A stretch of 64,000 nucleotides of DNA. It comes from a virus. The DNA lies in IMG/VR virus record IMGVR_UViG_3300021478_000016, positions 62,001 to 126,000 of that record. The stretch is one strand, 5' to 3'. The translations under genes were made by a program, and so were the position numbers. The notes under the pieces are model-generated. The model saw nothing but the letters and a program-made list of their open reading frames with translations, had not been told where the DNA came from and ran no database searches. Below, piece by piece: positions 1 through 64,000 of this stretch; position 1 is the stretch's first letter; every line of letters starts with the position of its first letter.

Positions 1-1149
1 CTTGCCCATGAGACACCAGATGACCTCCATGCCCTTGGGCTTCGTCTGCGGGGCAGGTCCGAAGCCGTCTGTGAAGTAGATGAGCAGCCGCGGTCTGGGT
101 CTGAGTGTGGGCGCGTGCGTGAAGGCCGGTCGGAAGTCCGTACCTCCACGTCCGCAGATCTCCACCCTCGAAAGGTCAGACGTGGATACTCGCTTGGGTT
201 GACAGCCGAGAGCTGCGTCGATCTGGACGAACCAGAGCTTGTCGCAGCCTGACTGAAGGATGACGCTTCGAGCCTCTCGAAGAGCAGGCCGTATCTGCGC
301 ATCGATGTTCATCGAAGCGCTCGTGTCGATGTAGAGCGCCACCTCGACCTGGTAGCGAATCATGCTCGGGCGGATGGCCCCGTTCGGGATGACCCAGGTT
401 CTCTTCGAGATGCGAGACAGGGAATAGTCATCCATCCCTGACTCGATCTTCGTGTAGCTGTCCCGATAGATGGCTGCGAGCTTGCTTGCCCAGTAGATCT
501 TCGGAGGGGCTAGGATGGCTTCCGCCCAGTCCTTCCATCCGCCAGGTAGGTCCCCTGCCCTCTTGCAGTGGTCGAGGATTCGATGCGCGGTGTTCCGCTT
601 CACAAGCTCGACGTCGGCCTTGGAGCGGCCAATCTCCTCGGACAGATTCTGGAGATCGTCGCTCAGTCGACCACCAGCCACACTCCCACACTTGCCGGAG
701 CCACATCCCCCGTTGAGTCGGGCCTGAGCGAGGGCGTGGGGGGCTTTGGGGAGGAGATCGTAGTACTCCTCCATCGTCAGGCCATCTGGCAGCCCGTACT
801 TGGAGGGCAGCACCCCATCGGGCCCGAAGTCCCAGGGGCCTTGAAGACCGCTACTGTTGATGGCCAGATCTGAGCAGAGGTTGTTGGTGTCCTGGTCGAC
901 AGTGACGAGACGATTCCAGCTCTCACGCAGAACGTGCTGGATCTCGTGCCAGAGACGCGTGGCGTTCTGCCTGTCGTTGAGCGACAGCACGTACTTCGGG
1001 CTGTAGAACATCACCATCTGTGGGGTGACGGCGTAGGTCGAGATCTTGTCCGTGGGACAGGGGATGAGATTGAGGAGCGCATCCGAGAAGTAGGGTGCGT
1101 TGAGCCCTAGGTAGATGCGCGCCTCCATGAGCTTCTCTTCCGGCGTCAC
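1..1149 (-). CDS. VWA-like / HExxH metallopeptidase-type protein (MoxR partner), 3' end outside window
   Basis: I translated this by hand; 383 codons are in the window and the C-terminus lies beyond base 1. The start is a GTG overlapping the stop of the MoxR gene (GTGA), with an ATG eight codons in as an alternative. An HEIQHVLRE motif near residue 68 matches the HExxH zinc-protease signature. A later VWA-type half has a MIDAS-like DTSAS (about residue 273), a GGTDFRP segment and FTDG. This arrangement is known from DUF2201-type proteins (metallopeptidase-like N-terminus, VWA-like C-terminus) that pair with MoxR ATPases. Such pairs usually remodel or activate target complexes; the target here is unknown. 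Translational coupling to the ATPase supports a joint function. Confidence 0.8.
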   Translation of the reverse strand, partial: MTPEEKLMEARIYLGLNAPYFSDALLNLIPCPTDKISTYAVTPQMVMFYSPKYVLSLNDRQNATRLWHEIQHVLRESWNRLVTVDQDTNNLCSDLAINSSGLQGPWDFGPDGVLPSKYGLPDGLTMEEYYDLLPKAPHALAQARLNGGCGSGKCGSVAGGRLSDDLQNLSEEIGRSKADVELVKRNTAHRILDHCKRAGDLPGGWKDWAEAILAPPKIYWASKLAAIYRDSYTKIESGMDDYSLSRISKRTWVIPNGAIRPSMIRYQVEVALYIDTSASMNIDAQIRPALREARSVILQSGCDKLWFVQIDAALGCQPKRVSTSDLSRVEICGRGGTDFRPAFTHAPTLRPRPRLLIYFTDGFGPAPQTKPKGMEVIWCLMGK

Positions 1150-2417
1150 GGAGTCTGCTCCGCGAGTTTGCGGAAGGCCTCCGACTTGGACTTGAAGCGG
1201 TTCATCACGTAGACGGCAGCGTCGCCATGTTCCTTGGTCTTCAGCGTCGAGGGCATGATGCCTGCCTTCACGAGCTCCTGACCTGACCGGTACAGCAAGT
1301 CGGCCATCCCGGCTTCACACGCCTGCTGGAGCATCGTGTACGCCTTGCCTCCAGCACGGAGTCGTTCGTCCCCTTTCGGGAGAGTCGCGACGTAACCGCA
1401 CAGCGCGGAGTAGGCGTAGAGACTTCGGTCCAGGCGTTGCTTGTCCGGCGCCCAGCCGTTGGCAAGCATGTCCTGGGGTGTTGGGAGATCGCTCTGCTTG
1501 CGCCAGGTGCGGAAGGTGAGTGCAGCACCGCGACCGATGCAGCCGGCGATGAGAGCATCCTCGATCTCATCTCCGATGTGCATCTCGGTCTTCTTCGTAG
1601 GACGAAGAGCGATGGCTGTGGCCAGGGCGCACTCGGCCATGTACCACGTGCGTGGAGACCGCCACGCTCTCGTACGCTCCGGATGCCCCTCGGGAGGCAA
1701 GTTGTAGAGCATGTCCTGCCCGCTGCGCTGGAGATAGCCAGAGACCAGAGCGCGAGCCTGGTTCCAGTTCCGGTCCCAGTTCTCGACGATCTTGGCTTCG
1801 GCGTCGTACATGCTGTCCGGCAACTTCTTGCGTGCGATATCGTGATCCCAGTTCCAGTCGAGCCATTCCTCGACGGTCGGGCGAGAGACGTAGATGTGGC
1901 AGCACCGATTCGCGAGGGTGATTGTGATGTCGTGCCCACCCGCCGCGGTTTCGGGAGGGTTGCCGGCGAGAAGAGGGCGAACTCCTGGAGGGAGCTCGAC
2001 GTCCCCCATGACGCGGTTGAGGACGACACCCATGAGCGCCGCCTGCACGGCAGCACCTACGGTGGTGGTCTCATCGATAAAGAGAACGCCTTCCCCGATC
2101 TCGCAGAGGTCCTGGACCTTCTTCCAAGGGCAGAGTCGGACGACCTTGCCCTTACCATCGGGGACCGGGATGCCGGAGAAGTCCTCTGGGGCACAGGTCG
2201 AGGGGAAGACCGTGGCTTGGTAGAGGTTGAGGACTCTCGAGATCGCCGCCACAGTGTCCGACTTGCGGATGCCAGGGTCACCCCAGAGAATGACAGGCAA
2301 CCCCTTCTTGGTCGTCGGGTCTCGCGGGTCGCCGTGTGGGACGCACATGGCGGTAAGAAGAAGAGGCTCGAGGTTGGTCACACCTTCGTTGGTAGAGACA
2401 TCGATTATGTCACTCAT
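1146..2417 (-). CDS. MoxR-like AAA+ ATPase
   Basis: 423 residues from an ATG with a GGAGAT ribosome-binding site; the frame is open further upstream but that part overlaps the next gene and lacks a site. The Walker A segment reads GDPGIRKSD, so the usual last glycine before Lys is Arg. Walker B is VLFIDETTT. The downstream LLAGNPPE matches the sensor-1 region of MoxR ATPases. MoxR proteins are ATP-driven chaperone-like enzymes that work with VWA-domain partners, and such a partner follows with a 4-base overlap. The altered P-loop may reduce nucleotide turnover, which is inference. Transcription comes from the leftward operon starting near 3873. Confidence 0.82.
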   Translation of the reverse strand: MSDIIDVSTNEGVTNLEPLLLTAMCVPHGDPRDPTTKKGLPVILWGDPGIRKSDTVAAISRVLNLYQATVFPSTCAPEDFSGIPVPDGKGKVVRLCPWKKVQDLCEIGEGVLFIDETTTVGAAVQAALMGVVLNRVMGDVELPPGVRPLLAGNPPETAAGGHDITITLANRCCHIYVSRPTVEEWLDWNWDHDIARKKLPDSMYDAEAKIVENWDRNWNQARALVSGYLQRSGQDMLYNLPPEGHPERTRAWRSPRTWYMAECALATAIALRPTKKTEMHIGDEIEDALIAGCIGRGAALTFRTWRKQSDLPTPQDMLANGWAPDKQRLDRSLYAYSALCGYVATLPKGDERLRAGGKAYTMLQQACEAGMADLLYRSGQELVKAGIMPSTLKTKEHGDAAVYVMNRFKSKSEAFRKLAEQTP

Positions 2418-2467
2418 GGGATCTCCAGTCGAGAGGTCTCCGAGGCGCATCTCGGAGACCCTCTCTT

Positions 2468-3091
2468 CTACCGCGGAACCACATGACACTTGCACGTGCA
2501 CTTGCCGATGCGCCAGCAACGCGCTTGCGTGCAGAGGGGGCACTCGTTGTTCTGTGCGATGTGCCCATCCCACAGTTGAAAGGCTTGGAACTGGTCGATC
2601 TCCGAGCCCAACATGAGCGCCACACAAGGAAGGCAGATGACGTATGGGTCGTCGTCGGAGGAGATGAAGGTCGTGTCCTTCGTCCGCTCCGACATCCCGA
2701 TCTCTCCGACGTGCACGGTCGCGCACTTCTCGCCCATGCGTATCGATGACTGGCAGTAGTCACAGCAGAGCACCGAGCCTGGTTCATCCCACGGAGGTCT
2801 GTCTTCGACCGCTTCCGAGAGCTCCTCACCGACGTTCTCCCAGCACTCGTACCTGAAGAACAGCGGTTCCGCGACAGGCTCGCCGTACTCGTCCTGAAGG
2901 ATCATGTAGTGGACCTGGCTGTCCGGGGACGTGTAGGTCATCGCCAGGTGCACGCAGACGATGTCTTCCTCGAGCTTGATGAACTCTTCGTCTCCGCATC
3001 CGCAGAGTAGCTCCGAGTAGTCCCCCTCCTCTCCGTCTTCGCACTCCTCTTCCTCCAGCTCGAGCTCCACCCCGCTCAAAGTTGATGCCAT
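2468..3091 (-). CDS. Acidic, cysteine-rich protein of unknown function
   Basis: 207 residues from an ATG 16 bases inside the end of the upstream gene. The first 40 residues are strongly acidic (Glu/Asp runs). The rest holds scattered Cys pairs: LLCGCG, VLCCDYC, CLPC, ECPLC and a terminal CTCKC, which suggests one or more structural zinc sites. No family is recognised. It is the third gene of the leftward operon ending in the MoxR/VWA pair, so a role connected with that pair is possible but only inferred. Confidence 0.7.
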   Translation of the reverse strand: MASTLSGVELELEEEECEDGEEGDYSELLCGCGDEEFIKLEEDIVCVHLAMTYTSPDSQVHYMILQDEYGEPVAEPLFFRYECWENVGEELSEAVEDRPPWDEPGSVLCCDYCQSSIRMGEKCATVHVGEIGMSERTKDTTFISSDDDPYVICLPCVALMLGSEIDQFQAFQLWDGHIAQNNECPLCTQARCWRIGKCTCKCHVVPR

Positions 3092-3669
3092 GTCACTCCT
3101 TGTCTCTCGTACCTCTTCCACCGGAGGTCAACGGTCTGGAGCCGAGTGTCGGGAGCGACACCCGTGTCTTGATCGAAGTCGAACAGTAGGACCAGGAACT
3201 CTCGGACATCAGCGTTCACCCGAATCATCCTGTCGATCTCGAACTCTGAGGGCAGAATCGGGGAGCCAGTCAACTGCTCTTGCTGGTACCGGAGCTCGGA
3301 CTCTCGTGTGTACAGGTCATCTCGGAGGTCCTCTTCGTCCATGAAGAAGCCCATCCAGCCGCGATCGTAGGGGTCCACGTAGTCACTCCCCAACCACCGG
3401 CAGTACTCGCCGGGATTCGCGAAGCCGAGCAACAGCTCTAGGTCTCGCTGGTTGATGAACGAGTGGACCCCCTTCTGATCTACCACTCGAGCGCGGATAC
3501 CTCCGAGCGCTCGCCCCCAGATGGGGGAGTAAAGTCCATCGATGGTCCACTCACGTCTGGTCTCGTGAGGGTCCCCCACCCTCACGCCGACCAAGCCGAA
3601 TGTCTCGCCGAGAAGCCTACCCCCGATAACCCCCAAGCGCCCACGTTCCAGTGACGGGTGCACGATCAT
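3076..3669 (-). CDS. Hypothetical protein
   Basis: 197 residues; the ATG is preceded by GGAGAA at a good distance. The composition is that of a soluble globular protein with many Trp, Tyr and acidic residues (for example YDRGWMGFFMDEEDLRDDL). I do not recognise a family. The gene overlaps its neighbours on both sides, which places it firmly in the leftward operon. Confidence 0.7.
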   Translation of the reverse strand: MIVHPSLERGRLGVIGGRLLGETFGLVGVRVGDPHETRREWTIDGLYSPIWGRALGGIRARVVDQKGVHSFINQRDLELLLGFANPGEYCRWLGSDYVDPYDRGWMGFFMDEEDLRDDLYTRESELRYQQEQLTGSPILPSEFEIDRMIRVNADVREFLVLLFDFDQDTGVAPDTRLQTVDLRWKRYERQGVTWHQL

Positions 3670-3748
3670 GTCGCAATCGTTCTCCTAGCCAGGTCATGAA
3701 GCCCCGAATGATTCCTATGAGCACCGCCGAGAGAAAAAACTCGATCAT
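3617..3748 (-). CDS. Small single-pass membrane protein
   Basis: 43 codons read by hand. The ATG overlaps the upstream stop (ATGA) and the reading frame ends inside the next gene. The N-terminus (FFLSAVLIGIIRGFMTWL) is a plausible membrane helix followed by basic residues. No family is recognised. Support is the coupling overlap and the hydrophobic segment, so this is a modest call. Confidence 0.5.
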   Translation of the reverse strand: MIEFFLSAVLIGIIRGFMTWLGERLRHDRAPVTGTWALGGYRG

Positions 3749-3873
3749 TCGCTGTCCTCGTCCTTCTTCTCGTCTTCTTCCTCGTCGGTTTGACCGCGAT
3801 ACATCCGGTCAACGTGCCGCTCGAACTCGCGTCCGCTGTTCTCGTCTTCGTCCTTGGTCTTCGGTCCAGGCAT
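3745..3873 (-). CDS. Small highly charged protein, first gene of leftward operon
   Basis: 42 residues from an ATG preceded by AGAGGAAAAC. It is almost entirely charged, with an acidic tail (EEEDEKKDEDSE) and a central RxFERHVDRMYRG-like segment. Acidic mini-proteins of this type can act as DNA mimics or inhibitors, but nothing here proves it. It is the promoter-proximal gene of the operon that runs to the MoxR/VWA pair and is divergent from the RNA polymerase gene. Confidence 0.55.
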   Translation of the reverse strand: MPGPKTKDEDENSGREFERHVDRMYRGQTDEEEDEKKDEDSE

Positions 3874-3967
3874 GTTTTCCTCTGATGCGGGACGTGTGCG
3901 TCTGCTCCAGTACTCTTTTCCCCGTCTTTAGGTAGGCTTTGCTAAGCTCTGCTGCTGAGATCTACCG
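3874..3967. promoter_or_regulatory. Divergent intergenic region between the MoxR operon and the RNA polymerase gene
   Basis: This 94-base gap separates two divergent starts, so it must contain at least two promoters or their leader segments. I see no convincing -35/-10 pair. The plus-strand stretch TTTAGGTAGGCTTTGCTAAG and the A-rich GGGGAAAAGAG on the minus strand are the most AT-rich parts. Any phage-specific promoter for the polymerase gene would be here. Confidence 0.4.
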
Positions 3968-6900
3968 ATGGCCTACCTCGACCCGACCGATGCCTACCAT
4001 CACCTCCGGGACCGGACGCTGGAGGGTCTCCACTACCTGTTCGAGTCGCCCATCAAGGGCAAGGCACGGTCCCTCTCGTTGACCAAGCTCGAGGTGGAAG
4101 ATCCTCTGCGGGTGGACGACATCCGAGGACAGCAGCGCGCCAAGATGAACGGCGAGACCTGGGGAGCTCAGGTCTTCGGCACCCTCGAGATGAAGGACAA
4201 CCTGACGGGCGCCGTCGTCGACACGAAGCGCATCCGCCTGACGGACATCCCCAAGACCACTCGACGTTACAGCTACATCGTCAGCGGTCAGGAGTACCAG
4301 GTCGACAACCAGTGGCAGCTCAAGCCTGGCGTCTACGTTCGTCGCAAGGCGAACGGAGATCTCGAGGCCCGCTTCAACGTGACTGGTCGTGTCGGGCAGC
4401 TCAACGCCATCTTCGACCCCGCCAGCAAGCTGTTCAAGGTCGAGTACCGCAAGTCCAAGGGCTCTCCTCTCTACCCCTTCTTGAAGGCCATGGGAGTCGG
4501 AGACGACGAGCTCGAGAAGACCTGGGGCAAGGAGATCTTCGAAGCGAACAAGAACGCACCCCGCAGTGCCGGTGCCGTCGAGTCCTTCTACAAGACCAAC
4601 ACCGGTCAGGTCGCTCCCTCACATCAGGCGGCGGTTCAGCATCTGCACGAGATCTTCCTGGACGCCAAGATGCGCCCCGAGGTCAATGAGGTCACTCTCG
4701 GTAAGCCGGTCGAGCACATCAGCGGAGAGGCCCTGCATCTGGCCACCAAGAAGCTGCTCGATGTGCAGCGAGGCGCTCCCGAAGATGACCGAGACAACTT
4801 GGTCTTCAAGGACCTGCGGTCAGCCGGTGACTTCGCCTACGAGCGCCTGCGCGGGTCGAAGAGAACCATCATCCAGAAGCTCCAGCGGCAGCTCAACAGC
4901 ACGAAGACGATGGGCGTTCGTGACGCTGTGCGCTTCGACTACTTCAACGAGCCGGTCAAGCAGCTCTTCACCAAGACCTCTATCGCCAACCCGGCGACGC
5001 AGATCAACCCCCTTCAGATGGTCTCGACTGCTATGCAGACGACCATCATGGGGCCTGGTGGCATCAAGAGCGAGAGGAGCATCACCGAAGAGGCGAAGAT
5101 GATCAATCCTTCGCATCTCGGATTCCTCGATCCCATCAACACGCCGGAGAGCGACAAGACCGGCGTGACGTTGCGTCTGCCGATGGGGATGAAGAAGAAG
5201 GGTACGGAGGCCACGATCGCGGCCTACAACCTGAAGACCGGCAAGTTCGACGACCTGTCTCCCAGCCTCTTTCTCAAGAGCAACGTGGTTCTTCCCGACC
5301 AGGTCGACTGGAAGTCTGGCAAGCCCGTACCCATCTCCGCGAAGGTGAAGATGGTGGCCGAACACAACCGCATCGAGGAACGGGGCTTCGGCGAGGCCGA
5401 CTACGTTCTGCGTCACCCCAGTCAGCTCTTCAACGTCACGTCGAACCTCATCCCCTTCTTGCCCAACGACTCTGGTGGTCGCGCCGGCATGGCCAGCCGC
5501 CACATGGAGCAGGCTATCTCGCTGGTGCATCGCCAAGCACCGCTGGTCCAGGTGGCCGCCCCCACGGTTCCAGGTAGCGGCATCGACAGCTTCGAACAGC
5601 TCCTCGGCCACCAGACATCGCATCGAGCCCCGGCAGCCGGTACGGTCACCAAGATCAAGAAGGACGCCATCATCATCGATGGCTCCGATGGCCAAGAGCA
5701 CGAGGTGCAGATCTACCACAACTACCCGCTCAACGACGTCAAGAGCGTGATGCACTCTTCTCCACTCGTGAGGGTGGGTGACAAGGTCCATCGAGGCCAG
5801 GTCATCGCTGACACGAACTACTCGAAGGACGGCACGCTCGCTCTCGGTACGAACCTCCGTGTCGCCTACGTTCCCTTCAAGGGGTACAACTTCGAGGACG
5901 GCATCGTCATCAGCGACGAGGCAGCGAGGAAGCTCTCGAGCGTCCATCTGCACAAGCCATTGCTGAAGATCGAGGCCAACACCATCCTCGACCCCAGGAA
6001 GTTCTCGGTCCTCCATCCCGGGGTCTTCAAGTCCGACCAGTACGACAAGCTGGACGAGAACGGGGTCGTGCGCATCGGTCAGAAGGTCAAGCCAGGTGAT
6101 CCGCTCGTGGTCGCGATGCGTCCCTTCGAGCTCAAGGACCGCTCCGGTCTGACCGCGATGCGCAAGGCGCTCAAGGCACACCACAGCGACAACTCGGTCC
6201 GTTGGGACAGCGACTTCGAAGGCGAGGTCGTTGCTGTGCACAAGACGCCAGAGAAGGTCACCGTCCACGTCAAGACGGTCGAGCCGATGCAGGTGGGCGA
6301 CAAGCTCTCCGGCCGCCACGGCAACAAGGGCATCGTCACCAAGATCTTGTCGAACGACGAGATGCCCAGAAGCAAGACCGGCGGTCCCATCGATGTGCTG
6401 CTGAACCCGAGTGGTGTGCCAGGACGCATGAACGTGGGGCAGGTCCTCGAGACCGCTGCTGCGAAGATTGCTCAGAAGACAGGCAGGACGTATCTCGTCG
6501 ACAACTTCGACCCCAAGATCACCGATGCGCTCACTCGAGTGAAGGACGAGCTCAAGAAGCACGGCATCTCTGACACCGAGGAGCTCATCGACCCAGTGTC
6601 CCATCAGCCTCTCGGGCCGGCGCTCGTCGGACCGCAGTACATGCTGAAGCTTGTGCACCAGGTCGAGAAGAAGTTGTCGGTGCGCAGCGGCATGAGCTTG
6701 CCGGGTCTGCCCGATGCAGAGCCCTACGACACGAATCTCCAGCCTGGTGGTGGTGGGCACGCTGGAGGGCAGAGCCTGAGCCATCTGGCCCTCTACGCGA
6801 TGCTGGCGCACGGCGCGAAGGCCAACGTGCGGGAGATGTCGACGTGGAAGGCTGAGGGCAGAGACCCCGAGCAGAACGAGGCGAAGCGTTGGCCGTCGCA

Positions 6901-9900
6901 GCACATCGAGGTCTGGAAGGCCATTCAAGAGGGCACGCCTCTGCCTCCTCCGAAGACGACCTTCGCCTTCAAGAAGTTCACCGACATGCTCAAGGGGGCG
7001 GGCATCAACGTCGAGAAGCAGGGGCACCAGTTCGTGCTTGGTCCGCTCACAGACAAGCAGATCATCGACATGTCGAGTGGGGAACTCACTCAGGCGGATA
7101 AGTCGCCTGTGCGTGCCAAGACGGACAAGTCCGGCGAGTTCATCGTGATGCCTGGTGGTCTCTTCGACGAGAGGATCACCGGTGGTCATGGTGGAACGAA
7201 GTGGGCGCATCTGCGTCTGGCCGAGCCAGTGCCGAACCCGGTCTTCGAAAGTGCCATCAAGAAGCTGACGGGTCTGAAGGAGCAGCAGTTCGACTCCATC
7301 ATGACGGGAGACGTCGGAGTCGACCCAGGTACCGGCAAGATCGTGTCTTCGAAGTTGGGGGTCACAGGCGGCGCAGGCATCAAGGCGTTGCTCGACCGCA
7401 TCGACGTGAAGCGTGACCTCGAGGCTGCGAAGAAAGAGCTCACGAAGACCCCTCTTTCGAAGGCGGACAAGGTCCTCAAGAGAGTGAAGTACCTCACTTC
7501 GCTCCAGCGTCTCGACCTGAAGCCGAGCGACGCGTACATCCTGCACAACATTCCGATCGTGCCTCCAGTCATCCGTCCGCTCACGATGATGGCGGATGGG
7601 GGTCTGAAGTACGAAGACATCAACGGGCTCTACAAGCAGTTCGAGACGATCAACAACCGCCTCAAGGACCCGGTCCTGTCCACCAACCTGACGGACCGCA
7701 AGAAGAAGGAGCTGCGCGATGCCTACTACGATGGCGTGAAGGCCATCATGGGTGTCGGGACGGTGAACAAGGACAAGAAGGAGAAGGGCCTGCTCGATCA
7801 GATTGCCGGCATCTCTCCCAAGGAAGGCTACTTCCAGAGCGTCCTGACCAACCGTCGTCAAGACCTCACGATGCGGTCGACGATCGTGCCCGAGCCCTCT
7901 CTCGGTCTCGACGAAGTCGGTCTGCCTCGTGATGCTGCGCTCACCCTCTTCCGCCCGTTCGTCATCCGCCAGCTCGTTCTTCAGGGTACGGCTCCTACGG
8001 CCATACAGGCCACCGCCGTCTTGTCGAAGGTGCACAAGGGGCAGGACGATCCCATGGTCTGGCGTGCGCTCGAGCACGTGATGAACGAACGCCCCGTGCT
8101 GCTGAAGAGGGACCCGTCTCTGCACAAGTACTCGGTGCAAGCGTTCAAGCCCCGTGTCGTAATGGGCAACGCCATCCAGATCCACCCGCTCGTGACCGGG
8201 GGATTCAACGCCGACTTCGACGGAGACACGATGGCCGTGTACGTGCCCATCAGCCATGAGGCCGTGCGCGAAGCCCAGAAGATGTTCCCCTCGAACAACG
8301 TCTTCAACGAGGCCTCAGGCCACGTGATGTACCAGCCCACCCTCGAGAGCGCCCTCGGCCTCTACAAGCTCTCGATGGTGGGCAAGAAGACCAACGCCTC
8401 CTTCGCGACCGACCAAGAAGCCGTGGAAGCCCTGCATCAGGGCAAGGTCCATCACACCGACATCGTGAGCGTGGGAGGCAAGACCACTACGCCAGGACGT
8501 GTGCTGCTGGCCTCCGTCCTGCCTGATGACTTGCACAAGCAGGTCCTGCACGATCTGGACTTCCGAGTCGACAAGAACGGCCTCAAGTCCATTCTCACCC
8601 AGGTCGGCAAGAAGAACGCCGGTGCGTTTGGACGCATCGCTGACGACATCAAGAACCTCGGCTACGACGCCTCGTTCGGCGTCGTGAAGACGTCTCTCGC
8701 CAAGGGGGGCAACGTCGCCATCGGAACACACTCCCTCTCCCTCGATGACTTCACCACCGATCGCGGGACTCGTGATGGGCTGCTTCGAACAGCACGCGAG
8801 AAGGTGAATGGCATCACCGCAAACCCTCGCCTGAGTCAGTCGGAGAAAGACCGCCAGTCGGTCAACGTCTGGGTCGATGCCTCCGACGAGATGATGAAGG
8901 AGCACCGTCGGAAGGCGGAGGATTCCCCGTCGAACCTCTACCTGATGGCTCGCGCTGGCGTGAAGCCGGACTGGAACCAGTACAAGCAGATGGTGCTGGC
9001 CCCCATGATCTACAAGGACTCGTTCGACCGGGACATCCCGACAGCCGTCACCAAGAGCTACTCCGAAGGGCTCGATCTTGGTGGATACTGGACGCAACTC
9101 TACGGCGCACGTCGAGGCGCCGTCATGAAGGTCCAAGAGGTTCAAGAGCCTGGCGCCCTCTCGAAGCTGCTCTTGAACACAACGATGAACATGCTCGTGG
9201 AGAAGCCCGACTGCGGAACCAAGAAGGGCGTGGCCCTGCTGGCTAGCGACCCGGATGTGCATGACAGACATCTGGCGCAGGCGTTCCACATCGGGCATCT
9301 GCATGTTCCTGAAGGCACGCTGCTGACGCCCGACATCGTCGGGCAGATCCGCTCGGCCGACAAGAACGCCAAGCTCCTGGTTCGCAGCCCACTCAAGTGT
9401 GAGGCGGAACACGGCCTCTGTCAGAAGTGCATCGGCCCATCTGTCGAAGGTCAGAACTACGAGCTCGGGACGAACATCGGCGTCATCTCCGCGCAGGCCG
9501 TCGGAGAGCGTGCGATGCAGCTCATGCTCAAGGGGTTCCACACCGGCGGTGTCCGTGAGGCTGGTGGCGGGTCGAAGATCGTGAACCAGTTCGACCGGTT
9601 CAAGCAGCTCACGACACTACCTACCAAGATCCCCAATGCAGCGACGGTGGCGATGACCAGTGGACGCATCGAGCGCATCGTGCCAACAGAGACCGGAGTG
9701 GACATCTGGATCAACGGCACCCGTCACTTCGTGGGAAGGGACCCGGCAGGTAACGCACTCCACATGCCGCTAACCGGTGCGAACCGAGATGCCCGTTCCA
9801 TCCCCTTCTCGGCCTCAAAGATCGGAGACCACGTCGAAGCGGGTACGATGCTCAGCGACCCGAATCGCACGTCCGTCAACCCTCATGACCTGTACCGTGC

Positions 9901-10363
9901 GACGGGCAGCATCGACGAGGTCCAGAATCAGATCACCGGAGAGATGGACCGCATCTACAACTCCAGCGGACCGACGGTGCGCAGGCGCATGCTCGAGACC
10001 CTCGTGAAGGCGATGAGCAACCTCACCAAGGTCGAAGACCCTGGAGACCACCAGTACATCATGCGCGGCGAGTTCCACCCGACGTCGGTGGTCAAGAAGC
10101 TCAACGAAACGGAGCTGAAGGGCAAGATGCCCATCCTCCACCGTCCGGTACTTCAAGGCGTGGACGTTCTTCCGCTATCCTTGCAAGAAGACTGGATGGC
10201 GAAGATGCAGCACGCCAAGCTCAAGGACACGCTCTACGAGGCCGCAGCGCAGGGTCTCGTCTCCAAGATCCACGGACCACACCCCGTTCCCGGTGTCGCG
10301 TACGGCGCCGAGTTCGGGCTCCCTCCGCGAGAGGGCAAGAACGTCCAGCCCTTCCACTACTGA
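3968..10363 (+). CDS. Single-chain multisubunit-type RNA polymerase (beta fused to beta-prime)
   Basis: 2131 residues in one uninterrupted frame. Residues 1 to about 1020 match beta in order: PGVYVRRK; GPGGI...INTPES (as in GPGGL...IETPEG); SNLIPFLPND; YNFEDGIVIS; GRHGNKG at 782-788; NPSGVPGRMNVGQ; and the beta end (EVWKAI..G.PLPPPK...FKKFTDMLKGAGIN). The next segment (MSSGELTQADK, GLFDERITG, AHLRLAEPV) is the start of beta-prime. Catalytic NADFDGD is at 1414-1420, a bridge-helix region follows near 1690, four cysteines (1749, 1811, 1818, 1821) match the second beta-prime zinc site, and the trigger-loop FHTGG has His1858. The usual beta-prime C-terminus is also present. It should transcribe phage genes. 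No alpha, omega or sigma gene is visible here, so partners may come from the host or from elsewhere in the genome. Confidence 0.96.
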   Translation: MAYLDPTDAYHHLRDRTLEGLHYLFESPIKGKARSLSLTKLEVEDPLRVDDIRGQQRAKMNGETWGAQVFGTLEMKDNLTGAVVDTKRIRLTDIPKTTRRYSYIVSGQEYQVDNQWQLKPGVYVRRKANGDLEARFNVTGRVGQLNAIFDPASKLFKVEYRKSKGSPLYPFLKAMGVGDDELEKTWGKEIFEANKNAPRSAGAVESFYKTNTGQVAPSHQAAVQHLHEIFLDAKMRPEVNEVTLGKPVEHISGEALHLATKKLLDVQRGAPEDDRDNLVFKDLRSAGDFAYERLRGSKRTIIQKLQRQLNSTKTMGVRDAVRFDYFNEPVKQLFTKTSIANPATQINPLQMVSTAMQTTIMGPGGIKSERSITEEAKMINPSHLGFLDPINTPESDKTGVTLRLPMGMKKKGTEATIAAYNLKTGKFDDLSPSLFLKSNVVLPDQVDWKSGKPVPISAKVKMVAEHNRIEERGFGEADYVLRHPSQLFNVTSNLIPFLPNDSGGRAGMASRHMEQAISLVHRQAPLVQVAAPTVPGSGIDSFEQLLGHQTSHRAPAAGTVTKIKKDAIIIDGSDGQEHEVQIYHNYPLNDVKSVMHSSPLVRVGDKVHRGQVIADTNYSKDGTLALGTNLRVAYVPFKGYNFEDGIVISDEAARKLSSVHLHKPLLKIEANTILDPRKFSVLHPGVFKSDQYDKLDENGVVRIGQKVKPGDPLVVAMRPFELKDRSGLTAMRKALKAHHSDNSVRWDSDFEGEVVAVHKTPEKVTVHVKTVEPMQVGDKLSGRHGNKGIVTKILSNDEMPRSKTGGPIDVLLNPSGVPGRMNVGQVLETAAAKIAQKTGRTYLVDNFDPKITDALTRVKDELKKHGISDTEELIDPVSHQPLGPALVGPQYMLKLVHQVEKKLSVRSGMSLPGLPDAEPYDTNLQPGGGGHAGGQSLSHLALYAMLAHGAKANVREMSTWKAEGRDPEQNEAKRWPSQHIEVWKAIQEGTPLPPPKTTFAFKKFTDMLKGAGINVEKQGHQFVLGPLTDKQIIDMSSGELTQADKSPVRAKTDKSGEFIVMPGGLFDERITGGHGGTKWAHLRLAEPVPNPVFESAIKKLTGLKEQQFDSIMTGDVGVDPGTGKIVSSKLGVTGGAGIKALLDRIDVKRDLEAAKKELTKTPLSKADKVLKRVKYLTSLQRLDLKPSDAYILHNIPIVPPVIRPLTMMADGGLKYEDINGLYKQFETINNRLKDPVLSTNLTDRKKKELRDAYYDGVKAIMGVGTVNKDKKEKGLLDQIAGISPKEGYFQSVLTNRRQDLTMRSTIVPEPSLGLDEVGLPRDAALTLFRPFVIRQLVLQGTAPTAIQATAVLSKVHKGQDDPMVWRALEHVMNERPVLLKRDPSLHKYSVQAFKPRVVMGNAIQIHPLVTGGFNADFDGDTMAVYVPISHEAVREAQKMFPSNNVFNEASGHVMYQPTLESALGLYKLSMVGKKTNASFATDQEAVEALHQGKVHHTDIVSVGGKTTTPGRVLLASVLPDDLHKQVLHDLDFRVDKNGLKSILTQVGKKNAGAFGRIADDIKNLGYDASFGVVKTSLAKGGNVAIGTHSLSLDDFTTDRGTRDGLLRTAREKVNGITANPRLSQSEKDRQSVNVWVDASDEMMKEHRRKAEDSPSNLYLMARAGVKPDWNQYKQMVLAPMIYKDSFDRDIPTAVTKSYSEGLDLGGYWTQLYGARRGAVMKVQEVQEPGALSKLLLNTTMNMLVEKPDCGTKKGVALLASDPDVHDRHLAQAFHIGHLHVPEGTLLTPDIVGQIRSADKNAKLLVRSPLKCEAEHGLCQKCIGPSVEGQNYELGTNIGVISAQAVGERAMQLMLKGFHTGGVREAGGGSKIVNQFDRFKQLTTLPTKIPNAATVAMTSGRIERIVPTETGVDIWINGTRHFVGRDPAGNALHMPLTGANRDARSIPFSASKIGDHVEAGTMLSDPNRTSVNPHDLYRATGSIDEVQNQITGEMDRIYNSSGPTVRRRMLETLVKAMSNLTKVEDPGDHQYIMRGEFHPTSVVKKLNETELKGKMPILHRPVLQGVDVLPLSLQEDWMAKMQHAKLKDTLYEAAAQGLVSKIHGPHPVPGVAYGAEFGLPPREGKNVQPFHY

Positions 10364-10372
10364 GGCAAAGCG

Positions 10373-11752
10373 ATGAGACCCAAGGTCCGTCTCAACGCTC
10401 GCCGGTTCCGCAACAGCCTGATGACGCAGGCGTTCCAGCAGCCTGCTGTGATCATGCAAGCGCGCGTGCTCAACGTCAACATGGTCAACTGGACCGTGGA
10501 CGTCATCAGCCAGTTCGATCGCCACTACTTCAGCGACATCCAGGTCATCTCACCCTACCTGCACTACGACAACGGCGAAGGCATCTACGTGATGCCGGAG
10601 GTCGGAGCCGTTTGCATGGTCTGCATCCCCAGTGATACGACGCCGCCCTTCGTCGCTGGCTTCGTCGCTCCGATGGAACAGCGTGGCGGTCAGCAGCTTC
10701 AGAACCCCACGGACCCCAACAGCGCCATCAACACCACCGTCTTTGGTACGCAGGCCATCGACCCGAATCAGACGACTGGAGCTGATGCTCCTGCTGGTAC
10801 ACGCTCTCGAGGCAGCAACACGACCCAGTTCCCGGACGTGGATGCTGCCTTCTCGGCTGGGCGTCCTGCCGTGAACCCAGGGGACATCATGTTGCGGACG
10901 CGCGACGACAACTTCATCACGCTCCATCGTGGTGGTGTGCTGAGCCTCGGCGCCACCGAGCTCGCGCAACGCATATACATTCCGCTGGGCGACAAGATCT
11001 TGGACATCTCCGGCGAGTACGAGCACCAGAACATCGGCGGCTCTGTGCACTGGGGACTCCAGCAAGGTCCGAAGACGGACAACCCTGCGGTGCAGAACAT
11101 GGAGTGCTACCGCGTCTTCGCCAACGATCAATACGCGGACATCCGAGTGGCGAAGGGCAAGGTTCTCAACCCCATCGGTGAACCAGATCAGAACGGGGAC
11201 GAAGACGACATCGCGAACTACAACCTCGGTACCGACAAGGACAAGGGCTACATCTGCTACGAGGTTGCTGTGGCTGCGACCCAGACGTCTGGGAACGGTG
11301 GCTTCCAGGCAATGTCGGGAGATCCCTCTGATGCCAACGTCCGTAACCAGACCGTGTTGCGCTTCTTCTTCGACATCGCCGGCGGAGTCTTCCTGCGGGC
11401 AGAAGGCAACGCCGTCTTCTCCTTCCACAAGAAGCTGAAGATCAAGGTCGAAGATGACTTCACCATCGAGTGCAAGACGCTCAGCATCATCGCGAGCGCT
11501 GGGGCTACGATTGGTGGAACGGACCTCACGGAGATCTCCGGGAACCTGGTGAAGTTCGCTGCCGGTGAGGGGCTACCTGCTGCTCGTCAAGGAGATGCCA
11601 TCCAGGTGAGCATGTCGGGGGTGACGCTCACAGGGGTCATTGCCTGCGCCGGCATCGGGCCATCGCCACAGCCCTGCACCATCACGATTGCCACAGCAGC
11701 CCCGCAGCCTGGTGGAATTGTGATGACAGGGAACCCGAATGTGCAGTTGTAG
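10373..11752 (+). CDS. Baseplate spike / gpV-like assembly protein
   Basis: 459 residues, with GAGG upstream of the ATG. Residues 20-115 form an OB-fold-like segment typical of phage gpV and gp5 hub/spike proteins (QARVLNVN...VDVIS..., VMPEVGAVCMVCIPSD, PPFVAGF). The C-terminal third has repeated short beta segments (FHKKLKIKVEDDFTIECKTL...) expected of a trimeric beta-helical needle, then a low-complexity tail. The role is to form the central spike that pierces the outer membrane. It lies 9 bases after the polymerase gene and is probably co-transcribed with it. Confidence 0.75.
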   Translation: MRPKVRLNARRFRNSLMTQAFQQPAVIMQARVLNVNMVNWTVDVISQFDRHYFSDIQVISPYLHYDNGEGIYVMPEVGAVCMVCIPSDTTPPFVAGFVAPMEQRGGQQLQNPTDPNSAINTTVFGTQAIDPNQTTGADAPAGTRSRGSNTTQFPDVDAAFSAGRPAVNPGDIMLRTRDDNFITLHRGGVLSLGATELAQRIYIPLGDKILDISGEYEHQNIGGSVHWGLQQGPKTDNPAVQNMECYRVFANDQYADIRVAKGKVLNPIGEPDQNGDEDDIANYNLGTDKDKGYICYEVAVAATQTSGNGGFQAMSGDPSDANVRNQTVLRFFFDIAGGVFLRAEGNAVFSFHKKLKIKVEDDFTIECKTLSIIASAGATIGGTDLTEISGNLVKFAAGEGLPAARQGDAIQVSMSGVTLTGVIACAGIGPSPQPCTITIATAAPQPGGIVMTGNPNVQL

Positions 11753-11775
11753 GTTGCCTGTGGTAGCCATACCCT

Positions 11776-12318
11776 ATGCCCTACAAGGACCTGCGTAAGA
11801 GGCGAGAAGCTGGAAGGGAAGCCTCTGAGAGGTGGAGGAAGAAGAACCCTCACTACATTCGATCTTGGCAAAAGAAAAACCCTGACAAGGTGCGCGCTGC
11901 CTCTGGTCGGTACCGAAAGAGGCATCCCAATGCTTGGAAAAGAGATCACAGGAAGTTGATGCGAGACCCGATCCGGCTCGCAAGTAAAAGAAAACGGGCG
12001 AGAGAGCGCCAAGCACTGAGACGCTTACAGCAAAAGCTCAAGATCTTCGAGATCAATCTAAAGAGCAAGTATGGTCTTACTCTGGATCAGTACAACGCCC
12101 TCAAGAAGAAGCAGAGAGGCCGGTGTGCCATCTGCCGCAAGAAGGAGACAGCCAAGCCTTCGAAGGGTAGAAAGAAGGCACGAGGGCTATCTGTTGACCA
12201 CTGCCACAAGAGGAAGAGGGTTCGCGGTCTGCTGTGTTCTAGGTGTAATGCGGGGCTCGGTCAGTTCCTGCATAGCATCCGACTTTTGCGTCTAGCGATC
12301 TGCTACATGAGCCGCTGA
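11776..12318 (+). CDS. HNH endonuclease, recombination endonuclease VII family
   Basis: 180 residues. The N-terminal half is very basic (KKRR/K-rich repeats such as REASERWRKKNPHYIRSW). The C-terminal half has the endonuclease VII signature: CAICRKK, then LSVDHCHKRKRVRGLLC and RCNAGLG, i.e. two CxxC zinc pairs framing the DHCH catalytic segment. Stand-alone enzymes of this type in phages are usually mobile (homing-like) genes. Base composition is clearly more AT-rich than its neighbours, it separates two structural genes, and a second relative lies at 50414. Confidence 0.88.
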   Translation: MPYKDLRKRREAGREASERWRKKNPHYIRSWQKKNPDKVRAASGRYRKRHPNAWKRDHRKLMRDPIRLASKRKRARERQALRRLQQKLKIFEINLKSKYGLTLDQYNALKKKQRGRCAICRKKETAKPSKGRKKARGLSVDHCHKRKRVRGLLCSRCNAGLGQFLHSIRLLRLAICYMSR

Positions 12319-12319
12319 C

Positions 12320-12922
12320 ATGTCCGACTTCCAGCTCATCGCTTCCGGCAACCTGGGCACGCTCAACATCGGGGCTGCTCTTGCTGCCTCTGCCATCATC
12401 CCGCTGCTCGCGCAGATCGACCTGAACATCGCCTTCATCGGCGGTCTGAAGACGGAGTTCTCGGCGCAGTTCAACGCTGCCGTGAACTTTCAGATCAGCT
12501 TCTCGAATCCTCTGCTCACGCTCTCGGTGGGCATCCAGGCAGCTCTTCAGGTCATCGCGCAACTTCAAGCGGCGCTTGCCATTGGCATACCGCCACTCAC
12601 CGTCACCATCTCCGCTTCCATCGCCATCGCAGCAGCCGCCGCGATAAAGATCGGCCTCCTCAACGTGGCCATCGATGTTGCCCTGGGTGTGGTGGGTGTG
12701 GGCGCCAGCTTCCTCGCCAGTCTTCAGGCCTCGCTGAGCGCCGGACCCGTCACGATCTACGGCTGGAGCGGCATCCCCATGAGCACTCTTCAGGGGGAGA
12801 TTGCCGGGCATAACTTCCTGGCGGATGGCTTCTCTCCCGCTTCGTCGGTGTACGGTGTTATGTTGATGACGGCCTCACCTTCGGCATTCGCTGGCATGCA
12901 GTTTCTCTTTCTGACGATCTGA
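12320..12922 (+). CDS. Hydrophobic virion-type protein, unknown
   Basis: 200 residues, rich in Ala, Ile, Leu and Val, with long repeats of hydrophobic and small residues (AAALQVIAQLQAALAIGIPP). The C-terminal part (GPVTIYGWSG, ATG... FLFLTI) looks like a compact beta domain. It follows the spike gene, interrupted only by the endonuclease insertion, so a baseplate or tail role is inferred. No family is recognised. Confidence 0.6.
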   Translation: MSDFQLIASGNLGTLNIGAALAASAIIPLLAQIDLNIAFIGGLKTEFSAQFNAAVNFQISFSNPLLTLSVGIQAALQVIAQLQAALAIGIPPLTVTISASIAIAAAAAIKIGLLNVAIDVALGVVGVGASFLASLQASLSAGPVTIYGWSGIPMSTLQGEIAGHNFLADGFSPASSVYGVMLMTASPSAFAGMQFLFLTI

Positions 12923-12935
12923 CTGGAGAACAAAG

Positions 12936-15029
12936 ATGGAGCCTCTGTTCCACGAGTCGACGCTGATGCTCGAGAAGACCTCCGCCGAGGTCAACCTGCC
13001 GGACGACCCGAACCAGTGGCCGACGGAGATCTTGCAGGAACTCTACAAGCAAGTGCCGTATGTCGCCGACTTCGAACCGGACATCATCATGGATCGGGTC
13101 GATGCCGAAAAGCGGTACGGCTTCGGGCACATCGAGGTGGCGAACAAGAGCGAGATCCAGGACCAGCCCTCGAGCCCTGCGGCTCAGGCAGCCGGCATCC
13201 GGCACGTTCGCATCCCCATCATCGTCCGGGAGGGCAAGCTTCTGCCCTTCGACGTCATCGTGACCGACACGCAGAAGATGCTGCCGCTCACCGAGCGTCG
13301 TCTCCGCCAGGCGCTCTTCCGCCCGCAGCTCTTCGACGTCACCAGCCGTACGCCGGGTGACCAGTCCATGATCTCCCAGCTCTACCCGCCGTACCGCCAG
13401 AACTACGGCTTCGGCGGTGGTGGGTCGGTCATGACGGCGGGCATGGGCAAGGAGGGCCAGGAGATGCGCGCCCTCAACCGCGGTGCCTTGCCTCCGCCGA
13501 ACCAGAAGGCGGACAAGCAGGACCACACGCCGGGGGAGATTGCTCCGGTGGAGAAGACCGGCTCCCTGCTCGAGGCGGTGCTGTCCACCATCAACCCGTC
13601 CGACTACCGCGCCTTCGCTGCGGAGGTGAACGAGCCGGAGGTGAAGGTCGCTCTGCACCAGAACGGGAGAGCTCTTCAGCCTTCGCTCGAGAAGCTCTCG
13701 AAGTACGAAGCGCCGAACCTCAAGGGACGCACGGCGAAGCTGGCTGCCGCAGTGAGGCCGACGGTCGTGCAGGCCACGCACGTGCCGGGCATCGGTTACT
13801 TCGTCAAGAGCGCGAGCTACCGCTTCTGGCGGCCCACGGTCGAGAAGCTCGATCGTGGGGAGATGCTCCGCAAGTTCGGGGCCGAGAACACGCTCGAGGT
13901 CGACCAGCATGGTTCGGTCACCGCCGGCGAGGCGGAAGTCGAGGCCGACCTTCCGGAGAAGGACGACCCGGAGATCATCTCCGAGTACGGCATCTACAAG
14001 GTGCAGGACACCAACGGCCGACAGCTCATCGGCTTCGTCTTCCCGAACCTGCTCGACCTCGACGGCTCGCCGCTGCCGCTGGCTCTCTTCACGAACGGCT
14101 CGCAGACGGCGATGCAGGGGGAGATCGTGGGTGTGCGTGTCTCCGAAGGCGCAGCCCTCATCGAGGGTCCGCCCAAGGGTCACGGCATCTTCTACACGGT
14201 CTTGCCGAACGGCAAGGCTGTGGCCACGGTGCCCTTCGACATCCAGGCGGGTCTGAGTCAGGGCGGCGAGTCTTCGATGATGGCGACCTCGCCCACGCAT
14301 GGAGGGCAGGAGGTCCGGATTGCTCTCCAGCCGAACCTCAAGACGGTGACGCAGAACGGGGATGCCATGTTGGTGCCGGACGACTGGCACTGGATGCCGC
14401 TCGACGAGAGCGACAGCGTGGCGCTCGTGGACAAGGCGGACATGGTCGAGAAGGAGGCCGGCGTTCATCCGTACCGCTGGGTGGAGCTGCGCGCCGGCGG
14501 GGCGAATAGCTTCTCGGTCTCCGGTCTTCCTGTGGAGAAGCTGGCCGAGGCCGACCGTTCGTTCCTCTCGATCAACGACACGCTCTTCCTCCTCACGGGT
14601 CTCGGCATCTCGCCGAAGTACGGCATCCAGAAGATGGGGGAGGCCATCAACTGGAACGAGCCCGTGCGCATCCGCACGAGCCGCGACATCAACTCGTCGG
14701 AGTCGGTGATGGCGGAGATCGGCGAGAAGATCGCCAACATGCCCGCCTTCCCGAACATCCGCCAGAGCCTCATCAAGGAGTCCGCGTTCATCCCCGACCC
14801 GTCGGCGGTGGACACGGTGCTCAGCCTCGGGTTCGTGAACCCCGAGAACGTGCTGACCTTCATCGGCTACATGCCGTCCATCGACGAGGCGCAGAGCAAG
14901 CTCTGTGAGCTGCTCATTGCTTCGAGGCTCGGCGTGCAGGACCTGAACGACGCTGCCCTCGAGCGCGCCATCCGGGGAGTGGAGACGGCTTTGGAAGGTC
15001 TTCGTACGCTGGCCTTCCAGTCGAACTGA
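12936..15029 (+). CDS. Large conserved-type virion protein, unknown (697 aa)
   Basis: 697 residues; the ATG is preceded by GGAGAACAAAG. Sequence is mixed alpha/beta without repeats. Residues 85-130 (IRIP-like IIVREGKLLPFDVIVTD...LTERRLRQALFRPQLFD) form an ordered domain; a Gly-rich linker follows near residue 155; then several beta-rich parts. I considered a portal protein because none is otherwise visible, but the usual portal features are absent. Position between the spike and terminase genes suggests a structural or DNA-ejection role; function is unknown. Confidence 0.6.
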   Translation: MEPLFHESTLMLEKTSAEVNLPDDPNQWPTEILQELYKQVPYVADFEPDIIMDRVDAEKRYGFGHIEVANKSEIQDQPSSPAAQAAGIRHVRIPIIVREGKLLPFDVIVTDTQKMLPLTERRLRQALFRPQLFDVTSRTPGDQSMISQLYPPYRQNYGFGGGGSVMTAGMGKEGQEMRALNRGALPPPNQKADKQDHTPGEIAPVEKTGSLLEAVLSTINPSDYRAFAAEVNEPEVKVALHQNGRALQPSLEKLSKYEAPNLKGRTAKLAAAVRPTVVQATHVPGIGYFVKSASYRFWRPTVEKLDRGEMLRKFGAENTLEVDQHGSVTAGEAEVEADLPEKDDPEIISEYGIYKVQDTNGRQLIGFVFPNLLDLDGSPLPLALFTNGSQTAMQGEIVGVRVSEGAALIEGPPKGHGIFYTVLPNGKAVATVPFDIQAGLSQGGESSMMATSPTHGGQEVRIALQPNLKTVTQNGDAMLVPDDWHWMPLDESDSVALVDKADMVEKEAGVHPYRWVELRAGGANSFSVSGLPVEKLAEADRSFLSINDTLFLLTGLGISPKYGIQKMGEAINWNEPVRIRTSRDINSSESVMAEIGEKIANMPAFPNIRQSLIKESAFIPDPSAVDTVLSLGFVNPENVLTFIGYMPSIDEAQSKLCELLIASRLGVQDLNDAALERAIRGVETALEGLRTLAFQSN

Positions 15030-15031
15030 CG

Positions 15032-15988
15032 GTGATTCGAAGAGCCTTCTGCGAGTACTTCGTCAAGGCCCTGATTCTGGACCCCAGGGGCTGGGACGAC
15101 CTACAGATCCAGCGTTTCCTGGACGCTATGTCCCTGGACTACCCGGGACTCTGGTACATCTCCGGGCTGCGTGACAACCTCGCTCCGCCGGAGACCTTCC
15201 ATCCGAAGGACCGTAGGCACAAGCCATCTCGCAACTTCCTCATCAAGGAGCAGGTCCTCGACTTCTTCGAGAACGGGCCGGACATGCAGAAGGCGAGGGA
15301 GATCGCCGACCGGCCACGGGCCAGAGAGTTCGTCGAGTCGATGCTTCTCTCGGTGGCTCCTGCTCTGGCCATAGCTCGACGTCTCGCCGACATGTACCGC
15401 ATGCGGGGGATGAGCGTTCGAGGCGTGGAGCTCTACCGGCACTACTACTTCAACGTCGATCTCCTCGACTCGAGCGAAGCAAGAGCGCTTCTCCAGCTCA
15501 AGATCTCACGCCTTGCCAACAGCGATGATGAGGAAGAGCGACGGCACGCCGACGCCCTCAAGAGGGCGTACTACACAGACCCTCGTCGTACGGCTGCGTC
15601 TCTCCCCCACTCGCCGGTGAGCGCGCTCATCGCCCAGCTCCAGATGGGCCTCGTCCCGCAAAGCCTCGACCTGAAGAAGCTCACCGAGAGCAGTGAGATG
15701 CTCGCGCATCTTCGCCTCGCTGAGGCACTCGCTGCGGGAGGGATGAAGTTCGATCTCCAAGCCCTCAACCTGGCCACCGTCGCGAGCATCCTCCAGAAGC
15801 TCAAGGAGACCAAGCTCCGTCCGGAAGATGAGCTCAAGGAGCAGCTCGCAACTTTGTCCGTCAAGACCAACCCGAGCGCGCTACCCTTGGTCTCTGAGGT
15901 GACTGGCGGCCACCACACGGTTGACTTGGTGGCCCTCCCTACGTCAAAAGAACCTGATGAATCAGAACTACAACCGGGTAAGAAGTGA
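15032..15988 (+). CDS. Alpha-helical hypothetical protein
   Basis: 318 residues from a GTG two bases after the previous stop. Mostly helical, with charged Arg/Glu/Leu patterns (for example AREIADRPRAREFVES, ALAIARRLADMYRMRGMSV). The tail is polar. It may be a virion or packaging accessory, judging only from position 750 bases before terminase. No family recognised. Confidence 0.6.
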   Translation: MIRRAFCEYFVKALILDPRGWDDLQIQRFLDAMSLDYPGLWYISGLRDNLAPPETFHPKDRRHKPSRNFLIKEQVLDFFENGPDMQKAREIADRPRAREFVESMLLSVAPALAIARRLADMYRMRGMSVRGVELYRHYYFNVDLLDSSEARALLQLKISRLANSDDEEERRHADALKRAYYTDPRRTAASLPHSPVSALIAQLQMGLVPQSLDLKKLTESSEMLAHLRLAEALAAGGMKFDLQALNLATVASILQKLKETKLRPEDELKEQLATLSVKTNPSALPLVSEVTGGHHTVDLVALPTSKEPDESELQPGKK

Positions 15989-16493
15989 CGATGGCGATCA
16001 TCTGGCGTCCTCGGACAAGTTCCTGAAGGACGCCATCGGTGGGACGAAGCCCCTCACCGACAAGACCAAGGCACTCGAATTCAAGACCCGTCGAGGCACC
16101 CTCTTCAACGTCGAGATGGGAGTCGACGGAGAGGACCTCATCTTCCACTTCTACATGCCGGTCACGAGCGACGCCGAGGCGTTCTTCCAGAAGCTTGGAG
16201 CGAAGACCGAGCGTGAACGCACACTGCTCGTGCGGAGCTACTGGGACGAGCTCTTCCCCGCCTCACTCGACGCCACAGCCCAGAGCTACTTCAAGGCCGA
16301 AGCACCTCGCCTCGAGGCTCAACACATCTCGGACCCGAACATGACCACCCAGTTCGACGGTCGGGAGTGCCAGCTCGATTCGTGGTGGCTGCGGGCGCGC
16401 AGCTTCGCCAACAACACGCTCGATCTCGACCTCTTCGTCGAGCGGTTCTACCTTGCCCTCGAGAGTTCCCTGCTCAGCAAGAAGCGTATGTAG
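15957..16493 (+). CDS. Hypothetical protein
   Basis: 178 residues; the ATG lies 32 bases inside the previous gene, and a longer upstream frame is a shadow of that gene. No strong ribosome-binding site is visible, which fits translational coupling. The sequence looks globular (RRGTLFNVEMGVDGEDLIFHF). No family is recognised. It is the last plus-strand gene before terminase, and its last 46 bases are covered by a minus-strand gene. Confidence 0.6.
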   Translation: MNQNYNRVRSDDGDHLASSDKFLKDAIGGTKPLTDKTKALEFKTRRGTLFNVEMGVDGEDLIFHFYMPVTSDAEAFFQKLGAKTERERTLLVRSYWDELFPASLDATAQSYFKAEAPRLEAQHISDPNMTTQFDGRECQLDSWWLRARSFANNTLDLDLFVERFYLALESSLLSKKRM

Positions 16494-16738
16494 CGGGTGG
16501 CGAAGACCACACCACCTACATGCCAACCGGCGACCTCCGCGTAGCTCATCACGTACTCGCGAACGGCCGCCTTCGACTCGGAGGTGAGCGCATCCCTCAA
16601 CTTCAGCGTGACCACGTAGCCCTTCGGATGAGGGTCCATGAGGCACTGGTCATCGAATTGATCTCCGGCTCTGTTGAGAGAGCTCCAGAGCCCGGAGACC
16701 AAAGCCTGAGGGTCGCTCGTCTTCTCTGGAGGGAACAT
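16448..16738 (-). CDS. Small minus-strand protein antisense to the terminase start
   Basis: 96 residues. It fills the only gap (16494-16736) without a plus-strand gene. The middle (YVVTLKLRDALTSESKAAVR) and VREYVMSYAEVAGWHVGGV read like a folded small domain. Its ATG and the terminase ATG share the palindrome CATG at 16736-16739, so the two genes begin head-to-head within one 4-base site. The minus-strand start has no clear ribosome-binding site, so a later Met (residue 34) may be the real start. Confidence 0.5.
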   Translation of the reverse strand: MFPPEKTSDPQALVSGLWSSLNRAGDQFDDQCLMDPHPKGYVVTLKLRDALTSESKAAVREYVMSYAEVAGWHVGGVVFATRYIRFLLSRELSRAR

Positions 16739-18557
16739 GGGTCTCGAACCTGAGACTATTGGAAAGTTCGGGACGACGGAAGACGAGTACTACGATCTCG
16801 AAGAACTGGCCCCGGCCGACAAGAACTGGCTGGCAGAGCCTGAAGACTTCGACGACTTCATCGAGCTCGAGTACGAGAAGAACCTCGCCCCTAGGCTCAC
16901 GGAGATCTCCCTCTCCGAGTTCACCCACGTCTCCTTCCGCATGCCGACGGAAGACGGCGGCGCCTACGAGAACTTCTCGTTCAAGGGCCGTCGGCACATG
17001 GTCCGCATCTACGACACGCCGGCGAAGCGCATCTTGCTCGTATGCGCACGCCAGGTCGAGAAGTCGACACTGCTCGGCAACCGAGCCATCGCGTACTCGT
17101 GCCTCGTCCCAGGCTTCAAGACGCTCTACGTCTCCCCCACCTCGACCCAGACCAAGACCTTCTCGACGGACCGTCTGAAGGAGCCCATCGAGACCAGCCC
17201 GATCTTGCGCGCCTTCACGACGACGATGCTCTCGCAGAACGTCTTCGAGAAGCAATTCGTCAACTGGTCCAAGATCACCCTACGCAACGCCTTCCTCAAC
17301 GCGGACCGGACCCGAGGCATCCCTGCCTGGATGCTGGAAGTCGATGAGTTCCAGGACGTCCTTTCGGAGAACGTCCCGGTCATCGAGCAGTGCACCAGCC
17401 ACGCACCCGAGAAGTGGAAGCGCTTCTGTTACGCCGGCACGCCCAAGAGTCTCGACAACAACATCGAGTACTACCGGGCGCAGCTCTCGACGCAAGGAGA
17501 GTGGGCGGTCCCCTGTGACTCCTGCGGTTCGAGCGCCGGCGCTGGGCGGTACTGGAACATCCTCGGAGAGAAGAATCTCGGCAAGCACTCTCTCATCTGC
17601 GAGAAGTGCGGAAAGCAGATCCACCCACAGCACGACGAAGCGCAGTGGGTGCAGATGGTCAAGTACGACGCGAAGACCACGCCCTTCGAGAGCTACCGCA
17701 TCCCGCAGCTCATGGTCCCATGGAAGTCGTGGGACGAGATCATGCTGGATTACCTCCGGTACCCGAGGGACAAGTTCTACAACGAGGTCCTCGGTCTCTC
17801 GTACGACTCGGGCATGCGCCCGCTCACAATGGCGCAGGTCAAGGAGTGCTGCCTCGATCGGCTCTCGATGCACCCGGCCTACCTCGAGCGGCTCAAGAAG
17901 AAGATGGGCGACACCCCCATCTTCATGGGCGTCGACTGGGGCACTGGCGAGCATACGTACACGGTCGTGGTTCTCGGGGCGTACTTCGACATGGACTTCC
18001 GCATCTTCTACCTGCATCGGTGCACGGGGGCTGAGCTCGAACCACCTGTCCAGGAGAAGTTCATCGACGACCTCATCGAGCAGTGGAACCCGCTCATCAT
18101 CGGTGCGGACTACGGCGGTGGGTTTCACTCCAACGACCATCTCGTTCGCAAGGTGGGTCCGAAGAGGATCGCCAAGTTCCAGTACATGGCTCGCTCGAAG
18201 AGGAAGGTCGAGTGGGACCCGAAGCTCCTGCGCTACAAGGTTCACCGGACGGAGGTCATGAGCGACCTGTTCAACGCCATCAAGAGGCAGAAGCTCCACT
18301 TCCCCCGTTGGGTGGAGATGCAGAACCCGTACGCGCAGGACATGTGCAACATCTACGCGGAGTACAACGAGCAGCTCCGCATGATCATGTACGACCACAA
18401 CCAAGACCGGCCGGACGACACGTTCCACGCAGTGCTCTACTGCTTCCTGGCCTCAATGATCAAGTTCCCACGCCCGGACATCATCACGCCGCTGCGAGAG
18501 GATCAGAACCGTGGTCCGCTAGTTGGCGGATACACAGGGCCTATCTACCAGGGCTAG
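16737..18557 (+). CDS. terL: Terminase large subunit
   Basis: 606 residues; ATG preceded by CTGGAGGGAAC. The ATPase part has a variant Walker A (CARQVEKST near residue 102) and a Walker B-like WMLEVDEFQD near 200. Two CxxC pairs (CDSC... CEKC, residues 260-295) form a zinc-ribbon insertion. The nuclease part shows MGVDWGTGEH, IIGADYGGGF and RPDDTFHAVLYC, the acidic residues expected of an RNase H-like nuclease. It cuts and pumps DNA into the prohead through a portal. It is the only packaging motor gene seen in the window. Confidence 0.93.
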   Translation: MGLEPETIGKFGTTEDEYYDLEELAPADKNWLAEPEDFDDFIELEYEKNLAPRLTEISLSEFTHVSFRMPTEDGGAYENFSFKGRRHMVRIYDTPAKRILLVCARQVEKSTLLGNRAIAYSCLVPGFKTLYVSPTSTQTKTFSTDRLKEPIETSPILRAFTTTMLSQNVFEKQFVNWSKITLRNAFLNADRTRGIPAWMLEVDEFQDVLSENVPVIEQCTSHAPEKWKRFCYAGTPKSLDNNIEYYRAQLSTQGEWAVPCDSCGSSAGAGRYWNILGEKNLGKHSLICEKCGKQIHPQHDEAQWVQMVKYDAKTTPFESYRIPQLMVPWKSWDEIMLDYLRYPRDKFYNEVLGLSYDSGMRPLTMAQVKECCLDRLSMHPAYLERLKKKMGDTPIFMGVDWGTGEHTYTVVVLGAYFDMDFRIFYLHRCTGAELEPPVQEKFIDDLIEQWNPLIIGADYGGGFHSNDHLVRKVGPKRIAKFQYMARSKRKVEWDPKLLRYKVHRTEVMSDLFNAIKRQKLHFPRWVEMQNPYAQDMCNIYAEYNEQLRMIMYDHNQDRPDDTFHAVLYCFLASMIKFPRPDIITPLREDQNRGPLVGGYTGPIYQG

Positions 18558-19366
18558 TGCACGCGCTTCGAGTCGACGCGTACCCACTTGCGCTTGTGGC
18601 TAGAGGCCTCGGAGTCGAGCTTCAGCCTGATGTCTTCCTTCATGGCGATGCGGACGAGATGGGAGATGCCGCGCGTCACATCGCCATCTCGAGCCTCTGG
18701 GAAGGCCTTGTTCGCCTCTGCGGCCCCATCTCGCAGCCGGCAGAAGAAGTACGCCGCCTGTCTCATGCTGCGCAACGCGAAGCTGAAGTACGCGTAGGCC
18801 ACTTCCAGATCTTTCTGAGCGTGGAAGAAGTCACGTGGTGCCTTGGAGACCATCTGCTGGCCGAGCATGATGAAGTGCAGCCAGGGCTCTTGCGTCTTCA
18901 TGAAGTGCGCGGCGAGAATCAGATACGTCTCATCTACGCTCAGGAAGACCTTGGCCCAGTCCATCACCTCGACGGCTGTGAGTGTACGCAGGTCGCTCTT
19001 CAAGGCATTGGCGACACGGCGGTACATCGCCTCGATGTCATACGGATCTTCCGGGAGCCTTCTTTCTTTAGCCCCGAAGAGATCTAGGACTTCATCGAGC
19101 TTGCGTTCCACCCTCTTGCCGACAGCGTATGCAGTCAGGGCTCGGTTGTAGATCTTCGAGAGATGGACTCGGTCCTCGACCACCTTGAGGACCTCAGCCA
19201 CATCCGAGATGTGGAACATCGGCTTCGCACCTGCTGGATTGCAGGACTGGAGAATGCCCTGGGCGATCATCTTGTTGACCGCACCGAGTGTGACGCAGAG
19301 AGTCCGTGCAACTTCGACCTTGGTCAGCAGCAGGTCGTCCGGAGCCTTCTCTTCGGCTTTCGGCAT
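18554..19366 (-). CDS. Helix-turn-helix protein; candidate small terminase or regulator
   Basis: 270 residues, minus strand, ATG preceded by AGGAATAGC. Residues 13-65 form a winged/MerR-type helix-turn-helix (LLTKVEVARTLCVTLGAVNK, then GAKPMFHISDVAEVLK). The remainder is helical. Its stop and the terminase stop share the palindrome CTAG at 18554-18557. Being next to terL with a DNA-binding N-terminus suggests a small terminase, but opposite orientation makes a transcription regulator just as possible. It faces the head genes across a 40-base gap. Confidence 0.65.
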   Translation of the reverse strand: MPKAEEKAPDDLLLTKVEVARTLCVTLGAVNKMIAQGILQSCNPAGAKPMFHISDVAEVLKVVEDRVHLSKIYNRALTAYAVGKRVERKLDEVLDLFGAKERRLPEDPYDIEAMYRRVANALKSDLRTLTAVEVMDWAKVFLSVDETYLILAAHFMKTQEPWLHFIMLGQQMVSKAPRDFFHAQKDLEVAYAYFSFALRSMRQAAYFFCRLRDGAAEANKAFPEARDGDVTRGISHLVRIAMKEDIRLKLDSEASSHKRKWVRVDSKRVH

Positions 19367-19371
19367 GTGCT

Positions 19372-19387
19372 ATTCCTACAGTAGAAT
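19372..19387. promoter_or_regulatory. Operator-like inverted repeat in divergent gap
   Basis: In the 40 bases between the helix-turn-helix gene and the next plus-strand gene lies ATTC-CTAC-A-GTAG-AAT, a near-palindrome with one unpaired C. Its place fits an operator that could control both genes, possibly bound by the neighbouring helix-turn-helix protein. This is inference from symmetry and position only. Confidence 0.35.
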
Positions 19388-19406
19388 CCACCAGGGAGCA
19401 CTGACA

Positions 19407-20690
19407 ATGGACCTTCCGTTCCTGATGCTCTCCCAGTCGCGTGGACGCTCGATCTCCGGCGAGGAGCTCGAGGCGTTCGGCAAGAAGGCTGCGGAGCTCT
19501 GGTCTTCGAGCGAGAAGACCCTGAACGATGCCGTCGTCGAGACCGTCAAGCAGGCCGGACTCACGCCGGAGCAGGTGCGGAGGGTCGTCGAGTTCGCGAA
19601 CACCTCGGCGTACCTCGGCGAGTTCAAGAAGGAGGGCTCCACCCATCGGGTCATCGAGTTCTCAGGTGGCCCGGCAGACCCAGCGGCCGTCCTCCAGGAC
19701 CTCAACGACGGTGGTGGAGGCTCGGTCCGGGATCGAGGCATGCTCGACTATCAGAGCCCCCCCTCTCGCAGCAAGACCGCCTCGACCGACGAAGACCTGT
19801 CGCTCAAGCAGGCATTCGAGGTGGAGAAGTCGGCTGGCATCCCGGAAGAGAACCCTCTCGGCGACGTCATCGACCTACGCGAGAAGATGGCGGGTCTGCA
19901 TGACCACATCACTTCACAGATCAGCGGCCTCGAGGTCATGTACATGGATCTCTGCGAACGTCTCTTCGAGAACGTGAAGCAGGCGTCTCTCGAGGGGTAC
20001 ACACTCGGCGAGGTCGTGCAGGTCTGGTCGAAGGTGACCGACGAACCCGTCTTCTTCAAGACGGCCTTCGACATGCTCTCGAAGCGTCTGGTCGACAACG
20101 AGGTCTTCCGCTCCACCCTGGACATCGCCGAGTCCCTCGAGAAGACGGGGTCCTCGCGGCTGGTCAACATGGGTCACCCGTTGATCGCCGACTTCCAGGA
20201 GTACTGCGACGTCCTGATGAAGCTCGCCGGTCTGCGCGGGCAGCAGGAGAACGCCGCCTCGGCCCTTCAGGAGACCACGGAGTTCATCCTCCGTCCGGAG
20301 AAGCGCGCGAGTTTTCGCGATAGCTCCTCGGCCAGCCAGCAGGCCGGAGAGCTGAAGCAGGCTGCTGGTGGGGCGATCGGCCAAGTGCTCGACGTCGCTC
20401 GTGCCGCCGGCGAGAAGGTGGCGCCGGCTGCCGGCAAGGTCGTCGGTTCCGTCATCGGACAGGGCCCTGGAGCTCAGGAGGCCGGCAAGTACATCGGCAA
20501 GGCCATCCAGTACACGCCGCACGCCATCGGCGCGGCTCTCGGCCTGCGCGCACTTCAGCATCTACAGGCGGCGGGCCAGAGTCCGATCGGACACGCCGTC
20601 AAGTCCTTCGTGCCCGGCACGGCGGACTACCAGCAGAAGCAGTACGAGCTCCAGATGCGGTACGGCGGCATGCCGTTCGGGACCTACTGA
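19407..20690 (+). CDS. Virion-type protein with coiled coils and Gly/Ala-rich C-terminus
   Basis: 427 residues; the start with CAGGGAG upstream is preferred over a longer frame that runs through the minus-strand gene. Residues 25-75 and 165-300 are helical; residues 330-405 are Ala/Gly/Lys-rich with small-residue spacing (GEKVAPAAGKVVGSVIGQGP) like a glycine-zipper membrane segment. The C-terminus is YGGMPFGTY. Position at the head of the capsid module suggests an internal head or ejection protein. No family recognised. Confidence 0.6.
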   Translation: MDLPFLMLSQSRGRSISGEELEAFGKKAAELWSSSEKTLNDAVVETVKQAGLTPEQVRRVVEFANTSAYLGEFKKEGSTHRVIEFSGGPADPAAVLQDLNDGGGGSVRDRGMLDYQSPPSRSKTASTDEDLSLKQAFEVEKSAGIPEENPLGDVIDLREKMAGLHDHITSQISGLEVMYMDLCERLFENVKQASLEGYTLGEVVQVWSKVTDEPVFFKTAFDMLSKRLVDNEVFRSTLDIAESLEKTGSSRLVNMGHPLIADFQEYCDVLMKLAGLRGQQENAASALQETTEFILRPEKRASFRDSSSASQQAGELKQAAGGAIGQVLDVARAAGEKVAPAAGKVVGSVIGQGPGAQEAGKYIGKAIQYTPHAIGAALGLRALQHLQAAGQSPIGHAVKSFVPGTADYQQKQYELQMRYGGMPFGTY

Positions 20691-20698
20691 GGTGGACG

Positions 20699-21373
20699 AT
20701 GAGCATCTTCGATGACGTCCTGAAGACGAAGACGGCAGACCCGGCGGACATGGCTCGGAAGAGCATGGGTTTCGCAGGCCATCTCGGTCAGTCCCTGGCG
20801 ACGGGGGCGGGTGCTGGCCTCGCCGGTGCCGCTATCGCTGGTGCCGGTGTCGCCGCCTCAAAGATCTACGACGCCATGACCAAGGCGCGTGACTTCCGAG
20901 CGATGCTCGGCTCGAGCTTCAACTCCGACCTCATGGACTACTACCGGCAGAAGCCGAAGCAGTTCAATGAGGCGTTCAGCTCCCTGCGTTCGGCCAACCC
21001 ATCGTTCAGCAAGGACCCGATGGTGGCCGGCAACTACATGCGGCGCATCATGGAGATGCGGCCGGAGTCCGCCGGCGGCGCCATCGTCGAGTCGCTGTCG
21101 CACCGCAAGGACGTTTCGGAGTCGCCGATCTTCGACGCCTTCACCCGCTCTGGCACCTCGGTCGCCGGCGGCGTGATGGGAGAGCTCAGCAAGCCGAAGA
21201 AGACGGACCTCAAGAGCCCCGAGGAGATGGAGCAGTTCCAAGCAATGGAGCGCTTCAAGTCCACCCTCCGTCAGCGCGCAGGCGGGGAGCAGGAAGGCCA
21301 CAAGCCTCGCTCGCGTCGCTCTCTCGGAGGCTCCGAGAGTTACGGAGGGACGCCGACTCCGGGCGCCGAGTGA
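20699..21373 (+). CDS. Small virion-type protein with glycine-zipper segment
   Basis: 224 residues, GAGG upstream. Residues 30-55 (ATGAGAGLAGAAIAGAGVAA) form a Gly/Ala membrane-like helix; the C-terminal 60 residues are polar and Arg-rich. It resembles the neighbours at 19407 and 31546 in having a glycine-zipper helix. The stop is directly followed by the next ATG. Function unknown, perhaps an ejected internal protein. Confidence 0.55.
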   Translation: MSIFDDVLKTKTADPADMARKSMGFAGHLGQSLATGAGAGLAGAAIAGAGVAASKIYDAMTKARDFRAMLGSSFNSDLMDYYRQKPKQFNEAFSSLRSANPSFSKDPMVAGNYMRRIMEMRPESAGGAIVESLSHRKDVSESPIFDAFTRSGTSVAGGVMGELSKPKKTDLKSPEEMEQFQAMERFKSTLRQRAGGEQEGHKPRSRRSLGGSESYGGTPTPGAE

Positions 21374-23164
21374 ATGATCTACAAGGTCAGCTACTACCTC
21401 GGCAGTGACCCGAGAGGTCCTGCCGCCATCCCCCTCTTCACAGAGAAAACGGATGGGTACTTCGAGAAGGTGGCTGCACCCAAGCTTCTGCCCGATGTGG
21501 TGAAGTACATCGAGAACCTCAAGCCCCGCAGTGACGCGCAGTACGTGCTCGTCAACGCGATGGGTGCTGGGGAGTTCTGGGGATCGAACATCAACGGAGA
21601 CTACTTCCCCGAGACTGCGCTCATCCATCGACCGGACAACTGGACAGGCAATCCACTACTCGACAAGATCCGCTCGAAGGATTGGCCGTACGGCTACCCG
21701 ACCTTCTACAACGCGAAGCCCTTCCTCCACCACCGCAACAAGGACTACCCTCCGCACAACCACCCCTCGTTCGGAGAGATCGAGCTTGCAGCTTGGAATC
21801 CGAACATGAAGCGGGTGGAGTTGGTACACAGGATCGACAAGGACCTGTGTGCGAAGGGTGGTGGTCTGGGTCTCTGGGACAAGCTCAAGGCCGGTGACTA
21901 TCCGGACACGTCGATGGGTTGCAAGGTGCCTTTCGACACGTGCTCCATCTGCCTCGACGAGCAGCGCTACAGAGAGGCTCTCGCCACGTTCGAGCCGGGC
22001 AAGCACAAGAGCCCAGGCGAGGCGGTGCTGGTCATCCACGAGAAGAAGCCCATCCGCGGTGTCTCCAAGACGCGCAACGACTACTGCTCGCACGCGCGGG
22101 ACATGATGAACCGCATCTTGCCTGACGGCAGGAAGGTCTTCGTCACGAACGACTTCCCGAAGTTCTTCGACGATTCGTTCGTCTTCATCGGTGCGGACAA
22201 GACCGCCAAGATGATGATGAAGATCGCCGATGACGAGAACTTCACGCCCACCGCTCGTGCCTTCTACGGTGTGCCGTCGGGGACAGCTACGTACTCGCCC
22301 GAGCTCGACATGAACGGCGGGGTGGACTCGTCAACCAAGCCCGAGGCAGATGAGGACATGAAGGTGGGTGAGGCCCACGACTTCGAGGCGATCCGCCTGA
22401 TGTTCAAGGTCGCCGAGGCCAAGGGTGCAGAGATGGACAAGGAGGTTGTCCCCTCCCAGTTCGCTGGCAAGGCGATTCCAGTGCTCACGCAGAAGGAGTC
22501 GGACCTGCCCAAGAGTGTCATCGACGCACTCTCGACGCGCTCTCCGGAGGAGGCTCTCTCGACGACGACGGGCATGGGGATCGTGCTTCGTCCGCACGAG
22601 TTCCAGCGGATGATGCTCAAGACCCTGGGACAGCACTCGATGGCCGACGAGCTCGAGTCTGCGGGTCTGGTCTTTCCGAAGACCAAGGACGAGGCCCCCG
22701 TGAAGATGCACAGTTCTCTCTTCAGCGACGTGCTGGCAAAGCTGCTGATTCCCCTGCTTTCAGGCCGTTCTGCATTCGGCCCGTTCATCGAGCGGCGGTG
22801 CGTCATGATCGTTGCCGGACCGGGGGGTGAGCCAGAGAAGAGGGCTTCTTCCCTTACAACGCCCCTCCTGCGTAAGATAGGAGCTGCGTACAACGGGTAT
22901 CGCCGTCAGATGATGAACTTCATCACCGAATCGCAGAGCGTCCTCGCCCAGTCTTCGCTGGGTGATTCTTCGCTCTCGAAGCTTGCACACCACCCGGTGA
23001 ACGAGCTATTCACTCCTCTGACGGCCGCGTATCTCCGAGATGCCTTCATCGACGAGATGGGCGAGCTCTCAATCAAACAGGCTCACGCCGGCGTGGAGAG
23101 GGGATTCCCCTCGAGGAACACGCGAGACACCTCGAATCTAGTGGAGGATCTCCATGCCCGGTGA
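21374..23164 (+). CDS. Candidate prohead maturation protease
   Basis: 596 residues, ATG directly after the previous stop. Residues 55-185 fit the layout of herpes/HK97-type prohead proteases: an N-terminal core (NINGDYFPE), a His-containing strand (AKPFLHH, His119/His120), a strand pair (GEIELAAWNPNMKRVELV) and a Ser-Met-Gly turn (PDTSMGC, Ser180). Four cysteines (183, 190, 193 and one near 235) may hold zinc. The C-terminal half is helical and of unknown role, and may be scaffold-like. Location directly before scaffold-like and capsid genes supports the call, but the catalytic residues are inferred. Confidence 0.5.
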   Translation: MIYKVSYYLGSDPRGPAAIPLFTEKTDGYFEKVAAPKLLPDVVKYIENLKPRSDAQYVLVNAMGAGEFWGSNINGDYFPETALIHRPDNWTGNPLLDKIRSKDWPYGYPTFYNAKPFLHHRNKDYPPHNHPSFGEIELAAWNPNMKRVELVHRIDKDLCAKGGGLGLWDKLKAGDYPDTSMGCKVPFDTCSICLDEQRYREALATFEPGKHKSPGEAVLVIHEKKPIRGVSKTRNDYCSHARDMMNRILPDGRKVFVTNDFPKFFDDSFVFIGADKTAKMMMKIADDENFTPTARAFYGVPSGTATYSPELDMNGGVDSSTKPEADEDMKVGEAHDFEAIRLMFKVAEAKGAEMDKEVVPSQFAGKAIPVLTQKESDLPKSVIDALSTRSPEEALSTTTGMGIVLRPHEFQRMMLKTLGQHSMADELESAGLVFPKTKDEAPVKMHSSLFSDVLAKLLIPLLSGRSAFGPFIERRCVMIVAGPGGEPEKRASSLTTPLLRKIGAAYNGYRRQMMNFITESQSVLAQSSLGDSSLSKLAHHPVNELFTPLTAAYLRDAFIDEMGELSIKQAHAGVERGFPSRNTRDTSNLVEDLHAR

Positions 23165-24041
23165 CATGAACGAGTTTCTGGCGGCAGCGTACGCCACGGC
23201 CCAGCCGGCACCCGTGCACACGGATGCGGCAGAGAAGGTCGCGCACGCAGAGCTGTTCGCCAAGCTGGCCGCAGAGAGCGGCCTGGACCTGACGCAGCTC
23301 ACGGACGAGCAGATCGCGGCTGCCTGGAACGAGTTCCGGACGCAGGTGACGACGAAGACGGCCGAGGCGGGTCAGCCTGCGGGCCAGACCAAGGCTGCGG
23401 GCGAGCACGGTCACGCGCACAAGCACGAGCACAAGGAAGCCGCGGCGAAGCGCGAGTTCGAGCAGACCAAGCAGGCGCAGGTCGAGTGGGAGCAGAAGAA
23501 CGCCGAGGCCGACTTCCTCGGTCGTCGGATGGCCCACGCCTACGTGGACGAGCTGAAGAAGATCGCCAGCGCAACGGGCAGCCTGCCCGGTCAGACGGCG
23601 CCGGCGGCAGCTCCCGGGGAGAGCAAGGAGGCAGCGATGCCCCCGTTCCTCCAGAAGCTCAAGGGCCACGCCGCGGCAGCGGCCGGCAAGGCGAAGGACA
23701 AGGGCAAGGACGCCGTCGAGACAGCCAAGAAGCACAAGGGTCACGCCGCCGCGGCAGCCGGTGGTGCGGCAGCCGGCGCGGCCGGCGGCTTCATGGCGGG
23801 CAAGAGCAAGAAGGCGTCGGCGCTCGACGAGCTCGCGGCCCTCAAGGCGGTCGAGAAGGTCGCCGAGGCGGGTCTCGATGCGAACGAGGCGGCCGAGAAG
23901 ATCGCCGCCATCTTCGGCAAGGGTGAGGTCAAGGACAGCGAGAAGATCGCGGGCGTCGAGGACTTCAACACGGCCCTCGAGGTCCGGTCTCTCGAGCTGC
24001 TCGAGCAGGTCGGCTACAAGGTCGAGTGGAAGCAGGCCTGA
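23154..24041 (+). CDS. Scaffold-like Ala/Lys-rich protein with a His-rich segment
   Basis: 295 residues, ATG preceded by GGAGGATCTCC and overlapping the protease stop. It begins with MPGDMNEFLAAAY, whose FLAAAY is repeated at the start of the 31546 protein. Residues 84-94 are His-rich (EHGHAHKHEHK), a possible metal site. Two copies of KGHAAAAAG (near 170 and 195) sit in a Lys/Ala stretch like histone H1 tails. The C-terminal 70 residues are a charged helix. Placement between protease and capsid fits a scaffold or DNA-contacting internal protein; this is inference. Confidence 0.55.
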   Translation: MPGDMNEFLAAAYATAQPAPVHTDAAEKVAHAELFAKLAAESGLDLTQLTDEQIAAAWNEFRTQVTTKTAEAGQPAGQTKAAGEHGHAHKHEHKEAAAKREFEQTKQAQVEWEQKNAEADFLGRRMAHAYVDELKKIASATGSLPGQTAPAAAPGESKEAAMPPFLQKLKGHAAAAAGKAKDKGKDAVETAKKHKGHAAAAAGGAAAGAAGGFMAGKSKKASALDELAALKAVEKVAEAGLDANEAAEKIAAIFGKGEVKDSEKIAGVEDFNTALEVRSLELLEQVGYKVEWKQA

Positions 24042-24063
24042 GAAGGGCGTAGGGTGAAGGACA

Positions 24064-25365
24064 GTGGTCGCCGGTCGTCTGAAGCTCGCTGAAGATCCGA
24101 CGGCCCCTGTCCGCGCCCAAGCTGCTGCCTCCTCGATCCCGCAGGTCACTCTTCCGACGCTTCCCGCTCCCGCAGGCAAGAAAGGTCCAGTAGGAACTTC
24201 ACCTCGAACGAATTACTCTCGAGTGAACACGGGTGCTCCGCTGGCGCCTGACGCCGGCGCGGCGGAACAAAAGAGCCTTCAACCAAAGTACGGGTCGATC
24301 ATGATGAACGGAACGAGCCAAGCACACACGCCGACCCTCCAGGACATGGTCAAGGCAGCCCAGACGGGTGCCCTCAGCCGGTCCCGCATCGCGACGGAGG
24401 CCCAGCGCCAGCTCGACAACGTCGGCGGAGAGAAGACCGCCGAGGAGATGTGCGAGAAGTGCAAGAAGCCGATGGAGCACTGCACGTGCAAGGCCGAGAA
24501 GAAGGGCTCTGCCTCGAAGGTCTCGACGGCGTACGCCACGAAGGCGGCGGAGGCTCTCGAGTATCTCGCGCACGAGCTCAAGACGGAGAAGAAGGCCGCT
24601 CCGAACGCGCCGCCTCCGCACATGACCGAGCGTACGGTGGGCCCCGGTGAGGGTCCTGGCGCGATCGAGGTCTCGCACGCGACGGCGAGCACGCCGTTGC
24701 CCGACCACAAGGGTCAGGGCCATCAGCAGCCGCCGATGAAGCCGGGTGGCGAGAAGGTCTTGAAGGGCGAGCACGGCGAGACGCAGATGGCCACGAACAT
24801 GGACCATCCGACGCACGGCACGACCCCGCAGAAGACGGTCGGCAAGACCGCTGCGGCGGAGCTCTACAAGGCGAACCTCACGAAGATGCTCGGCAAGGAG
24901 GCCGCGGAGAAGGTCGTTCAGACGAAGACCGCCGCTGCGGAGCTCTACAAGAAGAACTGCGAGCGCATGGGCATCAAGGTGGCCGAGGACGCCATCTTCC
25001 CGGCGCACATCACCGCGGGTCCGGCCGTGGCTCCCGAGACGAGCCAGGCAGGTCAGCCGGGTGGCGCGCCCGCCGGCGGGATGCCGCAGGGCCGCAAGGG
25101 GACCGACAGCAACCAGTCGTCGATCGACATCACCAAGGGCCAGGCGAAGTCCGACCCGAAGTCGGACCTCAAGAAGTGGTTCGACGAGCCGGCCCTCTCG
25201 GGGTCCACGGACTCGACGCTCAGCGCGGCCTTCGACAACACGGGTCGCGCCGGCACCAAGTACGCGAGCAAGGACGAGCAGGGCGACGAGAAGGTGGCGA
25301 CGGCAGCGGCTCGCGCGCTCCTCGAGAGTCTCCTCGAGAGCGTCAAGGGCCCCAAGGCAGCCTGA
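24064..25365 (+). CDS. Low-complexity head-module protein with repeated TAAAELYK motif
   Basis: 433 residues from a GTG. Pro/Ala/Gly/Lys-rich and probably disordered. A Cys cluster (MCEKCKKPMEHCTC, residues 139-152) may bind a metal. Two copies of KTAAAELYK about 27 residues apart lie near residues 260-290. The C-terminus ends with a helix (ARALLESLLESVKG). It is likely a structural or scaffold accessory judging from context; no family recognised. Confidence 0.55.
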   Translation: MVAGRLKLAEDPTAPVRAQAAASSIPQVTLPTLPAPAGKKGPVGTSPRTNYSRVNTGAPLAPDAGAAEQKSLQPKYGSIMMNGTSQAHTPTLQDMVKAAQTGALSRSRIATEAQRQLDNVGGEKTAEEMCEKCKKPMEHCTCKAEKKGSASKVSTAYATKAAEALEYLAHELKTEKKAAPNAPPPHMTERTVGPGEGPGAIEVSHATASTPLPDHKGQGHQQPPMKPGGEKVLKGEHGETQMATNMDHPTHGTTPQKTVGKTAAAELYKANLTKMLGKEAAEKVVQTKTAAAELYKKNCERMGIKVAEDAIFPAHITAGPAVAPETSQAGQPGGAPAGGMPQGRKGTDSNQSSIDITKGQAKSDPKSDLKKWFDEPALSGSTDSTLSAAFDNTGRAGTKYASKDEQGDEKVATAAARALLESLLESVKGPKAA

Positions 25366-25376
25366 AGGAGATGACC

Positions 25377-25733
25377 ATGTTGGAGAAGGTCGGACAGGAC
25401 AAGGCCGCCGAGGCGATGCTCGAGGCGGCGCAGGTGATTCGCGCAGTCACGGACGAGCGCGACCAGGCTCTCGCCAAGCTGGCTGCCATCGAGCAGCACA
25501 CGCGCTGCGAGAAGCTGGCCTCGGCCATGGCTGCGAAGAACCTGACCTCGGAGCCCCACGACTACGTGGTCAGCAACCTCGAGAAGATGGCTGCGCAGGG
25601 CAAGCTCGACGAGCTCGAGCGCGCTGTGGCCATGGTCGGTCCGGACATGGGCCAGAAGATCGCCCATCTTTCGAACGACGAGCACCACGCACAGGGCGGA
25701 ACGTCTCCTCTCGAGACGTACCTGCTCGGCTGA
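25377..25733 (+). CDS. Small helical head-module protein
   Basis: 118 residues. Two ATGs lie 6 bases apart; the second has GAAGGAG at the better distance. The sequence is a continuous helix (AAEAMLEAAQVIRAVTDERD) with a coiled-coil look, ending in a flexible tail. It may be a scaffold or chaperone of the capsid genes that follow. No family recognised. Confidence 0.55.
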   Translation: MLEKVGQDKAAEAMLEAAQVIRAVTDERDQALAKLAAIEQHTRCEKLASAMAAKNLTSEPHDYVVSNLEKMAAQGKLDELERAVAMVGPDMGQKIAHLSNDEHHAQGGTSPLETYLLG

Positions 25734-25763
25734 GAACCCAAGGTCAAGCAGGAGGAAGAGATC

Positions 25764-26288
25764 ATGTCGACGGTCCAGAGAGTCAACTTCACCCCGGTGT
25801 CGGACGTTCTCCCCATCACGCGGAGGGACTTCGCACTGGCCGACCCGACCCTGGCGAACCCCTTCAACGCCACCGCCCTGATCGACGGGGAGTGGGTCAC
25901 GCTGAACTCGAGCTACCAGATCCAGCGGCCGATGAGCATCTCGGCGGCCGGCAACGCGGCAACGGCTCGCAGCTTCCCCCTCTGGGCGGAGAAGGGTCGC
26001 TACGACGTCCAGGCCAACTCGGGTCGCAAGATGCCGGTCATCTGGCTCGGCGAGTCCGAGTGGGACACGCGCATCTTCGACGCGACGGCCGTCGTCGGTT
26101 CGGGTGCGGCCATCACGACCGTCCTCCAGCCGCTCAAGGTCGCTTCCGTCACCATCGGCGGCGTCATCTACTCGGGCCTCGTCGGCTCGGGCGGGTCGGC
26201 GGACAGCAACCCCATCGTCGGCTACGTCACCCGGCTGCCCGCCAACAACGGTGGTCAGCTTCGTTTCCGTACGGGCTACCGCCAGTAA
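25764..26288 (+). CDS. Probable capsid decoration or minor head protein
   Basis: 174 residues, with GGAGGAAGAG upstream of the ATG. It is beta-rich (ATALIDGEWVTLNSSYQIQR, LWAEKGRYDVQANSGRKMPV), a pattern common in capsid decoration proteins, and lies directly before the probable capsid gene, the usual position for such proteins. The call rests on context and composition. Confidence 0.5.
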   Translation: MSTVQRVNFTPVSDVLPITRRDFALADPTLANPFNATALIDGEWVTLNSSYQIQRPMSISAAGNAATARSFPLWAEKGRYDVQANSGRKMPVIWLGESEWDTRIFDATAVVGSGAAITTVLQPLKVASVTIGGVIYSGLVGSGGSADSNPIVGYVTRLPANNGGQLRFRTGYRQ

Positions 26289-26330
26289 GCGGGAGACCCA
26301 GGGCTGAACAGAAGGAGCAAGGAGAAAGCC

Positions 26331-27455
26331 ATGAGCGTCCCCGCGAGAGTCATGAACGACCTCTTCACGCAGAAGCTCGGCACTGCGGAAGGCAAGGAGA
26401 AGATCGCCGAGTACGGCGGCACATACGTGCGCGACCGTCTGCGTGAGGTGAGCTACGCGCGGAAGGTCATTCCGCCGCAGCAGGTCACTCGCGCGGACTG
26501 CCAGCGGTCGGTCAACCACGACACGCTGGTGAAGATCGTGGACGTCGAGCCGCAGAGCCGCGCGCTCACGCTCACGTTCCGTGGTCAGCCGACGGCCCGC
26601 TTCATCCGCGGTCCGAAGGCCGAGGTCGCCTTCTTCACCGTCTCCTCGGAGATGTTCCAGAAGACGGAGCAGGAGCTTCTCGCCTACGAGATGCCCATCA
26701 CCAAGATCATCGAGGACAACTCGGTGAAGGACATCCAGGAGATCGAGGACCGCGAGTTCACGATCAACATCGAGGCGGCGGTTCAGGCGCTCCAGCAGCA
26801 GGCCAACGGCGGCGCGGTGACGACGCTCAACGCGGCGTCCATCCATGCCGGCACGGTGGTCGAGTTCTCCGTCCGCAAGGGCGAGCTCGCGCGCAACTCG
26901 ACGCTCGCGGGCAGCGCCACCGTCCTGCCCATCCAGCGGCCGGACCTCGTGAACCTCTTCAAGCTGCTGGACGGCAACAGGCTGCGCTCCGAGCGCGTCC
27001 TGATGACGGAGGTCGACTGGGACGATCTGCTCCAGTGGACGGTCGAGGACTTCGGCGACCGGCTCCAGTCGGAGACGGCCGTGGACGGCTACAAGTACAA
27101 CACGCTGCTCGGCCGCGCGTACATCCGCACGGTCAAGACGGACATCCTCCGTCCGGGCAACGTGTACGTCTTCACCCGTCCGGAGTTCTTCGGGAAGTTC
27201 TACGTCCTGAACAACTCGAAGTTCTACATCGACAAGATCGCGAACATGATCACCTTCCAGGCATGGGAGGACATCGCGATCGGCATTCTCAACATCGCCG
27301 CCGTGCGCAAGCTCGAGCTCTACTCGGGCGACGCGACGACGAACAACGCGGACGGCATCCTCGCGTCCGTGATTCCCGTGACGGAGGACCAGCTCGGTGC
27401 GGTGAACAACCAGGTCGACGCCGGCCTCCAGTTCCCGCAGGTCCAGCAGTTCTGA
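26331..27455 (+). CDS. Probable major capsid protein
   Basis: 374 residues with a strong GGAGCAAGGAG region before the ATG. Residues 25-60 resemble an N-arm; RSVNHDTLVKIVDVEP and PTARFIRGPKAEVAFF look like E-loop strands; residues 120-170 form the spine helix (EIEDREFTINIEAAVQALQQ); RPEFFGKFYVLNNSKF and the C-terminal part fit the HK97 P- and A-domains. Codon use is the most biased of the window (almost all G/C third positions), as expected of a highly expressed gene, and a strong hairpin follows the stop. No direct family signature was checked. Confidence 0.72.
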   Translation: MSVPARVMNDLFTQKLGTAEGKEKIAEYGGTYVRDRLREVSYARKVIPPQQVTRADCQRSVNHDTLVKIVDVEPQSRALTLTFRGQPTARFIRGPKAEVAFFTVSSEMFQKTEQELLAYEMPITKIIEDNSVKDIQEIEDREFTINIEAAVQALQQQANGGAVTTLNAASIHAGTVVEFSVRKGELARNSTLAGSATVLPIQRPDLVNLFKLLDGNRLRSERVLMTEVDWDDLLQWTVEDFGDRLQSETAVDGYKYNTLLGRAYIRTVKTDILRPGNVYVFTRPEFFGKFYVLNNSKFYIDKIANMITFQAWEDIAIGILNIAAVRKLELYSGDATTNNADGILASVIPVTEDQLGAVNNQVDAGLQFPQVQQF

Positions 27456-27477
27456 GCATCCTCCCCCAAGCAGGGCC

Positions 27478-27516
27478 GAACGGGCGCCGGTTGCCGCATG
27501 GCGCCGACGCCCGTTC
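27478..27516 (+). terminator. Hairpin after the capsid gene
   Basis: GAACGGGCG pairs with CGCCCGTTC across a 21-base loop that holds a second pair of GGCGCC palindromes. There is no run of T after it, so it may act as an attenuator or an RNA end-protection/processing site that limits read-through from the capsid gene to the next. Confidence 0.5.
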
Positions 27517-27534
27517 TGCTTTGGAGGCCACGAC

Positions 27535-28143
27535 ATGTTCCAGATCCACAACGTTGCGCATCACCCGAAGACACGTCTCGTCCGGGCAGCGGCTCCGGTC
27601 CATGCTCGCCACAAGCAGTACATCCTGAAGACGCAGCGCCGGCTCATTCCGAACAGGCCCATCGCAGTCACGGAAGACGAGCTGACCGAGAACCTCGAGG
27701 AGCTCAAGGCGCTCGAAGCACGAGGCATCATCGAGTGCCGACTGGCCTCTGGTGAGCTCGTGGACCTGAAGACCTTCACGGTCACAGGGTCGCTGCCGGA
27801 CACCAGCAAGCCCAGGTTCCGGCAGGACAGTGCGCAGAACGACCCTCCTCGCGGCAAGAGTGCGGTCTTCACGTCCGACACCACCGAGGAGATCGCCGTG
27901 AAGGAGGGAGAGCACGCCGGCGGTGGCATGACCGAAGAGGCCATGGCGGAAGCTGCTCTGGAGCAGGGTCTTCCCCCTCTCCCCGAGGAGCTCCAGCATC
28001 TCGAAGACGAGCCGAAGCAGGCCTCAGCGCCCGTGCCCGAGGGCAACGCCTTCGGGGGTCCTTCACCGGAGGGTGTGGACGAGGACGAGCCGGAGCAGGA
28101 GCACAAGGAACAGCCGAAGGCCAAGAAGCGTCCCCGGAGGTAA
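27535..28143 (+). CDS. Hypothetical virion-type protein with acidic disordered tail
   Basis: 202 residues; GGAGG upstream of the ATG. The first 85 residues are ordered (RLIPNRPIAVTEDELTENLE, basic start), the rest is acidic and Pro-rich ending in KAKKRPRR. Gene order places it between capsid and neck genes, where a head-tail connector accessory is common. Function not established. Confidence 0.55.
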   Translation: MFQIHNVAHHPKTRLVRAAAPVHARHKQYILKTQRRLIPNRPIAVTEDELTENLEELKALEARGIIECRLASGELVDLKTFTVTGSLPDTSKPRFRQDSAQNDPPRGKSAVFTSDTTEEIAVKEGEHAGGGMTEEAMAEAALEQGLPPLPEELQHLEDEPKQASAPVPEGNAFGGPSPEGVDEDEPEQEHKEQPKAKKRPRR

Positions 28144-28146
28144 GCG

Positions 28147-28647
28147 GTGGCTCTCGAAGGCATCCCCCAGTCGACTCCGTGCATGCGCAGCTTCGTTGCG
28201 ACTGCGCGCGAGTACATGAGAGATCACCCCGAGTTGAACCGGTTGGTCCGAGGGGAGGAGTCCAGTGACCGGCAGATTGCCTGGGCGGTTCTGGATGCGC
28301 TCTCGAGCTTCAACGGCACGCCTCCTCTCACGGCCTACATCCTCGACGAGCTGCTCATGCGCAACCAACATCACCTGCTCTTGCGCATGACCATCATCGC
28401 TCTTCTCGAGAGCGTGGCGCTTCTCCAGGTCCGCAACCACATCAACTACTCGAACGGAGGCATCAACGTCGGCGTCAACGACAAGGCACCGATGATCCTC
28501 CAGTGGCTCCAGTACTACAAGGCCTACACGGAGCAGCTCAAGCTCCGGGTGAAGGTGGCGCTCAACATCGAGAGCATTCTGGGGCCCAGCAACAGCGGCG
28601 TTCACAGTGAGCTGTGGGCCGTCAACGCGACCTACGCTGCCTACTGA
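28147..28647 (+). CDS. Putative head-tail connector / neck protein
   Basis: 166 residues from a GTG three bases after the previous stop. Helical with many hydrophobic residues (ILDELLMRNQHHLLLRMTII), followed by a region with Tyr and Asn. Its position after the capsid gene is that of connector proteins in myoviruses; no motif proves it. Confidence 0.5.
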   Translation: MALEGIPQSTPCMRSFVATAREYMRDHPELNRLVRGEESSDRQIAWAVLDALSSFNGTPPLTAYILDELLMRNQHHLLLRMTIIALLESVALLQVRNHINYSNGGINVGVNDKAPMILQWLQYYKAYTEQLKLRVKVALNIESILGPSNSGVHSELWAVNATYAAY

Positions 28648-28656
28648 GGTGGAGAG

Positions 28657-29160
28657 ATGCTCAAGGTCTACAAGTTTCGGGAGATGGATGAGATCATCGC
28701 TTTTCTCAGCGGTGCAGTCTTCGGCACGGACGTCTCGTTCTTCCGCCAGGCCATCGTCAACGGGTCAGCCGGGTACAAGGTGGCGCCCTCGCTCGTCGGG
28801 CTCACGTTCAAGACCAAGTCCCCCGGCCCAGCAGGTACCTGTACCTTCGTCGCCGGCGCTGATACGGCTGGAGGTCGTCTGACTCCCGCTGAGATCAAGA
28901 CGCAGATCGAGGCAGGCATCTCCGGTCTCAAGGTGACCTTCTTCGAGGGTCGCCTTGCTATCGCCGAGGCAACGCCCGCAAGCGGCGTGACGGTGGACCA
29001 CACCGGCACGTCGAACGTCGCACTCGGTTTCGACACGAACGCCGACGTCGTGGGCAAGTTCTTCAACTCGCCCTTCAGTGGAGCGCCTCCGACGACGCCG
29101 TACATGGTCCAGGCGTACTCGGTGAACGACAACATGCACGTGGTCTACACTTGGGAGTGA
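28657..29160 (+). CDS. Small beta-rich virion-type protein
   Basis: 167 residues; GGTGGAGAG before the ATG. Beta-rich with alternating hydrophobics (GLKVTFFEGRLAIAEATPAS), and a Gly/Thr-rich middle. It precedes the ferritin-like virion protein by 8 bases, so the two are co-translated. Structural role inferred from position. Confidence 0.5.
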   Translation: MLKVYKFREMDEIIAFLSGAVFGTDVSFFRQAIVNGSAGYKVAPSLVGLTFKTKSPGPAGTCTFVAGADTAGGRLTPAEIKTQIEAGISGLKVTFFEGRLAIAEATPASGVTVDHTGTSNVALGFDTNADVVGKFFNSPFSGAPPTTPYMVQAYSVNDNMHVVYTWE

Positions 29161-29168
29161 GGCTCAAG

Positions 29169-31538
29169 ATGGCGACGGCATTCGACCCCATGTTCCGGCA
29201 GGGCCCTTCGATGGGCGAGGGTGCGGACTTCTTCCTCAAGCTGAAGAAGTTCGCGGAAGATCCGGCGACGGGTCCGGCGGAGCCGATGGCTTCGTCGGGA
29301 GCTCCGTTCCAGGACCAGGTCCTCGAGCTGATGCTCAACATGGTCCAGAACGAGTTCAAGACCATGCTCGCCTACAAGACCTACGCGCAGACGCTGCGTG
29401 GGCCCGAGCACTTCGGTGTGGCGAAGGAGTTCGAGGAGCATGCCGAGAACGAGATCGAGCATGCCGACTTCTTGCTCCGCCGTCTCTCGGTGCTGATGGG
29501 TGGTCCGGTGCCGGTGCCGGACATCCCAGCTCCCGAGCCTCTCGACTCCTGCGAGGACATCATTCATGCGATGATCGCCATGGAGCAGGAGGGCATCAAG
29601 AACTGGCAGAACCTCCTCTCGATGCTGGGCGACAACCCGACGAAGTACAAGGTCGAGGAGTTCCTGGCGCGGGAGCTGCACCATGTCGACGAGCTCTTCC
29701 AGCTTCTTCCCTCCGAGACCGCGCAGGCGCAGCAACCGCAGCCTGGTGGCTCCACTTCTGCTCCTCCTGCTGCTCCTCCTGCTGCTCCTCCTGCTGCTGA
29801 ACAGCCCGAAGCTCCGCCGGCTACTCCTCAAGCTGGTGATGGACCTCAGGCCGGGCAGCCGCCCGGTCTGAAGCTCTCGAGCGTCAAGACCGCTGCGCGT
29901 CAGCGCTTCACGCGGGACGACAAGGGAAACATCGTTCAGATCCCCGCTCGCTACGAGGGCAACCCCGAAGACCCGGGCTCGTTCTCGAGCGCCCTCGACG
30001 AGGCGTTCAAGTACGCGTGCAAGACCGCCGGCATCAAGATCCCCGCTCCATCCCACGACAGCACCAAGGGCAGCTCCGAAGCCAAGACGCCGAACGGTGC
30101 CCAGAACCTCGACGTCTTCGACGCCGGCGGCAAGGAGGCATCCAACACGGGCCTCGGCAAGCCGCCGGTCGTCCCGATGGAGAACGAGCCGACGAGCGAC
30201 GCGAAGGATCCGCAGGAGGAGACGAAGCAGGCAGCCGCTGCTCCCGAGCATCTTCGCAAGGCGAAGGAACGCGGTGAGGCCAATGCTGTCGCGCGCTCCA
30301 CGCAGATGAAGGGTCAGCGCGGAGAGCTCTACGGAGACCTCGTCGGCCGCCTTCTCGGCGGTGCTGCTGGTTGGAAGGCGGGCAAGACTCTCGCTGGCAA
30401 GAGTGGAAGCACGCTCGCTCGCGTCATGGGGGTCGGCATGGCCCAGGCTGCGGGCGGCCGGGTGGGGAAGCAGATCGGGAGAGAGGCCGACGCTGCACGC
30501 GCCAAGAAGAAGTACGGCGCAGCCCTCATCGAGAGCCTGCCGTCCTTCCTCAAGACCGCCCTCGAGGACGAGATGAACATGCTCGCCCAAGAGCAGGCGG
30601 CAGAGCAGGCGGAGATGGCCAACGCCGGCCGCTTCTACGCGACCCGCGCGCAAGAGCACGCGCAGGCCCGACAGGCGCTCGAGCAGCAGCTCCAGCAGGC
30701 GCAGTCGGACCTGGAGCAGAAGGAGACGTCGATCCAGCAGATGCAGGAGGCCATGGCCGCCAACTCGTCGGCTGCGAGCGAGTCCACGACCAGCGCCATG
30801 CTCCAGGCCGTCAACTCGAATACACAGGCCATCCAGCAACGGCAGCTCGCCTCCGACGCGGCCAACGCGAACATGACCCTGCGCGACCAGCTCCGTCAGC
30901 TCGCCGACGGACCGAGCGACGGCAACCCGCAGGGCCCCGGTGACATCCAGGGTGCCGTCCAGGGACCCTCAGGCGGCCCGACCTCCGGCAACGGGGAGAA
31001 GGAGCTCCAGGACGGTCCGGGCAGCGCCCCGCCGGCTGGCGAGAGCAACGCCTACCAGCCCATCCAGAGCCCCGAGAGCGGGCTAGCCAAGGGCGAGCCT
31101 GGACGCGTCGTGGGCATCGCCGGCGACAGCCGGCAGCCCTCCACGCCCTCGGCCTACAAGGACGGCGGGCAGGGCAAGCAGGCGGGCCTCCAGCTCCCGC
31201 CGGACGTCAAGGCGAAGCTCCGCGGCATGGGTCTGGGCGCCGCGGCCGGGGCCGGCGTGCTCGGTGGGGCGACGGCCATCGAGGCGGCACGGGGACCCGG
31301 ACCGGTGCGCGAGAAGGTGGAGAAGCTCGAGGCGAAGCCGGAGAGTTTCCGCAACTCGATGCAGACCGCGCAGGCGAAGGGGCATCTCGCGTTCCGCGAG
31401 GCAGTGGCAGAGCATCCGGTAGCCGCGACGGCGGCCTCGATGCTTCCTGGTGCTGCGCTCGGGGCATCTCTCGGTCCGGCGGCGGTGAGCGCCGGCAAGA
31501 AGGTCATCCAGAACATCAAGGCGCTCCGCGCTCAGTGA
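29169..31538 (+). CDS. Virion-type protein with N-terminal ferritin-like di-iron domain
   Basis: 789 residues from the second in-frame ATG. Residues 48-182 form a four-helix bundle with every ligand of a ferritin/bacterioferritin di-iron centre: Glu62, Glu95-x-x-His98 (in ENEIEH), Glu139, and Glu169-x-x-His172 (in ARELHHVDEL); the spacing is close to that of bacterioferritin. A Pro/Ala linker with three APPA repeats follows, then a Gly-rich segment near 400-440, a long Gln/Glu/Ala coiled coil (about 470-580), and a C-terminal glycine-zipper region. Such a bundle could bind or oxidise iron inside the virion. The rest looks like an internal or ejected virion protein. The role is inferred from the ligand set and the location among neck genes. 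Confidence 0.78.
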   Translation: MATAFDPMFRQGPSMGEGADFFLKLKKFAEDPATGPAEPMASSGAPFQDQVLELMLNMVQNEFKTMLAYKTYAQTLRGPEHFGVAKEFEEHAENEIEHADFLLRRLSVLMGGPVPVPDIPAPEPLDSCEDIIHAMIAMEQEGIKNWQNLLSMLGDNPTKYKVEEFLARELHHVDELFQLLPSETAQAQQPQPGGSTSAPPAAPPAAPPAAEQPEAPPATPQAGDGPQAGQPPGLKLSSVKTAARQRFTRDDKGNIVQIPARYEGNPEDPGSFSSALDEAFKYACKTAGIKIPAPSHDSTKGSSEAKTPNGAQNLDVFDAGGKEASNTGLGKPPVVPMENEPTSDAKDPQEETKQAAAAPEHLRKAKERGEANAVARSTQMKGQRGELYGDLVGRLLGGAAGWKAGKTLAGKSGSTLARVMGVGMAQAAGGRVGKQIGREADAARAKKKYGAALIESLPSFLKTALEDEMNMLAQEQAAEQAEMANAGRFYATRAQEHAQARQALEQQLQQAQSDLEQKETSIQQMQEAMAANSSAASESTTSAMLQAVNSNTQAIQQRQLASDAANANMTLRDQLRQLADGPSDGNPQGPGDIQGAVQGPSGGPTSGNGEKELQDGPGSAPPAGESNAYQPIQSPESGLAKGEPGRVVGIAGDSRQPSTPSAYKDGGQGKQAGLQLPPDVKAKLRGMGLGAAAGAGVLGGATAIEAARGPGPVREKVEKLEAKPESFRNSMQTAQAKGHLAFREAVAEHPVAATAASMLPGAALGASLGPAAVSAGKKVIQNIKALRAQ
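29760..29795 (+). repeat. 12-bp tandem repeat, 3 copies, coding APPA
   Basis: GCTCCTCCTGCT occurs three times back to back. It is in frame in the ferritin-like protein gene and codes for the Pro/Ala linker after the di-iron domain. Such repeats change length easily by slippage, so linker length may vary between isolates. Confidence 0.85.
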
Positions 31539-31545
31539 GGAGATC

Positions 31546-32550
31546 ATGCTCGACTCGTTCCTGGCAGCCGCCTACGACAACACGAAGAAGAACGAGGAGA
31601 AGCGCGCGATGGTCGACGCGCTCAAGAAGTTGCCGGCGCCCTTCCTCGCGAAGCTCGCGAGTCGAGAGGTGAAGCTCGGCGACATCTTCAGCGCCCCGAA
31701 CTGTTCCAAAGACGGCGACGAGAGCTGGCTCGGCAAGTTCAAGGGCACGCCGCTGGCAGAGCAGGCGATGCAGCTCGAACAGGCCGAGCTCCAGCTCGAG
31801 ATGCAGCGACTCGAGAACCAGCAGCAGAGCCGGGCGGAGAGCCAGGCCAGCAACTCGATCTGGGACCAGCAAGACCAGCTCCGCCTCCAGAAGAAGCTCC
31901 TCGAGCTTCAGCTCTACCAGATGGAGCTCGAGGGGGAGCATGCAGCCATGGCACCACCCGCGACCGTCGACACTCAGAAGAAGAAGCCGATCCCGGAGGC
32001 AGGCAATCCGGGTGCTGGCTCGATGGGCCCGGAGGCCGAGAACAGCGAAGAGAACATGGCTCCGGTGGGCACTCGGGGTCCCGGCGATGCCAAGACGGCT
32101 TCGCTGAAGAAGCTCAGCGAGAGCCCGATGGGCAAGATCGCCGACGCCTGGGGTCGTGAGCTCGCACGCTCCGACATGCAGAAGACCGCCCTGCCCTCGA
32201 TGGGCACTCTCGCCGGCGCCGGCAAGAGCATGCTCTCGGGCGCCAAGGGCATCTGGGGCGCTCTGCCGTCAGCTCAGAAGACCAAGATGCTCGGCGGTGC
32301 TGCGGTGGGTGCTCTCGGTGGTGCAGCAGCGACCGGCCACGATCAACAGGGCTTCCACCCGCTGCGCGCCATCGGCGGAGCTCTCGGAGGCGCTGCCCTC
32401 GGCGGTGCCGCAGGCGGGGCGGCGCACAACATCGCCGAGAAGGGTCTCGCCGGCGGCATCTCGCAGAGCGTGCAGCAGGGCAAGAACATCGGTGGCTTCC
32501 TCGCTGGGCAGGCCCGCGCTGCGATGCCGGGCCTCTCCCCAAAAGTCTGA
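31546..32550 (+). CDS. Virion-type protein: FLAAAY start, coiled coil and glycine-zipper helices
   Basis: 334 residues; GAGGAG before the ATG. It begins MLDSFLAAAY, shared with the 23154 protein. Residues 75-125 form a Gln/Glu/Leu coiled coil (AEQAMQLEQAELQLEMQRLE). Residues 205-300 hold Gly/Ala-rich zipper helices (GALGGAAATGHDQQG..., GGALGGAALGGAAGGAAHN). The same overall architecture occurs in the 29169 protein, and both may be internal virion or membrane-crossing proteins. No family recognised. Confidence 0.55.
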   Translation: MLDSFLAAAYDNTKKNEEKRAMVDALKKLPAPFLAKLASREVKLGDIFSAPNCSKDGDESWLGKFKGTPLAEQAMQLEQAELQLEMQRLENQQQSRAESQASNSIWDQQDQLRLQKKLLELQLYQMELEGEHAAMAPPATVDTQKKKPIPEAGNPGAGSMGPEAENSEENMAPVGTRGPGDAKTASLKKLSESPMGKIADAWGRELARSDMQKTALPSMGTLAGAGKSMLSGAKGIWGALPSAQKTKMLGGAAVGALGGAAATGHDQQGFHPLRAIGGALGGAALGGAAGGAAHNIAEKGLAGGISQSVQQGKNIGGFLAGQARAAMPGLSPKV

Positions 32551-32568
32551 CCGGGGTCCCAGCCCCGG
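32551..32568 (+). terminator. Short GC hairpin after the 31546 gene
   Basis: CCGGGG and CCCCGG pair across a 6-base loop starting directly after the stop codon. No T-run follows. It may be a weak terminator or RNA-processing hairpin; the following 89 bases up to the next gene contain nothing else recognisable except the ribosome-binding site GGAGG at 32646. Confidence 0.35.
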
Positions 32569-32657
32569 CTCCCAGTCAGCTCCCAACGGTCGCTCGCGCA
32601 CCTGCACGTGCCCCCACATCGATGGCACCGACACAACTCGCGCCAGGAGGAACGAAG

Positions 32658-32993
32658 ATGTCCCCGGGAGTAGTCCCCGCTCCCGGCAAGAGCCACTCGC
32701 TCGCTGTCGGAGAGAGCTTCCAGAAGATGTACGAAGGCCTCGACTCGAACATGCAGAAGACGATCTCCTCTCTGCCTCTCGTGTCGCAAGGCCATCTCAG
32801 TCCCGCAGCCGCGCTCAACATCCTGCACTACGACAAGAAGCCCGGAGAGCAGCTCGGCGACGTCGTCTCGCGCGTCGCTCTTCCGAGCTCCATCCCCTCA
32901 GCGCCTGGTGGGTCCTCGATTCGACCGCGCTCCATGGCCACCGTCGGCCCGCGCCCACGCAGCTCGTCTGCGTTCGCCACCGGAATCGGATGA
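32658..32993 (+). CDS. Small hypothetical protein
   Basis: 111 residues; the ATG with GGAGG seven bases upstream is chosen over an earlier in-frame ATG. A helical middle (VGESFQKMYEGLDSNMQ) is followed by a Ser/Pro-rich tail. It sits between virion-type genes. No family recognised. Confidence 0.5.
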   Translation: MSPGVVPAPGKSHSLAVGESFQKMYEGLDSNMQKTISSLPLVSQGHLSPAAALNILHYDKKPGEQLGDVVSRVALPSSIPSAPGGSSIRPRSMATVGPRPRSSSAFATGIG

Positions 32994-32994
32994 C

Positions 32995-33912
32995 ATGCCC
33001 GTCTCGATCGAGGTCATCAAGCTCAAGGTTCGGTCCCTCGACCGGAACCTGATTGAGATCTCCTGGGAGCTCAAGAGCACCCAGGAGGATGTCTTCGACT
33101 ATCAGTTCCAGATCTACCGCAGTGAGTCGCCGAGTGGACCCTGGGACATCATCTCGGTCCCCTTCCAGGACGAGTACCTCTTCATCGACAACGCCATCTG
33201 GGTCGGAGATCGATGGAGGATGCTGCACTATCAGGTGCGGGTCATCCACGTTCCGACAGGAGACACGAAGGACTTCGGCCCCGTGACCCAAGAGGCAGAG
33301 CCCGACCTCATCGCCCTCGAGCTGCGCCGCCACACCCAGCTCCTCTTCCACGAGTACGCTGGTCGCAAGTGCTGGGTCTTGCCGATCCGCACCTTCGGTC
33401 CTCGCTGCGAGTGCTGGGACAACCGCCTCCAGAAGAAGACCCGGTCCCGCTGCGAGCTCTGCTTCGACACCGGCTTCGTGCGAGGGTACCTGTCCCCCAT
33501 CGAGGTCTGGATGCAGGTCGATCCCTCACCGAAGACGAACCAGGTGACGAACGTGGGCACGATGCAGCAGTCGAATACGACTGCGCGAGTCGGCTACTAC
33601 CCGCCGCTCAGACCGAACGACCTCATCGTCGAACCGGAGAACCGCCGCTGGCGTGTCATCCAGGTCAACCAGACGGAGCAAGGTCGGGCCGCAGTCCATC
33701 AAGAGCTCCAGCTTCACGAGATTCCCCATCGTGACATCGAGTACGCTGTGCCGCTTCTCTTGGACCAGGCGCTCAAGGACATCTGGTTCTCCCCGCCGCG
33801 CAACTTCACGATGCCGACCAATCTCCAGAACGTGGAAGACACCGACATCCTCGACCCGTTCTCCATCTACCCGGCGCAGATCCCCGACCCCTCCAGCTTC
33901 GGTAAGGGATGA
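32995..33912 (+). CDS. Probable neck/connector protein with fibronectin-III-like and zinc-ribbon parts
   Basis: 305 residues; the start two bases after the previous stop is preferred because the upstream frame overlaps the other gene. Residues 1-95 have the beta pattern of a fibronectin type III fold (IEVIKLKVRSLDRNLIEISW ... FQIYRSESPSGPW). Residues 135-160 carry a CEC...CELC zinc motif before DTGFVRGYLSP. The C-terminal half is beta-rich (NDLIVEPENRRWRVIQVNQ). Phage proteins of this layout occur near neck and tail-completion genes. The exact role is inferred. Confidence 0.55.
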   Translation: MPVSIEVIKLKVRSLDRNLIEISWELKSTQEDVFDYQFQIYRSESPSGPWDIISVPFQDEYLFIDNAIWVGDRWRMLHYQVRVIHVPTGDTKDFGPVTQEAEPDLIALELRRHTQLLFHEYAGRKCWVLPIRTFGPRCECWDNRLQKKTRSRCELCFDTGFVRGYLSPIEVWMQVDPSPKTNQVTNVGTMQQSNTTARVGYYPPLRPNDLIVEPENRRWRVIQVNQTEQGRAAVHQELQLHEIPHRDIEYAVPLLLDQALKDIWFSPPRNFTMPTNLQNVEDTDILDPFSIYPAQIPDPSSFGKG

Positions 33913-34472
33913 CCATGAGCCTCCCCAGCATCTTCGACTACCTGCCTGAAGAAGGGCCCGGTCTCGTGAAGTCGGCGATGGATGCTGGTCTGCTGACGAA
34001 GCTCAAGACCGTCACCAAGAGCACTCCGAAGATCAAGTTGAAGTGGGGAGGCAAGGGGCAGTTCAACGCAGATACCTTCAACTCCGAAGCGGCGGCTGCT
34101 CGTCCTCTCGTTCGTCCTCTCGAGGTGGCGAGCGACCCGTTCAAGAAGACTGGGGAGACGAAGAAGGAAGAACCGGTGCCCTTCAGTGGGGCAACGATTC
34201 GAGCGGCGCTGAAGACGACGCTCCCGTACATCGTCGGTGTTCCCATCGGCGCGGTCATCGGCCACGGACTCGGCAAGGGTCTGGACCTGCTCGAGAGAGA
34301 GCATGGGGTGCCGGTGACTGGTATGGTGACAAAGTACGGTCCGACGGCGTTCATGGCTCTTGGCGGTCTTCTGGCTGCTCGAGAGGCTGCTCACAGGAAG
34401 GCGGAGAGAGAGGTCTGGAGACGTGCCCACGAGAGTACCCAGAACGGAGCCGCGGGGAGCGCTACCGAGTAG
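33909..34472 (+). CDS. Small protein with glycine-rich hydrophobic segment
   Basis: 187 residues, ATGA overlap with the previous gene, with a second ATG two codons later. Residues 100-125 (YIVGVPIGAVIGHGLGKG) are a membrane-like helix with glycine spacing; another hydrophobic stretch near 145 (AFMALGGLLAAR) precedes a basic tail. It may be an internal virion protein. No family recognised. Confidence 0.5.
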   Translation: MTMSLPSIFDYLPEEGPGLVKSAMDAGLLTKLKTVTKSTPKIKLKWGGKGQFNADTFNSEAAAARPLVRPLEVASDPFKKTGETKKEEPVPFSGATIRAALKTTLPYIVGVPIGAVIGHGLGKGLDLLEREHGVPVTGMVTKYGPTAFMALGGLLAAREAAHRKAEREVWRRAHESTQNGAAGSATE

Positions 34473-35379
34473 CAGCTTCAAGTACAACCCGCTTCAGCAC
34501 GTTAGGTACCTCTACACGATCTTCGTGCAGGGGCTCTTCTATCGTGCGCCTCGTGGGGCATACCACTGGGAGGAAGAGCTTCAGGATTCGGAGATCGTGA
34601 TAACGGCTGAAGCGCCTCTCAACACAACGACGCTCGGCGACCGCCCCGGCATCACGTTCACTCGAGCTCCCATTGCCTTCCGGCACCTCGGCTTCGACGA
34701 CATGCTGAAGGTCGACGCGGCCAGCGGTCAGAAGATGAAGGGTCTTCTCATCCCGGGGACCATGATCGTCAACTGCTGCTCGAAGAACGACCTCGAGAGC
34801 GAGCAGATTGCCTGGGTCACAGCAGAGGGTATCTGGCTCTTGCGTGACCAACTCATGCAACAGGGCTTCTACGACATCGGCAGGAACATTCAGATCAGTG
34901 CACCCAGCAAGGCCGGTGGTGTGGTCGAGGGCGATGGGGCTCAGGAGTTCTACTGCACCTCAATCACTTCCCCCTTCCAGTTCCAGAGGACGAGCGTGTT
35001 CACGCCTCTGGGGCAGAGGCTCTTGCAGGGTCTCACCCTTCAGATGGGGCTGAACCCTCAGGCATCTCTTCAACAGGGGATCCCCATTCCTGGAGGAACA
35101 GGGCCTGTAGATCCGCCCTTCGAACAAGATGTCTACCCCCCTCCGCCCTTCGCACCGGGTGCAGGGAATCCGAACATCCGCTCTCTGGGTAATCCATCTG
35201 GGCTTCCTCTTGTCCCTCACCCTCTCGACCCATCAAAACTCGTCATCGTCAGACCTGTGAGAGCAGATCAACCAGGTGTGAGACCGCCTTCCATCAACGG
35301 ACAAGTACTTCCCATACTGGCTCCGCCCGTGACATCATCTGAGCCAGAGACGGTCCTCACGACCACCGTGAAAGTCTAG
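34423..35379 (+). CDS. Virion-type protein upstream of the sheath
   Basis: 318 residues if read from the GTG at 34423; the frame is open further upstream but that is a shadow of the previous gene. Residues 20-230 look globular, with EEELQDSEIVITAEAPLN and KGLLIPGTMIVNCCSKN; the last 90 residues are Pro/Gly-rich and unfolded. Its place next to the tail sheath suggests a tail terminator or neck component, not proved by motif. Confidence 0.5.
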   Translation: MPTRVPRTEPRGALPSSSFKYNPLQHVRYLYTIFVQGLFYRAPRGAYHWEEELQDSEIVITAEAPLNTTTLGDRPGITFTRAPIAFRHLGFDDMLKVDAASGQKMKGLLIPGTMIVNCCSKNDLESEQIAWVTAEGIWLLRDQLMQQGFYDIGRNIQISAPSKAGGVVEGDGAQEFYCTSITSPFQFQRTSVFTPLGQRLLQGLTLQMGLNPQASLQQGIPIPGGTGPVDPPFEQDVYPPPPFAPGAGNPNIRSLGNPSGLPLVPHPLDPSKLVIVRPVRADQPGVRPPSINGQVLPILAPPVTSSEPETVLTTTVKV

Positions 35380-35394
35380 GAAAAAGGAGCCGCC

Positions 35395-38268
35395 ATGGCG
35401 TCGAGTGGCCTGCCGCAACCCGGGGTCGAAGTCATTCAGGTCTTCCAGACGGTCAGCCCCACCGTCATCACCCCGACGCTCGTTCCGTGCGTCGTCGGCG
35501 CCTGCAAACAGGTCGTCGATGCTGTGGTGCCGAGCGCCACGGGCAGCACCCAGGTGAACTCGGGGGCGCAGGTCGAGAAACCTGCCACGCTCACGGCCAT
35601 CGCCGCAACGGGCGGACCTCCGGTCGTCTACACGCTGAACGGGAACCTCAAGTTCGCGTCCGATGGGCTGCCGACCGTGACCGTGAACTTCGTGAGCGGT
35701 ACGTACACGCCGCAACAGGTGGTCACCATGGTCAACGCCGCGATCCTCGCGGCGGGTCAGTCCAACCTCGTCGCCGAGCTCGTGGGCACCACGCAGTGGC
35801 GCCTGCGCACGCTCTCGGAGACGGACTTCGACTTCATCTCGGTCGACCCGACTTCGACGTCCGGCGTGCTCACGGCGTTCGGCTTCTTCGGCAACGAGTT
35901 CAAGTCCGGCGCGGCTTCGTACCACCAGTTCCAGGTCACGATCCCCACACCGTCGTTCCCGGACCCGAACAACAACCTCGCGCAGCTCGCCATCGATACG
36001 ACCACCATCCGTGGATTCCTCGGCATCTCGGGCAACGCTGCTCTTCAGGAGGCGCTGCGCACGCAGACCGTCCTGCGCAAGGGTGGCGCCACGACGGTGA
36101 TCGATAGTGGAAACGGAACCGGCTTCTCGAACATCATCCAGGCCGCAGGACAGGACTTCACGTCCCTGTCTACGGTGGCCACGGTGGCGTCCGTGACCGG
36201 CTCGGCAACGCCGACGTTCGGCAGCCTGGCGGGCAAGACCCTGGTCGTCTCGGATGGACGTGAGCCCATCACAGTCACGTTCGGGACGTGCGCGGTCATC
36301 GGCGATGTCGTCGCACAATTCAACGCGTTCTTCAGCGCGACGGACGGCATCCTCGCCTCGGCCTCGGGCACGGACCTCACGCTCACCAGCACGCGCCTGC
36401 GTGAGGATGGCCTGACGACCGCTCTCGGTGAGGACAGCTCGATCGTCCTGCTCGGCGGCAGCGCACTGTACCCGACCAACCTCCTCGATCCGGGTGGCAC
36501 GCCGACCCTCCACATCGGCCGCTACACCGGCAGCCCGATGGCTGTCTTCCCCGGCGACCAGCTCTTCATCGACGGTGTTCTCGTCGGCGTCATCAACCAG
36601 GTCGCTCCGAACGGACAGAACGCGCAGCTCCGCGTCAACGCGAACAAGCCACTCTCGTTCACCGGCAGCCACTTCTACATCGTGGCGACGAGCCTCGCGG
36701 CTCTGCCCGGAGAAACAGCGAACCGCCCGCGTCCCGACTTCATCGTGGATGCGAACGGCAACGCGACGTTCAAGCACGGCCTGCTGCGAGACTCGAATGG
36801 AGTCGTCGTCGAGTCGCTCCAGACGTCGGCCCTCGTCGAGCCGAGCAGCAACATGTACATCGCGTACAAGGCGCTGCGACTCGATGTCTCGAGCAGGGCG
36901 ACGAACCCGGGTCTGCTCCAGTTCAGCGACACGGCGACGCTCCAGAGCCAGCTCGCTCCCATCACGACGGACAACCCGCTGGGTCTCGGTCTCTACTTCG
37001 CCCTGCTCAATGCACCGGCGGTGCAGATCACCGGTCTGGGTGTGGACGCAGTGTCTCCGAGCGAGCCGTTCGGCACCCTGGCAGCGTTCACGGATGCGGC
37101 GACGTTCCTCGAGCAGTTCGAGGTGTACGCCATCGCGCCCCTGACGCACGAGACGACGGTCCATCAGGTCTTCCAGACCCACGTCGACACGATGAGCGCG
37201 CCCGAGAACAAGGGTGAACGCATCGTGCTCGTCAATCCGAGCAAGCCCGTCAACCGGCTCAATGCGCTGGTGGCATCCGGCACGGACGGCAACACGATCG
37301 GCACGGGCGGCCTGACCTTCGACACGGGCATCGCCAACCTGACCGCGCTGCTCGTCGCTGCGGGGATCTCGAACCCGGCCTCCATCCCGGTGAGCTCGGG
37401 CGTCTTCCTCAACATCAGCGACAACAACCTCAACTACAACGTCTCGGCGGTGAGCGGGTCGGTCGTGACGGTGAACATCACCTTCACGGGCAGCCAGAAC
37501 ACCGACGGCTTCTTCTCGACGACGGACCTCAAGACTCCGCCGCTCCCATCGGCGCTCATCGAGGACCCGTTCTCCATCAAGGTCCGCGGCACGCCGCTGG
37601 TCTTGACGGACGGCATCACGCCGGACAAGCCGAGCATCGCCTCGACCATCACGGCCATGGCGCAGGCGTTCCTCGACCGCCGCGTGTGGATGGTCGTGCC
37701 CGATACGTGCGCCGCCACTCTCGGTGGGGTGGAGCAGGTCCTCGACGGCTTCTACATGTGCGCGGCCATCGCGGGCATGATCGGTCAGCAGCCTCCGCAG
37801 CAGTCGTTCACCAACTTCCCGATGACTGGCTTCACGCGCGTCATCGGCTCGAACGACTTCTTCACGCCGCAGCAGATGAACCAGATGGCTGGTGGCGGCG
37901 CGTACATCATCCTCCAGGACGTGAAGGGCGTCAGCCCGCTGTACTCGCGTATGGCGCTGACCACCGACCTCACGTCCATCGAGACGAGGACGGACAGCAT
38001 CACGAAGATCGTGGACTTCTGCGCGAAGTTCTACCGCACCGGTCTGAAGAACTTCATCGGGCGGTTCAACATCAACCAGGGTCTCCTCGACTCACTGGGT
38101 CACGTGCTCCAGGGTCTCACGGGATTCCTCACGGAGTCCGGCGTCCTCATCGGCGCGCACGTGAACAACTTGATCCAGGACACCGCGGCTCCCGACACCG
38201 TGCTCGTCGACATCACGCTCGACGTGCCATTCCCCTGCAATTACATCCGCATCACGCTCGTCATCTGA
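35395..38268 (+). CDS. Tail sheath protein
   Basis: 957 residues, preceded by AAAAAGGAG. The N-terminus (PGVEVIQVFQTVSPTVI, ...LVPCVVGACKQ) and C-terminus (FIGRFNINQGLLDSLGHVLQ, ...PCNYIRITLVI) are the typical conserved ends of myoviral sheath proteins, which polymerise around the tube and contract on infection. Many phage sheaths are about 400-660 residues, so extra domains fill the middle (residues about 120-600), perhaps exposed on the outside. The product is expected to be very abundant, and codon use is strongly biased. Confidence 0.88.
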   Translation: MASSGLPQPGVEVIQVFQTVSPTVITPTLVPCVVGACKQVVDAVVPSATGSTQVNSGAQVEKPATLTAIAATGGPPVVYTLNGNLKFASDGLPTVTVNFVSGTYTPQQVVTMVNAAILAAGQSNLVAELVGTTQWRLRTLSETDFDFISVDPTSTSGVLTAFGFFGNEFKSGAASYHQFQVTIPTPSFPDPNNNLAQLAIDTTTIRGFLGISGNAALQEALRTQTVLRKGGATTVIDSGNGTGFSNIIQAAGQDFTSLSTVATVASVTGSATPTFGSLAGKTLVVSDGREPITVTFGTCAVIGDVVAQFNAFFSATDGILASASGTDLTLTSTRLREDGLTTALGEDSSIVLLGGSALYPTNLLDPGGTPTLHIGRYTGSPMAVFPGDQLFIDGVLVGVINQVAPNGQNAQLRVNANKPLSFTGSHFYIVATSLAALPGETANRPRPDFIVDANGNATFKHGLLRDSNGVVVESLQTSALVEPSSNMYIAYKALRLDVSSRATNPGLLQFSDTATLQSQLAPITTDNPLGLGLYFALLNAPAVQITGLGVDAVSPSEPFGTLAAFTDAATFLEQFEVYAIAPLTHETTVHQVFQTHVDTMSAPENKGERIVLVNPSKPVNRLNALVASGTDGNTIGTGGLTFDTGIANLTALLVAAGISNPASIPVSSGVFLNISDNNLNYNVSAVSGSVVTVNITFTGSQNTDGFFSTTDLKTPPLPSALIEDPFSIKVRGTPLVLTDGITPDKPSIASTITAMAQAFLDRRVWMVVPDTCAATLGGVEQVLDGFYMCAAIAGMIGQQPPQQSFTNFPMTGFTRVIGSNDFFTPQQMNQMAGGGAYIILQDVKGVSPLYSRMALTTDLTSIETRTDSITKIVDFCAKFYRTGLKNFIGRFNINQGLLDSLGHVLQGLTGFLTESGVLIGAHVNNLIQDTAAPDTVLVDITLDVPFPCNYIRITLVI

Positions 38269-38285
38269 GCGTGTGAGGAGATGCA

Positions 38286-38894
38286 ATGAATCAGCTTGAC
38301 AACATGATCAATAGGAGCTTCGGCTTCTTGACGGTCGTCGAGCGCGCCCCGAACGATCGCTTCGGGAACGTGTGGTGGAGATGTTTGTGTCGCTGTGGAG
38401 GGGCTTGCCTCAAGCGGGCCTCTCAACTTCGCGAAGGAAAGTTCTTCACCTGCGGTCGAGAGGCCTGTCGCTTCTGGTCGAAGGTCTACGTTCCTGAGGG
38501 AGATAGCTGCCACGAATGGACTGGCGGTCTGAAGGACTCCGGGTACGGCCAGTTCAAAACCTCTACAGGCACGATCTCAGCTCACATCTACGCCTGGGAA
38601 CAGAAGCATGGTCCCGTGCCTGCCGGGAAACTCCTACGGCACACCTGCGATGTAAGGCACTGCGTTCGTGATGACCATCTGCTTTTGGGAACGCATCTAC
38701 AGAACATGCAGGACATGGTGGATAGGGGGCGAAGTCATTCCCCAAGACCGCCTCTTCCTGTCCAGAAAAGACTGGAACTGCTACAAGACAAGGAGGAGGG
38801 TTTCACCGCCCTCGCTCTAGTCGAGAAGTACGGTGTGAGCCTCAGGACGGTGAGTAGGATCATCCAAGAACACCGCAAGGGAGTGGATCAATGA
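38286..38894 (+). CDS. HNH endonuclease with Zn-finger and C-terminal helix-turn-helix (mobile)
   Basis: 202 residues; GAGGAGATGCA upstream. An N-terminal Cys cluster (RCLCRCGGACL ... FTCGREAC) looks like a zinc finger. A central HNH part (SCHEWTGG, HIYAWEQKHGP, LRHTCDVRHCVRDDHLLLG) matches the HNH_3 type, and a C-terminal helix-turn-helix (FTALALVEKYGVSLRTVSRI) would aid site recognition. It is inserted exactly between the sheath and tube genes and its stop overlaps the tube start (ATGA). Mobile homing-type endonuclease is the best reading. Confidence 0.85.
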   Translation: MNQLDNMINRSFGFLTVVERAPNDRFGNVWWRCLCRCGGACLKRASQLREGKFFTCGREACRFWSKVYVPEGDSCHEWTGGLKDSGYGQFKTSTGTISAHIYAWEQKHGPVPAGKLLRHTCDVRHCVRDDHLLLGTHLQNMQDMVDRGRSHSPRPPLPVQKRLELLQDKEEGFTALALVEKYGVSLRTVSRIIQEHRKGVDQ

Positions 38895-39646
38895 GCGGCA
38901 ACTTCTCCGACTGGAGCCCCTACACCAGCTACGTTCAGGCGGGGCTGGTCGACGGACGCTACGCGACCGGCGCCTACACGATGCTGGCCGCGGGACCTCC
39001 GCGGCTGGCGAACATCGGTGGTGCGGCGGGTCTGGCTCAGGCTGTTGCTGGCACGGGCCAGGCGGCCAACCAGATCGTGCTGCCGATGGGTATCGTGCAG
39101 AACCTCAACGTCAGCCACACGCGCAACTTCAGCCGCATCTTCGAGATCGGCTCGGAGCGCAGCTACTTCATCGCGGGTCGCACAGTGGGTCAGCTCGGGC
39201 TCGGGCGGATCTACTACCACGGCTCGTCGCTGCTGCGCATCCTCTACGCCTACTACCAGGACCTCATCCCTCCGACGATCGTGCCGTCGATGTTCCCCAA
39301 TGCGGGGGCCGCGACGCAATCGAACCCGCACGACGTCATCATCCCGCCGGGCTACGAGAACATCTACATCAACCTGGCGTCGGACCTCTTCGCGCAGCCC
39401 ATCGGCATCCTGATGTACATCCGCGACGTCAACCAGGCGACCCTGGGCGCGATGTACTTCGAGGCCTGCTACATCCCGAACCACGTCTGGGCCACGGACT
39501 CTCAGGGAGTCCTCATCCAGGAGAACGTCGCGGTCCAGTTCGAGCGTGGAGTGCCGGTGCAGGTTAGTGCGCTCACGCTCATCAGCCAGACCAACGCACA
39601 GAACGCCGGCGGCGCGAACGTGACCTTCCCGGGCCTGCCGGGCTGA
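38891..39646 (+). CDS. Probable tail tube protein
   Basis: 251 residues, ATG overlapping the endonuclease stop. The HTRNFSRIFEIGSERSYFIA and GRTVGQLGLGRI region has the strand pattern of phage tube proteins, and the location after the sheath (ignoring the insertion) is the standard position. The C-terminal part (VQFERGVPVQVSALTLISQT) is beta-rich. It would form the inner tail tube through which DNA passes. Confidence 0.72.
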   Translation: MSGNFSDWSPYTSYVQAGLVDGRYATGAYTMLAAGPPRLANIGGAAGLAQAVAGTGQAANQIVLPMGIVQNLNVSHTRNFSRIFEIGSERSYFIAGRTVGQLGLGRIYYHGSSLLRILYAYYQDLIPPTIVPSMFPNAGAATQSNPHDVIIPPGYENIYINLASDLFAQPIGILMYIRDVNQATLGAMYFEACYIPNHVWATDSQGVLIQENVAVQFERGVPVQVSALTLISQTNAQNAGGANVTFPGLPG

Positions 39647-39657
39647 GGGAGTAGTCG

Positions 39658-40041
39658 ATGAGCACGCCGTACACCTTCACGGGGGCTCTGACATTCCCGC
39701 CTGACCCGGGCGGACCGCAGTCGCCCATCTCCATCAGCTTCGCAGACCAGTTCGACCAGATCATCGCCGAGACCCTGACCCTTGCTGGGTCGGGGTCCAA
39801 GACCTTCGACCTGTCGGCGCTCTCGGGCGGTGGCGGTGCGAAGTGTTTGGTGGTCAAGGTCGACCCGCAGGTCGTCGGGACTCCTGCTGTCTTCGTCAAG
39901 GTGAACTCCGAGACGGTAGGGGAGGAGCTCCAGCCTGGGAGCTTCAAGGTCACGGGGAATCTCAACCCTGCGACTGGGATCACGAGCGTCACCGTCGTTT
40001 GGACGGGGGTAGGCAAGATACGGCTCTGGGCACTCGGGTGA
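39658..40041 (+). CDS. Small beta-rich virion-type protein
   Basis: 127 residues; GAGGGAGTAGTCG upstream. Entirely beta-like with small and hydrophobic residues (FVKVNSETVGEELQPGSFKV), similar in look to head/tail decoration domains. No family recognised. It lies between tube and membrane-protein genes. Confidence 0.5.
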   Translation: MSTPYTFTGALTFPPDPGGPQSPISISFADQFDQIIAETLTLAGSGSKTFDLSALSGGGGAKCLVVKVDPQVVGTPAVFVKVNSETVGEELQPGSFKVTGNLNPATGITSVTVVWTGVGKIRLWALG

Positions 40042-40057
40042 GCCTTCTGGAGGTCAC

Positions 40058-40354
40058 GTGCAGGTCGAGATCGGGTACGCCATCATCGCCGGCATCGCAT
40101 CCGGGGCCCTCACGGCGACCGGCTTCGTCTTCCTTCTGGGCCGTCGCTACCAGGCCATCGAAGAGCATCTGAAGGCACTGTTCGAAAAGAACAGGGAGCA
40201 GGACGCCAAGATCGAGAAGCTGGAGACGGACCAAACCACGATGACCAAGGAGAACAACGAGTCATGGCAGGACCTCAATCGAACGCTCGGGCAGATCGAG
40301 GGGTCTATCGGGATGCTGCCTCCCCCGCCACCTCCGAGGAAGACGAGACCGTGA
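40058..40354 (+). CDS. Single-pass membrane coiled-coil protein (holin/spanin-like candidate)
   Basis: 98 residues from a GTG with CTGGAGG upstream. Residues 5-28 (GYAIIAGIASGALTATGFVF) form a membrane helix, followed by a charged coiled coil (LKALFEKNREQDAKIEKLE) and a Pro-rich tail with PPPPPPP. Small phage proteins of this design can be holins or spanin-like lysis helpers. No lysis enzyme is adjacent, so the role is unproved. Confidence 0.5.
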   Translation: MQVEIGYAIIAGIASGALTATGFVFLLGRRYQAIEEHLKALFEKNREQDAKIEKLETDQTTMTKENNESWQDLNRTLGQIEGSIGMLPPPPPPRKTRP

Positions 40355-40494
40355 AGACCCGCTCCAGGCCCCCGTCCGAGGGTGTAGTCGCCCTCCGTCC
40401 TCTTCGTGAGGAGGCGGTGCAGAAGGCGAACAGCATCCTCAAGAAGATCCAAAGCGTTCCGCGCATGCCAGCGGTCAAGGACCCCACGCGATGA
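40351..40494 (+). CDS. 47-residue coupled small protein
   Basis: Starts at a GTG overlapping the previous stop (GTGA) and ends inside the next ATG (ATGA). It is basic (KTRSRPPSEGVV... LRPLREEAVQKANSILKKI) and has no recognised motif. The two coupling overlaps are the main support. Confidence 0.5.
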   Translation: MKTRSRPPSEGVVALRPLREEAVQKANSILKKIQSVPRMPAVKDPTR

Positions 40495-41306
40495 CCGGAC
40501 CGAACGAAGAGCTGATGTGCGAGTACGGCACGGAGGCGGTCGAGAAGACCGCCTCCGGTTCGCCGTTCGCTGCCAAGCTGCTCTTCGCGATGATGGCCAT
40601 GCGCATGGCGCGCGACTTTGCCGAGGACCAGACCTACCAGCGCCTCCAGGCCAAGAGCCTGAACGACCGGTTCCAGCAGCTCCAGAACTCGGACCTGGCT
40701 GTCACCCGTGACGCGCTACAGCACAGCCGGCCCCGGGTCTTCGTCGGGCCCAACCTGCCGATGGGCGGTCCCCAGGACCCGAACGCCCTCCAGGGGGTCC
40801 CTCTGGGCTGGGACGAGGGCATGGTGCGGACGGCGGCCGTGGCTGACGCTGTGGGGGGCGACCTGGCGAAGACGGCCCTGGGCATCCCCCAGGTTCAGGG
40901 GGCGCTCCAGCGAGGCGCACAGGCCGTGCGCGGGGCCTTCCAGTCAGGGGCGACGAAGCGTCTTCTCCAAGCGGCCAAGGTGGAAGGGGTAGCTCCCAGC
41001 GTTCAGGGTGGGAGCCCGTTCCGGGTGGCCCCCAAGATGCCTACCCCCACCCCTCCGCCGGCGGCGGGTCCGGGCCCTGTGAGCTCGACGCTCAAGGGGG
41101 TCGGTCGCGGGTTGGCGACGGCCGGCGCGCTCGGCGTCGGGGCAGTGGGCATGGGGGCCTTCGCGGCGGGTCGGCCGGCGCTCGGCTACCTATCTCGCGA
41201 GCAGGACAACCCGACCTACGGGGCTACCGCTAACGGTGCTCCGCAACTAGCATACGGAGTCAACCAGTGGGGTCAGCCACAACTCGGAGCCCCGTTCATC
41301 CAGTGA
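40491..41306 (+). CDS. Virion-type protein with Pro-rich middle and glycine-zipper helix
   Basis: 271 residues, ATGA start. A helical N-terminus (FAAKLLFAMMAMRMARDFAE) is followed by Gly/Ala/Pro-rich parts (PTPTPPPAAGPGPVSS) and a Gly-rich helix (LATAGALGVGAVGMGAFAAG) near residue 210. Architecture resembles the 31546 and 29169 proteins. Possibly an internal virion protein. Confidence 0.5.
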   Translation: MTGPNEELMCEYGTEAVEKTASGSPFAAKLLFAMMAMRMARDFAEDQTYQRLQAKSLNDRFQQLQNSDLAVTRDALQHSRPRVFVGPNLPMGGPQDPNALQGVPLGWDEGMVRTAAVADAVGGDLAKTALGIPQVQGALQRGAQAVRGAFQSGATKRLLQAAKVEGVAPSVQGGSPFRVAPKMPTPTPPPAAGPGPVSSTLKGVGRGLATAGALGVGAVGMGAFAAGRPALGYLSREQDNPTYGATANGAPQLAYGVNQWGQPQLGAPFIQ

Positions 41307-41316
41307 GGAGAAGATC

Positions 41317-42000
41317 ATGAGCAAGGGTTCTGGACTCTTCAGCGGGTACGCGGCTCGGCGTCCCCATGTTCTCGCAGGTCACGGTGAGGGTACGGAGATC
41401 ACCAACCTGGCAGCCGACGTCACAGCGTCGTTCGCCGGTCTGAAGGCGATCATCGTGGAGGAGTACTTGGCTCCGCACGCGGCCGTCACCAACGCCTTTC
41501 TCGCTGCGACGGCGTCGGTGAACGGTACGCAGACCATCACCTCGGCATCCGGCCTCGTTCCGGCGCCGGCGGCGCTGACGGCGGCGGGGCGCAACGTCAC
41601 ACTCACCGGTGGTGGGACCACGGGTCAGTGCCCGACGTCGGCGGCGGTCACCGGCTTCGACGCCGGGGGCAACGCGCAGACCGAGACCATCGCTCTGACG
41701 GCGGGTTCCGGGACGGGCGTCAAGGGCTGGAGCAAGGTGACCAAGGTCGTCCTCACGGGCGGCACGGGCACGGCTGGCACGACGGCGATCGGCTACGGGG
41801 TGGTCATCGGCCTGTCCTACGCGCCGAAGCTGCGCGCGGGACAGACGTCGCCCATCTTGCCGCAGAAGGAGATCGTGGACGGTGCAGTCCTCTCGCCGGC
41901 GACGGGTTCGATCGACACGGTCAACCACACGTACACGCCGGCCGCGGCGCCCAACGGGACGCACAACTACTGCATCGACTACGAGGCCGTCGGGAGCTGA
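41317..42000 (+). CDS. Beta-rich virion-type protein, last of the structural operon
   Basis: 227 residues with a strong GAGGAGAAG site. Gly/Thr/Ala-rich with strand repeats (LTGGGTTGQCPTSAAVTGFD, GTAGTTAIGYGVVIGLSY). Ends in a charged strand. It may be a tail decoration or adhesin-like protein. Its last 22 bases overlap the end of the convergent phosphatase gene. Confidence 0.55.
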   Translation: MSKGSGLFSGYAARRPHVLAGHGEGTEITNLAADVTASFAGLKAIIVEEYLAPHAAVTNAFLAATASVNGTQTITSASGLVPAPAALTAAGRNVTLTGGGTTGQCPTSAAVTGFDAGGNAQTETIALTAGSGTGVKGWSKVTKVVLTGGTGTAGTTAIGYGVVIGLSYAPKLRAGQTSPILPQKEIVDGAVLSPATGSIDTVNHTYTPAAAPNGTHNYCIDYEAVGS

Positions 42001-42443
42001 GTCGGCGTCTTCAAGCTGCTGAGCAGCTTGAGGAACTGCGGGTTTCGGAGGGCGAGAGGTCCTCGAGCAGCCCGGATGAGGCCCACGGCTTCGTCCGGGC
42101 TTGCTCGTTTGGAGAGCACGAGGGCGAGCGCCGCGATGAGACCTGAGCGGTTATGCCCCTCGTGGCAGGTGACGGCCGTCGACTCCCCCTCGTTCAGCCA
42201 GCGCGCCACCTGAGCTCCAGCCTCGAGGGCACGGGCGGCTGTCTCGGCCGGCACGGGCTTGTTCGGGTCGTCCTCGAGCGAGACATGATGCACATCCACG
42301 CCAGGGAACTTGTCCGACGTCTGCTCCGCGAAGAGCTCGTGGGCTGCGAGGACAAGATGCTCTACGGGCGACAAGCTCCAGTCCTTGTTGAGGGGTGGGG
42401 CGTTGCCGACATAGAGCCCGGGGATGATGAGGGAAGCGGTCAT
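41979..42443 (-). CDS. Dual-specificity / tyrosine phosphatase-like protein
   Basis: 154 residues; the ATG at 42443 overlaps the upstream stop (ATGA) and is preferred to one 9 bases earlier. The catalytic loop TCHEGHNRSG fits the C-x5-R phosphatase signature (Cys93, Arg99, with Thr in place of the usual His before Cys). A region VSLEDDPNKPVP just before could supply the acidic residue. The fold is that of small protein-tyrosine or dual-specificity phosphatases. The substrate may be a host phosphoprotein or RNA end; unknown. Confidence 0.82.
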   Translation of the reverse strand: MTASLIIPGLYVGNAPPLNKDWSLSPVEHLVLAAHELFAEQTSDKFPGVDVHHVSLEDDPNKPVPAETAARALEAGAQVARWLNEGESTAVTCHEGHNRSGLIAALALVLSKRASPDEAVGLIRAARGPLALRNPQFLKLLSSLKTPTQLPTAS

Positions 42444-43000
42444 CGAGTCCACCAGAAGGCGTCCATCACCGGCCCCTCGACAGGCTCCGCCTTCGGGGGA
42501 GACGTGTTCTCGCCGGCGGGTGGCGGACGCGGGGCTAGAAAAGAGGGGACTGACTTCTCGACCCTCTTCGCCGGCGAGAAGAACTCCACCGTCGCGTTGT
42601 CGAGCATGCCTCGCTCAGTCGCCGATAGGGTCTCCCACTTCCGCGCCCCTTCGTGCAGCTCGCCGAGCAGCGAAAGGGCTTGGTCGTCGTAGCGTTCCGC
42701 CTGGGTCCTCGCGTCCTGAAGGATGTGCGTCGGGTCTCGATGCAGGAACAGCTCGAAGAGGCCGGGCGGGTTCTTTTTAGCCTCTGGCTCTGGGGCTGTT
42801 CTTGCGAGCTCGAAGAGGGTTGGGAACTTCGGCGGCTCGAGCTTTCTTAGACCCCAGTACTTCAGCCCGCGTCTTCCCACGTGTTGCACCAGCATCTTGT
42901 CCCCGCTGTTTAGCGGATCGTCCAGTGTTGACGTCTGGAAGTCCAAGTAGTCGTTGGTCCCCGGGGCGTAGGAGGGGTCTTGCGAATCTTGCGAGCTCAT
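42440..43000 (-). CDS. Hypothetical protein, overlaps the frame of the next gene upstream
   Basis: 186 residues. Reads as a normal protein (KFPTLFELARTAPEPEAKK; a helical middle QAERYDDQALSLLGELHEG). Its start lies within the 42777 gene by 224 bases, much longer than usual. Together with the 144-residue frame this suggests either overlapping genes or one longer product joined by a +1 shift. No family recognised. Confidence 0.55.
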   Translation of the reverse strand: MSSQDSQDPSYAPGTNDYLDFQTSTLDDPLNSGDKMLVQHVGRRGLKYWGLRKLEPPKFPTLFELARTAPEPEAKKNPPGLFELFLHRDPTHILQDARTQAERYDDQALSLLGELHEGARKWETLSATERGMLDNATVEFFSPAKRVEKSVPSFLAPRPPPAGENTSPPKAEPVEGPVMDAFWWTR

Positions 43001-43211
43001 GACGGACAGCCTCTTCGTGGGCTTGGAGGATCTGGTCCTTGTTCTGCAAGAGGAAGTAAGCGATGAACATCGAGAGGAAGACTTCAGGCGTCGGCTTCTT
43101 CGTCAGAGAGCCGCCCCCTTGGGTGTGGTAGCAGAGGACCGCCTGGAACTGCCTGTCGAAGAGCTCCCAGAGAGAGTCATCCATCCAGATCTTGTAGTAG
43201 CGACCAGCCAT
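42777..43211 (-). CDS. Hypothetical protein; C-terminal half may be a shadow
   Basis: 144 residues; ATG abuts the previous gene. The first 70 residues (DDSLWELFDRQFQAVLCYHT, FLSMFIAYFLLQNKDQIL) look real and folded. After residue 70 the sequence becomes Arg/Ala/Gly-rich and of poor quality, exactly where the 43000 frame begins. So either the C-terminal tail is unconstrained or the real product shifts +1 into the next frame. Confidence 0.45.
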   Translation of the reverse strand: MAGRYYKIWMDDSLWELFDRQFQAVLCYHTQGGGSLTKKPTPEVFLSMFIAYFLLQNKDQILQAHEEAVRHELARFARPLLRPGDQRLLGLPDVNTGRSAKQRGQDAGATRGKTRAEVLGSKKARAAEVPNPLRARKNSPRARG

Positions 43212-43553
43212 TCACGTAGAAGATACCACGCCCTGGATGTTCTTCAGCAGTGCCTCGAGAGCCCTGAGGGATACCTCCGGGTCTTGCCCGGCCCGAAGGT
43301 CACGCACCAGGCCCTCCGCCTTGGCGAAGATGTCCGGTGCGTGACCGACGAGTCTTGCGTTGCAAGCGGTCTCGGAGAACCCCTTGCCCTTTCCCTCACG
43401 GTGAACGATGGTCGCAACGACCTTGCTCTGCTCGTCCACAATGAGGATGGGCCCCGTATCGTCTTCGATGGACAAGTACTTGTACGACCCGACGGAACCG
43501 CCGGTGACGCTAGACTTGATCTGAACGAACCAGGGACCCTTTGTGTGATTCAT
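43212..43553 (-). CDS. KGPW-motif hypothetical protein
   Basis: 113 residues; the ATG at 43553 overlaps the nucleotidase stop (ATGA); a longer frame exists but is shadow. It starts MNHTKGPWFVQI, a start seen in small phage proteins of unknown role, followed by a beta domain (YKYLSIEDDTGPILIVDEQS) and a helix with basic residues. Function unknown. Confidence 0.6.
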   Translation of the reverse strand: MNHTKGPWFVQIKSSVTGGSVGSYKYLSIEDDTGPILIVDEQSKVVATIVHREGKGKGFSETACNARLVGHAPDIFAKAEGLVRDLRAGQDPEVSLRALEALLKNIQGVVSST

Positions 43554-44137
43554 GTGAATGCTCGCCTTGCCTTGATCATCTCGATGAGCTCCCCCCATGA
43601 CGTAAGACGATCGAGGTCCTTGGTCTCTTCCCCTCTGTTGCAAGGGTGGTCCCAGAGAAAGGCCGCGCCGTCCGGATTCGCTTCTTGCCATGCGCGCACG
43701 TTCTGATGCTTGTCATCCACGAAGAGGTCTCCTCGCAGGATGTACTTCGTCTCGATGTGCACTATGCGCTTGTGGCTGATGCCGTAGTGCAACTTCAGCC
43801 ACGTCTCCCGCTCGTGAGCCCAGGTAGCTGAGCCCGAGAGCGGGGACGTGACGATGTGCAGCTCGGTCAGATCTTGCAGCAACGCGATGGCTGGCTGTGA
43901 GTTGACCAGTGGCTTGAGGTTCATCGCGAACCCCGGAGCTCGCAGCAACTTGTCGTAGGTCTCCTTCTCGGCCTTGGTCGCGAAGGGGAGGTTGCCGGTG
44001 AAGTCCCAGTCCGTGATGGTGTCGCGATCGAGGCCTTGTCCGGTCACGAGCTTGTAGAGATCCAGTGCTCCTCCAACGAAGTCGGACAAGACCCCATCGC
44101 AATCGCAGAGGAGCCGAATGACTCTCCCCTTCTTCAC
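43550..44137 (-). CDS. 5'(3')-deoxyribonucleotidase-like HAD enzyme
   Basis: 195 residues from a GTG overlapping the previous stop (GTGA). The N-terminal RLLCDCDGVLSDF is the DxDGVxxD motif of HAD hydrolases (nucleophile Asp12, Asp14). A cap and core layout follows, with IVTSPLSGSATWAHERETWL and LFVDDKHQNVRAWQ. Similar enzymes remove phosphate from deoxynucleotides and can tune nucleotide pools. It would act in the cytoplasm on dNMPs or damaged nucleotides. Confidence 0.83.
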   Translation of the reverse strand: MKKGRVIRLLCDCDGVLSDFVGGALDLYKLVTGQGLDRDTITDWDFTGNLPFATKAEKETYDKLLRAPGFAMNLKPLVNSQPAIALLQDLTELHIVTSPLSGSATWAHERETWLKLHYGISHKRIVHIETKYILRGDLFVDDKHQNVRAWQEANPDGAAFLWDHPCNRGEETKDLDRLTSWGELIEMIKARRAFT

Positions 44138-44814
44138 GGCGTAACTCCCTTCGTCTTGCGACGAGGGAAGGAACGCCAGTCGACCCGATGCCAGGGCAAT
44201 CGGCTCGGGCCGTGGTGATGATGCACCTCCGGCCTGTTGATGTAGCGCCACCGCAGACCACCAAGCTCGGTGTCGTAGATGGCCGAGAAGCCCCACAGCT
44301 TCATGATGCCCGACGTATCCGCCGGCCGCATGCGGCTGAGGGCAACCTGCTGACGTTCCTTCGGCAGGCCGTGGTAGTAGTTTTCGAGGACCTCGCTGAG
44401 CGCCTTGTGGAACGCGAGGCCGATCGCCAAGCGCTCCTGCTCTGTCGGGACTCGCGTTACCTCGAATTCGCCCCTCTCGATCCTCTGTTCGAACTCCGCC
44501 TGTGGGATGACGAAGACCCTCTTCAGGGCCAGCATCTTGCACAGGCTGTCGGAGATGAACTTCGCGAACGTCTGGACGTCGAAGTCTTTCACCCAGCCCA
44601 GCTCCTTGTACGCCTCGAACTGCGCAGAGGCAGAGAGCAGAGCTACGTGACTGTGGAAGAGGATGTCCCCTTTGGGGTCCATCTCCATGAGCTGGAAGAC
44701 GGACGGTTCGACCGGCTGAATTGAGAAGCGGCCCGGCAAGATCTCCTCCCGTAGGACGAAGACCCATGGGGCCTCTTCACGCATCGACCTTCCAACGAGT
44801 TGCAGTGGTTCCAT
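44134..44814 (-). CDS. Hypothetical protein with His cluster
   Basis: 226 residues; the start with GGGAGATCTGTGC upstream is preferred to a frame that extends 68 codons further. Folded throughout (PSVFQLMEMDPKGDILFHSH; helical middle; EVHHHHG near residue 200 is a possible metal site). I do not recognise the family. It lies in the phosphatase/nucleotidase operon with a 4-base overlap to the nucleotidase gene. Confidence 0.6.
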   Translation of the reverse strand: MEPLQLVGRSMREEAPWVFVLREEILPGRFSIQPVEPSVFQLMEMDPKGDILFHSHVALLSASAQFEAYKELGWVKDFDVQTFAKFISDSLCKMLALKRVFVIPQAEFEQRIERGEFEVTRVPTEQERLAIGLAFHKALSEVLENYYHGLPKERQQVALSRMRPADTSGIMKLWGFSAIYDTELGGLRWRYINRPEVHHHHGPSRLPWHRVDWRSFPRRKTKGVTP

Positions 44815-44879
44815 GTGCACAGATCTCCCTCTCGAGCGACACATGCTCGTCAAGGTTCTTATCTCGTCTTCGAGGAGAT

Positions 44880-45614
44880 CTATGCGAGAGGTGAACCATC
44901 CGGCCCGACCAGCAGCGCCGGCGCCGAGTACGTCAGATTGTCGAGTGAGAGCCAGCCGATAAGTGTTCTCGAACCGACCGTGCGATGTGAGAGCACCGGG
45001 TGGTGGATGCGCGCGCACTGCTTGCCCTCGGTGTTGGTCTGCCCTGCCTCAGCCACCGTGAGGGTGAACGTGCCGTCCGGGTTCGGTGTGACGGCGAGGA
45101 TGACGAAGACGTGCTCGGTCAGCGGGGGGCCGTTCGAGACGTACCCGATGTCACAGGGCTTCGGCAGGATGCCCGGGTGGAAGTCCACGAAGGGATACTT
45201 GCTCCCCTGCCAGAGCATCGAGATGTTCGCGCCGACGGTGTAGTGCAGACCATCTTGCGGCTCGGTGCGGTTCACGATCTTCGGATCGCGAACGCCGAGA
45301 CGCCAGAGCATCCACTGCGGCAGGTAGCCGCAGGTCGTGCCGACGTTGCCGTAGTCCTTGCAGACCTCGGCGTACTTCGCGTCGCCGGCGTCGAAGGGCA
45401 CGTACCCCTGGACCAGCTTCATGGCGAAGTCCCGGACGGTGTCCGGCGTCAGCATGATGGGGTCGGTCGATGTCAGGACTTGCGGCGGCGCCTCGATGAG
45501 AGCTCCCATGGTAGGCAGCTTCGGAGGAGGCGGAATCTCCTCCATCGTGTCGTTCACGGCCACGTTCGAGCTCACGCTCATCTTGCGGGTCGACTTCTTC
45601 TCGTTGTCAGCCAT
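44880..45614 (-). CDS. Possible CHAP-like cysteine peptidase or amidase
   Basis: 244 residues; the ATG overlaps the papain-like gene stop (TGATG). The first 55 residues are a polar, Pro-rich leader. Residues 85-200 contain a Cys after a Gly/Thr pair (GNVGTTCGYLPQWMLWRLG), a His in LTEHVFVILAV, and a later VAEAGQ, an order that fits NlpC/CHAP cell-wall peptidases. Only the order of residues supports this, and no family match was tested. No export signal is visible. Confidence 0.45.
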   Translation of the reverse strand: MADNEKKSTRKMSVSSNVAVNDTMEEIPPPPKLPTMGALIEAPPQVLTSTDPIMLTPDTVRDFAMKLVQGYVPFDAGDAKYAEVCKDYGNVGTTCGYLPQWMLWRLGVRDPKIVNRTEPQDGLHYTVGANISMLWQGSKYPFVDFHPGILPKPCDIGYVSNGPPLTEHVFVILAVTPNPDGTFTLTVAEAGQTNTEGKQCARIHHPVLSHRTVGSRTLIGWLSLDNLTYSAPALLVGPDGSPLA

Positions 45615-46432
45615 CACAGCACCAGATCTTTCATGAGGGTTCCGACGTAGAAGCCTGTGCTCTGGTCCCAGACGATGTACGTCTCGGAGGCCCAGAAGTA
45701 ACCGAGGAGGCCCCAGCCCTTGCTCCAGGAGTTGCGGACCTTGAACTGGCGGACGCCGTTCAGGCGACGCACGCCGGTGATGACCAGAGCGTGTCCGCCC
45801 ACGCTCGTAGCGGGCGGATTGAAGACGAAGTTCGGGTCGGCGTTCTGAGCCCAGTAGCTCTGGAGATCTTGCCCGACCTCTGTTCCGAAGACGACTGCGC
45901 GGTTCGCCTTCAGCGCGGTCTCGATGTCGTCGCCGCGCTGTGTACCCGTGCTGTCGATGTTGTAGTACGCCTGGAGCAGGTTGTTGCTGGCGTTGAAGAA
46001 CGCCTCCTCCGGCGGAGAGGTCAGGACCTTGGAGGGGTCGTACGGCCAGTAGCTCTCTGGGCAGATGCCAGTCGATGAGAGAGCGACGGCCCCTGAGCGG
46101 GTGTAGCAGCCGGCGTCGAAGAGCTGGTCACCCGTCAGACAACGCGCTGTCCAGTAGAGGAACTGGCGAGCGAGTGCGGGCTCGACCTTCGAGAGCTCGA
46201 AGTAGAGCAAGATGCGCAACTTCGCCTCCCAGGCGTTCGCGACGCACGACTCCTCTTGGAGCTGGTCGTTGATGTCGATCTTGCTGTCGTCGATCTCGTA
46301 GTCCTCGTTCTCGTTTGCCACCGCCATGTCCTTGAGTGGACTGCGGAAGACGATGAACTTCCTGTCGTGGAGGTTCGGTCGGTGCGGCTTGCACCCGAGG
46401 TGGGTGTGGATCACTGCGGCTGCTGAAGGCAT
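45614..46432 (-). CDS. Papain-like cysteine peptidase (C1 fold)
   Basis: 272 residues; AGGTGA upstream of the ATG. The catalytic set of the papain fold is complete: Gln57 and Cys63 (QLQEESCVANAW, Gln-Cys spacing 6), His214 in VGGHALVITGV, and Asn234 in KVRNSWSKGWGLLGYFW, which matches the NSWG..WG..GY signature. There is no propeptide inhibitor segment of the usual kind, and no signal peptide. Papain-like enzymes are uncommon in tailed phages; the target could be a host protein or a virion protein. Confidence 0.88.
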   Translation of the reverse strand: MPSAAAVIHTHLGCKPHRPNLHDRKFIVFRSPLKDMAVANENEDYEIDDSKIDINDQLQEESCVANAWEAKLRILLYFELSKVEPALARQFLYWTARCLTGDQLFDAGCYTRSGAVALSSTGICPESYWPYDPSKVLTSPPEEAFFNASNNLLQAYYNIDSTGTQRGDDIETALKANRAVVFGTEVGQDLQSYWAQNADPNFVFNPPATSVGGHALVITGVRRLNGVRQFKVRNSWSKGWGLLGYFWASETYIVWDQSTGFYVGTLMKDLVL

Positions 46433-46710
46433 GGGTTCACCTGATCGCAGGAGGTCACGGTTGAGATGCACTTGGGAGCCTGAGGAACATCGGTCTGTTC
46501 TGCGTCACGACAGCGCTCTGCGTAGGTCTTGCCGAGCGTGTTCGGACCGCCGAGAAGACGGCCCTGGCTGTCGGTACAGCCCAGGGTCAAGAGCTTGGCT
46601 TGTGCGGCATCGCAGAAGGACGAATCGTCCGGCGCCGGCGCTTTCGGATTCTGCTTCGTACATGTCGAGGCTGAGATGCTCAGAGCGAGCAGGCAGACGA
46701 GTTTGAACAT
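46411..46710 (-). CDS. Small exported, Cys-rich protein (possible lipoprotein)
   Basis: 99 residues from the ATG at 46710. Residues 1-20 are a signal peptide (MFKLVCLLALSISASTC), with Cys near a lipobox-like ASTC. The mature part has several further cysteines (FCDAAQ, LGC, RCRDA, KCIS, SCDQVNPC), suggesting disulphides. It is the first gene of the operon that follows with the papain-like enzyme. Lipoproteins of this kind often block superinfection or inhibit cell-surface proteins; this is inference. Confidence 0.6.
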   Translation of the reverse strand: MFKLVCLLALSISASTCTKQNPKAPAPDDSSFCDAAQAKLLTLGCTDSQGRLLGGPNTLGKTYAERCRDAEQTDVPQAPKCISTVTSCDQVNPCLQQPQ

Positions 46711-46793
46711 GAAGAGCAGTGTACTCCCTTGCCAGTAGCAAGAGGAGTCGAGCCGGAGGTACAAGAAGCCCGTGACCAGTTTCTAGGAGAAGG
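46711..46793. promoter_or_regulatory. Divergent promoter gap with CTTGC/GCAAG hairpin
   Basis: The 83 bases between the exported Cys-rich gene (minus) and the small protein gene at 46794 (plus) must hold promoters for both. I see CTTGCCAGTAGCAAG, a small hairpin near 46730, and good ribosome-binding sequences on the plus side (AGGAGAAGG). No consensus -35/-10 pair was recognised. Confidence 0.35.
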
Positions 46794-47174
46794 ATGATGG
46801 ACTACCTCATGAGGCTGTACGGAGACGAACTTGACCCGCTCCACTCTGGAGACACCAAGAGCTGGTTCCAGTTCTACAAGTGGCAGGTCGAGGGTGAAGT
46901 CCACGTGGACATCAGCGTGGACGACGTCCTCTACCGAGACATCAAGGAGAAAGATCGACTCTGGTTCGTGATGGACCGAACGCTCATCGGTTACGTCCAG
47001 GTGCTGCGAGTCGTACACGACCCGACGCTAGACAAGCTGGAGATCTGGTACAGCGGGGAGAAGTGCTACAAGTACGAGTACGATCTCGCTGCCCCCCTCA
47101 CGGAGAACTTTGGGACGTTCGTCCCGAGCGAAGTCGCCGAGGAGTGGGTCAAGCGCTGCAAGGAGCCATCATGA
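46794..47174 (+). CDS. Small domain protein, PUA/ASCH-like look
   Basis: 126 residues; TAGGAGAAGG before a double ATG. The middle (IKEKDRLWFVMDRTLIGYVQ) has the charged-turn/strand pattern of PUA- or ASCH-like small RNA-binding folds, then a Tyr-rich part. This is weak similarity by eye. It is co-translated with the muramidase gene through ATGA. Confidence 0.45.
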   Translation: MMDYLMRLYGDELDPLHSGDTKSWFQFYKWQVEGEVHVDISVDDVLYRDIKEKDRLWFVMDRTLIGYVQVLRVVHDPTLDKLEIWYSGEKCYKYEYDLAAPLTENFGTFVPSEVAEEWVKRCKEPS

Positions 47175-47794
47175 ACACGCTCGTCAAGGATCGACTCACT
47201 CCTGTCACCTCTCAGCAGTTCGCCAGTACCATGAGCGAAGCGTGGCCAGTTCACTTCGTCACGCCGGCATCCAAGAGCTCCGTCCTGGTGCTGACGGCAC
47301 AGTCCGTGCTCGAGACGGGGTGGTGGAAGTACTGCCACAACTACAACCTCGGCAACATGAAGTCCGTCGCCGGCGATGGGTGGGACTACTCGTTCTTCGC
47401 CTGCGACGAGGTCTTGTACACCCCGGTCGCGCTGAAGTTCCAGGCGGCCTCCACACCGGCAGCGCCGTGCAAGATCACATCGCAGAACCCGCACAACAAC
47501 ACGTCCACGATCTGGTTCTACCCGGACCACCCCGGCTGCCGCTTCCGCGCGTTCTGCATGAAGAAGCCGGACGGTTCCATCGATGAGGCGGCCAGCCTGC
47601 GTGCCGGCATGGATGCGCATCTCAACACGCTCTACAAGCGGTTCGGGTTGGCATGGCCTGCGGTCCTGAAGGGAGACCCGCGCGCCTTCGTCCAGGCGCT
47701 CAAGGCTCAGGGCTACTTCACGGCACCCGAGAAGCCGTATGAGGACTCGGTCGCCGAGATCTTCGAAGAGCTCCAGAAGACCGTGACCATCTGA
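47171..47794 (+). CDS. Peptidoglycan hydrolase, glucosaminidase/FlgJ-like
   Basis: 207 residues, ATG overlapping the previous stop (ATGA); an upstream frame is shadow. TAQSVLETGWWKYCHNYNLG with Glu48 is the typical active-site helix and loop of the glucosaminidase (GH73/FlgJ) family, which cuts glycan strands. The C-terminal part (SLRAGMDAHLNTLYKRFG) is helical. As an endolysin it would act on the wall at the end of infection; no signal peptide is visible, so it needs a holin or a tail route. Confidence 0.8.
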   Translation: MNTLVKDRLTPVTSQQFASTMSEAWPVHFVTPASKSSVLVLTAQSVLETGWWKYCHNYNLGNMKSVAGDGWDYSFFACDEVLYTPVALKFQAASTPAAPCKITSQNPHNNTSTIWFYPDHPGCRFRAFCMKKPDGSIDEAASLRAGMDAHLNTLYKRFGLAWPAVLKGDPRAFVQALKAQGYFTAPEKPYEDSVAEIFEELQKTVTI

Positions 47795-47809
47795 AGATGT
47801 GGACAGCAA

Positions 47810-47844
47810 GATGAAGATGGTCTATCCGAAGATACATCTTCATC
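47810..47844 (+). promoter_or_regulatory. Perfect hairpin abutting a start codon
   Basis: GATGAAGATG pairs with CATCTTCATC over 10 bp around a 15-base loop; the next base is the A of the 47845 start codon. No Shine-Dalgarno sequence is visible between hairpin and ATG, so translation could depend on opening of the hairpin, or the hairpin could end upstream transcription. Both are inference. Confidence 0.5.
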
Positions 47845-48171
47845 ATGCCCCACGAAAGAAAGCCGCTGCACGTCTTTCCGTTCCTCGAAGGCAATGATCG
47901 CTTCGGTGGACAAGTCGAAGTGGTCCACCGCACGACATCATACGAGGACGGCAACACTCGGCGGTTCATCGACCTCACGCTGAAGATCGGTGAGAGGTTC
48001 TTGAATCTGCCCATTAGGCAGCTCGACGACGTCATCGCGCAGCTTCTGAAAGCGCGGGATGTCGCCAGTGAAGAGCTCCAGAAGCTCTTGGCAGAGCAGC
48101 CTCGCGAGCAGCGCACCCGGGGCGGCCCCAGAACTCAGAGCCGCCCGCGCAACAGGAACAGAGAGGACTGA
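47845..48171 (+). CDS. Small charged protein with basic tail
   Basis: 108 residues; the leader hairpin ends at its start codon. A compact beta domain (NDRFGGQVEVVHRTTSYEDG) is followed by a helix (DVASEELQKLLAEQ) and an Arg-rich tail (RTRGGPRTQSRPRNRNRED). The tail suggests nucleic-acid binding. Function unknown. Confidence 0.55.
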   Translation: MPHERKPLHVFPFLEGNDRFGGQVEVVHRTTSYEDGNTRRFIDLTLKIGERFLNLPIRQLDDVIAQLLKARDVASEELQKLLAEQPREQRTRGGPRTQSRPRNRNRED

Positions 48172-48176
48172 ACATC

Positions 48177-48326
48177 ATGGATCTGGACACCTTCAAGAAG
48201 AAGCTCAAGAGCAACGGCTACGACGGCGCCACCGGCGCGAAGCGCGCACTCGGTCGCGTCAACATGACGAAGAACGAGAAGGCGCAGGCACGCGCTGCCA
48301 TCGACCGCAAGTACAAGGGGAAGTAG
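48177..48326 (+). CDS. 49-residue basic protein
   Basis: Read by hand: MDLDTFKKKLKSNGYDGATG then KRALGRVNMTKNEKAQARAA and a basic end. A short helix-turn pattern with Lys/Arg (GAKRALGRVNMTKNEK) suggests a nucleic-acid contact. No family assigned. It lies five bases after the previous stop and three before the next ATG. Confidence 0.55.
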   Translation: MDLDTFKKKLKSNGYDGATGAKRALGRVNMTKNEKAQARAAIDRKYKGK

Positions 48327-48329
48327 CTC

Positions 48330-49118
48330 ATGACCTCCAAGGAACAGGCGATCTACGACGCCTTCATCAAGCGCCTCAACGGCGAGACCGTCGATGGGAA
48401 ACCGCCGTTCAAGGAGTTCGTCAACGCGGCCAAGTCCCTCGCCAAGTCCATGGTCACGCAGAAGGTCAAGGACGAGCTGCGGAGCATCGCCGAGACGAAG
48501 TTCGGTCGCGGTGGGGCTGCGGCACCACCGAAGAAGGGCAAGAAGGGTGGTGAGCCGGAGGAGCCGACGCTCTCGCAGGTCGTCGAGACCGCCGAGCTTC
48601 CGAAGCCGGTCCCGCCCTCGAGGATGCCGGTGTACAACACCATCCCCGAAGGCGCCTCGGCCAAGCTGGAGTTCCTGCGTCAGGCGATCGACAACAACGT
48701 CCGCGTCATCCACGGTCTGATGGAGGCCAAGGCTGCGGACCCGAGCGCCGACGTCTCGGAGATCCAGGACGCCATCAACAAGCTGACTCTCTTCAATCAG
48801 CAGCACAACGACGAGGTCGACATCATCCTGAAGATGGTCTTCCCGAGTGGTGGTCGCCCTCTCCTCTCGCAGAACGGTGGTCGCCTCACGCAGTCGGAAC
48901 CGGCAACACCCAACGGAACAACGGCCGCGCCGATGATGGCCCCTACCCCTCCGACACCGCCCACCACCACGCTCGGTCGCTCTCCGTTCGCCAAGCAGGA
49001 GATCAAGAACGTGGTCGTCACCGGCTTCCAGCCCCCCGACCGCGTTCAGCTCGCACCCGACCCGAAGGAGGTCGAGCTCCTGAAGAGGACGGCGCCCATC
49101 ACGTACGGCAAGCGCTAG
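48330..49118 (+). CDS. Hypothetical protein with Pro-rich linkers
   Basis: 262 residues. An N-terminal helical part (FKEFVNAAKSLAKSMVTQKV), a Lys/Gly/Pro-rich linker (APPKKGKKGGEPEEP), a second helical domain near 110-170 and a Pro/Thr-rich segment (PTPPTPPTTT) before the C-terminus. No family recognised. It is followed by a hairpin, so it ends a transcription unit. Confidence 0.55.
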   Translation: MTSKEQAIYDAFIKRLNGETVDGKPPFKEFVNAAKSLAKSMVTQKVKDELRSIAETKFGRGGAAAPPKKGKKGGEPEEPTLSQVVETAELPKPVPPSRMPVYNTIPEGASAKLEFLRQAIDNNVRVIHGLMEAKAADPSADVSEIQDAINKLTLFNQQHNDEVDIILKMVFPSGGRPLLSQNGGRLTQSEPATPNGTTAAPMMAPTPPTPPTTTLGRSPFAKQEIKNVVVTGFQPPDRVQLAPDPKEVELLKRTAPITYGKR

Positions 49119-49146
49119 GCGCCCTCTCTTCTCCCTCGACCACAGC

Positions 49147-49184
49147 AGGCCGATCTCCTCCACGTTGTCGGAGGGGGTCGGCCT
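49147..49184 (+). terminator. Rho-independent-type terminator
   Basis: AGGCCGA and TCGGCCT form the base of a hairpin whose inner part pairs TCCTCC with GGAGG(G); the sequence then continues TGTCTAGTATTAGG. T content after the stem is low, so efficiency may depend on factors. It separates the 48330 gene from the unit beginning at 49201. Confidence 0.6.
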
Positions 49185-49200
49185 GTCTAGTATTAGGCTC

Positions 49201-49491
49201 ATGAATCAGGCGCTGCGTGTACTTCGCCCGTTCTTGGGTGGATTGGGCAACTGGCGACCGGTCATCATCAAGTCCACGTACATCGACAAGCTCTCGATCG
49301 ATCTGGTCGACACCGGCATCGAGGTCACGGCCTTCTGGAAGGACAAGTCCTGGAAGAAGGTCTTTACGAACGGAGAACTACTCGGACATACTGCTACTCT
49401 TCCAGCAGAGGCCTGGCGTGTGCCAAGAGAGCCTTGCTACTGGGCGAGACAGATCATCGCAGCCATCTTGAACCAGCGAGGAGTGACATGA
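49201..49491 (+). CDS. Small hypothetical protein
   Basis: 96 residues; the ATG just after the terminator hairpin is chosen over an upstream in-frame ATG that would lie within the hairpin. Beta-rich with Trp/Lys (IEVTAFWKDKSWKKVFTNGE). No family recognised. Confidence 0.5.
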   Translation: MNQALRVLRPFLGGLGNWRPVIIKSTYIDKLSIDLVDTGIEVTAFWKDKSWKKVFTNGELLGHTATLPAEAWRVPREPCYWARQIIAAILNQRGVT

Positions 49492-49892
49492 CCCAGCCCG
49501 TTCCCACCAGCCTGACTCTCACGACGGACCAGTACACGGCGCTGGTCGCTCTTGCTCGAGTCGGGGCGCAGTCGCAGAACGGAGACCAGCTCGCTCTCGA
49601 GGCATTCCTCGTGCAGATCGAGAGGAACAACGGCGTCACCCGCTATCTCTTGTGGGTGCGCTGGCAGGAGTTGGACGAGCCTCTCCCGGCGACCGTGAGT
49701 TTCCCCACGAACTGGCCGCCCAACCTTTCGAAGAGCATCCAGCTCCTCAATCGACCCGTGGCCAAGGTCGATGTGGAGGCGGTGCTCACGCAGTACGCGA
49801 GGAACCCCACCAACGTGATGGTCACACCGGACCCGAACGCGTTGCTTGGCTGGTCGACGCTCGATCAGTACTTCAACAACGAGGTTCCGTGA
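49488..49892 (+). CDS. Small hypothetical protein
   Basis: 134 residues, ATGA start. Soluble alpha/beta sequence with a YLLWVRWQELDEPLPATVSF segment and Asn/Pro-rich end. Unknown function; coupled on both sides to other small genes. Confidence 0.5.
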   Translation: MTQPVPTSLTLTTDQYTALVALARVGAQSQNGDQLALEAFLVQIERNNGVTRYLLWVRWQELDEPLPATVSFPTNWPPNLSKSIQLLNRPVAKVDVEAVLTQYARNPTNVMVTPDPNALLGWSTLDQYFNNEVP

Positions 49893-50056
49893 TGGACAAA
49901 GAGCAGGACTGTCACGTAGGTCACAGCATCGAAGAGCTTCCAGATCTTCCAGATGGATCTAAGCGGGCTTGGTGTAGAACCTGTCAGAGGCTGTTGGTTA
50001 CCATCTTCAAGCCGCTAGAGTCGATTCACATCACCCTCAAGTTCGAAGCCGAATGA
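49892..50056 (+). CDS. 54-residue zinc-binding-type protein
   Basis: Starts at an ATG sharing its A with the previous stop (TGATG). CHVGH and CRTC (residues 7-11 and 28-31) could chelate one zinc ion. The rest is a short beta segment. Function unknown. Confidence 0.5.
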   Translation: MDKEQDCHVGHSIEELPDLPDGSKRAWCRTCQRLLVTIFKPLESIHITLKFEAE

Positions 50057-50427
50057 AGGCGTTCCTCCACATCCAGGGCTATCTTCTGGTGGCCCGAGAC
50101 CAGCAGATCATTCAGGAGCTCATCGAGCTGGCAAAGACAGGCGCTGGCTCATGGCTCAAGGCCACTCCTGTGGCGCTCGACGCGTACAGCATCAAGCTCG
50201 AGGCCGTCGAGGAGACGCTCTCTCCCGGAGAAGAGCACGAGTTCCTCGAGTTCCTGCACATGCTGGGTGAGAAGTACCCAGGCAAGATCTCCGGAGAGTT
50301 CGAAGTGTGGTGGCCGATGGCTGTCGAATCGGGCCCGCAATGGTGGCAGCTAGACAAAGATGGAAAGCTCTACATCACTGAAAGTGATATAATCCGCGGG
50401 GAGCGTGCTCCCTATGACAAGGCCTAA
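50053..50427 (+). CDS. Hypothetical protein
   Basis: 124 residues, ATGA start. Soluble, with helical parts (QIIQELIELAKTGAGSWLKA) and conserved-looking aromatic residues (FEVWWPMAVESGPQWW). No family recognised. Its end overlaps the start of the endonuclease VII-type gene by 14 bases. Confidence 0.55.
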   Translation: MKAFLHIQGYLLVARDQQIIQELIELAKTGAGSWLKATPVALDAYSIKLEAVEETLSPGEEHEFLEFLHMLGEKYPGKISGEFEVWWPMAVESGPQWWQLDKDGKLYITESDIIRGERAPYDKA

Positions 50428-50878
50428 GAGATGTGCTTGCGGTAGACCGACACAAGCAAAAGGTCTCTGCAATGCGTGCTATCTGAAACGATGGCGCAAG
50501 AATAATCCTGAGCGATCCCGGGCTATCAATATTCGGTACCGCAAGAAGAATAAACAAGCGATCCTTAGATGGAACCGGCAGTACAACAAGAAGTATTACG
50601 AAGAGAATCGTGAAGTCATCTTCTTCAGAACCATCAAGAGGAAGTACAAGATCTCACGAGAAGAATATGAAGCCTTATTGATCCAACAGGACGGTCGCTG
50701 TGCCATCTGTCGGAGAAAACCCTCACCTGGCAAAAGGCTTGGAGTTGATCATTGCCATAAGAAACTCAAGATCAGAAAGCTTCTATGTACTAATTGCAAT
50801 GCCGGGCTAGGAAACTTCAAGGATAGTCTAAAGCTACTGAGGCTAGCGATCGAATATCTGATGCTGTACAAGGAGTAG
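50414..50878 (+). CDS. HNH endonuclease, recombination endonuclease VII family (second copy)
   Basis: 154 residues; the ATG at 50414 is preferred to a GTG three codons before it. A basic N-terminus with Cys pairs (KRCACGRPTQAKGLCNACYL) is followed by Lys/Arg/Tyr-rich helices and the family signature CAICRRK, LGVDHCHKKLKIRKLLC, CNAGLG. It is plainly more AT-rich than its neighbours and resembles the 11776 gene in layout; both are probably mobile genes. Confidence 0.9.
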   Translation: MTRPKRCACGRPTQAKGLCNACYLKRWRKNNPERSRAINIRYRKKNKQAILRWNRQYNKKYYEENREVIFFRTIKRKYKISREEYEALLIQQDGRCAICRRKPSPGKRLGVDHCHKKLKIRKLLCTNCNAGLGNFKDSLKLLRLAIEYLMLYKE

Positions 50879-50881
50879 TTC

Positions 50882-51421
50882 ATGGACAACGACAAGGTGA
50901 TCGCAATCGTGGCTGTCTTCGTCTTGGTGATCGCTGTGGCCATGGCCCTGCGTTCCCTCTTCATGAAGAAGACGAGAGAGCTCGCCCAAGACGTCCACAT
51001 GGCCAACGCCCTCGAGGCATTCGGAGAGCAGGTACCTCGCTGCCTGTGTGGAGAGCCGGCCACCGAGCCGATGCCAGTGCTGCGTCGTGACCGCGGAACG
51101 TTCGACTTCCTTCGCAAGCTGTTCGCTGCCCCACCACGCTACGTCAGGTACGTCGACAAGAACGCTGCGCCTGCGCTCTGTGCCGTCCATGCACACGTCG
51201 CCGACGCGAAGATGGACGAGTTCATCTTCCAGCGCGTGAGAGCTGTCTTCGCCGTGGCCAACGCGACGGTGGCCATCGAGGCGGCCGGCTTCGAACGTGA
51301 GTCCCTGGCGAAGCACCTCGAGGGTTCGCTCACGGATAGGGAGAGGAAGTCTCTGCGCAAGACGACCAACAACGTGATCTCCCTGGCGGTGAACGGCGAT
51401 GCCCGAGAATCCTCCGGCTGA
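50882..51421 (+). CDS. Membrane-anchored protein
   Basis: 179 residues. Residues 5-23 (KVIAIVAVFVLVIAVAMALR) form a membrane helix near the N-terminus, followed by a cytoplasmic or periplasmic domain with Cys (VPRCLCGEP) and an Arg-rich segment. It may be a holin-associated or antiholin-type protein, as lysis enzymes lie nearby; no proof. Confidence 0.5.
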   Translation: MDNDKVIAIVAVFVLVIAVAMALRSLFMKKTRELAQDVHMANALEAFGEQVPRCLCGEPATEPMPVLRRDRGTFDFLRKLFAAPPRYVRYVDKNAAPALCAVHAHVADAKMDEFIFQRVRAVFAVANATVAIEAAGFERESLAKHLEGSLTDRERKSLRKTTNNVISLAVNGDARESSG

Positions 51422-51443
51422 TGGCATAAGAAGAGGAGGAGAG

Positions 51444-51830
51444 ATGCGGTGCATGAACTGCGCTGCCTCTCTTCCTTCTTCGGACGCCAAGTTCTTCCAG
51501 GGCGTCCTCGTCTGTTCTTCATGCGAAGAGTCAGCGAAGCGTCTTCTCGCGTGGCGGCTGCGGCAGATTGAACATCTGCGAACCGCTGCACGAGAAGAGA
51601 TTCGTCTGCTCTTGGTCGAGGGTCGCCTGCACTTGGGACCTCTCGAGCTGAAGGACAAGCCGGAGATGCCTGCGCTCCTCCGGCCTCTACCCCTACTCGT
51701 GGAGGCAAGACATGCTGCTCGAACTCGCACTGGCTCTGGGAATCCGCCAAGCCAACCCGTACCTCAAGATGGAGACAGCTCAGAAGTGGGCGAGCGTGGT
51801 GGTACAGGAGTCGGAGGACAAGGGACTTGA
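51444..51830 (+). CDS. Zinc-ribbon protein; overlaps the next gene
   Basis: 128 residues; GAAGAGGAGGAGAG precedes the ATG. MRCMNCAASLPS and VLVCSSCEES give two CxxC pairs, a classical zinc ribbon, then a helix (QIEHLRTAAREEIRLLL). The final third overlaps the lytic-transglycosylase gene by 119 bases in another frame and is of low complexity, so the real C-terminus may be less constrained. Function unknown. Confidence 0.55.
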   Translation: MRCMNCAASLPSSDAKFFQGVLVCSSCEESAKRLLAWRLRQIEHLRTAAREEIRLLLVEGRLHLGPLELKDKPEMPALLRPLPLLVEARHAARTRTGSGNPPSQPVPQDGDSSEVGERGGTGVGGQGT

Positions 51831-52176
51831 TCCCTGGCTCTTCTTCGCCATCATCCGCCACGAATCTTGGTGGATTCCTTCCGTCATCCACCGTGAGAAG
51901 GGTGATGCATGTGACGTCGGTCTGGGGCAGATCTTGCTCGTTCGGTGCCGAAGAGTCGATGTGCTTCCTCTTCTCGACCCCGTCATCAACCTCAGGAGAT
52001 CTGCGCAGGTCCAGAAGACGGCCATGGACTACTGCACGGAACGTACCTGCACGAAAGACTGGCTCTTCCTGTACAATCACAGCTCGACGTACGTCAGGCT
52101 CGTGAAACACGAAGCAGAAGAGGCCCGTCATGAATTCGAACTCCTTGCCCAAAGGGCAGCTCCCTCCTCGCGTTGA
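51712..52176 (+). CDS. Lytic-transglycosylase-like protein
   Basis: 154 residues; GTGGAGGCAAGAC gives a good ribosome site. FFAIIRHESWW (Glu51) and CDVGLGQILL correspond to the active Glu helix and the GLxQ segment of soluble lytic transglycosylases, which cut glycan strands with ring formation. Like the 47171 enzyme it lacks a signal peptide. It could be a virion-associated wall-opening enzyme or part of the lysis set. Confidence 0.72.
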   Translation: MLLELALALGIRQANPYLKMETAQKWASVVVQESEDKGLDPWLFFAIIRHESWWIPSVIHREKGDACDVGLGQILLVRCRRVDVLPLLDPVINLRRSAQVQKTAMDYCTERTCTKDWLFLYNHSSTYVRLVKHEAEEARHEFELLAQRAAPSSR

Positions 52177-52423
52177 AGCCATCTGGGGAGACTTCGAAGC
52201 CGACTGTGCCTGGAACGGCAGCGGCTGTGGCTTCAAGGGCTTGAAGTTCAAGGCAGCACATTCTGGGGGTCTTCGGGTGGGCGACATCGTCTACCAAGAC
52301 CCCCAGAACCACTTCTTTGGGAGGTGTCCAAAGTGTCAACGCTACTGCATGAAGGTCACGAAGGTTCCGCAGGTGGCTCCGCCCCCGGGACCGAAGGGCT
52401 TCACGAAGATCCCCACAACGTAG
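52130..52423 (+). CDS. Small Cys-rich protein
   Basis: 97 residues, starting 47 bases inside the previous gene. C-x6-C (CAWNGSGC) and CPKCQRYC suggest a zinc site. The C-terminus is Pro/Lys-rich. Function unknown. One of a local series of small zinc-binding-type proteins. Confidence 0.5.
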   Translation: MNSNSLPKGQLPPRVEAIWGDFEADCAWNGSGCGFKGLKFKAAHSGGLRVGDIVYQDPQNHFFGRCPKCQRYCMKVTKVPQVAPPPGPKGFTKIPTT

Positions 52424-52839
52424 TCCTATCGATCAACGGCTACGAAGACAAGCAGGGATACGCCGACAAGCTCTTGTCGGAAGTCATCCGACGATGGCAT
52501 GTCGACGGTGACTCGTACATCAACTGGAAGCGGATCGCCATCCCGCGGCTGTACCTCGAGCATGCAGCCCACCTTCTCTTTATCCAGGGGATCAGCCCAA
52601 CGCAGTTCTTCATGGCGTCGGGGCTGACCTGGTACCGGGACGGAGTCCATCACGAGATACCCGGTCCCTTGATCTTTATCTCCGGCGCTCTCTCCGCCCC
52701 CTACGAAGTGCCGGCGCACTTCTCCAAGCTCGTTCTCGGGCAGCTCATGAAGGCGAGCTCGGAGAAGGTGAAGGTCGCAGATACCTGTCTGGCCATGGCC
52801 AGGTACGAGGCCCAACGCCATCTGAAACGCGGCGCTTGA
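52333..52839 (+). CDS. Hypothetical protein with uncertain start
   Basis: 168 residues from a GTG with GGGAGG seven bases upstream. The first 28 residues look like unconstrained sequence inside the 52130 gene; convincing protein begins at VVLSINGYEDKQ, with RIAIPRLYLEHAAHLLFIQG and a basic tail. The true start may be a later TTG. No family recognised. Confidence 0.5.
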   Translation: MSTLLHEGHEGSAGGSAPGTEGLHEDPHNVVLSINGYEDKQGYADKLLSEVIRRWHVDGDSYINWKRIAIPRLYLEHAAHLLFIQGISPTQFFMASGLTWYRDGVHHEIPGPLIFISGALSAPYEVPAHFSKLVLGQLMKASSEKVKVADTCLAMARYEAQRHLKRGA

Positions 52840-52862
52840 AACGGTGCAAGCACCGCTATACT
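52836..52862 (+). promoter_or_regulatory. Promoter with embedded inverted repeat
   Basis: TTGAAA and TATACT are separated by 15 bases, which are CGGTGC-AA-GCACCG plus C, a perfect 6-bp inverted repeat. The symmetry between the two boxes looks like an operator that blocks polymerase. It precedes the 52895 gene by 32 bases. The spacing is short for a sigma-70 promoter, so this is a moderate call. Confidence 0.5.
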
Positions 52863-52894
52863 GTACAGACAATGGCCCCACACATGAGGTCCCG

Positions 52895-54073
52895 ATGAGT
52901 CAAGGTGACAAGCAAGGAATCGCTCCGCCTGGTGGACGCCCGCCGGCGGGCCCACAGGCGGCGGCGTACGGCGCGGGAGCGGCGGCACGGACGGCAGGGC
53001 CGGCGAAGTACGGCACTCCTCGAGCGGGTGGGCCGCCGCCGCCCATCCCTCCGCTCGATGGTCCTCCGGGGGAAGGGATGACGATGGCTGCGATGGCGAT
53101 GGCGCAGCGTCAACCTCCTCGGCCGCCGGGGTCCATCCTCACGACCAAGGAGCAGATGCAGGGACCGGACATTCGTCCGACGGACTTGCTGCCGGCCGAG
53201 GCGCAGTCGGACGCCGGCTTCATTCAGGGCTCCGGTTCCATGTACGCCGCTGCTCAGCCAGCGCTTGCCATGAAGTACGGCGTCGTGCGGGAGGGTCGTC
53301 GCATTCCTCCGCAGCAGCTCATGGCTCGTCAGCAGGGGCCGGGAGGGCAGCCTCGAGCTCCTCTGCGCACGGAGACGATCGAGGGTCTCAAGAAGCTCGG
53401 CGAGCTCGCCAGCAATGAGATCGGCAGTGAGCGAGCAGCCAATGCCGCGGCCGAGAAGGAGAGTGAGCAGGGGCCAGCGGGTCGGGCTGCTGCCATCGGC
53501 CTCCCTCCCGGTTCTGGTGGGGAGGGGGGTGAACGTCTCAGCGATGAAGAGATCAAGAAGCGTCTCGCTGGGATGGACGAGTTCGACCTGAACAATGTCC
53601 ACGAGATGATGGTCAAGGACATCATCAACAACGAAGAACAGCGCAAGATCGTGGAGGCGCGGCTCGAACCGCTCAACCTGGCCGACCTGGTCGTCAACTT
53701 CACCGTCACCCAGCGCGTCCCCATCATCCCGGGCGTGTTCGAAGTGGAGTACGAGTCGACGAGTGGCGAAGACGACCTCTGCATCAAGAAGATGCTGGTC
53801 GAGGAAGCCAAGAGCCTCAAGGTCGACGACCGCTACTTGCTCGACAAGTACTCGCTCATGGGGCTGGCCTGTGCCGTCAAGAGCATCAACGGCAAGCCCC
53901 TCGGCAGTCACCGAGACAACGAGGGCAACTTCAACGAAGAGGCTCTCGATAAGAAGTTCAAGAGGCTTCTCAAGATGCCACTGCCGATGCTCGCAGCGAT
54001 CGGCCCGCACTACTTCTGGTTCGACATGCGAGTGCGGAAACTTTTCGTCGCGGAGACAATAAAAAATGGCTAG
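52895..54073 (+). CDS. Tail-assembly chaperone-like protein, zero-frame product
   Basis: 392 residues; GAGGTCCC before the ATG. The first 190 residues are Pro/Gly/Ala-rich and probably unfolded (PPGGRPPAGPQAAAYGAGAA). Residues 225-385 are a folded domain (LNNVHEMMVKDIINNEEQRK, FTVTQRVPIIPGVFEVEY, LDKYSLMGLACAVKSINGKP). The frame ends with ...ETIKNG only two codons after an A-rich slip site, and the -1 frame stays open for 146 codons. This is the usual arrangement of tail assembly chaperone pairs (G and GT) in phages, where the shorter protein is made in excess. The folded domain was not matched to a named family. Confidence 0.65.
   Translation: MSQGDKQGIAPPGGRPPAGPQAAAYGAGAAARTAGPAKYGTPRAGGPPPPIPPLDGPPGEGMTMAAMAMAQRQPPRPPGSILTTKEQMQGPDIRPTDLLPAEAQSDAGFIQGSGSMYAAAQPALAMKYGVVREGRRIPPQQLMARQQGPGGQPRAPLRTETIEGLKKLGELASNEIGSERAANAAAEKESEQGPAGRAAAIGLPPGSGGEGGERLSDEEIKKRLAGMDEFDLNNVHEMMVKDIINNEEQRKIVEARLEPLNLADLVVNFTVTQRVPIIPGVFEVEYESTSGEDDLCIKKMLVEEAKSLKVDDRYLLDKYSLMGLACAVKSINGKPLGSHRDNEGNFNEEALDKKFKRLLKMPLPMLAAIGPHYFWFDMRVRKLFVAETIKNG
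54061..54067 (+). promoter_or_regulatory. -1 programmed frameshift site A AAA AAT
   Basis: In the zero frame the codons read A|AAA|AAT, fitting X XXY YYZ, and both tRNAs can re-pair with AAA after slipping back. The zero frame stops at TAG 54071-54073. The -1 frame has no stop from before the site to 54505 and no usable start codon near the site, so translation of the extension needs the shift. Confidence 0.7.
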
Positions 54074-54507
54074 AGACTCCTGAAGGCTGGGCGCTGGCCA
54101 ATCTCGTCCTTCAAACAGCGAGTAGTCCGCCCAAGCGAGGATCACTTCGGGAGTCTGTCCTTTTTGCTCTGATCCTCAAAAAGGAAGACATCGAGACAGC
54201 ACGTACGAAGGTTCTCATCCAGTCCCTCCTAGAGAAGGAGCACACGCAAGACGCCTGGAAGCAGTTCATCACCATCGCCTATCCCTGGGCAGAGACGGCC
54301 AAGAAGAGGGAGATTGGCGAGTGGGCCAAGCGTCTGTCCCAAGAAGTTGCTCGAGGACCTCTCGTCATCACAGCGCAAGCAGATCCCTCCTTCCGAAGCC
54401 GGCTCAAGACACGCGTCGTCGACCGGGAGATGCTCAACCCGCAAGCCGCCGCCGCAGTCGCCAGGCTCTCCAAGAAGCTCAGACCAACCATTCCATCCAA
54501 GCCATGA
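54064..54507 (+). CDS. -1 frame extension of the tail-assembly chaperone-like protein
   Basis: 146 codons after the slip, starting WLETPEGWALANLVLQ, with helices (SVLFALILKKEDIETARTK; HTQDAWKQFITIAYPWAE) and ending KLRPTIPSKP. The frame reads like real protein but contains no ATG, GTG or TTG near its start; the first in-frame ATG is close to the end. The product would be the 392-residue protein continued by this part. Its stop overlaps the next ATG (ATGA), which supports it being translated. Function as the chaperone's tape-measure-binding part is inference. Confidence 0.68.
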   Translation, partial: KWLETPEGWALANLVLQTASSPPKRGSLRESVLFALILKKEDIETARTKVLIQSLLEKEHTQDAWKQFITIAYPWAETAKKREIGEWAKRLSQEVARGPLVITAQADPSFRSRLKTRVVDREMLNPQAAAAVARLSKKLRPTIPSKP

Positions 54508-54902
54508 ACCCTACAGTCGCAAAAGCTCAGTTCTGTCCTCGCTGCCACAGTCCGGCGGTGGAGTTCGGAACGGTCATCGTGGAGAGTGGCCCGGCCAAGT
54601 GCAATGCATGCGGTTGGGCGGGGACCAGGAAGGAGCTGCTCGTCACTCCCTACATGCACAACATGGGGAGTGACGAGCAAGTACTCACCCAGTTCGTCTC
54701 GGACTTCCGCGGTGTCTTCACCAAGGAGTGTGCGGTCGCAATCGGTCGTTGGCTTGCTCGTTGGGGTTTCCTCGCGAAGGACGATCCGAAGGAGCAGGCC
54801 AAGGCTCTGGCGAAGTACATGACGAACATCTCTCGAGCGTGCATCACGGCAATCCTCGAGACTCGTCAGGCGATCGAGAAGGAGAAGAAGAATGTCTCAT
54901 AG
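54504..54902 (+). CDS. Zinc-ribbon protein
   Basis: 132 residues, ATGA start. FCPRCHSPAVEFG and KCNACGWAG form a zinc ribbon (two CxxC pairs). The C-terminal part is a helical domain (CAVAIGRWLARWGFLAKDDP). Could be a small regulator or nucleic-acid-binding protein. No family assigned. Confidence 0.55.
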   Translation: MNPTVAKAQFCPRCHSPAVEFGTVIVESGPAKCNACGWAGTRKELLVTPYMHNMGSDEQVLTQFVSDFRGVFTKECAVAIGRWLARWGFLAKDDPKEQAKALAKYMTNISRACITAILETRQAIEKEKKNVS

Positions 54903-55212
54903 CCCTCCGCTCGAGGATGTGCCGGGTCAGCTTGGGATGAAGGCGGTCCCCGGCGAGACGAAGACGGACATGCCTCGTTGCTTCCTCGATGCAGATCGAG
55001 GTTGCGGTCCGGACTGCATGGCCTACCTGACGCACCCGCCGACCGATTCTGACTACCGAGATCAGACGTGGGCTCGCTGTCATCTACTGGTCAATGCCAA
55101 TCGTGCTGGCAAGCACCTGGTCATCTTGGCCTCCATCGGCTCCCAGATGCTCAAGAGGCATGAGCCAGGACCGCCCAACCCGAACGATATCGCTCCGCCG
55201 AAGGTGGTCTGA
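54892..55212 (+). CDS. Small Cys-containing protein
   Basis: 106 residues, overlapping the previous gene by 11 bases. Three cysteines in MPRCFLDADRGCGPDCMAYL suggest a metal site, then a Trp/His segment and a Pro-rich tail. Function unknown. Confidence 0.5.
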   Translation: MSHSPPLEDVPGQLGMKAVPGETKTDMPRCFLDADRGCGPDCMAYLTHPPTDSDYRDQTWARCHLLVNANRAGKHLVILASIGSQMLKRHEPGPPNPNDIAPPKVV

Positions 55213-55213
55213 C

Positions 55214-55693
55214 ATGGGCATCCAGGTAGAGATCGTCCGTGTGGTTCAGGAGCTCAACCTCTCCACCATGCAGACCGACAGGCAGCTTATCCTGCGCCTC
55301 CCTACGGGTTCGGAGGTGAAGCTCACTGTGAGCGAGGAGGACCTGAAGCAGATCATCGTAGCTGGGGCTCAGCAGGTCTCTGATGTGAGTCATGCCGTCT
55401 CTGTTGTATCGGACTCAAAGTCAGAGGGGGCTGTCGCTTCAACAAAGCTCAGCTTCGAGACCACGACGATGGAAGACGAAGCCGCTGTCGAGTTTGGGGG
55501 AGGGGGTACACAACCGGTCCCCAAGGCGGAGCCTCAGCCTCCTCCGACGTCGCCGCAGATTCCCTCTCGCCGGCGTACGGTGACGACGGACGCGGCGGGC
55601 TATCCCGTGGTGCACGGGACGGGTGGTGTGGATCCTGGGGAGATCGCGAGCAACGAGGGACCTCTCGATGAGGATGGAGTCGGCTCCGTATGA
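55214..55693 (+). CDS. Hypothetical protein with Pro-rich tail
   Basis: 159 residues. A beta-rich start (MGIQVEIVRVVQELNLST, LILRLPTGSEVKLTVSEEDL) and an acidic/Pro-rich C-terminal half that looks disordered. No family recognised. Confidence 0.5.
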   Translation: MGIQVEIVRVVQELNLSTMQTDRQLILRLPTGSEVKLTVSEEDLKQIIVAGAQQVSDVSHAVSVVSDSKSEGAVASTKLSFETTTMEDEAAVEFGGGGTQPVPKAEPQPPPTSPQIPSRRRTVTTDAAGYPVVHGTGGVDPGEIASNEGPLDEDGVGSV

Positions 55694-56172
55694 TGCTCGT
55701 GCTCTGCACTGACCCGAACTGCAAGACCGTCACGAGGGTGCTGGCCACCTCCGTGGTGGAGCTCACTGGTCTAGTGGGTGAGCGCAGTGAGTGGTGGCCG
55801 AACAACTACCACTGCACTGGATGCAACGGGCAGGCGACCGCCGTCTACGAGTCCGAGGTCGACCCCAACGACTTTCGAGACTTCGAGAAGAAGGAGATCG
55901 AGGCCCAGGACTTCTTCCGCTTCATGATGGGGGTGGGTCTCCCTGAAGAGCAAGACTGCCGCATCGAGGTTCTCCAGAAGCTCTTCGCAGAGAACAAGGT
56001 CAAGAACATCGCCGGCAAGGTCATCACCGGCACTAAGAGGTTCTGCATTGAGTGGCTCGAGATGGAGAACGGTCAGCGTCTCTACTTCGGCTCGAGCACA
56101 CACGGAGCCACGATCTACCGCATCACCGAGAAGCCAAGCTATACGGAGAAGGCACTGGAGAATGGAAGCTGA
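55690..56172 (+). CDS. Cys-containing hypothetical protein
   Basis: 160 residues; double ATG at the overlap with the previous stop. CTDPNCKT and YHCTGCNG are paired Cys motifs of a zinc ribbon. A helix (DCRIEVLQKLFAENKVKNI) and a beta end follow. Function unknown. Confidence 0.5.
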   Translation: MMLVLCTDPNCKTVTRVLATSVVELTGLVGERSEWWPNNYHCTGCNGQATAVYESEVDPNDFRDFEKKEIEAQDFFRFMMGVGLPEEQDCRIEVLQKLFAENKVKNIAGKVITGTKRFCIEWLEMENGQRLYFGSSTHGATIYRITEKPSYTEKALENGS

Positions 56173-56881
56173 TCTGATCATTCGGTACAAGCACGACGTG
56201 GATCACAACAAGGAGCACGTCTGCACGGGGGAGATGTTCTACCGTCACAGCGACGGCAGTCTGCCTCCGCATGGCCACTGGGAGTTCGAGAAGGAGCACT
56301 TCAAGAAGCTCCTCATCGAGGCGGCGAACCGCCTCAACAAGGACGACCGGTTCCACATCGAGAAGGTCGTCATCGAGCGGACAGACCGGCAGGGCCTCAA
56401 GCCCATCGTCCTCGACCATCCGACGCAGGAGATCTTGAAGGCGGACCCTGCGCTGGCCATCCGTCTTCTCAACTACGAGGGTCCAGCCGTCTTCTCGGGT
56501 GGTAAGAAGATCGAGCAGAAGCCCCTGCCGCCCCTTGTTTCTGGTTACGACACCTTGGCGGAAGCTCTTGGTGAGGACATCTACATCAGGCAGCACAAAG
56601 GCCTGGTCGAATGCCCCGGCTGCGGTCTGTGGAGCACGGGGAACAACCCGTTCACCTGCAAGAAGAAGTGCAAGATCTCCTTGCCGGTCACGTACACAGA
56701 GCAGTGGGCGAAGGTCAAGACTATCGACCTGCTCAATCTCAATCTGCCGAAGTACTTCATCCCCCGGGGCTTCAACAAGACCAAGCCCTGGATCTCCAAC
56801 AGCGACCTCAAGGGCCTCTACGAAGCGTGGAGAGCCATAGCGCAATCCAACATCGATCTGACCAAGGAGAACGTATCATGA
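56162..56881 (+). CDS. Hypothetical protein with Cys-rich segment
   Basis: 239 residues; GGCACTGGAG upstream of the ATG, which overlaps the previous gene end. Residues 140-190 hold CPGCGLWSTG and CKKKCK, a possible zinc site. Many His and Lys residues near the start. No family recognised. Confidence 0.55.
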   Translation: MEADLIIRYKHDVDHNKEHVCTGEMFYRHSDGSLPPHGHWEFEKEHFKKLLIEAANRLNKDDRFHIEKVVIERTDRQGLKPIVLDHPTQEILKADPALAIRLLNYEGPAVFSGGKKIEQKPLPPLVSGYDTLAEALGEDIYIRQHKGLVECPGCGLWSTGNNPFTCKKKCKISLPVTYTEQWAKVKTIDLLNLNLPKYFIPRGFNKTKPWISNSDLKGLYEAWRAIAQSNIDLTKENVS

Positions 56882-57267
56882 ACAACCCGTCCAACCCCCG
56901 CCTCCAGGGTGTCCGCAGCACGCGCCCTGCCCAACGTGACGCCGGCGCTCCTCGTACCGTCGTCGCCGTCGAGAGGGCGGAGTACTTCGCCGTGGCCTTC
57001 AACGACGAGCAGGGGCGCCTTCAGCGCACTGTCGTCCTGCGTGTCGCCGGCAAAGTCTACATGGCGCCCGGCGCCATCGAGTGGGCAGCCAGCCTCAAGC
57101 CGGCAGCCGGCTGGCTCGAGGCGGAGGTCAATCGTCAGGGGGGCGTCTCGGCGAGCGACGAGCTCGTCGCAGCAGCCCTGCCCACCAGCGACACGCTGGA
57201 CGTGCTCGACCAGACCGGGGGAGCGAAGCCGGAGGAGAGCGATGACGACAAGACTACGACCCCGTAA
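56878..57267 (+). CDS. Small hypothetical protein
   Basis: 129 residues, ATGA start. A basic first 30 residues (RLQGVRSTRPAQRDAGAPRT), then a beta-rich domain (VLRVAGKVYMAPGAIEWAAS) and an acidic end. It overlaps the co-chaperonin start by 26 bases. Function unknown. Confidence 0.5.
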   Translation: MNNPSNPRLQGVRSTRPAQRDAGAPRTVVAVERAEYFAVAFNDEQGRLQRTVVLRVAGKVYMAPGAIEWAASLKPAAGWLEAEVNRQGGVSASDELVAAALPTSDTLDVLDQTGGAKPEESDDDKTTTP

Positions 57268-57595
57268 CGATCAGGTCGTCGTCAAGTGTGAGCCCCTCCA
57301 AGAGGAGCTCCGCAACGGTCTGATCATCCTGCCCCATCAGCAGCGCGTCCGTCACGGGGAGGTGGTGGCGGTGGGGCCGGGCTACACGAGGGAGAAGGTG
57401 CGGGGCTACATCCCGCTCTTCGTGAAGGTCGGAGATCGAGTGGCCTTCTTCCGCGAGAACATGGAGACCCTCAACGGGAAGCAGATCTCACACTCGCTGT
57501 ACGACATCTCCGTGCAGTACGGGGCAGATGTCGCCCTTCTTCCGGAGTCGGCCATCCTCGCGGTGATCGATAAGGACACGGTGATGGACGCATGA
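57242..57595 (+). CDS. GroES-like co-chaperonin
   Basis: 117 residues; CCGGAGGAGAGCG precedes the ATG. The order of parts fits Cpn10/GroES: an N-terminal strand (LRPRNDQVVVKCEPLQ), a loop ending NGLIILP which resembles the mobile-loop IVL contact for GroEL, then VAVGPGYTREKVRGYIPLFV and VKVGDRVAFFREN, and the C-terminal strand (VALLPESAILAVID). Such proteins cap the host GroEL ring to fold phage proteins, as T4 gp31 does. No GroEL gene is in the window, so the host chaperonin is the probable partner. Confidence 0.88.
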   Translation: MTTRLRPRNDQVVVKCEPLQEELRNGLIILPHQQRVRHGEVVAVGPGYTREKVRGYIPLFVKVGDRVAFFRENMETLNGKQISHSLYDISVQYGADVALLPESAILAVIDKDTVMDA

Positions 57596-57879
57596 GAGCA
57601 GTGGTTGCTACTGGAAAGGGAACCGTCGAACTTGCCTACACGTGGCTTCCTACGTTTGTTGGCATGAACACGCCGCTGAAGAAGGAGATGGAGAGGGACC
57701 TCCAGAAGAAGGTTCTGGGACGTCCTCTGGATGAGCGCGTCCTCGATGAGGTCCACGATCTCGTTGTGGACTGGCTGTGCTCGAAGTTCCCTCACATCGA
57801 GGGCCTTCGTGACTACCTCGACTCCCTGAAGTTCGTGCAGGTCGGCAACCCGATGGAGGAGCCGCAGCCGGCTACGTGA
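57592..57879 (+). CDS. Small hypothetical protein
   Basis: 95 residues, ATGA start after the co-chaperonin. Helical C-terminal part (LDERVLDEVHDLVVDWLCSK). Unknown function; may act with the co-chaperonin, since it is coupled to it. Confidence 0.5.
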   Translation: MRAVVATGKGTVELAYTWLPTFVGMNTPLKKEMERDLQKKVLGRPLDERVLDEVHDLVVDWLCSKFPHIEGLRDYLDSLKFVQVGNPMEEPQPAT

Positions 57880-58067
57880 AGATGCCTCGAGTGAAGAAAG
57901 CCCGCCTCAATATGCGCCTCGACCCGAGCCTTCTCGAAGAGGCCAAGACCATCGCCAAGAAGAAGCACCTGACGGTCACCGGGTTGGTCGAGGCGTTGCT
58001 CATCACCTGCGTGACGACCGAAAAACTACTGGAGCGCAGGAACCCACTAGACGCGGAGTCGGTCTGA
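57876..58067 (+). CDS. Ribbon-helix-helix (Arc-like) DNA-binding protein
   Basis: 63 residues. The GTG at 57876 overlaps the previous stop; an ATG two codons later is equally possible. ARLNMRLDPSLLEEAKTIAK fits the beta-strand plus first helix, and HLTVTGLVEALLITCV the second helix, of the Arc/MetJ fold. It probably acts as a dimeric transcription regulator of phage genes. Confidence 0.72.
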   Translation: MKMPRVKKARLNMRLDPSLLEEAKTIAKKKHLTVTGLVEALLITCVTTEKLLERRNPLDAESV

Positions 58068-58618
58068 TGCCCGAATACAAGGAAGTCACGAGTACGATCA
58101 ACGTGCCAAAGAACACCGGTGTGGAGGGTTTCATCTCCACCATCCGGAAGATCTTGTCGGTGCCGCGCATCCAGACCATCGCCATCAACGCCCAGGGGCA
58201 CATCAAGTACACGCATGTGGCGAGGGAGGGGGAAGAGGCGGGGGACCTGGAGGTCGACTTCTCGAGCATCCGTCCTTCGGGCATCGTCCGGAACGGTGAA
58301 CTCGTCGAGCTCGAGGAGGACAAGAATCCAACGCGTGCCGTCGCTCGGCTGTTCGAGCGCGCCTCCCAGGAGCATCTCTTCCCGGTGTCCTGGGTCTCGG
58401 GTCCCTCATCTACCTTCTGGCTCTGGCACGAGAGGGAGGGGCTCACCATGTCACCGTCCAGGGACCAGGCGTATGGCCTGCCGTTCCTCTACGATGACCA
58501 CTTCCCGCCCTCTACCCTCGTGCTTTGCACGGGGTACACTCGTACCAGTGCAATGATCGACGTCAAGAAGAGCTTCAAGATGCTGATGCCCGAAGCTCAC
58601 ATGCTGTTGAAGGGGTAA
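58067..58618 (+). CDS. Hypothetical protein
   Basis: 183 residues, TGATG start. Soluble beta/alpha sequence (GFISTIRKILSVPRIQTIAI, FPVSWVSGPSSTFWLWHERE). No family recognised. Coupled to the Arc-like gene. Confidence 0.55.
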   Translation: MPEYKEVTSTINVPKNTGVEGFISTIRKILSVPRIQTIAINAQGHIKYTHVAREGEEAGDLEVDFSSIRPSGIVRNGELVELEEDKNPTRAVARLFERASQEHLFPVSWVSGPSSTFWLWHEREGLTMSPSRDQAYGLPFLYDDHFPPSTLVLCTGYTRTSAMIDVKKSFKMLMPEAHMLLKG

Positions 58619-58620
58619 CC

Positions 58621-59184
58621 ATGAACGAGCTCGCCAAGCTGATGATTCAATCCGGGGTGCTGAGCAAGGAGCAGGTCTCCGAGTTCCAGCGCTGGGGAAT
58701 GCACAACCTGACGGAGGAGGCGAAGTTCGACCTCGACAAGACCCAGGATGCTCAGGCCTTCCTCAAGCAGATCGAGTTGGCTCTCCAGAAGGACGAGATG
58801 GTCCTTGTTCGTGAGACCGACTTCGATGCCCTGCGCAACTACCTCGCGCATCAGCACAAAGGGCAGCTCCATCTCTACACCGGCGACGTCAAGAACGACC
58901 CGATCGAGGTGACCTACAGCATCTCGAAGACCGGGGAGTACTTGCTCCCTTGGGGTGGCGAGAACATCGTGGAGCTGCTGGCCAACGGCAAGACGTACTT
59001 GGTCACGGACGACGACAAGGTCGAGTTCTTCTACGAGATCCGCGAGCTCTTCTACGGGGACGTGAAGGCGTTCGTCGCCTGCCGTCCTCTCTCCTCTGTT
59101 CGGGAGCAGTCTCCTGACCCTCTTTCTCTCACCCACGGTGCCCCCAATGGATCTGACTCCGATCAAGCAGGCCCTTCGGACTAA
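58621..59184 (+). CDS. Hypothetical protein
   Basis: 187 residues. The first 160 residues are ordered (FLKQIELALQKDEMVLVRET, EYLLPWGGENIVELLANGKT); the tail is polar. It overlaps the next gene by 38 bases. No family recognised. Confidence 0.55.
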   Translation: MNELAKLMIQSGVLSKEQVSEFQRWGMHNLTEEAKFDLDKTQDAQAFLKQIELALQKDEMVLVRETDFDALRNYLAHQHKGQLHLYTGDVKNDPIEVTYSISKTGEYLLPWGGENIVELLANGKTYLVTDDDKVEFFYEIRELFYGDVKAFVACRPLSSVREQSPDPLSLTHGAPNGSDSDQAGPSD

Positions 59185-59614
59185 GGTCGGGTTCGAAGCA
59201 CTCACCGCCAACGCGGGGGCGAGGCAGATTCGAATGACCGGCCGCATGCCGCAGACCCGAATAGGGGACTACCTCATCCTCGTGCATCACATCGAGGGGT
59301 GGTTGGAGCGCAAGAACCCAGGCTGGACGATGGACGCTTCGAAGCACTACTTCTGCCATCCCAAGACCAAGAAGGTGGTCTTTGAGTGGCGGTACCTCTT
59401 CGGGGCCGAGGATATCGTGAAGCATCTGCACGACATCCAGAGCGCCATCCTCTCTGTGCCCGGTAGTTCTCGCAACGAGGTGATGGAGGTCCCGCTGGTC
59501 GGTGCGAGCCCAGACCGCAACGCGCACGTTCGAGGCAAGGGTGTTGGTCTCACGGACCGTACGCCCACAGGCCCGCTGGCCCTGGGTATTCTCCAGACCC
59601 GGCAGGGAGGATGA
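59147..59614 (+). CDS. Hypothetical protein
   Basis: 155 residues; the ATG at 59147 is preferred to the GTG nine bases earlier. Contains WLERKNPGWTMDASKHYFCH and VFEWRYLFGAEDIVKHLHDI. A small alpha/beta domain. No family recognised. Confidence 0.5.
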   Translation: MDLTPIKQALRTKVGFEALTANAGARQIRMTGRMPQTRIGDYLILVHHIEGWLERKNPGWTMDASKHYFCHPKTKKVVFEWRYLFGAEDIVKHLHDIQSAILSVPGSSRNEVMEVPLVGASPDRNAHVRGKGVGLTDRTPTGPLALGILQTRQGG

Positions 59615-59617
59615 TCT

Positions 59618-60274
59618 ATGCCTACCCAAGACGTAGCGTTCTCGCGAGAAGAGGTTCGCGGGGTCGAGCAGTTCTCCAAGGAAGAGCAGGAGGCCATCCG
59701 TCAGAGGATGTCGGCCATCGACCTGCTCATGAAGGACCAGGAGGGCAAGGGTAAGTACAAGATCGAGCTCTTCTTCACGTCGGCTCGCTCGCTGACCAAG
59801 CCCACGCCGGGGGTAATCTCCTTCTGGGAGAGCGGGTCTCGCCTTCACGGTGGTGGGGACGCCAAGATCTACATCTGCCCTGGCAAGATGCGTAAGATCA
59901 AGGACTGCGAGGCCTTCATCCCCGACTCTGGCAATGCTTCGGCCGTTCTCTTCTGTCCGAAGTGTGGTACGAGTTGGAAGGGTGACGATGTCATCGGAGA
60001 GCACATCGCGAGGTTGTCGATGAAGCAGTGGGCTGCCTTGCTCGTGCACTACTTCACGCGGATGGAGCTCAACGCGGACATCTACGTGAAGCACTCGAAG
60101 GACGATATCCGTACGGTGGCCATGCTCGAGACGGCCAAGAGCAAGGGTGGGGAGGCTCTGAACAAGGTCCGCAACAAGAGGGCCGTGGTCATCTACCCTC
60201 TCAAGAACATCATCAAGGACACTGCGGCGGGGTCAGATCTGTACTCCCGCTTCACAGCGTTGCTGACCGCATGA
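59618..60274 (+). CDS. Hypothetical protein with zinc-ribbon pair
   Basis: 218 residues. The start is helical (FSKEEQEAIRQRMSAIDLL). FCPKC and an earlier YICPGKMRKIKDC could form one zinc site. The C-terminal third is basic (ETAKSKGGEALNKVRNKRAV). A nucleic-acid-linked role is possible. No family recognised. Confidence 0.55.
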   Translation: MPTQDVAFSREEVRGVEQFSKEEQEAIRQRMSAIDLLMKDQEGKGKYKIELFFTSARSLTKPTPGVISFWESGSRLHGGGDAKIYICPGKMRKIKDCEAFIPDSGNASAVLFCPKCGTSWKGDDVIGEHIARLSMKQWAALLVHYFTRMELNADIYVKHSKDDIRTVAMLETAKSKGGEALNKVRNKRAVVIYPLKNIIKDTAAGSDLYSRFTALLTA

Positions 60275-60732
60275 GTTCCCAGTTCCACAACCCGACCTTC
60301 ATCCGACACGCCCACCGGCGTGCGGTTCTCCAGTTCCTTCAACGGATGCTCAAGGAGAATCACCTCCAGATAGACTCTGCCCCCAGAGAAGCGATCATCT
60401 GTGAGGACGTGCTCTACGCGGACCGTATTGTGTCTCAGGACGCGCTCATCGAGGTGCTCGATGGGCTCGAGCAGCTCGAGAACATGGAGACCCTGGGCAT
60501 GAACGAGTTCGAGCTCAAGAGGAGAGGCACAGCCTCCCTCCGTCTCCCCCCGCCTCCTAAGGAGAACGCTTCCGATGTCATCGACGAACAGCCGAAAGAG
60601 CAGACAGGCACTGGCCAAGGACCTCAGCAAGCAGGCGGTCCCGAAGATCGGCAAGGAGGAACCCCCGCAACCCCCGGAAAACCTGGAGACCAGGGTGGCT
60701 CTCCTGGAACGCCGCCTTCAAGAGCTGGCTGA
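60271..60732 (+). CDS. Hypothetical protein with low-complexity tail
   Basis: 153 residues, ATGA start. Residues 1-95 are ordered and helical (RAVLQFLQRMLKENHLQI); residues 100-153 are Gly/Pro/Gln-rich and coincide with the first 158 bases of the next gene in another frame, so the tail is probably unconstrained. No family recognised. Confidence 0.5.
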   Translation: MSSQFHNPTFIRHAHRRAVLQFLQRMLKENHLQIDSAPREAIICEDVLYADRIVSQDALIEVLDGLEQLENMETLGMNEFELKRRGTASLRLPPPPKENASDVIDEQPKEQTGTGQGPQQAGGPEDRQGGTPATPGKPGDQGGSPGTPPSRAG

Positions 60733-61048
60733 TGCCTCACAGCAGAACACGACCGTCTTCCTGAGCGGCTTCGAGTCTGTCGACAAGCGCATGTACACGC
60801 TCATGCGCATCGTCTCCGAGATGTACTTCCGTCCCGGGACGATCCACCTCAAGACCGAACGCGAAGTCCTGCGAGACGAAGAGACCGGTGAGCCGTACGT
60901 CCACGGCGGTCTGAATGTCGACTGGATGGCGTACTTCGGGGAGTTCCATGCCATGATGGCGCTCGTGGCGTTGGTCGAGTCCGTGCAGGCGCAGCCGGCA
61001 GAAGAAGTCCCGGACAACGTCATCGAGTTTGGAGGCAAGGACGCATGA
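60575..61048 (+). CDS. Coiled-coil hypothetical protein
   Basis: 157 residues; CTAAGGAGAACG precedes the ATG. Residues 35-65 form a coiled coil (ENLETRVALLERRLQELADA), followed by a domain with many Met and aromatic residues (WMAYFGEFHAMMALVALVES). No family recognised. Confidence 0.5.
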   Translation: MSSTNSRKSRQALAKDLSKQAVPKIGKEEPPQPPENLETRVALLERRLQELADASQQNTTVFLSGFESVDKRMYTLMRIVSEMYFRPGTIHLKTEREVLRDEETGEPYVHGGLNVDWMAYFGEFHAMMALVALVESVQAQPAEEVPDNVIEFGGKDA

Positions 61049-61245
61049 ACCAGAACTTCGAGTCCGACACCAAGACCAGCTACGTCCTGAGCGGCTGGTC
61101 CAGCAAGGACGTGCCTACGGAGATCACTGTAACGGGAGAGCACATCCCAGCCCTGGTGCCTCTGCCCGGTAGTGCGAGGGTTCGTGAGTGGTGCCAGGCG
61201 GGCAAGAAGGTACGTGTTACCTTCGAGATCGTAGAGGAACCATGA
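61045..61245 (+). CDS. Small hypothetical protein
   Basis: 66 residues, ATGA start. A compact beta sequence (SYVLSGWSSKDVPTEITVTG) with one Cys. Unknown function. Confidence 0.45.
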   Translation: MNQNFESDTKTSYVLSGWSSKDVPTEITVTGEHIPALVPLPGSARVREWCQAGKKVRVTFEIVEEP

Positions 61246-61457
61246 GCAAGGCCATCAACCGCACCGACCACCTGAGTAACATTCGCCAGATCCCCGGCAC
61301 GAACGTAGGCACCGTCTACGATCAGAACGGCAAAGGTGTTCGGCAGATAGCCTGCCCGAAGTGCAAGGGCAACACCATCAGCCCTTCGAAGAACGGCCAG
61401 GGCAAGACCGTGTACATCTGCGCATGCGGCGCCCAGTTCACGTCCAACCGGATGTGA
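61242..61457 (+). CDS. Small zinc-ribbon protein
   Basis: 71 residues, ATGA start. IACPKCKGN and YICACG (CxxC plus CxC) are spaced like a zinc ribbon of a nucleic-acid-binding or transcription-factor type. Last gene of the plus-strand unit, followed by a perfect bidirectional hairpin. Confidence 0.6.
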   Translation: MSKAINRTDHLSNIRQIPGTNVGTVYDQNGKGVRQIACPKCKGNTISPSKNGQGKTVYICACGAQFTSNRM

Positions 61458-61463
61458 TCATGG

Positions 61464-61506
61464 GGCTAAAAAGAAGAGGGCCTTGCGGCTCCTCTTCTTT
61501 TTAGCC
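61464..61506. terminator. Strong bidirectional terminator
   Basis: GGCTAAAAAGAAGAGG pairs perfectly over 16 bp with CCTCTTCTTTTTAGCC; the loop carries GCCTTGCGGC. Oligo-T/A arms make it function in both directions, ending the plus-strand unit that stops at 61457 and the minus-strand unit that stops at 61508. Confidence 0.9.
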
Positions 61507-61507
61507 A

Positions 61508-61774
61508 TCAGCAGAACGGCAGGAAGATCTTCTCCCAGACCGAGCGAATGGCTTTGCCGGTGTCGGTCCCCTCGACTTCACGTCTGAGGAGGGTGATGAC
61601 GTCTCCGGTCTCTAGATGCATGTCGACTCGACAGAATGACTGACCGCCTTCGGTCCAGCAGTCGATGTCGATCGTCCCTGCCTCAATGCCGCGCGAGTAG
61701 TAGTTCAGGAGCTCCTTCTTCAGGTTCTCCGGCGTGCGTAGATTCTCTCTCTGCTGTGCAATGGTGGCGGCCAT
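61508..61774 (-). CDS. Small hypothetical protein (AIRSxW family member A)
   Basis: 88 residues; the start shares its A with the upstream stop (TGATG). Contains FCRVDMHLETGDVITLLRRE and KAIRSVWEKIF near the end. The last motif is close to AIRSLWRMIF in the 63297 protein, so the two look like distant paralogs. Function unknown. Confidence 0.6.
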   Translation of the reverse strand: MAATIAQQRENLRTPENLKKELLNYYSRGIEAGTIDIDCWTEGGQSFCRVDMHLETGDVITLLRREVEGTDTGKAIRSVWEKIFLPFC

Positions 61775-62103
61775 CAGTGCAACACCTCCGACTTGGGCAT
61801 CTTGAGAGCCTCCAGGGCGTCATCGACGTCGAAGAGGCCGAGTGAAAGCAGGCCGCTGACGCGGTGGATGCAGCGGATGTTGGAGTCGGCGACGAGCAGA
61901 GTGGTGTTGGCGTTCTTCACCATCTCTTCGCTGCCGACCTGGAAACCGATCTCCCGAAGCTGGATGAGCATCTCTTTGGCCTGCTCGAGATGCTGGATGG
62001 CTTCGGTGAGCAGCCGTTGGTCGATGGCTGTGTTGGCCATCTTGCACTGCTCGAAGTACATCCTCAGTAAGTCTTGGACGACCTGGATCTTGGTGACGGA
62101 CAT
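61774..62103 (-). CDS. Helical hypothetical protein
   Basis: 109 residues; ATG preceded by the conserved leader with GGAGGTAACC. It is almost entirely helical (LLTEAIQHLEQAKEMLIQLR). No family recognised. First gene of a two-gene minus-strand unit. Confidence 0.6.
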   Translation of the reverse strand: MSVTKIQVVQDLLRMYFEQCKMANTAIDQRLLTEAIQHLEQAKEMLIQLREIGFQVGSEEMVKNANTTLLVADSNIRCIHRVSGLLSLGLFDVDDALEALKMPKSEVLH

Positions 62104-62142
62104 GGTTGGTTACCTCCGAACCTCTTATTCCAGATCGATGGC
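62104..62142 (-). promoter_or_regulatory. Conserved leader/promoter element A
   Basis: Reading on the minus strand: GATCTGGAATAAGAG, then GTTCGGAGGTAACC and the ATG. The same sequence occurs at 63645-63676 with 15 identical bases, and a variant at 62650. GGAATAAGAG lies about 25 bases before the start, and the GGAGG is the ribosome site. The repeated AT-rich core may be a promoter. Confidence 0.55.
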
Positions 62143-62144
62143 TA

Positions 62145-62168
62145 AAAAGAACTGAACCCAGCTCTTTT
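62145..62168 (-). terminator. Terminator after the 62173 gene
   Basis: On the minus strand AAAAGAGCTG pairs with CAGTTCTTTT around a GGTT loop, with one mismatch, and is followed by the T-rich end TTAGCC. It lies just downstream of the 62173 gene and right before leader A. Confidence 0.6.
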
Positions 62169-62172
62169 ACTT

Positions 62173-62649
62173 CTACTGCACCACTTCGATCAGCGAGTAT
62201 CTGCCGTCGTGAAGGTAGACGGCTTGGGTGCCTGGCTTCAGGGGCAGACCGAACTCCCCAGACTGGCCTTCGAGTAGGGCTGCTGTGAGTCCTCCCACGC
62301 CTTCCTTCTTGGCGTTGATGAGGATGTACCCCTTGTTGAGCCACAGGTAGATGCGCAGATAGCCCAGGTCCTCATTGCGCAGAGCCAGATCGACGTCGTG
62401 CCTGCACGGGATGCCGTCCTGGGCGTGGTAGACGCATGCGCACTTGGCCTTGGCGCAGATGCGATGCCTTTCTGCTTCGGGTAGGCTCGCAGTGAAGCTC
62501 ACGAAAGCGCGGGTCACGAACTCTTCAGGGAGCTTCGCGAGTTCCGCAGCCTCCAGTGGGCCAACCTCTCGAAGGCGAGTCCAGCGACCACCATCGAACG
62601 GGTACGTGCCGTGGATCTTCACATCGGTCAGAGACATGGATCGGGTCAT
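62173..62649 (-). CDS. Hypothetical protein
   Basis: 158 residues; the Met after GGAGGTAACC is chosen over a longer frame. Contains FPFDGG-like KIHGTYPFDGGRWTRLREVG and a Cys-rich stretch (CAKAKCACVYHAQDGIPCRH). C-terminal half beta-rich (LYLWLNKGYILINA-like part). No family recognised. Confidence 0.6.
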   Translation of the reverse strand: MTRSMSLTDVKIHGTYPFDGGRWTRLREVGPLEAAELAKLPEEFVTRAFVSFTASLPEAERHRICAKAKCACVYHAQDGIPCRHDVDLALRNEDLGYLRIYLWLNKGYILINAKKEGVGGLTAALLEGQSGEFGLPLKPGTQAVYLHDGRYSLIEVVQ

Positions 62650-62673
62650 GGTTACCTCCAGATCCCTTATGCC
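62650..62673 (-). promoter_or_regulatory. Conserved leader/promoter element B (variant)
   Basis: Minus strand: GGCATAAGGGATCTGGAGGTAACC directly before the ATG. It shares the ATAAGRG core and the GGAGGTAACC end with elements A and C but differs in between. Confidence 0.5.
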
Positions 62674-62686
62674 GTGCTCTTGGGCA

Positions 62687-63076
62687 CTATCGCCACATGA
62701 CCAGTGAATTATCCTGCGGAACGATGCCAACGAATCTGAAACCTAGCTTCTTGTAGAGGTTCTGAGCCCGTAGGTTGTCCTTCTTGACCGTGAGGACTAT
62801 GGGCAGCCAAGCAACTTCGAGTACGACCTCCATGAGCTCTTGCCCGATGCCTTTGCCCTGATGGTCTGGGTGAACGGCGATACGAAGAACGTCCACCAGC
62901 TCCGGTCCCCAGGCCGTGATGATGTAACCCTTTTGATCGCAGACCTGTGCCATCCCAGCTTCGATGACCTGCTTCACGGCGTACTCGTTCACGCCGTACT
63001 CCTGGAAGAGCGAGAGCTCGAGCTCCGCGATGAAGTCGATGTCGTCCAAAGAGGCAAGTCGAATCACGTGAGCCAT
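62687..63076 (-). CDS. GNAT-family N-acetyltransferase
   Basis: 129 residues; GGAGGGTTGTACC precedes the ATG. HPDHQGKGIGQELME is the acetyl-CoA-binding V/HxxxQGxGxG signature (near residues 73-87), and NLRAQNLYKKLGFRFVG is the usual C-terminal part of RimI-like enzymes. It transfers an acetyl group from acetyl-CoA to an amine; the substrate may be a protein N-terminus or small molecule of the host. Confidence 0.9.
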   Translation of the reverse strand: MAHVIRLASLDDIDFIAELELSLFQEYGVNEYAVKQVIEAGMAQVCDQKGYIITAWGPELVDVLRIAVHPDHQGKGIGQELMEVVLEVAWLPIVLTVKKDNLRAQNLYKKLGFRFVGIVPQDNSLVMWR

Positions 63077-63090
63077 GGTACAACCCTCCT

Positions 63091-63300
63091 ATGCTGAGAG
63101 CGACGGCTGACAGTACGAACGGGCAGGAGTTGAAGAAGGAAGTCGAGGAAGCCATCGCCGAGTTCGGTGAGTGGTTCGAGAAGGACTTGAAGAACGAGCG
63201 CCTCTCGAATCCCGAACGAGCGATCCTCGACACCTTCTGCTACTGGATGGTGGCGGTACGGGGCAAGAAAGAAGGGGACCCGAAGGTCCCCTCTCCCTAA
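63091..63300 (+). CDS. Small helical protein, plus strand
   Basis: 69 residues, divergent from the GNAT gene. It is helical (ELKKEVEEAIAEFGEWFEKD) with an FCYWMVAVRGKK segment. No ribosome-binding site is visible. The last codons lie within a terminator hairpin of the convergent gene. A real but weakly supported gene. Confidence 0.5.
   Translation: MLRATADSTNGQELKKEVEEAIAEFGEWFEKDLKNERLSNPERAILDTFCYWMVAVRGKKEGDPKVPSP
63274..63291 (-). terminator. Terminator with UUCG loop after the 63297 gene
   Basis: On the minus strand GGGGACC-TTCG-GGTCCCC forms a 7-bp stem with a stable UUCG tetraloop, followed by TTCTTTCTTG. It lies just downstream of the 63297 stop and overlaps the end of the convergent 63091 gene. 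Confidence 0.85.
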
Positions 63301-63644
63301 CCGGGCTCGTACTCGAAGATCATCCGCCACAAGCTGCGGATGGCATCTTCTCGAGTCGCCCCATTCGCCTCCCGGAAGATGACCCTCCCCACCCGGTAGT
63401 GGTCACGCAGCCCCTTCAGCATGTCCACCAGCCGCCACTCGAGCTCACTCTTCGCCGGCTGGAACTCGGGGTCTTTCCGGTACTGGACCTCGAACCAGAC
63501 GGCGATGTCGTACTCGTCATTGCCGGGGTGGAAGGTGAAGCCGTAGCTCGTGTTGTCTCCGAAGAGGGAGTAGAGCCTCTCCTCGATCTCCGTCAGCAGC
63601 ACAGTCTCCGACCGGCTATCGGGCCGGTCAGTTGTAGTAGTCAT
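63297..63644 (-). CDS. Small hypothetical protein (AIRSxW family member B)
   Basis: 115 residues; GGAGGCAACCT before the ATG. Ordered alpha/beta sequence (YDIAVWFEVQYRKDPEFQPA). The C-terminal DAIRSLWRMIF resembles KAIRSVWEKIF of the 61508 protein. Function unknown. It has its own leader element and its own terminator. Confidence 0.65.
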   Translation of the reverse strand: MTTTTDRPDSRSETVLLTEIEERLYSLFGDNTSYGFTFHPGNDEYDIAVWFEVQYRKDPEFQPAKSELEWRLVDMLKGLRDHYRVGRVIFREANGATREDAIRSLWRMIFEYEPG

Positions 63645-63676
63645 AGGTTGCCTCCGGATCTCTTATTCCAGATCCA
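63645..63676 (-). promoter_or_regulatory. Conserved leader/promoter element C
   Basis: Minus strand: GATCTGGAATAAGAG, then ATCCGGAGGCAACC and TATG. It matches element A almost base for base in its first 15 bases and differs only at a few places in the rest. It directly follows a terminator, so transcription must start here or just upstream. Confidence 0.6.
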
Positions 63677-63684
63677 GGGCTAAA

Positions 63685-63710
63685 AGAGAGAGGCCTTGCG
63701 GCTTCTCTCT
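63685..63710 (-). terminator. Terminator between the last gene and leader C
   Basis: On the minus strand AGAGAGAAGCC pairs with GGCCTCTCTCT around a GCAA loop, followed by TTTAGCC. The loop-flanking GCC/GGC and the TTTAGCC end are the same as in the 61464 hairpin. It ends the 63780 gene. The remaining bases 63711-63779 hold nothing recognisable. Confidence 0.8.
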
Positions 63711-63779
63711 CCCCATCCGGAGATCGAGCAGGGAACTCGACCTCCGAACAGTTCCACCCGGTGCTGGGTGACGCCTCAC

Positions 63780-64000
63780 TCACTGACCCTTGAGGCACGT
63801 GGCGGTTGCGACGAGCCCCATTCCCTGGACCAGGAGCTGTGAGTCGATCAAACACTGGAACTCGTCCTGGGTGTTCGCGTTGTCGGTGTACGAGGGGGCT
63901 GCGACGTACTGGGAGTTGTTCCCAGTCACGATGCAGTACCCGTGCAGCATGATGTCGTTGGCGTTGCAGAAGGCCACCGCCTTGCAGTCGATGCCCGTGG
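63780..64000 (-). CDS. Cys-containing protein, 5' end outside window
   Basis: At least 73 codons are open and the frame continues past base 64000, so the N-terminus is not visible; the GTG at 63977 is probably internal. Sequence includes DCKAVAFCNANDIMLHGYCI, ...DEFQCLIDSQ and TATCLKGQ, with five cysteines, which fits an exported, disulphide-containing protein. No family recognised. Confidence 0.6.
   Translation of the reverse strand, partial: TGIDCKAVAFCNANDIMLHGYCIVTGNNSQYVAAPSYTDNANTQDEFQCLIDSQLLVQGMGLVATATCLKGQ

Follow-up and report, generated by a model that had tools for sequence, protein, structure and literature searches.

A predicted heme-free bacterioferritin/DpsL-type domain as an optional module of a phage head-tail-operon protein

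Introduction

Iron in phage particles is a matter of debate (the 'Ferrojan Horse' hypothesis). The locus described here raises the question of whether a phage could carry an iron enzyme within a protein encoded among its structural genes. We analysed a 64,000-nt stretch of DNA (hereafter, the window) that is part of a 142,432-base IMG/VR record and belongs to a large tailed phage for which metagenomes are the only source. An initial annotation of its sequence had proposed that one ORF fuses a ferritin-like di-iron domain to a virion-type protein. We asked what this domain is, whether its metal site is likely to work, where the protein would act and how the fusion is distributed among related phages.

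Results

A ferritin-like four-helix bundle within a 789-residue protein

The ORF starts with an ATG that has GGGAG 11 bases 5' of it, and its product comprises an N-terminal motif, the ferritin-like domain and a long body, here called the chassis (Table 1). Residues 58–179 matched the Pfam family Ferritin (PF00210) with E=2.2e-13 when the whole protein was the query and E=1e-14 with residues 1–197; the score of 55.1 bits is above the curated cut-off of 24.5. The N-terminal part also matched PF02915 (Rubrerythrin) at 1.7e-6. By sequence, the nearest solved chain was DpsL (PA4880) of P. aeruginosa (phmmer E=1.7e-8; profile 1.7e-11). An AlphaFold2 model of the domain, built on 13 aligned relatives, has helices at residues 47–75, 79–110, 128–153 and 158–178 with block-mean pLDDT mostly of 92–98, while the first 46 residues were poorly determined. 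The top Foldseek match of the domain was the mini-bacterioferritin 9qq4 (E=6.7e-6, TM by target 0.85, rmsd 2.2), and others were DpsL 8w1e, B. anthracis 2qqy (TM by target 0.87) and E. coli bacterioferritin (Bfr) 1bcf (0.70). The domain proposed for residues 48–182 was thereby borne out: the Pfam match, the AlphaFold2 model and the Foldseek searches agree far beyond chance, and the predicted fold is a four-helix bundle and no other. We consider the assignment of residues ∼47–181 as a ferritin-like domain of the di-iron type to be confirmed at the level of sequence and model. As the net charge of the domain is −14, a role in DNA protection by direct DNA binding is not favoured.

The rest of the protein largely fits its earlier description. 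Its linker, coiled coil and Gly/Ala-rich stretches were all recovered. None of the hydrophobic segments attains the level of a classical membrane helix, their Kyte-Doolittle maximum (19 residues) being 1.34. The N-terminal motif has the family consensus MxxFE..L..GIPLxEAAxFFxKLK, which is common to orthologs devoid of the ferritin domain; in the majority of relatives whose sequence is complete, an HMM detected it where the orthologous ORF begins, and it gave no other good match in the related loci. A T4-type capsid-targeting and cleavage role was considered for this motif, and no Peptidase_S77 or S78 prohead protease, which would have pointed to packaging and processing as in T4, was found in the 142 kb record. 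The C-terminal module follows the pattern LRxKVxxLE...AQxKARLAxxEFxxxHPxAA... in 13 aligned orthologs, with and without the ferritin domain.

Table 1. Positions in the window of the ORF, its parts, the putative metal ligands and the neighbouring genes
Feature	Position	Strand	Basis or remark
Major capsid protein (MCP)	26331..27455	+	phrog_2522 E=8.6e-9; 28% identical to Salmonella phage Arash MCP
Conserved upstream neighbour g166	28147..28647	+	Profile match E=2.7e-22 to Arash, over 'structural protein' gp233
Upstream neighbour g167	28657..29160	+	Conserved in clade, undetected in Arash
Whole ORF, 789 aa: N-terminal motif, ferritin domain, chassis	29169..31538	+	ATG start
N-terminal motif, residues 1–31	29169..29261	+	HMM matches at ortholog ORF starts
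Ferritin-like four-helix bundle, residues 47–181	29307..29711	+	PF00210, AlphaFold2, Foldseek
Ligand Glu62 (Bfr E18)	29352..29354	+	Invariant in all ten intact forms
Ligand Glu95 (Bfr E51)	29451..29453	+	Invariant in intact forms
Ligand His98 (Bfr H54)	29460..29462	+	Invariant in intact forms
Ligand Glu139 (Bfr E94)	29583..29585	+	Invariant in intact forms
Ligand Glu169 (Bfr E127)	29673..29675	+	Invariant in intact forms
Ligand His172 (Bfr H130)	29682..29684	+	Invariant in intact forms
Pro/Ala-rich linker, residues 183–365	29715..30263	+	Composition
Gly/Ala-rich (glycine-zipper-like) segment, residues 366–450, net charge +11	30264..30518	+	Composition; ortholog counterparts
Gln/Ala-rich coiled-coil region, residues 451–590	30519..30938	+	Sequence; ortholog counterparts
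Conserved C-terminal module, residues 680–789	31206..31535	+	13-ortholog alignment
Downstream neighbour g334a, Gly-zipper protein	31546..32550	+	Clade-specific
Conserved downstream gene g334b	32908..33912	+	Profile match E=4e-36 to Arash, over 'structural protein' gp234
Tail sheath (contractile tail)	35395..38268	+	phrog_279 E=4.6e-8; Arash and Vibrio D69 homologs

The putative metal site is of the heme-free bacterioferritin/DpsL type

We take the ferroxidase ligands of E. coli bacterioferritin to be E18/E51/H54/E94/E127/H130, with Tyr25 and the heme Met52 in the same numbering. All six ligands named in the initial annotation are numbered exactly, and in HMMER alignments each of them fell on an E. 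coli Bfr ligand (Table 1). The Bfr-type pattern E...ExxH...E...ExxH (E62, E95/H98, E139, E169/H172) is complete within one subunit, which would give an intra-subunit site, unlike the subunit-interface site of classical Dps. Two further residues do not vary among the nine full-length intact forms (those keeping every ligand), namely His91 and Tyr69, the latter being the counterpart of Bfr Tyr25.

Three known proteins served for comparison. With E. coli bacterioferritin 1bcf the phage domain has in common the complete set of ferroxidase ligands and the Tyr25 equivalent. It differs in being fused to a long phage body and in having no heme methionine; the model shows no bundle-packing fifth helix, residues 179–197 forming no long helix. 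The Ca. Methanoperedens mini-bacterioferritin (PDB 9qq4; PMC13168243) is likewise a four-helix bundle of similar length, but it is a heme-containing 12-mer, whereas here the heme-methionine position (residue 96) is Ile, Thr or Leu in all intact forms but one, the partial L066, which has Met. DpsL PA4880 (PDB 8w1d/e/f; PMC11150526) shares the intra-subunit Bfr-type di-iron ligands and the HxxxExxHAD stretch around Glu95/His98. PA4880 stands alone as a 12-mer cage whose BC loop contains a short helix; the corresponding loop here (residues 111–127) has no helix in the AlphaFold2 model, contrary to what defines DpsL, and the bundle lies within a 789-residue phage protein. The domain has 0–1 cysteines per intact form and none is conserved, so the Cys pair of thioferritin is absent.

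Classical Dps, heme bacterioferritin and thioferritin were each rejected on their defining residues. Since it has no heme Met or conserved Cys and, in the model, shows no BC-loop helix or fifth helix, we filed the domain as heme-free bacterioferritin/DpsL-type, outside Bfr, Dps and thioferritin proper. Judged from sequence and model, it is a ferroxidase domain of this type joined to a head-tail-operon protein, and it very probably forms a working di-iron site.

The gene lies between conserved structural genes

The placement of the gene in a structural-gene region was upheld, in that it is part of a head-tail operon with the MCP gene on one side and the tail sheath gene on the other, and with synteny conserved in relatives. 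Most relatives whose contigs span the stretch have the order g166–g167–ferritin-bearing gene or its counterpart–g334a–g334b. The isolates found via the MCP were only distant ones, Salmonella phage Arash and three Vibrio phages (26–28% identical), and the collections searched contained none from the clade itself. In Arash, Vibrio phage D69 and the Acidobacteriota MAG contig L093, the homologs of g166 and g334b are directly adjacent, and the ferritin-bearing gene, g167 and g334a therefore appear to be a clade-specific insertion. We detected no counterpart of the ferritin-bearing gene in Arash or D69, and an attempt to map the chassis onto an Arash structural protein failed; for this reason a virion location has to be argued from synteny. 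The insertion between conserved structural genes, together with the coiled coil and the Gly/Ala-rich segments, favours a role in the particle or its assembly. From its operon position, synteny and coiled-coil/Gly-rich body, we consider it somewhat more likely than not that the protein is a virion component, packaged or ejected as the initial annotation supposed.

A different reading is that of an enzyme of the infection phase, a Dps/DpsL-like detoxifier of iron and peroxide that is made from a late operon in the infected cell and is no component of the virion. There are precedents for it: Dps and manganese catalase genes of phages have been reported and read as protecting the host from reactive oxygen (PMC8008677; PMC6669764), and a virus-encoded bacterioferritin was reported from lake sediment (PMC10904782). 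These are ferritin-superfamily enzymes on phages too; in the available parts of these reports they are described as separate genes acting in the infected cell, and none as a head-operon fusion. The domain studied here, on the other hand, never stands alone but is always fused to a chassis that orthologs keep without it, and the surrounding operon genes are all head/tail genes or clade-specific neighbours. We regard an infection-phase enzyme as unlikely.

Two further genes of the window were recorded. An HNH endonuclease with an HTH (38286–38894, + strand; PF13392 E=4e-12), probably a homing endonuclease, is encoded beside the tail sheath gene. At 3968–10363 (+ strand), a single ORF of 2131 aa contains domains of two RNA polymerase subunits, beta (Rpb2_6 E=1e-59) and beta-prime (Rpb1_2 E=4e-30, Rpb1_5 E=2e-15), and is, by these matches, a fused single-chain beta-beta' polymerase. 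It is uninterrupted in 8 of 10 related phage records (ORFs of 2144–2217 aa), and in Arash and Vibrio D69 the polymerase is split at another point, into about 1541–1546 and 610–628 aa. The homologous ORF of G040 (the record of L078; 61510–71205) encodes 3259 aa, and its match is broken at query residues ∼395, ∼1428 and ∼1859, as though by large insertions, perhaps inteins.

A clade-wide chassis occurs with and without the ferritin domain

The MCP served to recruit relatives: 80 of the 244 related viral stretches that it brought up were retained, and among these contigs several are 170–195 kb long. Searches with the ferritin domain alone or with the tail sheath recovered none. PF00210 was found in 15 of 46 whole related records, where it always formed part of this ORF and in no case a gene of its own; among these 15 there are near-copies (L002/L003, L017/L020/L021 and L059/L060). 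The other 31 were without the ferritin domain, many of them being fragments of genomes that may carry it elsewhere, and the domain is thus not essential. Where contigs of relatives cover the region, an ortholog with the N-terminal motif, Gly-rich segments, a Gln-rich coiled coil and the C-terminal module usually sits between g167 and g334a. As chassis orthologs exist with and without it, the ferritin domain is, from these comparisons, an optional module of a clade-wide protein chassis.

In some relatives the long protein is present as two adjacent ORFs (L054, 5820–7205 and 7209–8399; L025, 13937–15142 and 15115–15501), the second of which matches the rear part of the 789-aa protein; its modules are therefore separable. 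Another intact form, additional to those 15 records, is in L091 (JAKPDW010000082.1), a contig of this phage clade binned in a Deltaproteobacteria MAG (NCBI lineage Myxococcota), which hints at a host, and this may be a binning error. Neither the whole protein nor the MAG version gave a tblastn match in 50,697 phage records, and no chassis homolog was found in any isolate of the collections searched.

It is most unlikely that a coincidental resemblance of helices, or a misassembly of a bacterial ferritin gene with a phage gene, lies behind the domain, and nothing was found in favour of either. Many metagenome contigs that are independent of one another, and one MAG, have the same fusion at this locus, by which the artefact is refuted; in addition, the Pfam match is strong (E=1e-14), the fold is confident and GC3 is alike in the domain (0.89) and the chassis (0.82).

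The ligands are conserved in some lineages and lost in others

The nine full-length intact forms, from viral contigs and the Myxococcota MAG, are 52–74% identical over residues 48–182. All six ligands are among the 39 invariant columns of 135, for which the chance is ∼4e-4, a value that ignores relatedness and comes from rows chosen for His98, so that this column is invariant partly by construction. NG86 dN/dS was about 0.25–0.45 for most intact pairs with usable dS, dS being near saturation.

Three other forms have lost ligands: E62K, E95D and H98D in L059/L060, E62R, H98A and E169D in L058, and all six in L061. A match to Ferritin persists in L058, L059 and L061, and the predicted structure of L061 is again this four-helix bundle, from an alignment that included intact relatives and may be biased by them. 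As the bundle is kept in these forms, it may have a value without the metal. This is the evidence for a purely structural bundle, that is, an oligomerisation or spacing module in which metal is at most stabilising. Against it, the intact forms retain every ligand and the Bfr Tyr25 equivalent despite their divergence, and the ligand-less forms are the most diverged overall (29–46% identity to the intact ones), as expected under relaxed constraint. We therefore hold the purely structural explanation to be improbable. As far as sequence comparison can tell, selection has kept the metal site in some lineages, and in others it has decayed.

On the MCP tree, many branches of which are weak, intact, degenerate and absent forms are interleaved. 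Presence and absence of the domain required 7 changes, below every one of 500 shuffles. This is consistent with a domain that was gained early and then, repeatedly, lost its ligands or was deleted; alternatively, the domain may have been exchanged between phages.

Discussion

On balance, we favour the explanation that a cellular, heme-free bacterioferritin/DpsL-type domain has been inserted behind the N-terminal motif of a clade-wide head-tail-operon protein, and that it oxidises iron as part of the particle. By analogy with the DpsL family, the interior of the bundle would bind two irons, and Fe(II) would be oxidised with O2 or H2O2, resulting in less Fenton damage. DpsL PA4880 itself oxidises Fe2+ with O2 or H2O2 and also nicks DNA in vitro (PMC11150526). 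The operon position and the coiled-coil/Gly-rich body suggest that it would act inside the capsid, in the neck or as a protein that is ejected, close to the packaged or incoming DNA. A ferroxidase is more likely than a mineral-storing cage because extensions of 46 residues at the N-terminus and 600 residues at the C-terminus flank the bundle. The fullest version of this scheme is more tentative and, in our estimate, less likely than not. It holds that a functional ferroxidase is built into the virion, so that di-iron centres in every particle would oxidise Fe(II) or consume peroxide beside the DNA, an ancestral phage of the clade having gained the domain, whose metal site was later lost on more than one occasion.

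Our searches of the open-licence literature yielded neither a head-tail-operon protein with a bacterioferritin-type domain nor a ferritin or ferroxidase of the virion. Within that literature the architecture appears to be new, phage ferritins and Dps being already known as separate genes. Other ferritin-like fusions may exist, because four BFVD entries (A0A6J7WVS4, A0A6J7WIS1, A0A6J7XDU5 and A0A6J7WPK9) are long proteins of uncultured phages in which a segment has a ferritin-like fold; the identity is 13–15% and the E-values of the fold matches are weak (8e-4 to 1e-2). Their names, Dps or Prohead protease, are automatic annotations.

The sequences suggest that an iron enzyme has been built into a protein of a phage structural region. 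Because related phages carry the domain intact, with its ligands lost or not at all, they form a natural mutant series, through which the value of the iron centre to the phage particle is directly testable.
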